A DNA stretch of 21,099 bases, taken from the IMG/VR virus record IMGVR_UViG_3300043775_000214, positions 1-21,099 of that record; one strand, given 5' to 3'. The stretch comes from a virus. Both the position numbers and the translations under genes were made by a program. The notes under the pieces were generated by a model. That model was given only the letters and a program-made list of their open reading frames with translations. It was not told the origin of the DNA and did not search any database. Positions 1-21,099 of the stretch are shown piece by piece (position 1 is the first letter of the stretch; each line of letters opens with the position of its first letter).

Positions 1-2220
1 TGGCGCAATAGCAGTATTTGCAGTTACGCTGTATGGCGATGATGAAGCCCAAGGCGAGACATTGTAGGCCTCGCTTTGCAAGATTAAATTCGTCCGCTGC
101 TCCTCAATCTCCAGCCCCAAGCTCTCGCCCGTGACCGGGTTGTGCTCAAACCGTGCCACACCGCTTGCTGCTGTTTGCAGCACAGGGATGTAGTTGGTGA
201 TGGGGGCTGAGGTCGTTGGGGTGTAGGCTGTGACGGTGGAGCGTTGCTCGACCTGAGCGCCCCAGACAAAAACAGACTCAGTGCCTGCCACAAAAGACTC
301 AAACCTTGCGGCTGTTGCACTTGTGATTAAGGCCAGTTGAACTGCAGTTGAAAACGTTGCAGAGCTTGTAATGTCTGCTGCGATACAACGATACCATCCG
401 TTGCCTACAGACTCGATTGAGGCTGTGCATCCACTGGTGCTTCCGACTGTTCCAGCATTCAGGTCGAAGTTTGCAAAGAATGTCCCAAACGGAAGAGATG
501 GGGTGCTGTAAGAAGTGATCTGCAAAAAGTTAGACCCATTCTTTTTTGCATACACACTAAGCGTGTACTTCAAGCCGCTGATTACCGGAATAAGCGCGGG
601 GTAGATGCCATGCGCACCAGTGCCAGTTGCAGCAAACGTATCAGCGGTAGTCGTCCCGTCAGGAGCTGCTGTTGAATTTGCTGTAGTGATGCTGTTGTCA
701 CCACTCCATAAATTGCACTCCTGACTCCGCAACAGCAAATTCTCTTCAGCCTTAGCCACTGTCCTGCCGTCATAAAACGTGGCAGTGCTGGCTCGGGTAA
801 AGGTGATGCGCGGGTCAAGCTGCTCGGTGTTGGCGAAGTCCAGCAGCAGCGAGGGACGGATCGCGGGGCGCACAGGCTCGTTGCCCAGCACCACAGCAGA
901 CGCAGCAGCCGCAGAGGCAGCAGCAGCGGTGGCTTGAGTGGTTGCTGTGGTCGCGCTGGCCGCAGCCGCAGTCGCGTTCGCGCTGGCGTTCTGAATCGCA
1001 GTGATGTTCGCAGCGTTCTGGTTGATGTTGGCGATGTTGGTCGCGTTGGTGTTCACCGAAGCGATGGAGCCAGACACCGTGTTGACGCTGCCAATGCTGC
1101 CAGCAACCGTGGTCACGTTTGCCGAGACACCCGCCACTGTGGTGACGTTGCTGGAGATGCCAGCGACCGTGGTCACGTTGGAGGAAATACCCGCAACCGT
1201 GGCCACCGATGCAGACACACCAGCCACCGTGCTGACGTTGTTGGTCGGGGTAATCTGGCCAGCCACCGTGTTGATGTTGGTGGCGTTGCTGTTGACAGCG
1301 TTGACGTTGGAGATGTTCGTGCCGACAGCGTTGACGTTGGCAATGTTGGTGGCCACCGTGCCCACGGTATTGGTGCCCGACAGGTTGGCAGCCACCACGG
1401 TCACATCCTGGCCAGCGCCCAGTTCGCCAGCGACCGTGTTCACGCTGGCGATGTTGGTGCCCGTGCTGTTGACGTTGGCGATGTTGGTGGCGACCGTGTT
1501 GATGTTCGTCGCATTGCCAGCCACGCTTGTGACATTGGAGCTGATGCCAGCCACTGTGGTCACATTGGCAGAGATACCGGCCACGGTGGTCACGTTGCTG
1601 CTGATGCCTGCAACGGTGTCGATGTTGGTCTCGTTTCCGGCGACTGCCACCACCTGATCGTCAATTGCAGAAACGGCGGCGATGTCATCGCGGATGGCGT
1701 ACACAGCAGCCACCTCAGTGCGGCCCTCTGCGGCCACCGGGTTGCCGTTGTCGTCAAATGACAGGTACTTGCCAGCACGCACAGACGCACGGGGCAGCGT
1801 CATGTTGATGGAAGTGGGGTCGGTCTGCGGAGCCTGCATCGCACGCAGCAAGCCCTCGGCATTCTGTTGGTTGAAGATGGTCTGCTGGTCGAGCTCGTCG
1901 TTCAGCGTGTTGGCAAAGAAGTCGCCGCCGGTGGTGAAGTCGGTAGAGCGCGAGATGGTGCGGTTGCCGACAATGGCGTACTGGGCCGGGCTGGTCGGGG
2001 TCAGGGCCAAGCCAGCAGCCGTGATGGTCACCGATCCTGTGCCATTGCTGGCGATGGTCACCGTGTAGTGGGTGGTCAACGTCAGCAGGACATCGTCCTT
2101 GTAGACCGCGATGTCGGTGTTGGCCAGGATCTCGAAAGTGAAAGCATAGGGGCCAGCGCCGCCAGCACCGCTTGGTGCGTAGACTTGCCTGCGTGTGACG
2201 TTACTGATTGGCACTGACAT
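1..2220 (-). CDS. Tail fibre protein, T7 gp17-like N-terminus (partial, C-terminus beyond window)
   Basis: The frame is open for exactly 740 codons from ATG at 2220 to the window edge, so the C-terminus is missing. A strong Shine-Dalgarno (GGAAGGAA, 2227-2234) sits six bases before the ATG. Residues 1-160 resemble the T7-type tail fibre N-terminal domain that anchors the fibre to the tail: it starts MSVPISNVTRRQVYAPSG and has a TDFTTGGDFFANTLNDELDQ segment. Residues 190-400 are a shaft of about ten-residue repeats (VAGISSNVTT and variants, mixed with NIANVN types). Residues 410-445 are an Ala-rich, probably helical linker. Residues 471-485 (RITFTRASTATFYDG) are a motif common in phage fibre and head-spike proteins. 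A beta-rich, lectin-like module follows at about 491-660. After residues 668-720 (VLQTAASGVARFEHNP, then EEQRTNLILQSEAYN) a second similar module begins. The role in host recognition is inferred from family and position. It is the last gene of the visible virion cluster. Confidence 0.9.
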   Translation of the reverse strand, partial: MSVPISNVTRRQVYAPSGAGGAGPYAFTFEILANTDIAVYKDDVLLTLTTHYTVTIASNGTGSVTITAAGLALTPTSPAQYAIVGNRTISRSTDFTTGGDFFANTLNDELDQQTIFNQQNAEGLLRAMQAPQTDPTSINMTLPRASVRAGKYLSFDDNGNPVAAEGRTEVAAVYAIRDDIAAVSAIDDQVVAVAGNETNIDTVAGISSNVTTVAGISANVTTVAGISSNVTSVAGNATNINTVATNIANVNSTGTNIASVNTVAGELGAGQDVTVVAANLSGTNTVGTVATNIANVNAVGTNISNVNAVNSNATNINTVAGQITPTNNVSTVAGVSASVATVAGISSNVTTVAGISSNVTTVAGVSANVTTVAGSIGSVNTVSGSIASVNTNATNIANINQNAANITAIQNASANATAAAASATTATTQATAAAASAAAASAVVLGNEPVRPAIRPSLLLDFANTEQLDPRITFTRASTATFYDGRTVAKAEENLLLRSQECNLWSGDNSITTANSTAAPDGTTTADTFAATGTGAHGIYPALIPVISGLKYTLSVYAKKNGSNFLQITSYSTPSLPFGTFFANFDLNAGTVGSTSGCTASIESVGNGWYRCIAADITSSATFSTAVQLALITSATAARFESFVAGTESVFVWGAQVEQRSTVTAYTPTTSAPITNYIPVLQTAASGVARFEHNPVTGESLGLEIEEQRTNLILQSEAYNVSPWASSSPYSVTANTAIAP
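1030..1645 (-). repeat. Ten-residue (30-bp) tandem repeats in the fibre shaft
   Basis: Within fibre residues 192-400 the unit VAGISSNVTT recurs. It appears exactly at 1585-1614, 1168-1197 and 1138-1167, with near copies such as VAGISANVTT and VAGVSANVTT beside them. Between the two repeat blocks the units change to NINTVATNIANVNS-like stretches with Asn-Ile-x-Asn-Val spacing. The exact peptide copies use different synonymous codons, so the repeat is conserved at the protein rather than the DNA level. Such repeats are usual in trimeric fibre shafts. Confidence 0.85.
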
Positions 2221-2253
2221 GATGCATTCCTTCCGATTGAGAATTGTACGGTT

Positions 2254-5103
2254 TTAGTCCGGTTTGTAATAGAGCCCGTTGGCTTTTCGGAGCTCCTTGA
2301 GCTCATCGATCTTGACTTGTAGCCTGGGATCTTCTGCCTTGAGTATGTTCCTCGCGGCATCCATGAACTTGGAATGCACGCGCTGCACGGTTTTTTGCTG
2401 ATCATCCAGCGACAGCAGGTCAAAGCCAGGTGTCTGCATGATGTTCAGGATCTCCTGCTTGGCTGGCAGCTCCTTGCCGTAGATGGTGATCAGCCGGTTG
2501 TACTGGAATGCATCCATCTCTACCCCGTCGATCTTGCGCTCGGGCATGCCGATAGGTGAGCCCATGCGCACAAGTGCATCGTCCACCTCGGAGAACTGCT
2601 GCGGTGTCACGCGAGTGGGCAGCACCAGCTCGTAGGCCGCGCCAGTGCCAGACTTGGTCGGCTCGCCCCACAGGTTAAGCGCCTCGGGCAGATCGGCGCT
2701 GAAGTAGGGCAGCCTGGATTTGTATTTGTTGAAGGCCTCAATGAACCCTTTCACACCCATGGGCAGCTCGGGGCTTGCTCTGGTGTCACGGTTTGCCGGG
2801 TCAGACAGGCGCTCGATGCCAGCCAGCAGCGAGCCATAGGCACCGGCAGGCGAGCCACCGATCACAAAACCGCCGAACTGTTTGACCAGACCGTCCACAA
2901 TCTTCTTGCCGTCCACCTCACCCTGCTGGTTGGAGCCGATCAGCTTGGCCACCTCGGCCACGCCCTGGAGGTAGGGCTGCTCTTTGAGGTATTCGTACAG
3001 GCCATAGGTGCCGCCCAGGAAAACCTCCTCGATCTTGCTGGCATCGGGCTCATGCTTGGCGTACTCGGCATAGTCGGCAGAGATGGCCAGCAGCGCAGAG
3101 ATCGGCTCCATGCCGCTGTAGCTGTAGTACTTGTCGCCGATCTTGAAAGAGTATGGCTGCCAGCCATCGCGCAGCAACGCATCGCGGTCGGCCTTGCGAG
3201 ATGGGCCTCGCCCGGTGATGTTGCCCTCGGCAGCCAAGGCACCAAAAGTGGCCAGCACCGCAGAGCCCAGCGTCACCTTGGCCAAGGCCATGTCGCGGTA
3301 CACGCCGCCCTTGGCGATCTCTTCGCGCCACTGCGATGACAGCGGGGCAAACGGGGTGCGTTCAATGACCTGCAGGCCGATGTTGGCCGGGGTCTTGAAG
3401 AACGGCACCACGATCTTAAGGGCGGGGTGATTAAATGTCCCCTGCAAACTCTTAAGAGCTGGCGGCAGCTCGGCGGTGAAGGTGCCCTTCTGGGAAAACA
3501 ACACAGCGGCCTCGTCCAGGTCACGGGGCGGGTTCTGGAACAGGCTGATTGCCTCGGCCTCGGCTTTGGCCAGCGCATCTGCTTCTGGCATTCCAGAGTC
3601 CAGCGCCTCGCGGTAGACCGTCTTGCTGCGCCGAGTGATCTGGGCGTTGAGCTCCATGCGGTAGAGCACGCCCTTGAAGAACTCGTCCTCAGACATCAGC
3701 AGCCTGCCGGGCAGGGTGACGGCAGTGCCGTAGTAGTCGATGGCCTTGGCCAGCCACTTGTCCTGCTCGATGCCGAAAGCAGCCGAGCTGATCGATGGCA
3801 GCTCGCCACCACGCTGCGCCTCGACTTTGCTCATCAAGTCACTAGGCTCGTTCTTTCTGAATGCGGTAGCGGCCAGATCAAAGCCTTCGACCAGCCCGTT
3901 GCGCATTGACTGAATCATGGTCAACGCTTCGTCGTAGCCGATCTTCTCTGCCTCGCTGCCAGGCACCAGCGATTTCCAAGACCGCACCCCTGCCGGCAGC
4001 ACATTGCCGTAGAAGGCAGCGACCACTTTCTCGGGGATCTGGTACAGGCCGAACAGGCTGTTCGACACAATGTTCTTGGCGTGCGATACGGGGCTGGACA
4101 GCAGCCCGTTGATGTAGGTTGTGAACCAGACATCCTTCACGCCAGACATCATCGACTTCTCGATCATGGAGTTCTGGGCCGCACGCGATTCCAGTGTCAG
4201 GTAAGACTTGGCCATATCAGACAGGGCCGCATCGCCGCCGTACTCGTCAATGACTTGGCGCACCACCGCAGCGTTCCCATCGCGGGGAATGCGGAACACG
4301 GCCAAAGCTCTGGCGGTCTCTGTCTGGATACCCTTGACACCGCGCTGGATCAGGCCGTGGAAGGCGATCTGCTGGCGCAGCACCAGCTTGTCCACATCGG
4401 TGGCGTTGCCGCTGTTGACCAGCTTGAACAGGCGATCCAGCTCGTTGGCGCTGGACTCCAGCACCTCCAGCGCTTTGTAGGTCTCGACGGCGTTGGCCAT
4501 CATCTTGCCATCGCTGCCGATCAGGCGGGACAGAAAGGCCTCGTTGATGCCCGACTCGGCGGCCTTGGCCTTGATCTCGTCAAAGGTCACCGCCTTGGTC
4601 TTGATGTTCAGCGCGTCAGCCACGCCGCCCACAATGGCTGCGGCATCCTCGGTCTGGTAGCGCGACAGGTTGAACGGCTCATCAGGTGTGCCACCGGGCT
4701 TGCCCTGGGTGATGCCAAATGTTTGCCTGCGAGCGACCGCACGCTCGACCGTGTCTGTCAGGACTTGGTCAGCCTCGGGGATCAGCTTAAAGCGGCCAGC
4801 CTTGGCGGCGGTAGGCAGCTCGCCTTCAACGGCACGGGCGGCATCTGGCACCAGATTGCGCTCGGCTTTGGTGGCCTGCCGGGTGATTAGCCTGCGGATG
4901 ATTGCATCGGCAGGGCCAGCAACCTGGGTGCCTTCCTCCATGCTTGGAGTGCCTGTCTCAGCATCCAGCGGGGGCTCGGCCATCATGTCCTGGGCCGCGC
5001 CAGGCATGGGCTCCAAAGGGATCTGATCGGCAGGTGTGCTGGGCGCAGCGCCCGGCAGGATCTGGCCTAGTCGTTGATCAAGGGGCTGTTGAGAGATGGC
5101 CAT
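2254..5103 (-). CDS. Large internal virion / ejection protein (polyvalent-type, gp16 position)
   Basis: This 949-residue protein is the longest complete gene in the window and sits where T7 has its largest inner-core protein, just before the fibre. Residues 1-65 are Pro/Gln/Glu-rich and look disordered. The rest is mostly helical. Recognisable blocks typical of very large phage internal or polyvalent-type proteins are residues 331-350 (NGLLSSPVSHAKNIVSNSLF), the FFKTPANI segment near 568-575, a hydrophobic helix at about 608-626, and the segment around 638-676 with LLRDGWQPYSF and YSGMEPISALLAISADY. These blocks suggest the part that inserts into or crosses the host envelope during ejection; this is inference. 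I see no lysozyme or lytic transglycosylase motif. The ATG overlaps the previous stop by one base (TAATG), and the gene ends with TAA 34 bp before the fibre start. Confidence 0.75.
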   Translation of the reverse strand: MAISQQPLDQRLGQILPGAAPSTPADQIPLEPMPGAAQDMMAEPPLDAETGTPSMEEGTQVAGPADAIIRRLITRQATKAERNLVPDAARAVEGELPTAAKAGRFKLIPEADQVLTDTVERAVARRQTFGITQGKPGGTPDEPFNLSRYQTEDAAAIVGGVADALNIKTKAVTFDEIKAKAAESGINEAFLSRLIGSDGKMMANAVETYKALEVLESSANELDRLFKLVNSGNATDVDKLVLRQQIAFHGLIQRGVKGIQTETARALAVFRIPRDGNAAVVRQVIDEYGGDAALSDMAKSYLTLESRAAQNSMIEKSMMSGVKDVWFTTYINGLLSSPVSHAKNIVSNSLFGLYQIPEKVVAAFYGNVLPAGVRSWKSLVPGSEAEKIGYDEALTMIQSMRNGLVEGFDLAATAFRKNEPSDLMSKVEAQRGGELPSISSAAFGIEQDKWLAKAIDYYGTAVTLPGRLLMSEDEFFKGVLYRMELNAQITRRSKTVYREALDSGMPEADALAKAEAEAISLFQNPPRDLDEAAVLFSQKGTFTAELPPALKSLQGTFNHPALKIVVPFFKTPANIGLQVIERTPFAPLSSQWREEIAKGGVYRDMALAKVTLGSAVLATFGALAAEGNITGRGPSRKADRDALLRDGWQPYSFKIGDKYYSYSGMEPISALLAISADYAEYAKHEPDASKIEEVFLGGTYGLYEYLKEQPYLQGVAEVAKLIGSNQQGEVDGKKIVDGLVKQFGGFVIGGSPAGAYGSLLAGIERLSDPANRDTRASPELPMGVKGFIEAFNKYKSRLPYFSADLPEALNLWGEPTKSGTGAAYELVLPTRVTPQQFSEVDDALVRMGSPIGMPERKIDGVEMDAFQYNRLITIYGKELPAKQEILNIMQTPGFDLLSLDDQQKTVQRVHSKFMDAARNILKAEDPRLQVKIDELKELRKANGLYYKPD

Positions 5104-7118
5104 TACTTAGCTCCAGGCTGCAGAGCTTGACGGCCCTGTTTTAGGCGTTGCGGATTTCCGGTGGCAGGCTGGACTCCTCCAGCTCCGGAGGCACTCCCTC
5201 CGGGTATGCCAGCCCCAGGTAGTTCTCCCGTGTTACCGGAAGGTTGAACTGCTTGAGCAGATCCAGGACGTAGTCCGGCTCCTTCCCATTCTGGGGGTCT
5301 GATTCCACCGGCATTTCTGAAGACTTCATTGCGTGCCTCCTCAAGGGATATTTTGCCTTTGCGATATTGTAACCAGATGCTGTCGATCAAATCGACATTC
5401 TTGGCTTGGCTCTTGAAGGTATCAGGATACAGGCCACGCACTGCTTCCCAGGTGATTGATTGCATCTCGCGGGGCAGGATCCCGCGCTCTTGAGCGGCAC
5501 GGCGATACGCCTCGGCATACAGGCCATAAGTGCCTTGCACGCCGGTGACAGAGCTGTTCTTCGGGCCACCCTCGCCAACCACGCCAGAACCGAAGTTGTG
5601 CATCACCTCGCGGCTGTTGCCAGACAGTGGGCGCAGCAGGCCAGCGGCCACCGCATGGGTGTCGATGGTCACATGGCCAGCCGGGTCTTGTGGGGCGTAG
5701 ATGTTGTTGTAGAAGTTGCGCACCTTGTGCTGCTGGCCAAGGTTGCTGCTGATCGTCGCAAGGCTAGGGTCTTCCAAGATGACGATGGCTTTGCCGATCT
5801 CGTTAAGCGAACCCCAGCCAGTCTTGGTCGGTGTCTTGCCGTCCTGGTTCATGCGCAGACCAACGAAGTCACCCTCTGGGCTGACGATCTGATGCTCGCG
5901 TGGATTCTTGGCCTGGTCATAAGTGCGCAGCCACATGGCCTTGAGACCTGGGTCGTTGAGTTCTGCCAGGGTCTTGCCACGAATTGCGTCCACCATCGGG
6001 GCGTATTGCGGCTTGTTCCAGATGATCTTGGCCATCTCGTCCATGCTTGCGTCCCAGCGGGTGGTCTTCTGTTTGGTCGCAATGTCCAGCACACGCTGGC
6101 CCAAGCTCACGTTCATGAACCAGTCCTTCTGCGGAGACAGCACGGCCAGCACGCCAGACACAGCCTGGTCGGACACACCGTAATCATTGGAGAACCGGTC
6201 GGCAATGTTGCGTGCGCCGTCATACCAGAGCTTGCTGCGCTGGCGTGTTGCCTCAGGCACCTGGTCATGCAAGAAAATCAGGTTGTCCTTCACGCTGTTG
6301 ATGAAGTCCTCGGCCTGCTTGTCGGGCGTGCGAGCCTTCGATGCAAAGTTCGGGTATTGCTTGACCAGGCCCACGTTGTGCGCAAATGCCTCGGGGTCTC
6401 GCTTGGATGCCTCGAGGTCGATCACCAGCTTGTTGGCCAGAGGGTCTTCGGTGGCTTTGACTGCGGTCGGCAGCCGGGTGCTGACCACACCAGGGCCAGG
6501 TTGCACAATGTTCAGTGGCCTGGCCGACTGCGGCACCACAGCGGCCAGCGGCCCGGTGCCTTCCATGATGGCGCGGTTCAGCTGCTTGCCGGTTTCCTTG
6601 GCCAGCGCTTTGCCAGCCTTCACGGTGCCAACAGCGCCAGGGATCATGCCAATCGCAGCGCCACCGGCTTGCAATGCGGCAGTGCCGTAGTTGCCCTGCT
6701 GTGCAGAAGTGACGGCCTCGCCGCCCATGCGCACAGCTTCTTCGGTCTGCAGGCCGGTGCCGAGGAAGGGCACCACATCTGCAAAGCCAAGATTTAGCGG
6801 CAGGTTGCTGCTCGGGCCACCGAGCATCGTCTGAGCGCGTTGGCGAGCCTTGAAGCGATCCATGCCGAAGCGCTCAAATCCAGCCTGCAAGAACTCGGCC
6901 ATGCGCTCACGCACGGTCGGGTCATAAGCCTTGATTTCGCCCATGCCACCGCCAGCGTCCGACATGGTGCGCGATGGGCCAGCGGCCAGCTGCATGCCGT
7001 CCATGCTGGGCATTGCCTCTGCAGGCTGCTCTGCCGTCACAGGCTCAACCGGCGCGTCTGGGAATTGGACAGCGGTAAGAGCCGACAGGTACTTGTCTTC
7101 AATTGGGCTGTAGGCCAT
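5103..7118 (-). CDS. Internal virion protein with embedded enzyme-like domain (DUF7178-like?)
   Basis: 671 residues. The N-terminal part (1-215) is low-complexity Pro/Ala followed by a segment common in phage core proteins (GGPSSNLPLNLGFADVVPFLG, 100-120) and a Gly/Ala hydrophobic stretch (150-170). Residues 225-605 form a compact-looking domain with conserved blocks: LWYDGARNIADRF (297-309), GVLAVLSPQKDWFMNVSLG (322-340), KVRNFYNNI (465-473), VTIDTHAVAAG (483-493), YGLYAEAYRRAA (531-542) and EMQSITWEAVRGLYP (551-565). I recall this block pattern from a phage and plasmid family of unknown function, possibly DUF7178. The K-N-F-Y followed by T-I-D-T-H-A pattern is reminiscent of HhH-GPD DNA glycosylases, but that is only a resemblance. 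The C-terminus (615-671) is Gly/Pro/Gln-rich and probably disordered. The TAATG overlaps on both sides place it in the ejection-protein block, so the domain is probably packaged in the virion. Confidence 0.7.
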   Translation of the reverse strand: MAYSPIEDKYLSALTAVQFPDAPVEPVTAEQPAEAMPSMDGMQLAAGPSRTMSDAGGGMGEIKAYDPTVRERMAEFLQAGFERFGMDRFKARQRAQTMLGGPSSNLPLNLGFADVVPFLGTGLQTEEAVRMGGEAVTSAQQGNYGTAALQAGGAAIGMIPGAVGTVKAGKALAKETGKQLNRAIMEGTGPLAAVVPQSARPLNIVQPGPGVVSTRLPTAVKATEDPLANKLVIDLEASKRDPEAFAHNVGLVKQYPNFASKARTPDKQAEDFINSVKDNLIFLHDQVPEATRQRSKLWYDGARNIADRFSNDYGVSDQAVSGVLAVLSPQKDWFMNVSLGQRVLDIATKQKTTRWDASMDEMAKIIWNKPQYAPMVDAIRGKTLAELNDPGLKAMWLRTYDQAKNPREHQIVSPEGDFVGLRMNQDGKTPTKTGWGSLNEIGKAIVILEDPSLATISSNLGQQHKVRNFYNNIYAPQDPAGHVTIDTHAVAAGLLRPLSGNSREVMHNFGSGVVGEGGPKNSSVTGVQGTYGLYAEAYRRAAQERGILPREMQSITWEAVRGLYPDTFKSQAKNVDLIDSIWLQYRKGKISLEEARNEVFRNAGGIRPPEWEGAGLRPGSAQAVQPSGNTGELPGAGIPGGSASGAGGVQPATGNPQRLKQGRQALQPGAK

Positions 7119-8878
7119 TACTGATCTCCCTCTGCTTGCTTGAGCAGCTGCTTGATGCGGTTGAGCTCCTGCAGCTTCTTCTTGTCTGTGCCTGCTTTGC
7201 GCTCAAGGGCTGGCAGCGTGTCGCGGGTGATTGGCCCGTTGACCCACTCCTGCTTTTCAAATACCTTGAGAGAAGCCTGCGCGGCCTTGGCGGTCTCGGT
7301 GTTTCTGCGCTTGGCAATGTTGTCTTCCAGTTGGGTCAAGATCTGGCGCGGGGTCAAAGTCTTACCTTCAGCCGCAGCTGCGGCCTGGATCTGCAGAGCC
7401 TCTGCCTGCAGCTGGGTGCGGCGCTTGAACTCCTCGCCTTTGGGGTCAATGACCACCACGCTGCCGGGAATCACCGGGATGCCTGAAAGCTGGGAAATGC
7501 CGCGATCAAGCTGAGAGCTCTCGCGCCTGTCCTCGCTTTGCAACAGCTTGAGCGCTGTCACAGCCTCCTTGCCTGTGATCCCTTTTCCGACCAGTCCCCA
7601 GATTTGCTTGGGGTCGGTGATCGTGTTGTTGTAGATGCCAGCAAGCAGGTTGAAGTTGACAGCCGCATTGCCTTCGCCGCTAGGAGCCAGCAGATCCTTG
7701 AGCGTGCCAATTGGCACAGACCCCTCTGGCAGGGCGGTGAGCTGGGCAATGAGCTGCTTCTTCTTTGGGTTGCCATCAGGCAGCGGGAAAATCTGCTCCA
7801 GCAAGTTGATGGCTTGAGCCTCGCTTAGCTTCTTGGCTTCTGCAGCCTTGGCGTCAGCGATTGACTTGCGGTTATTGACGGCCACCATGAAGTTGGCGGT
7901 CACCTTTGCGACAGCGTCAAAATCGTTGACGATCATGGATTGCAGCACCGGGCTCATGTTGCCCAGGTCGCCGCCTCGCAGCTTTTGCAGCGTGCGCTCT
8001 GGGTCAATCATGTTCTCATCGGAGATCAAGGCCTTGGTCACAGCGTTGATCTTGGAGGTGCGCAGCGCCGCCTCAAACTTGGTGCTGTACTGAGTTTGTA
8101 GCGCCTTGTCGCCCAGCAGCAAAGACTGCGTCAGCACGTTCTTGCGGAACACATCGGCCAGCTCATCAATAGATCGCTGCTGACCATTCGAGTCAGTCCA
8201 GCTGCCCTGGGAGACCGTAGCCTCCAGGAGCCGGACACTGCTGTCAAAGTCAGAGTCGAACTTGGCAATGCGCTGGGCCTTGGCCCGGTCGAGCTCGGCC
8301 TTGTAGGCTGCATTGAGCACGGTGTTGCCGTGTGTGGCCATGGTGGCCTGGAACTTAATCGAGGCCTCTGGGTCAATGCTGGCCAGCGATTTTGAGTAAC
8401 CGTCCGACATGGTCTTGATCTTGGCGCCGACCTGATCGGATGTGGCGCGTCCAGCCTCCACATCTGCTAGCAGCTTGACCAGCTCGTTGCGGCCCTCAAT
8501 CTCAAAGTGGCCAGACAGCTCTAGGCTGCGAGCCTTGGCCACAGCCTGGTCAAAAAAGTTGAGCGACCTGGTACTGACAGAAGCCATGTCGCCACGGCCA
8601 CCAAAGCCCCACGGCATGCCTTCTTTGGCAAGCTGAAGCTGTTCAGGCGTCAGTGGGTTCTGCGCGGCAAATGCCAAGCCTTCCTGCTGGCGCATAACAC
8701 CGGCAGTCTGGAAAGCGCTTGCGCTCATGCGGTCGAGAATCTGAGCCAGTTGCCCAGCACCCTGCGCTGCCACTCGCGGCGCGATGTAGTCCACACCTTG
8801 CTGCTGGGCCTGCACCATGGGCACACCGCCCACCGAGCGCAATTGCATCTGACCTGATTCGATTCGTTGTGTGGCCAT
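7118..8878 (-). CDS. Internal virion protein (T7 gp15-like position)
   Basis: 586 residues, almost entirely predicted helix with Gln/Ala/Lys-rich stretches, no signal peptide and no clear membrane segment. It begins MATQRIESGQMQLRSVGG and has a YIAPRVAAQGAGQLAQILDRM stretch near 31-51. The middle and C-terminal parts have coiled-coil-like runs (about 340-360 and 480-500). It ends with the Lys-rich segment KKKLQELNRIKQLLKQAEGDQ. The assignment rests on length, helical character and place between a gp14-like protein and two larger ejection proteins. T7 gp15 forms part of the periplasmic DNA-ejection tunnel, and a similar role is inferred here. It starts two bases after the preceding stop and shares one base with the next start (TAATG). 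Confidence 0.65.
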   Translation of the reverse strand: MATQRIESGQMQLRSVGGVPMVQAQQQGVDYIAPRVAAQGAGQLAQILDRMSASAFQTAGVMRQQEGLAFAAQNPLTPEQLQLAKEGMPWGFGGRGDMASVSTRSLNFFDQAVAKARSLELSGHFEIEGRNELVKLLADVEAGRATSDQVGAKIKTMSDGYSKSLASIDPEASIKFQATMATHGNTVLNAAYKAELDRAKAQRIAKFDSDFDSSVRLLEATVSQGSWTDSNGQQRSIDELADVFRKNVLTQSLLLGDKALQTQYSTKFEAALRTSKINAVTKALISDENMIDPERTLQKLRGGDLGNMSPVLQSMIVNDFDAVAKVTANFMVAVNNRKSIADAKAAEAKKLSEAQAINLLEQIFPLPDGNPKKKQLIAQLTALPEGSVPIGTLKDLLAPSGEGNAAVNFNLLAGIYNNTITDPKQIWGLVGKGITGKEAVTALKLLQSEDRRESSQLDRGISQLSGIPVIPGSVVVIDPKGEEFKRRTQLQAEALQIQAAAAAEGKTLTPRQILTQLEDNIAKRRNTETAKAAQASLKVFEKQEWVNGPITRDTLPALERKAGTDKKKLQELNRIKQLLKQAEGDQ

Positions 8879-8880
8879 GC

Positions 8881-9474
8881 TTATCTCACCTTCAAGTATT
8901 CAATGCCTGCCTTGGTGAGCGTTGCACCAGCGAGGATGCCGCCACTTCTGCGAGCTGCAGCTCCAGCAGATGAAAGCTGGCCAGCTTGGCTGCGAGCGGT
9001 GTATAGGTTGAGCATGTTCTGGTACTCAGTGGATTGCAGCATGGCGCTGGCATCCTCAAAGCCAAGCACCCGTGCGGTCAGCGCATTGAGGTCGGAGATG
9101 CCCACATCGCGCATGGTAGCCGCCACATTCTCGCGCTGCACCGCCTGGACAGATCCTTCACCCAGCACCACGCCGCTTGCTGCAGCCCTAGCACGCACTG
9201 CAGCGTTGGTGGCACGCATGTTCTTGAGCAGGGCGTTGCCAGCGATGGTGTAGTTCTGCGCCTCTATCTCGGCCTTCCTGATCGTGCGGCCAGCTTGGAT
9301 GGTGGCGTACTGCTCGGCCATGTCGGCACGCACCTCGGCCACCGCAAGGGTGTCACGCGCCTGCAGCAGGTAGCTGGTCTGCTGGTTGATTGCGGCAGCT
9401 TGCTGGGCCTGGGCTTCCCCATAAGCACCAATTGCCCCAGCAATTCCTGTTATTTGTCCTTGTGTCAGTGCCAT
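8881..9474 (-). CDS. Internal virion protein (T7 gp14-like)
   Basis: 197 residues, Ala/Gln-rich and helical. It opens with a Gly/Ala hydrophobic segment (GQITGIAGAIGAYGEAQAQQ), then has long amphipathic helices with the pattern LLQARDTLAVAEVRADMAEQ and the segment ARAAASGVVLGEGSVQAVQ near 93-111. A second glycine-rich hydrophobic segment (GGILAGATLTKAGIEYLKV) closes the protein. T7 gp14 is a protein of the same size that forms the outer-membrane pore during DNA ejection. Size, composition and order (directly after the tail nozzle, before gp15- and gp16-like genes) support this equivalence. The intergenic gap to the nozzle gene is one base. Confidence 0.7.
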   Translation of the reverse strand: MALTQGQITGIAGAIGAYGEAQAQQAAAINQQTSYLLQARDTLAVAEVRADMAEQYATIQAGRTIRKAEIEAQNYTIAGNALLKNMRATNAAVRARAAASGVVLGEGSVQAVQRENVAATMRDVGISDLNALTARVLGFEDASAMLQSTEYQNMLNLYTARSQAGQLSSAGAAARRSGGILAGATLTKAGIEYLKVR

Positions 9475-9475
9475 G

Positions 9476-11698
9476 TCATGTCCCTGAGAAAACGGCCACG
9501 CGATAGTCCAGGCCCAGCAGGTTCATCTTGACCGGCAGGTTCTGAGACACCTCGATGGACTGCTCGCGGCTGTAGCCCAGCACGCCGTTGACACGCTTGA
9601 TGCCGGTGAACTCTGGGATTGGCGCGTCAAGCAACGGGTTGTCCAACAGGCGAAACGCAACAGGCTGGTTGTTGATGATCAGGTTCTGGGTCTTGTTGAC
9701 CACAGCGCTGATCTCCACAATCCGCTTTTTGAACGACACCCGGCTGCCAGTCTGCAGCTTGACTTCAGCAGGCATGGTCTTGACGTAGACGTTGATGGGC
9801 AGGCCCACCTCGTAGCTGGTCGCAGCAGCGCGGTCGAATGTCACTGCACCGCCACCGCTTACGGTCTCGTTGTTCTGGGGCGATCCATCGCAGATCACGT
9901 TAAGCGACTTGCCAATGTGCGGCAGGCCAGATCCAACGCCAGCTGCAGCGCCGCCAACGAAAGCGCAGTCGGTGAAATACTCGTAACCGAACAGCTCGAT
10001 GAAGTAGCGGTTGACGCCGTTGAAGCTGCGCCATGTCACCACATAGATCGAATTGACATCCACGCCCACATCAATGAAGAAGCCATCGGTCGTGAATTCA
10101 GACGGGCTGGTTACCTGCTGGCTGCGCATGATGCTGAAAGCGGCCATGCTACCGTCATCGGTGTTTGTCATCAGCAGAAGATCAGCTTCTTCTGTGCTGG
10201 ATGCTTTGCGCAGGGCAACGCGCTGCGGCCCTTTGAGCAGGTGGCCGGACAACAAAGAGATCCGCTGGGTGATGTAGGTCGCCTGGGTATCGGTAAAGAT
10301 GAACTCGTTGAGCGACTTGCCCTGGCGTTGGATGTAAACCGACCCAGAATCCACTGATTGCACGCGAGTGCCGGGCTTGATGCCGTTGCGGCTCACGTTC
10401 TTAAATGTGAAGGTGAGCGGGGTCACAGGGTCAGACCCTTGCTGCGGGATAAAGAACTCTCCGCCAGTAGTGAACACTTGGAAGTCACGGCCAGAGATGA
10501 TGTCGGTGATGACGTTCAGGTCGTTGGTGTCCAGCGTGGCCTCGACCGCATCGTCGTCCAGCGACTCGGTAGGCACGAAGTCAAAGAACAGGCCGATCTT
10601 GCTGCCCCAGATTGTCGATGGCCGCGACTTGCTGCCGCCAAAGTACAGGCGGCCTTCATGGAATGTGACTGTGCGCGGCCATCCCTTGGCGGCAGACCAG
10701 ACATCCTCGTAGTTGTGCTCCAGCTCCCAGCGACCAGCATCGATGGCCGTTGTGTTGAAGAACGGGTACTCAGTGACCGCCTCGACCACCGTCGAGGAAA
10801 CGTAGCGCAGGATCCTGGCGCGGCCCTGGGGCTGCACGTTGACGTACTGGTTGACCGATTGGGTCGTCCAGGTCGTCACCTCGTAGTTGCTGGTGTTGTT
10901 TGGCGCTGTGGAAAATGGGACATCAACGGTGGCCACCTTGGTGCTGCCGACATAGTCCTCGATGAGCCTGATCTGGCCAGCTCCGGTGCCGCTGGTGATG
11001 GTGACATACATGCCGTTGTAGATGTCATCGGTGGCGCTTGCGGTGCTCTTGAGTGTGATGGTGGTGCTGCTGCCGGCCTGCGCCGCGCCGCTGTCGTGGT
11101 GCGTTGTCGAGGCCGTCAGTGTCACATTGCCAGACACAGCAGACGGGGTCAGCGTCGAGCCGTTGTTGGTGTGGAAGTCGATGTTGAATGCGTACTTTGG
11201 GGTCGAGTCAAACGTGATGGTCGTGGCCGTCCAGGCGCTGTCGCTAGTGCGGGTGATGCGCACCGGCTGCAGGTCTGGATGCACCACGATCAAGGTGTCG
11301 GCAGACTGAGTCCAGCACATGTCGTCAACAATGTCGCTGGCAATGGTCGTGGTCAGGTAGCTGTTGCCGCTGCCGTTAATGTTGGTTACCACAGCGCCGT
11401 TCTTGATCACATGCATGCGGTTGTGCGTGAAGCACAGCATGTAGCTGTCAGCGACTGAAAACTGGAAGGGCACCAGCCGCACGCCGTTGGCTGCGTTGGA
11501 TGCGCCTGCAGAGGCGTTGGGCAGCTCAAAGATGTGCTTGGTGCCTGGCCTGCGGCGCAAGCCGCCCTGGGGCTGGATCAGTACGTTGGTGGCTTTGGCC
11601 AGGGCGTTGTTGTAGGCCTGCAAGTCAACCCGCGCACGAAGCAGCGGATCGAGCTCGCCCGTTGCGAAGTTGGTGGTGAAGTCTACAAAGCGCGGCAT
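9476..11698 (-). CDS. Tail nozzle protein (tail tubular protein B, T7 gp12-like)
   Basis: 740 residues. The N-terminus is highly typical of this family: FATGELDPLLRARVDLQAYN (11-30), then the segment NVLIQPQGGLRRRPGTKHIF (38-57). The body is beta-rich with many Thr/Ser/Val runs, and a central RTVTFHEGRLYFGGSKSRP block (about 343-361) is characteristic of podovirus nozzles. The protein forms the hexameric distal tail tube through which DNA leaves. The preceding gene encodes its partner adaptor, and the start ATG shares one base with that gene's TGA (TGATG), indicating translational coupling. The length is close to T7 gp12 (about 790 residues). I see no enzymatic motif. Confidence 0.9.
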   Translation of the reverse strand: MPRFVDFTTNFATGELDPLLRARVDLQAYNNALAKATNVLIQPQGGLRRRPGTKHIFELPNASAGASNAANGVRLVPFQFSVADSYMLCFTHNRMHVIKNGAVVTNINGSGNSYLTTTIASDIVDDMCWTQSADTLIVVHPDLQPVRITRTSDSAWTATTITFDSTPKYAFNIDFHTNNGSTLTPSAVSGNVTLTASTTHHDSGAAQAGSSTTITLKSTASATDDIYNGMYVTITSGTGAGQIRLIEDYVGSTKVATVDVPFSTAPNNTSNYEVTTWTTQSVNQYVNVQPQGRARILRYVSSTVVEAVTEYPFFNTTAIDAGRWELEHNYEDVWSAAKGWPRTVTFHEGRLYFGGSKSRPSTIWGSKIGLFFDFVPTESLDDDAVEATLDTNDLNVITDIISGRDFQVFTTGGEFFIPQQGSDPVTPLTFTFKNVSRNGIKPGTRVQSVDSGSVYIQRQGKSLNEFIFTDTQATYITQRISLLSGHLLKGPQRVALRKASSTEEADLLLMTNTDDGSMAAFSIMRSQQVTSPSEFTTDGFFIDVGVDVNSIYVVTWRSFNGVNRYFIELFGYEYFTDCAFVGGAAAGVGSGLPHIGKSLNVICDGSPQNNETVSGGGAVTFDRAAATSYEVGLPINVYVKTMPAEVKLQTGSRVSFKKRIVEISAVVNKTQNLIINNQPVAFRLLDNPLLDAPIPEFTGIKRVNGVLGYSREQSIEVSQNLPVKMNLLGLDYRVAVFSGT

Positions 11699-12312
11699 CA
11701 GTTCCTCACTGCGATCAGGCTGTAGTCTTCAATGACTCTGACAGGGTTGTTTTGGCCATCGATCTGAGCTGCGGTGCGGAAATAGCCTCCGCGACCATTC
11801 TCAGAGATGTCGCCAGTGGCCACGCGCTGCCACTTGGTGGCTTTGTCTTGTTGCTCGGTAACGGTCTCAGCAATGTGCCATGCCACCATGTACTTCAGCA
11901 GCTGCACAAAGTACTTTGGCATCGCAAACTCTTGGACTTGGAATTGGTAGTCAATGAAGACTTCAGGCAGATTCGTCAGCAGCTTGTCGCCCTGGATCTC
12001 CCATTCCTTGCGCGGGTATGCTCCCGGCTGCGCGGTGTCGTACACGGCGCGGGGATTGGCCAGCTTGTCGCCGGGCAGCTGGTACTCATATTCCCAGACG
12101 CTTCCAGGTGTCGTGATCAGCCTTGCCAGCTGCACCTTCTTCATCGCAAACGTCCACGGGTACATGACCAAGGTGGAGTCGCGGATGTCTGGGTACAGGC
12201 GGTCGCACACGCTCGACTCGTCGGTGCCGTCATTGAAAGACGAAATTGCCTTGGCCCCAATCAGGAGCAAGGCATCAGAGCAGATCGATACACCAGTGTC
12301 GCCAGCAGCCAT
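11698..12312 (-). CDS. Tail-tube adaptor (tail tubular protein A, T7 gp11-like)
   Basis: 204 residues, close to T7 gp11 (196). Family features are the N-terminal segment DALLLIGAKAISSFNDGTDES (14-34) and the block CDRLYPDIRDSTLVMYPWTFAMKKVQLAR (about 36-64) with its YPWTFA core, followed by a YQLPGDKLANPRAVYD segment (about 77-92). The C-terminal half has WEIQGDKLLTNLPEVFIDY and the helix LLKYMVAWHIAETVTEQ. It forms the ring between portal and nozzle. The start has an AAGAGG-type ribosome site. It is separated from the small decoration-like gene by a 72-bp gap that holds a hairpin. Confidence 0.88.
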   Translation of the reverse strand: MAAGDTGVSICSDALLLIGAKAISSFNDGTDESSVCDRLYPDIRDSTLVMYPWTFAMKKVQLARLITTPGSVWEYEYQLPGDKLANPRAVYDTAQPGAYPRKEWEIQGDKLLTNLPEVFIDYQFQVQEFAMPKYFVQLLKYMVAWHIAETVTEQQDKATKWQRVATGDISENGRGGYFRTAAQIDGQNNPVRVIEDYSLIAVRN

Positions 12313-12333
12313 GTGAACCTCTTAATGCGAGAA

Positions 12334-12367
12334 GGGCCAGCCTCCGAGAATCCCCAGAAGCTGGCCC
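12334..12367 (-). terminator. Hairpin after the decoration-like gene (weak or partial terminator)
   Basis: Inverted repeats GGGCCAGC (12334-12341) and GCTGGCCC (12360-12367) form an eight-base-pair GC-rich stem with an 18-base loop. It lies 17 bases after the stop of the 92-residue gene and 21 bases before the adaptor start. No T-run follows on the minus strand (TTCTCGCATT), so it is not a standard intrinsic terminator. It could attenuate read-through from the highly expressed capsid genes or stabilise the upstream mRNA end. The stem is directly visible; the function is inferred. Confidence 0.45.
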
Positions 12368-12384
12368 GATTGCGTCAACGGCGA

Positions 12385-12663
12385 TCAGTCGCTGTCGGTC
12401 GCGGTGACGGTCAGACCGTCAGTCACATCCACCACCGAGCCAGTGTTGGAGTTCACATAGACGATAGTCATCGCCGGGGTGCCGCCAGTGCTGGTGTAGC
12501 AGAAGATGATGTCGCCAACGCGCAGCAACGAAGCAATCGCGTTGAAGTACCCCGCAGTGTTGACATCAGCGATGGCGTCAGCCGTGCTGTAAGTGTGCAC
12601 CGAAGGAGCGTTACCGGCTTTGGAAGCGCCGTGTGTGTTGAAGCCGTCAGCAATAAAAGCCAT
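12385..12663 (-). CDS. Probable small head decoration / capsid-associated protein
   Basis: 92 residues directly after the major capsid gene, with the best Shine-Dalgarno in the window (AGGAGG at 12669-12674, five bases before the ATG). The sequence MAFIADGFNTHGAS, then VHTYSTADAIADVNTAGYFN and LLRVGDIIFCY, resembles short beta-rich proteins I recall next to capsid genes in podoviruses. Its C-terminus ends acidic (TATDSD). Strong translation signals plus adjacency to the capsid gene fit a protein needed in stoichiometric amounts, such as a decoration or head-fibre base protein. No catalytic motif is visible, and the function is inferred from context. Confidence 0.6.
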   Translation of the reverse strand: MAFIADGFNTHGASKAGNAPSVHTYSTADAIADVNTAGYFNAIASLLRVGDIIFCYTSTGGTPAMTIVYVNSNTGSVVDVTDGLTVTATDSD

Positions 12664-12675
12664 TTTGACCTCCTA

Positions 12676-13530
12676 TTAAGCGGCAGCCGCAGTGTCGCGT
12701 GCTGTGATCTTGACGATACCCTCGGGGTCGATGGCAACAGCACCAGCAGAGAACAGGGCGTTGACAAGCCAGCTGGTCTTTTCTGCGATGTAGTTGATCT
12801 CGGTGCGAGGAGCGATGCCTTCAGCGTAGCCGATGGCGTCCTTGTGGAAGGCAAACAGCGTGCGGTCGCTTGAGCCGTCGATGGGCAAGCCACCTTCGGA
12901 ACGGTCACCCAACACATGGAATGTGAAGCCCATGAACTGGTTGATTTCACCCTGCACCAAAGCCTTGACGCTGTTGAAGTCCGAGCTGGTGACCGAAGTC
13001 TGCTCGAGCATCGCGCTCAGGCTGTTTGCGTGGATGATGATGTTGCGGCCTTCGCTTGGCACGTTGGCGCGGTTCATCAGTCGAGCGGCTTCACGCAGCT
13101 TGGCGATGTTCATGTTGGTGTTTGCACCACCAATAGAGTTCGCCACGGTGCCGGTGCCGGAAGCAGCGTTCAGTGCGTCGAGGATCATCTGATCCTGGCG
13201 GCGACCGATTGCGTTACCGACCACTTGGACAAGCTCAGAGCGCTCATCAAAGTTGACCTTCTGCTGAGAGAAGATGTCCGAATACTCGGCGGCGTTGAAG
13301 TCAGCCAACGTGCAAGTCACGTTGGAGAAGCCAACGTTCATTGGGGTCACATCGGTCTGAGTGACGCGAGCGGTGGCAACGCCACGGCCCACACGGGGGA
13401 AACGTACAGTAGAACCTTCTACACCTCGACGCTGACGCACAGCACCCACCAGCATTGCTTTGCCCTGGTAAGCCTGTTTGACCTCAGCATCGAACAGCGT
13501 AACAAAGGCGTTCGAGAGAGAAACAGCCAT
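12676..13530 (-). CDS. Major capsid protein
   Basis: 284 residues. It begins MAVSLSNAFVTLFDAEVKQAYQ and has the segments GSTVRFPRVGRG (39-50), DVTPMNVGFSN (60-70) and a helix with VVGNAIGRRQDQMILDAL (about 102-119). The C-terminal part has AIGYAEGIAPRTEINYIAEKTSWLVN followed by a glycine/alanine-poor beta strand and an Ala-rich end. This pattern is that of podovirus capsid proteins with an HK97-type fold; the fold is inferred from family. There is no long N-terminal delta domain, which fits the separate scaffold gene upstream. The start is fixed by GAGGT (13537-13541) six bases before the ATG and by an in-frame stop just upstream. It is preceded by a terminator and a candidate promoter of its own. 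Confidence 0.9.
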   Translation of the reverse strand: MAVSLSNAFVTLFDAEVKQAYQGKAMLVGAVRQRRGVEGSTVRFPRVGRGVATARVTQTDVTPMNVGFSNVTCTLADFNAAEYSDIFSQQKVNFDERSELVQVVGNAIGRRQDQMILDALNAASGTGTVANSIGGANTNMNIAKLREAARLMNRANVPSEGRNIIIHANSLSAMLEQTSVTSSDFNSVKALVQGEINQFMGFTFHVLGDRSEGGLPIDGSSDRTLFAFHKDAIGYAEGIAPRTEINYIAEKTSWLVNALFSAGAVAIDPEGIVKITARDTAAAA

Positions 13531-13671
13531 TTTGATACCTCATTCGGTTGATTGATCAGGGTTTGTCGCCTCGGTGAGCCGGTAATCCGGGCCTGTGCTT
13601 GCTGCTTACGGGCAGCCACTCGTCAGCATCCGCTGCGGTTGGGGGTCGGTTTCCCGGTGGGCCTTGGCGCG

Positions 13672-13699
13672 ATTGTATGGCTTTTTTGCCACAACGCAA
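13672..13699 (-). promoter_or_regulatory. Candidate sigma-70 promoter for the capsid gene
   Basis: On the minus strand a TTGCGT box (13694-13699) is followed after 16 bases by TACAAT (13672-13677). The -10 box matches the TATAAT consensus at five of six bases; the -35 box at three. It lies 22 bases after the terminator T-run and about 140 bases before the capsid ATG, where a promoter is needed if the terminator works. A phage-encoded RNA polymerase promoter cannot be excluded, because no repeated consensus is visible elsewhere in the window. Confidence 0.45.
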
Positions 13700-13720
13700 C
13701 AGAGAGGCTTGACTGTTGTA

Positions 13721-13747
13721 CAAAAAAGACCCAGCCGAAGCTGGGTC
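13721..13747 (-). terminator. Intrinsic terminator after the scaffold gene (UUCG loop)
   Basis: Read on the minus strand, GACCCAGC (13740-13747) pairs with GCTGGGTC (13728-13735) around a TTCG loop, giving an eight-base-pair stem with an exceptionally stable cUUCGg tetraloop. It is followed by TTTTTTG (13721-13727). This is a textbook rho-independent terminator, 42 bases after the scaffold stop. It would end or reduce transcription of the packaging/portal operon before the capsid gene. Confidence 0.88.
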
Positions 13748-13756
13748 AAGTGGAAA

Positions 13757-13770
13757 CTGCCTTGCGGCAG
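13757..13770 (-). other. GNRA-tetraloop hairpin preceding the terminator
   Basis: On the minus strand CTGCC (13766-13770) pairs with GGCAG (13757-13761) around a GCAA loop. Only nine bases separate it from the terminator stem. It has just TTT after it and is unlikely to terminate alone. It may protect the 3' end of the scaffold mRNA or assist the terminator. The pairing is visible; the role is inference. Confidence 0.5.
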
Positions 13771-13789
13771 CCTTGGAGAAAGTTGGCGA

Positions 13790-14566
13790 TTACTTGGCAA
13801 ACTGGTGGAACATCCGCTCGACCTTTTGCCGGTATGCAGGGTCGGTCTTGTATTTTGGATCGCCCACCATGGCGTACAGATCTTCCTTGCTGGGCGCTCC
13901 CTCAAGCGATGCGCTTTGAGTCGGCACACGGCCTTCATAGGCTTCGCGCACCTTCATCAGCGCCGTGATGCCGCGAGCGGTGCCGCCCATGATCTTGAAC
14001 TCTTCAAAGTCGTCCTTCGACCAGACCCCCTTGTTGACCAACCCGCGAGCCCAATCGACCATGCCGTTGACGATTGCGCCGCCGTTGGGGCCGAGCTGCT
14101 TCATCTCGGCAGCCGGGTCAACCATATCGCCCTGCATGATCTCCTTGGCTTGGGTCTGCAGGTTGGTGACCAGGTCGTCAAAGGCCGCCTGGGACAGGCC
14201 GTTGTCCTTGGCCCAGCCCGTCAGGGTGGTGGCGATGGGGTTGGTCTCGGCCTGCTCGCCAAAGGCTTTGAGGTCGTACTTGCCATCGGCTGGGGCTTTG
14301 TGCTTGCCCTGGCTGATCTGCTTGCGCAGGTCTGACCAACTCTTGGCGATGCCTTCCAGATCGGGCTCGTTGGAGTCCTTCTTCCAAAAGTTCTCTGGCC
14401 AGAACTCTGGTCGCTCCAGGGGCTCGTCAGGTTCCGGTGCGCCTGGGTCTGCAGCCTTGTGGCTGATCTCTGTCGCTTGTGTGTTCGCTGGCTTGGTGTC
14501 GTCAGTCACTTGCACGTTGTCAAGTAGGCCGGCTCCACCGGGCTCGACGGTTGCTGTGTCGCTCAT
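13790..14566 (-). CDS. Capsid assembly scaffolding protein
   Basis: 258 residues, acidic and strongly hydrophilic. The first 50 residues are disordered-looking (Pro/Asp/Glu/Thr), followed by a family-typical segment RPEFWPENFWKK (about 52-63) and the stretch LEGIAKSWSDLRKQISQGK (about 70-88). The C-terminus (about 235-258: AMVGDPKYKTDPAYRQKVERMF) is a short basic helix, the part that in scaffolds normally binds the coat protein. Its place between portal and major capsid protein matches T7 gp9. The start overlaps the preceding stop as ATGA. It is the last gene before the terminator. Confidence 0.85.
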   Translation of the reverse strand: MSDTATVEPGGAGLLDNVQVTDDTKPANTQATEISHKAADPGAPEPDEPLERPEFWPENFWKKDSNEPDLEGIAKSWSDLRKQISQGKHKAPADGKYDLKAFGEQAETNPIATTLTGWAKDNGLSQAAFDDLVTNLQTQAKEIMQGDMVDPAAEMKQLGPNGGAIVNGMVDWARGLVNKGVWSKDDFEEFKIMGGTARGITALMKVREAYEGRVPTQSASLEGAPSKEDLYAMVGDPKYKTDPAYRQKVERMFHQFAK

Positions 14567-14826
14567 AGTTTCCTTGCTGAGTTGATCCGTACCTCAATGT
14601 CCCTCACCACCGTCCTCTGCCCTTCGGCAAAGAAGGCATGAGAGGGATCTGTGCCCGGTACGGCGATGGGCACATTCACATACATGTCGCGCAGCCACTG
14701 CAGCAGCTTCTGGCCGTCCTCGGAGCCGAACACCCGCAGGGTCAGCTTGGCCAAGTCATCGCGTTTCTGGTCAACCTCGCGGATGTCAGAGGCCTCGCCA
14801 ATGGCGTTGATTTCGTCCCAGCTCAT
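14563..14826 (-). CDS. Bbp19-like small phage protein
   Basis: 87 residues. The sequence has the helix LAKLTLRVFGSEDGQKLLQWL (about 26-46) and a C-terminal FFAEGQRTVVRDIEVRI block (about 65-81). I associate this pattern with the Bbp19 family first named in Bordetella phage BPP-1, whose members sit next to the portal gene. The function is not known; a small head-tail or packaging accessory role is inferred from position. Both ends are ATGA overlaps, with portal on one side and scaffold on the other, so translation is probably coupled. Confidence 0.75.
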   Translation of the reverse strand: MSWDEINAIGEASDIREVDQKRDDLAKLTLRVFGSEDGQKLLQWLRDMYVNVPIAVPGTDPSHAFFAEGQRTVVRDIEVRINSARKL

Positions 14827-16436
14827 ACGGGCATGCCTTCAGGGGTTGGTGCCTGCATGCCTGCGCCAGCCTGCGCCTGCATGGCCATGGCCTGGGCGAT
14901 GGCTTGCTGCTGCTGCTGGTTCTTCATCTCCTCCATCAGCACGGCACGCTCGGCGGCGGTGTTGCGCACAGACGCTGGCACGCCCAGCTTGTCGGCCAGA
15001 TAGTCCACCAGCATGTCGGTCTTGATGGCCAGCTGGCCATCGGTGCCCAAGCTCTGGCTGATCTGCATGTACTGCATGATCGCGTTGACCTCCTCCATGT
15101 TTTGGGCCATGGCCAGCGGAGCCACCGGGGTAACCTTGACCTCAAGCCCGTTGACGCGCAGGGGCATGTCGATCAGGCCGCGCTCGTCCATGACCTCCAG
15201 GATCTTGGCGGTCACCGGGATCATGGTCTCGTTGATCAGTCGGCCAAAGGCAGAGCCTAGGTTCTGGGCCAGCTCCTTCATGCGCTCGACGATCTCGGTG
15301 GCCGACCTGGCGCTCATGTTGTCGGGCGGCAGCGACTCGTCCAGTAGGATCCGCTTGACGTTGGAGCGCAGGTCGTTGATCACCAGCTGGCTGACGTTGA
15401 AGTCACCGCTGCGGGGCAGGGGCAGCAGGGCCGGGCCTTGTGAGCCGCCATTGCGTGCCACGGGAATGATGGCACCCGGCACGATCTTGACCGTGTTGGG
15501 GTTGAGCACACCGTCATCTGCGGCTGTATATACACCAGCAACGGCCAGCGATGCGTTCTTGAGCAACAGCTCAATGGTCTTGTTCAGCGTCTTGATGTCG
15601 GGCAGGGCGGTCATCAAGGGGCCACGGCCATAGATCTCACCGGCCACCTTCATGTAGCGGCTGATCACCCAGGGGCTCATCTTGCGGCGGCGGTAGACCA
15701 GCTCCTCCTTGGACACCTTGTCGATAACGTGGTAGCAGTAGTCGCCACGCTTGTGGTCGTAGATGGTGGCCTCAAGCAGCTCGATGTCGTCGGTCGGCTT
15801 TTGCTCGATGCGCCGGGCCATGTCGTCAGGGATCGTGGCATCAGGCCACTGGCGCTGGATGCTCTCGCCCTTCATGCGCATGCGCCGGTAGACGTTGTCC
15901 ACCTGGCCGTTGGCCCCTTCCTCGTAGCTCACCAAGAAGAGCGGCACGGGGATGAAGTTGAGCGGCGACACATCATCGCCGGGCTGCACCATCATGCATG
16001 CGGTGCCCACAGCCAGATCCAGCAAGAACTCGCCCATGGCGATGTCGAAGTTGGACTGGTTCAGCATGGTGAACATCTTGTCCGAGTACACCTCCAGCAC
16101 GGCCTGCGCCTGCTGCTTGCGTTCAAACGGGATGTCCGAGCCAGCTTCCAGCTTGGCCCACTTGCGCTGCGGCGGGAAAACGACAGACTGCAGCCGGTTG
16201 GCAAAGCGCTGGGTGCTGTTGATGGCGGTCGAGTCGAAGACGCGCTGCATCTTCTTGGAGCCCGTGGCACCGCCCTCCCACACGCCGTATAGCTGGCGCT
16301 GGGGCAGGGCAAACTCGTAGGCATCCTGGTAGAGCTGCTGGAACTCATCCTTCTTGGCCTGCGCTGCAGCCTGGCGCTTGAGGATCTGTTCAGGTGTCAG
16401 GCGCATGCCGCCCGGTGTGGTCTTGTCGTATTCCAT
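14823..16436 (-). CDS. Portal (head-to-tail connector) protein, podovirus type
   Basis: 537 residues, the same length as T7 gp8 (536). Family features include the N-terminal helix with KKDEFQQLYQDAYEFALPQR (about 29-48), RVFDSTAINSTQRFANRLQS (about 65-84) followed by VVFPPQRKWAKLE, then CYHVIDKVSKEELVYRR and GEIYGRGPLMTALPDIKTLN in the middle. The region with LLDESLPPDNMSARSATEIVERM (about 357-379) is also typical. The last 35 residues are Gln/Met/Ala-rich. The protein forms the dodecameric ring through which DNA enters and leaves. The ribosome site appears to be the GAGGAAGAAGA run that also encodes the acidic end of the preceding 58-residue protein. Confidence 0.92.
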   Translation of the reverse strand: MEYDKTTPGGMRLTPEQILKRQAAAQAKKDEFQQLYQDAYEFALPQRQLYGVWEGGATGSKKMQRVFDSTAINSTQRFANRLQSVVFPPQRKWAKLEAGSDIPFERKQQAQAVLEVYSDKMFTMLNQSNFDIAMGEFLLDLAVGTACMMVQPGDDVSPLNFIPVPLFLVSYEEGANGQVDNVYRRMRMKGESIQRQWPDATIPDDMARRIEQKPTDDIELLEATIYDHKRGDYCYHVIDKVSKEELVYRRRKMSPWVISRYMKVAGEIYGRGPLMTALPDIKTLNKTIELLLKNASLAVAGVYTAADDGVLNPNTVKIVPGAIIPVARNGGSQGPALLPLPRSGDFNVSQLVINDLRSNVKRILLDESLPPDNMSARSATEIVERMKELAQNLGSAFGRLINETMIPVTAKILEVMDERGLIDMPLRVNGLEVKVTPVAPLAMAQNMEEVNAIMQYMQISQSLGTDGQLAIKTDMLVDYLADKLGVPASVRNTAAERAVLMEEMKNQQQQQAIAQAMAMQAQAGAGMQAPTPEGMPV

Positions 16437-16438
16437 GA

Positions 16439-16615
16439 TCAGTCTTCTTCCTCTTCCAGCTTGGCCTCTTGCATCATCTGCTTGAGACTTTTCACGGGCT
16501 TTTCATGCTTGTTCGCGGCCATGTACTTCTCGACCTTCTTGCGCAAGGCAGGCGGCAGCTTGGAAAGCTCGACCTTGTCTTCCATCTCTTGCTCGATTTC
16601 GATTTCGATTTTCAT
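16439..16615 (-). CDS. Small acidic/basic hypothetical protein (58 aa)
   Basis: This is a 58-residue frame from ATG at 16615 to TGA at 16439. The protein begins MKIEIEIEQEMEDK, has a basic middle (LRKKVEKYMAANKHEKPVK) and an acidic end (KLEEEED). It is charged and probably helical. Its ATG overlaps the stop of the preceding gene as ATGA, and its stop lies two bases before the portal ATG, which supports it as a translated gene. I do not recognise a family. The GAG/GAA codons at its end supply the portal gene with a purine-rich ribosome site. Confidence 0.65.
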   Translation of the reverse strand: MKIEIEIEQEMEDKVELSKLPPALRKKVEKYMAANKHEKPVKSLKQMMQEAKLEEEED

Positions 16616-16776
16616 TTCTTGCCTTTCTTCATTTGCTCGGCTTCGCTCATGGCGATGGCCACAGCCTGCTCACGGCTGGCCACCTTGTCGCCGCTGGAGC
16701 TCTTGAGCTTGCCAGCCTTGTACTCGCGCATGACCTTGGCGACTTTCTCTTGCATCTTCGTCTTCATGTCTTTCAT
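16612..16776 (-). CDS. Small basic protein, DUF6496-like
   Basis: This 54-residue frame runs from ATG at 16776 to TGA at 16612. The core KVMREYKAGKLKSSSGDK (about 14-31) followed by ASREQAVAIAMSEAE matches the pattern of DUF6496, a short Lys-rich family common in phages and bacteria (KVM-E-K-G-LKSSSG-KV-SR-QAIAIALSEA). The function is unknown. A GAGGA ribosome site lies seven bases upstream, and the start is three bases after the preceding stop. The next start overlaps its stop as ATGA. Confidence 0.75.
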   Translation of the reverse strand: MKDMKTKMQEKVAKVMREYKAGKLKSSSGDKVASREQAVAIAMSEAEQMKKGKK

Positions 16777-16779
16777 GGC

Positions 16780-17109
16780 TCAGTCCTCGTCTTTGTTCAG
16801 CTTGTACTTGTCGAGCATGTTGCGACCCTTGGCCGCCAGCCTGGCTGCAGCGCCAGCCGTGCGCGGCACGGGTTCACCCCAGGCATTTGCAGCCAGCGCT
16901 AGCCGGGTGGGCTTGCCATCGTCATCCACCAGCGGCCCACTTGGGTTGGTGTAGAAGCGGGTCAAGAATGATCCCTTACGTCTGGCTCGCTCTCCCAGGG
17001 GCGAAGATTCCTTGACCCCAGGCTGCAGGTTGCCGCTCTCACCGGAGCGCTCAAACTTGCGCCGCCCGGCTTCGGTCAGCCCACCCTCGGGGTCTTTGTA
17101 CTTGCTCAC
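16780..17109 (-). CDS. Hypothetical phage protein, DUF6321-like
   Basis: 109 residues with a GTG start that overlaps the previous stop (GTGA). The blocks LTEAGRRKFERS (11-22), QPGVKESSPLGERARRKGSFLTRFYTN (about 29-55) and PTRLALAANAWGEPVPRTAGAAARLAAKG (about 67-95) match a family I recall as DUF6321, found in phage late regions. It is basic, with conserved Gly, Arg and Trp but no evident catalytic motif. The position just before the portal genes suggests a packaging or head role, but this is only context. Confidence 0.7.
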   Translation of the reverse strand: MSKYKDPEGGLTEAGRRKFERSGESGNLQPGVKESSPLGERARRKGSFLTRFYTNPSGPLVDDDGKPTRLALAANAWGEPVPRTAGAAARLAAKGRNMLDKYKLNKDED

Positions 17110-17264
17110 TGTTTGGCCTTTGCCGCGATCATGTTGTCAACCAGATTGGGGTAGGGTCTACCCGCCTTGGCTGCGCGGCGCATCGCGTTGCGCTTCTCGG
17201 CATCGGTGAGCTTTTGCGGCTTGCCGAGATCCTTGGGCCGCGCCTTGTCCCAGACCTCTTTCAT
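17106..17264 (-). CDS. Small basic phage protein (52 aa)
   Basis: The protein begins MKEVWDKARPKDLGKPQK, then has LTDAEKRNAMRRAAKAGRPY and PNLVDNMIAAKAKQ. The AKAGRPYPNLVDNM stretch is one I recall from many short phage proteins near terminase or portal genes; their function is unknown. The protein is strongly basic and probably helical, so nucleic-acid contact is possible. Its ATG overlaps the stop of the 194-residue gene (ATGA) and its stop overlaps the next start (GTGA). This double coupling argues that it is real. Confidence 0.75.
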   Translation of the reverse strand: MKEVWDKARPKDLGKPQKLTDAEKRNAMRRAAKAGRPYPNLVDNMIAAKAKQ

Positions 17265-17845
17265 GCTTGCTCTCCTGACAGTAGGGGTCTTGTGACCTTG
17301 CGAGACACGGCCCCGAGCTTGGCCGCCCGGCGCTCGCCGACCTCGCGCTTGAACGCGCTCTCGGCCTCGGCCTTCTTGGCCGCGAACTGAGAAGAATCAA
17401 ACTCGTCAACGGTTGGCGCAGTCGGAGCCTCTGGCAAAACAGGCGCTGCCTCGGTGAACTTGGGAATTTCCCTTGGAACGTAATAAGTGACATCGGCGTA
17501 CTTCTTCTTGCCGTACCAAGTTCGCCCAACCATTTGACGTTCTGTCCGCGCCGTGACAGGGTTTGCCTCGATGTCAGCCAGAGCTGCGCTGTAGTCCTCC
17601 AGTTTCTTCTGGTAGGCGGCCTTCTGGGCCTCGTAGGTCGGCAGCAGCGTTTCCTTGTAGGTCGCCATCTGGGCCTCAAACGGCTTCATCTTCTCAGCCA
17701 CCCCGGCTTGGTAGCCGGTGAAGGCGGTCTGGTACTCGCCGGTCAGCGCATCGACGTTGGCCTTGTACTGCTTGGCCAGCCGGTCGATGTCGGAAGTGCT
17801 GCGCCTGGTGATCTGGCGCTGCTTGAACTGGGGTAGGGTGGCCAT
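17261..17845 (-). CDS. Coiled-coil hypothetical virion-region protein (194 aa)
   Basis: The first 95 residues are a long charged helix with repeated Tyr/Gln/Lys (QYKANVDALTGEYQTAFTGYQ, then TYKETLLPTYEAQKAAYQKK), likely a coiled coil. Residues 96-130 contain a Tyr/Lys-rich segment (VGRTWYGKKKYADVTYYV), then a Pro/Ala linker and a second helix. The end SRKVTRPLLSGEQA resembles the RRSLLSDQR near the end of the preceding protein. I do not recognise a named family. It starts on the TAATG overlap with the upstream coiled-coil gene, and the pair probably works together as structural or assembly proteins. Confidence 0.6.
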   Translation of the reverse strand: MATLPQFKQRQITRRSTSDIDRLAKQYKANVDALTGEYQTAFTGYQAGVAEKMKPFEAQMATYKETLLPTYEAQKAAYQKKLEDYSAALADIEANPVTARTERQMVGRTWYGKKKYADVTYYVPREIPKFTEAAPVLPEAPTAPTVDEFDSSQFAAKKAEAESAFKREVGERRAAKLGAVSRKVTRPLLSGEQA

Positions 17846-18294
17846 TACTGCAACCTCATCCCGCCGCCGCTCAGATCAACCGGGATGCCGAGCTCTGCGT
17901 CCATGCGCTGGTCAGACAGCAGCGACCGGCGGCCACCACGGGTGCGAGCCTTGAGCGCTGATGCCTCAGACGCTGCGGCCTTGCGGCGCTCTTCGTCGGC
18001 AGCGGCCTGCACTTCCTTGGCCTTGCGCTCCATCTCCAGCTTGTTGGTCTGGTAGTTGAGCTGCGACTGCTCAAACTGCTGCCGGGCGGTCTGGGCTTGC
18101 TGCTCAAGGGCAGAGCCCTGCTTGGCATACTCAGCCGTCTGCCTGGCCAGCTCGGCACGCATGGCGGCCTGATCGGCTGCCTGCTGATCCAGCAGCCTGC
18201 GCTGGTCGTTTTCGGCTTGTTGCCGGGATTTTCGCGCTTGGTCGGCACTGTAGGCGGTGCTCAAAACGATGGCACCAGAGATGAAAAAGCTCAT
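17845..18294 (-). CDS. Coiled-coil protein with hydrophobic N-terminus (149 aa)
   Basis: Residues 1-17 (MSFFISGAIVLSTAYSA) form a hydrophobic segment like a short membrane anchor or signal. Residues 18-110 are an almost continuous Gln/Ala/Glu/Arg-rich helix with heptad character. The end has ARTRGGRRSLLSDQR (about 116-130) and a glycine-rich tail (DLSGGGMRLQ). The pattern resembles small internal or tail-associated podovirus proteins, but I cannot assign a role. Its ATG overlaps the stop of the cupin-like gene (ATGA). Confidence 0.6.
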   Translation of the reverse strand: MSFFISGAIVLSTAYSADQARKSRQQAENDQRRLLDQQAADQAAMRAELARQTAEYAKQGSALEQQAQTARQQFEQSQLNYQTNKLEMERKAKEVQAAADEERRKAAASEASALKARTRGGRRSLLSDQRMDAELGIPVDLSGGGMRLQ

Positions 18295-18767
18295 CGGATT
18301 TCCTCCATAGGTTCAGAAACTTCCATGCCCAGCTCGGCGTACTCAAACGCTGTGAACATGTCTTCAAGGGTTGGCACATCTGTCTCGTCAGTTGGGTTTG
18401 AGTGGATGGTTGTCCAGATCGCATCTTCATGCGTGTAGACCACCCGCTTGGTGCCAGGCTCCGAGATGAACGAAGACGGCGCGGTGTGGGTCTCCAGCCC
18501 AAACTCGGTGTAGCAGGTGATGCTGCCCTGGCTGATGATGTTGAAGTGACGATGCCGGTGGATCTTGCCCACCACCACGGTGCCAGCAGGCAGGTGGATC
18601 TCACGGGCATAAATGCCAGGGGCCAGCCAGTGCTTGAGCGGTGGCGACTCGTCCATCCGCTGGCCATCTGGCAGCGCTTGGCAGGCCCGTTGAATGGCCA
18701 TGATCTTCTGCCGCGCTATCGGCGCAGGCAGATTTGCTGGCGGCAATTCAATGATGGCGGTGCTCAT
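18291..18767 (-). CDS. Cupin-like phage protein
   Basis: 158 residues. A cupin-type beta-barrel is suggested by residues 61-125: AGTVVVGKIHRHRHFNIISQGSI followed by a second half with a histidine at 113. His70, His72, His74 and His113 could bind metal in the usual cupin arrangement; this is inferred from spacing. Similar proteins occur in many phage late regions without a known function. The N-terminal 45 residues are helical and the C-terminal 25 acidic. I see no clear Shine-Dalgarno before the ATG (upstream is a T-rich TCTTTTGGT), unlike its neighbours. No upstream in-frame ATG, GTG or TTG start is convincing. The 63-bp gap to the terminase gene has no obvious terminator. Confidence 0.7.
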   Translation of the reverse strand: MSTAIIELPPANLPAPIARQKIMAIQRACQALPDGQRMDESPPLKHWLAPGIYAREIHLPAGTVVVGKIHRHRHFNIISQGSITCYTEFGLETHTAPSSFISEPGTKRVVYTHEDAIWTTIHSNPTDETDVPTLEDMFTAFEYAELGMEVSEPMEEIR

Positions 18768-18830
18768 ACCAAAAGATTCTATTGGTGTTTGGACATGGTG
18801 TAATGGCTTGTATATCAGCGCGATATGCGG

Positions 18831-20384
18831 TCAGGCAAACACATCAAAGTCGGTGCTGGCGCTGGATTGGCCCATGGGTCTGCCGCCGAGCTGGTGGGCG
18901 CGGGTCATGCGGTTGTACTCGCCGCCGCCCAGCATCAGGTAGCCAAAAGAGTCGCCAATGTGTGAGTGCTCGTTCTTGTTGGGCGCGTCCCGAAAGCGCT
19001 CCTGGCCAGCGCCGACCGCCACCCGCTTGAAGTGGTAGCCACCGGCCAGCGCTTTGCGCAGCAGCTTGCACTCGCGGTTGACGATGAGCCCCGGCTTGCC
19101 AGCGATCAGGCGCTGCATGGGCGCTGCCGAGGCCTCGCGGCGCACCTTGAAGTCGTTGCTGGCCGTGGGCTGTGCTCGCAGCCCCAGGGTTTTCAGGTGA
19201 TCGAAGGCGGTCACCTCGTAGATCGCGTCCCTGGCCATACCAGCCGGGTCGCCCCAGATCATCACTTGGTGGTTGGGGTAGCGCTGATTGAGCTCGCCCA
19301 GCAGCTGGTGGCCAAAACGCTCCAGGCCCATGTCAAAAGTGACGATTTCCTGGTGAATCACCCACCGGCCATTGGGCAGCCGTTGGCCAATGGTGGCCGC
19401 CGGGGTCAATCCGAAGTCCAGCCCCACCTGGATCGGCACCGTGGGGTCGATTTCGGTGTCGCCAGACATGGTCGAGTCCTCATACTCAGGCCAGACCGGG
19501 CGGCCCTCCTGGACGTAGGTGTACTCGCCCCCGGCATAGCAGCGGATCCAGTCCAGATTCTTGCCCAGCAGCATCTGCTGGTAGTAGCCTGGGGGCAAGT
19601 TGTGGACGTTCTCGGCCAGAGGGTTGACCTTCCACCACTTTCCGCTGGCAAAGATGTGGTCATTGGCCTCGGGCATGTCAGGCAGATCTTCGACGGCCAC
19701 CGGCACCACGCCGCCGGGCTGCTTCCAGAACTTCCAGGCGTATTGGCCGGTCATCTTCTCCTTCTCGGCCATCTTGTGCCACCAGTGGTCGTCGTCCATG
19801 GGGTTGGTATCCATCCAGATCCCGTGCCAGGACGCACCGCCATCACGCTTGGTGGGGTATCGGCCCACCCGGTGGGTCAATCCATCGATCACGGCCTTGG
19901 GCAGCTCCCTGGCTTCGTTGACCCAGGCACCCGTGAGCTCCAGCGAGAGCAGTTTTCGGACATCCTTGGGCTGGTCAAGGGCCAAAAAGATGACCTCGCA
20001 GTCGATCCCGGCGGCATCACCGCGAGCTGGCAGCCTGATGTGGTGGGTGATGGGTGGTGTCCACAGCATCGGGCCGAAGGTAGCCTCCGGAAACAGGTCG
20101 AGCCAGGTCTTGATGGTGGTGGTTTTCAGCATGGGGTAGCTGTTTCTGACCACCGCCCAGCGCGAATACCGGATGTTGTCCACCGGGCTGGGCTTTTGCT
20201 GCACCGCCTTGATGAAGATCTTGCTCGCGCAGCCGTAGCTCTTGCCCGATCCGACCGGCCCCATGATGCCCTGCACAAAGTTCTTGCTCTGGATGAAGTC
20301 GTAGATCACCGGCGAGCTGCTGAAGTCCAGGTTCAGCCCAGCCACCGGCACAGACTTGTCCGAGGTTTCCTTGGTTCTAGCCAT
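18831..20384 (-). CDS. terL: Terminase large subunit (DNA-packaging ATPase and nuclease)
   Basis: Counting from the ATG at 20384, the protein has 517 residues. The ATPase part has a Walker A motif GPVGSGKS (42-49), a Walker B-like strand ending TGAWVNEA with Glu157, and the coupling motif MDTNP (191-195). The nuclease part has the three expected acidic positions of an RNase H-like fold: Asp323 in GLDFG, Asp379 in GDPAG and Asp478 in HIGDSFGYL. It translocates DNA into the procapsid through the portal and cuts the concatemer. I chose 20384 rather than an upstream ATG at 20417 because AAGGGG lies about five bases upstream and the start overlaps the small-subunit gene by only eight bases. Confidence 0.95.
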   Translation of the reverse strand: MARTKETSDKSVPVAGLNLDFSSSPVIYDFIQSKNFVQGIMGPVGSGKSYGCASKIFIKAVQQKPSPVDNIRYSRWAVVRNSYPMLKTTTIKTWLDLFPEATFGPMLWTPPITHHIRLPARGDAAGIDCEVIFLALDQPKDVRKLLSLELTGAWVNEARELPKAVIDGLTHRVGRYPTKRDGGASWHGIWMDTNPMDDDHWWHKMAEKEKMTGQYAWKFWKQPGGVVPVAVEDLPDMPEANDHIFASGKWWKVNPLAENVHNLPPGYYQQMLLGKNLDWIRCYAGGEYTYVQEGRPVWPEYEDSTMSGDTEIDPTVPIQVGLDFGLTPAATIGQRLPNGRWVIHQEIVTFDMGLERFGHQLLGELNQRYPNHQVMIWGDPAGMARDAIYEVTAFDHLKTLGLRAQPTASNDFKVRREASAAPMQRLIAGKPGLIVNRECKLLRKALAGGYHFKRVAVGAGQERFRDAPNKNEHSHIGDSFGYLMLGGGEYNRMTRAHQLGGRPMGQSSASTDFDVFA

Positions 20385-20796
20385 TACTGCCCCTTGGTGC
20401 CACCACGTTGATGTCAATCACGCTGGGCTTGTTGTCGTCATCAGGCGTGTCCAGCAAACCACTGGCCTTGGCCAAGATCCGCAGCACACCCACCTTGTCG
20501 TACAGCTCGATCTCGAGCGTCGAATTGCCATCCCGGTCAGCCTTGACCTTGATGTTCTTGATCGCCGTCAGCGCATGCTCTGGGATCTGGTGCGAAGGCT
20601 TGACCTTCACATTGCCGTCCTCGTCCCAGGACATGATGTCCGTGATCTTCGTATTGGCCATGCACAGCAGCGCATAGGCCACAGCCTCCCGGTTGCCAGC
20701 CAGGGTGGCCGATCTCTCCAAACGCCGCTCAATCGAGCGCGTCCCACCCCAGCCAGCCACGCTGGGTATCTGGCTGGGCGGCTTACGGGTTGCCAT
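20377..20796 (-). CDS. terS: Terminase small subunit (DNA recognition)
   Basis: 139 residues, directly upstream of and overlapping terL. The N-terminus is basic (MATRKPPSQIPSVAGW) and the middle is helical with ALTAIKNIKVKADRDGNSTLEIELYDKVG. The block YDKVGVLRILAKASGLLD (about 102-119) is typical of small terminase subunits of the KAxxLLAKHLGL type. The C-terminus has an acidic DDDNK patch followed by a beta strand (SVIDINVVAP), the part that usually contacts the large subunit. The helix-turn-helix expected in the N-terminal half is not obvious, so the assignment rests on the C-terminal pattern and position. The start shares one base with the upstream stop (TGATG). Confidence 0.75.
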   Translation of the reverse strand: MATRKPPSQIPSVAGWGGTRSIERRLERSATLAGNREAVAYALLCMANTKITDIMSWDEDGNVKVKPSHQIPEHALTAIKNIKVKADRDGNSTLEIELYDKVGVLRILAKASGLLDTPDDDNKPSVIDINVVAPRGSNG

Positions 20797-21074
20797 CAGA
20801 ACGGGATGTCCGAATCGTCATCAGCCACAAACGCATTGCCCTTGGCAGCGTTGTGCGCGTCCAATGGCTTGGCTCCACCACCCGGATTGCACAAGTCACC
20901 AATGGCCAGACTGACCCAGGTCTCCCCAGCACTCGTCCTCTTCGTCCACGCCGACAGCCAACGCTCCTCACCGTTTGGCAGCATCACCCGACCCTTGTAG
21001 TTGGGGTGCTTGTCTGTCGTCTTCTTGTCGTTCTTGAACAGCGATCCGCTGCTCGGTCTCATCTCGTATGCCAT
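20796..21074 (-). CDS. Small phage protein with SSB-like acidic C-terminal tip
   Basis: 92 residues from the ATG at 21074. A TTG three bases earlier could extend it by one residue, but AAGGAG (21081-21086) is six bases from the ATG and only three from the TTG, so I prefer the ATG. The protein has a beta-rich core (GSLFKNDKKTTDKHPNYKG, then EERWLSAWTKRTS and ETWVSLAIGD) that I recall from short phage proteins of unknown function, possibly OB-like. The last residues DDDSDIPF closely match the acidic tip of bacterial SSB, which binds repair and replication proteins. It shares a stop/start overlap with terS. A role in DNA metabolism is possible but unproven. Confidence 0.65.
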   Translation of the reverse strand: MAYEMRPSSGSLFKNDKKTTDKHPNYKGRVMLPNGEERWLSAWTKRTSAGETWVSLAIGDLCNPGGGAKPLDAHNAAKGNAFVADDDSDIPF

Positions 21075-21080
21075 CAAAAG

Positions 21081-21086
21081 CTCCTT
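21081..21086 (-). promoter_or_regulatory. Ribosome binding site deciding the start of the SSB-tip protein
   Basis: AAGGAG on the minus strand, six bases upstream of ATG 21074. It favours this ATG over the TTG at 21077. Confidence 0.7.
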
Positions 21087-21099
21087 TTGGTTGATTGTC

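Follow-up and report, generated by a model that had tools for sequence, protein, structure and literature searches.

A DUF7178 domain with a predicted HhH-GPD-like fold in a probable ejection protein of a T7-like phage

Described systems and the ejection-type locus

The described HhH-GPD enzymes nearest to the protein reported here are Ogg2 (MjOgg 3knt/3fhf, SsOgg 3fhg, TmOgg 3n0u) and AGOG (1xqo, 1xqp). In E. coli EndoIII the catalytic residues are K120 and D138. In bacterial defence, the anti-phage DNA glycosylase Brig1 acts on phage DNA, and its structural matches are uracil DNA glycosylases, not HhH-GPD enzymes (PMC11078745); the parallel it offers is that a DNA glycosylase can serve as a weapon in the phage-host conflict. 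The polyvalent proteins of phages and conjugative elements were described by Iyer et al. 2017 (PMC5512222), in whose main text the words "glycosylase" and "glycosidase" are absent.

We analyzed a 21,099-base linear viral record (the whole stretch of DNA, hereafter the window), whose nearest isolate by capsid is Methylophilales phage MEP301. Its genes follow a T7-like order on the minus strand, i.e., terminase, portal, capsid, tail proteins A and B, genes of 197, 586, 671 and 949 aa, and tail fibre. We propose that the 671-aa gene probably encodes an ejection protein in which a constant N-terminal module is joined to an interchangeable cargo, here a divergent HhH-GPD DNA glycosylase nearest to Ogg2/AGOG. 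The cargo family, Pfam DUF7178, shares with Ogg2 the Lys-18-Asp spacing and the C-terminal Trp motif, and Ogg2 structures are the best fold match of its minimal homologue (Z 12.3-13.3); it differs from Ogg2 in its 7-11% identity, in giving no match to Pfam Ogg-HhH, and in its phage polyvalent/ejection setting. AGOG is the best match of the window domain itself, but the AGOG proteins are archaeal repair enzymes and the identity is 12%. As in polyvalent proteins, the relatives carrying DUF7178 are multidomain, with ART-PolyVal, PBECR5, LPD22, LPD38 or RadC, whereas the window protein has one cargo only.

An earlier note, made from the letters of the window, had pointed to a 671-residue, enzyme-like open reading frame at positions 5103-7118, within an ejection-protein block. 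The frame exists and has 671 aa, but it lies on the minus strand, the plus-strand frame that had been given containing stops, and the sequence blocks quoted for the domain were all found in its translation (WYDGARNIADRF at residue 298, AVLSPQKDWFMNV at 325, KVRNFYNNI at 465, VTIDTHA at 483 and QSITW at 553). An antisense frame in the same region (5460-6797, plus strand) was treated as a coding shadow. The ejection-block setting proved right: the order gp15-like / 671-aa-type gene / gp16-like was kept in the 94 loci with both neighbors readable, and the gene lies, as is typical of T7-type ejected proteins, inside a gp14-gp15-gp16 block. Among 45 phage records, "internal virion protein" genes also matched the gp16-like gene that follows it, whose product gave no match to PDB sequences. 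At the end of the window, a tail-fibre-like protein (1-2220, minus strand) carries many tandem TVAGISSNVTTVAG-type repeats. The coordinates of the features are collected in Table 1.

Table 1. Features of the 671-aa gene and its neighbors in the window
Feature	Position	Strand	Basis
671-aa gene: N-module, DUF7178/HhH-GPD-like domain and C-terminal tail	5103..7118	-	ORF; Pfam DUF7178; conserved gp15-X-gp16 slot
N-terminal module, residues 1-~185	6564..7118	-	Common to two alternative cargo families; once without cargo (L074)
HhH-GPD-like (DUF7178) domain, residues ~263-566	5421..6332	-	Pfam, AlphaFold2 model, alignments
LSPQKDW, residues 327-333	6120..6140	-	Likely counterpart of the DNA-wedge loop LSAQATD of EndoIII, inferred from sequence
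Insertion within the DUF7178 domain, residues ~370-440	5799-6011	-	Part of the domain at 5421..6332
Helix-hairpin-helix, residues 453-474: helix, G461-Q-Q, helix from H464-K465	5697..5762	-	Model secondary structure and alignment
Lys465, predicted Schiff-base lysine (EndoIII K120, MjOgg K129)	5724..5726	-	Conservation, alignment
Asp486, predicted catalytic Asp (EndoIII D138, MjOgg D147)	5661..5663	-	Conservation, alignment register
QSITW, residues 553-557	5448..5462	-	Aligns with the C-terminal LDLYLWY motif of Ogg2
Nested 62-aa acidic ORF over the 3' end of the 671-aa gene	5141..5329	-	Out of frame; GAGGAGG ribosome-binding site, ATG
gp15-like gene, 586 aa, upstream neighbor	7118..8878	-	By position; sequence link weak
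T7 gp16-like internal virion protein, 949 aa, downstream neighbor	2254..5103	-	PHROG 6651 internal virion protein, 2e-33
gp14-like gene, 197 aa	8881..9474	-	By position; PHROG 418 (internal virion protein) matched weakly, E 0.32

The DUF7178 domain and its predicted active site

Relatives were gathered from viral contigs and from genomes. The 671-aa protein matched DUF7178 (PF23802) with 97.3 bits (gathering cut-off 27; E 1.4e-27) at residues ~272-560, and all 38 members of the window-type set (A2) matched it as well; the same domain is PHROG 3842, and both entries are labelled as being of unknown function. No score above cut-off was obtained with Pfam HhH-GPD (PF00730) or Ogg-HhH (PF22175), DUF7178 alone being reported for the window protein, and there was no match in NCBIfam and PADLOC searches or when PDB sequences were searched with the family profile. 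The domain is under purifying selection (median dN/dS 0.13), and its AlphaFold2 model, built with 38 sequences, reached a pLDDT of 92.8 and a pTM of 0.90; the match, the model and the selection bear out the proposal of a folded globular domain. The proposal that the flanks are only disordered tails failed on both sides, since the N-terminal ~185 residues form a conserved module and the C-terminal tail overlaps a conserved out-of-frame gene.

The window model spans 420 aa, and 205 is added to model positions to obtain the protein numbering. When Foldseek alone was run with it against PDB, no significant match was observed. When the Foldseek candidates were re-aligned (VIA), the first six were 8-oxoguanine DNA glycosylases or the AGOG-family entry 1xg7, all of them HhH-GPD, with Z-scores from 7.8 (AGOG; 203 aa, 4.9 A) to 5.0, and unrelated rows followed from 3.0 down. 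These values of 5.0-7.8 do not reach 8, the tool's caution threshold, and are on their own suggestive only, and therefore an independent minimal member was tested. As proposed earlier, the best matches were HhH-GPD glycosylases, and a purely helical-bundle virion core, which would have spoken against the enzyme-like reading, did not come up in the predicted structure. The earlier note could make out no clear helix-hairpin-helix; the model does show one (residues 453-460, GQQ, 464-474). In model numbering, helices 248-255 and 259-269 are followed by a loop and by D281, which N-caps the next helix (282-289), and the hairpin sequence of the window domain, GQQHK, is non-canonical. An all-helical HhH-GPD core was found on the predicted models, most strongly for the free-standing member. 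Gln330, located within LSPQKDW, was invariant in the 38 window-type sequences.

The minimal member, found through BFVD, is a 198-aa protein encoded by cyanophage S-CBP42, and it matches DUF7178 over nearly its full length. With the S-CBP42-type model (38 free-standing sequences, pLDDT 96.2), the top nine Foldseek rows were 8-oxoG glycosylases or the AGOG-family entry 1xg7, seven of them at probability 1.00, with a best E-value of only 5.5e-3. By VIA-align the best match was MjOgg (Z 13.3, 3.5 A, 176/198 aa), and all 50 rows listed were HhH-GPD glycosylases or homologues. The window-type and free-standing profiles are homologous (probability 99.7, E 6e-27), and their alignment places K465 on K119 and D486 on D137. 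The free-standing DUF7178 profile scored 33.1 against the Ogg2 profile, to be compared with a maximum of 22.1 in 150 column-shuffled controls and with 38.5 for the accepted relatives EndoIII/MutY against Ogg2. The window-type profile gave no significant hhalign score against the EndoIII/MutY or Ogg2 profiles (13.5 against Ogg2), and hence the link to Ogg2 runs via the free-standing homologues. These were found in cyanophages and marine roseophages; the cyanophage copies lie outside the structural block, in one cyanophage a few small genes from the RNA polymerase, so that the domain appears to be useful also without ejection. A few deposited phage genomes name free-standing members glycosylase, DNA glycosylase or N-glycosylase/DNA lyase, and therefore the fold had already been recognized by annotators. 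A glycosylase fold for DUF7178 is not recorded in Pfam, in PHROGs or in the literature searched, where DUF7178 is not mentioned.

Lys465 and Asp486 were conserved in 38/38 window-type (A2) and 38/38 free-standing (A4) sequences, i.e., in the 76 DUF7178 homologues sampled. The proposed equivalents in the two alternative cargo families described below were present in 37/37 (family B) and 39/39 (family C) sequences, so that both residues reach 100% across the four sets (152 sequences). D486 was aligned with the Ogg2 Asp through the free-standing set. The Lys-to-Asp spacing is 18 residues in the S-CBP42-type members and 21 in the window protein, and among the MjOgg structures 3knt has a Gln where 3fhf has the Lys equivalent to K465. 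By sequence position, the domain has both the catalytic Asp of HhH-GPD enzymes and the Lys of bifunctional glycosylase/lyases. The weight that had been given to Asp486 is thus justified, this residue being the predicted catalytic Asp in a fully conserved column, with a Lys at 465; and the glycosylase-like reading of fold and likely active site is backed by the model, the Ogg2 profile comparison and the conserved Lys/Asp pair.

Constant N-terminal module, exchanged cargoes and a nested reading frame

The N-module, which gave no match to PDB sequences, recurs ahead of two other C-terminal families, B and C. All three cargoes hold the gp15-X-gp16 slot (DUF7178 in 94, family B in 47 and family C in 13 loci with both neighbors readable), and they are mutually exclusive, no ORF carrying two of them. 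For family B, 116 stretches were confirmed and 80 loci retained (L419-L498; also L068 5781-8603 and L075 6657-9542); it is remotely homologous to DUF7178 (score 49.6 vs a shuffled maximum of 21.9; probability 89.9, E 1.7e-6), and its motif reads SPKTPNFTGNLIGLTNEATIDVWAAR. This sub-threshold DUF7178/HhH-GPD homologue also occurs within some ORFs of 1000-2500 aa. Family C (80 loci, L499-L578; also L073 4389-6644) has the N-module in front in 15 ORFs, and is mostly found in proteins of 1000-3000 aa. It gave no match to Pfam and PHROG, and its score against Ogg2 (27.9, shuffled maximum 22.4, E 0.005) is weaker than the evidence for family B. In the alignment, its Asp falls on the Ogg2 Asp and its Lys near the Ogg2 Lys, with the Lys-(18)-Asp spacing kept, and the GVGIDNK...VIDR motif suggests, at the level of sequence, a third HhH-GPD-like family. 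A natural cargo-less version was observed in one locus (L074 7971-8514), where the gp16-like gene comes directly after the N-module. The C-terminal GA[KEN] ending was considered as a packaging signal and dropped, since the gp16 ribosome-binding site, AAAGGAG, falls on it in L074.

Other relatives have DUF7178 inside proteins of roughly 1,300-5,100 aa, some of which carry ART-PolyVal, PBECR5, RadC, methyltransferase, LPD22 or LPD38 domains. Among isolates, Roseobacter phage CRP-738 has a DUF7178 gene (gp40) in its structural region. A multidomain effector architecture was seen in four relatives (L065, L161, L170 and L078), while the window protein consists of the N-module and one domain. The presence of DUF7178 beside ADP-ribosyltransferase and RNase domains fits the idea of a co-injected effector. 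Elsewhere, a single protein (L133 1465-4014) combines DUF7178, LPD23 and a weak metallopeptidase-like stretch (DUF6782), and a contig of Pseudofulvimonas gallinarii (L159 1194-9809) has a 2,872-aa ORF with GGDEF, RadC and DUF7178 matches.

In the C-terminal tail of the 671-aa protein synonymous change is depressed, and the apparent dN/dS is ~1.6, vs 0.13 in the domain. Positive selection on the tail was rejected as the explanation, because an out-of-frame ORF overlaps it and is the constrained frame: in 36 relatives, pN/pS was 0.31 in the frame of the nested ORF and 2.01 in that of the large gene. The nested product has 62 aa and a net charge of -7, and its ATG is conserved, with GAGGAGG ahead of it. 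Of 153 loci from two DUF7178 viral scans, 135 have the nested ORF where the DUF7178 region ends on its 3' side, in some cases inside long polyvalent frames, and several of the remaining 18 are truncated at that edge or lack the DUF7178 domain; it was absent from family B (0/80), family C (0/80) and free-standing (0/191) loci. A profile search of 398 proteobacterial genomes gave one positive genome, with DUF7178 on the same contig and a second, partial match on another contig. No match to phages and plasmids was obtained by tblastn with the nested peptide, a search of low power for 54-62 aa. Our guess is that the nested protein is a dedicated inhibitor or chaperone for DUF7178.

Proposed function and competing readings

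Given the predicted fold and its two catalytic residues, the phage may deliver a DNA-cutting or a DNA-repair enzyme with its genome. For packaging, catalysis and target of the 671-aa protein we infer the following course. Inside the virion, the protein would reside with the gp14/15/16-type core, and it would enter the cell along with the phage DNA. There it would bind DNA via the helix-hairpin-helix and flip out a base, which Asp486 and Lys465 (Schiff base) would excise; the strand might then be cleaved at the resulting abasic site. The target would be host or competing DNA, or a modified base, in an early-infection conflict. We favor conflict over housekeeping repair because in relatives the cargo is swapped, sometimes absent, and fused to effector domains. 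In an extended form of this proposal, which we consider doubtful, the phage group would deliver polymorphic glycosylase effectors on one N-module, and the nested inhibitor or packaging chaperone of the DUF7178 version would silence the enzyme in the producing cell until ejection.

The same fold and chemistry could instead belong to an ejected repair enzyme, which would clear oxidized bases (8-oxoguanine) from the incoming phage DNA before replication. The nearest structural relatives are indeed 8-oxoG glycosylases, cyanophages and marine roseophages carry free-standing relatives, and other marine roseophages have pyrimidine-dimer glycosylases that were described as DNA repair genes (PMC11288001). 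However, similarity of fold does not fix the substrate, the cargo is swapped with two other domains and is sometimes missing, and other proteins combine the domain with RNase and ART effector domains, as is typical of conflict proteins, so that we hold this reading to be possible but somewhat unlikely. It is improbable that the fold is degenerate and serves DNA binding or guiding in ejection or packaging, with no catalysis. The gene does sit in the virion core block, and entry 4b21, i.e., Mag2, a glycosylase homologue not known to be active, is among the VIA rows of the free-standing model; but a DNA-binding relic need not keep both the Lys and the Asp, which are invariant in the 76 DUF7178 sequences and in both alternative cargoes.

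Phages also recruit DNA-base enzymes for hypermodification, and a glycosylase-fold origin has reportedly been suggested for the phage thymine-hypermodification pyrophosphorylases, so that a base-modifying rather than base-excising enzyme might be considered. This is very unlikely: the Lys-18-Asp spacing is that of glycosylase/lyases, and among the genes of the 21-kb window, although most of them are structural, we noticed none for hypermodification. A comparison with aGPT-type pyrophosphorylases was attempted with PF18746, which gave no match in phage PhiW-14. Finally, the free-standing relatives encoded outside the structural block could suggest a cytoplasmic protein of late infection that never enters the virion, but the conserved place between the gp15-like and gp16-like genes and the constancy of the N-module across cargoes argue against it, and make it a rather improbable reading.

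The proposal of an ejected, cargo-bearing glycosylase gives a testable function to a large family, DUF7178 being present in no fewer than 565 viral stretches confirmed in one scan and in 155 phage genome records in another. The ejection-type placement, the cargo swapping and the nested gene appear to be undescribed in the sources searched. The N-module with its three exclusive cargoes offers a handle on the loading of effectors into the T7-like core, and the nested gene is a candidate for a natural DNA-glycosylase inhibitor. A DNA glycosylase would join the enzymes that phages may inject together with their genomes: if it acts on host DNA, it would mirror, on the phage side, anti-phage glycosylases such as Brig1, and if it acts on phage DNA, it would represent virion-borne base-excision repair.
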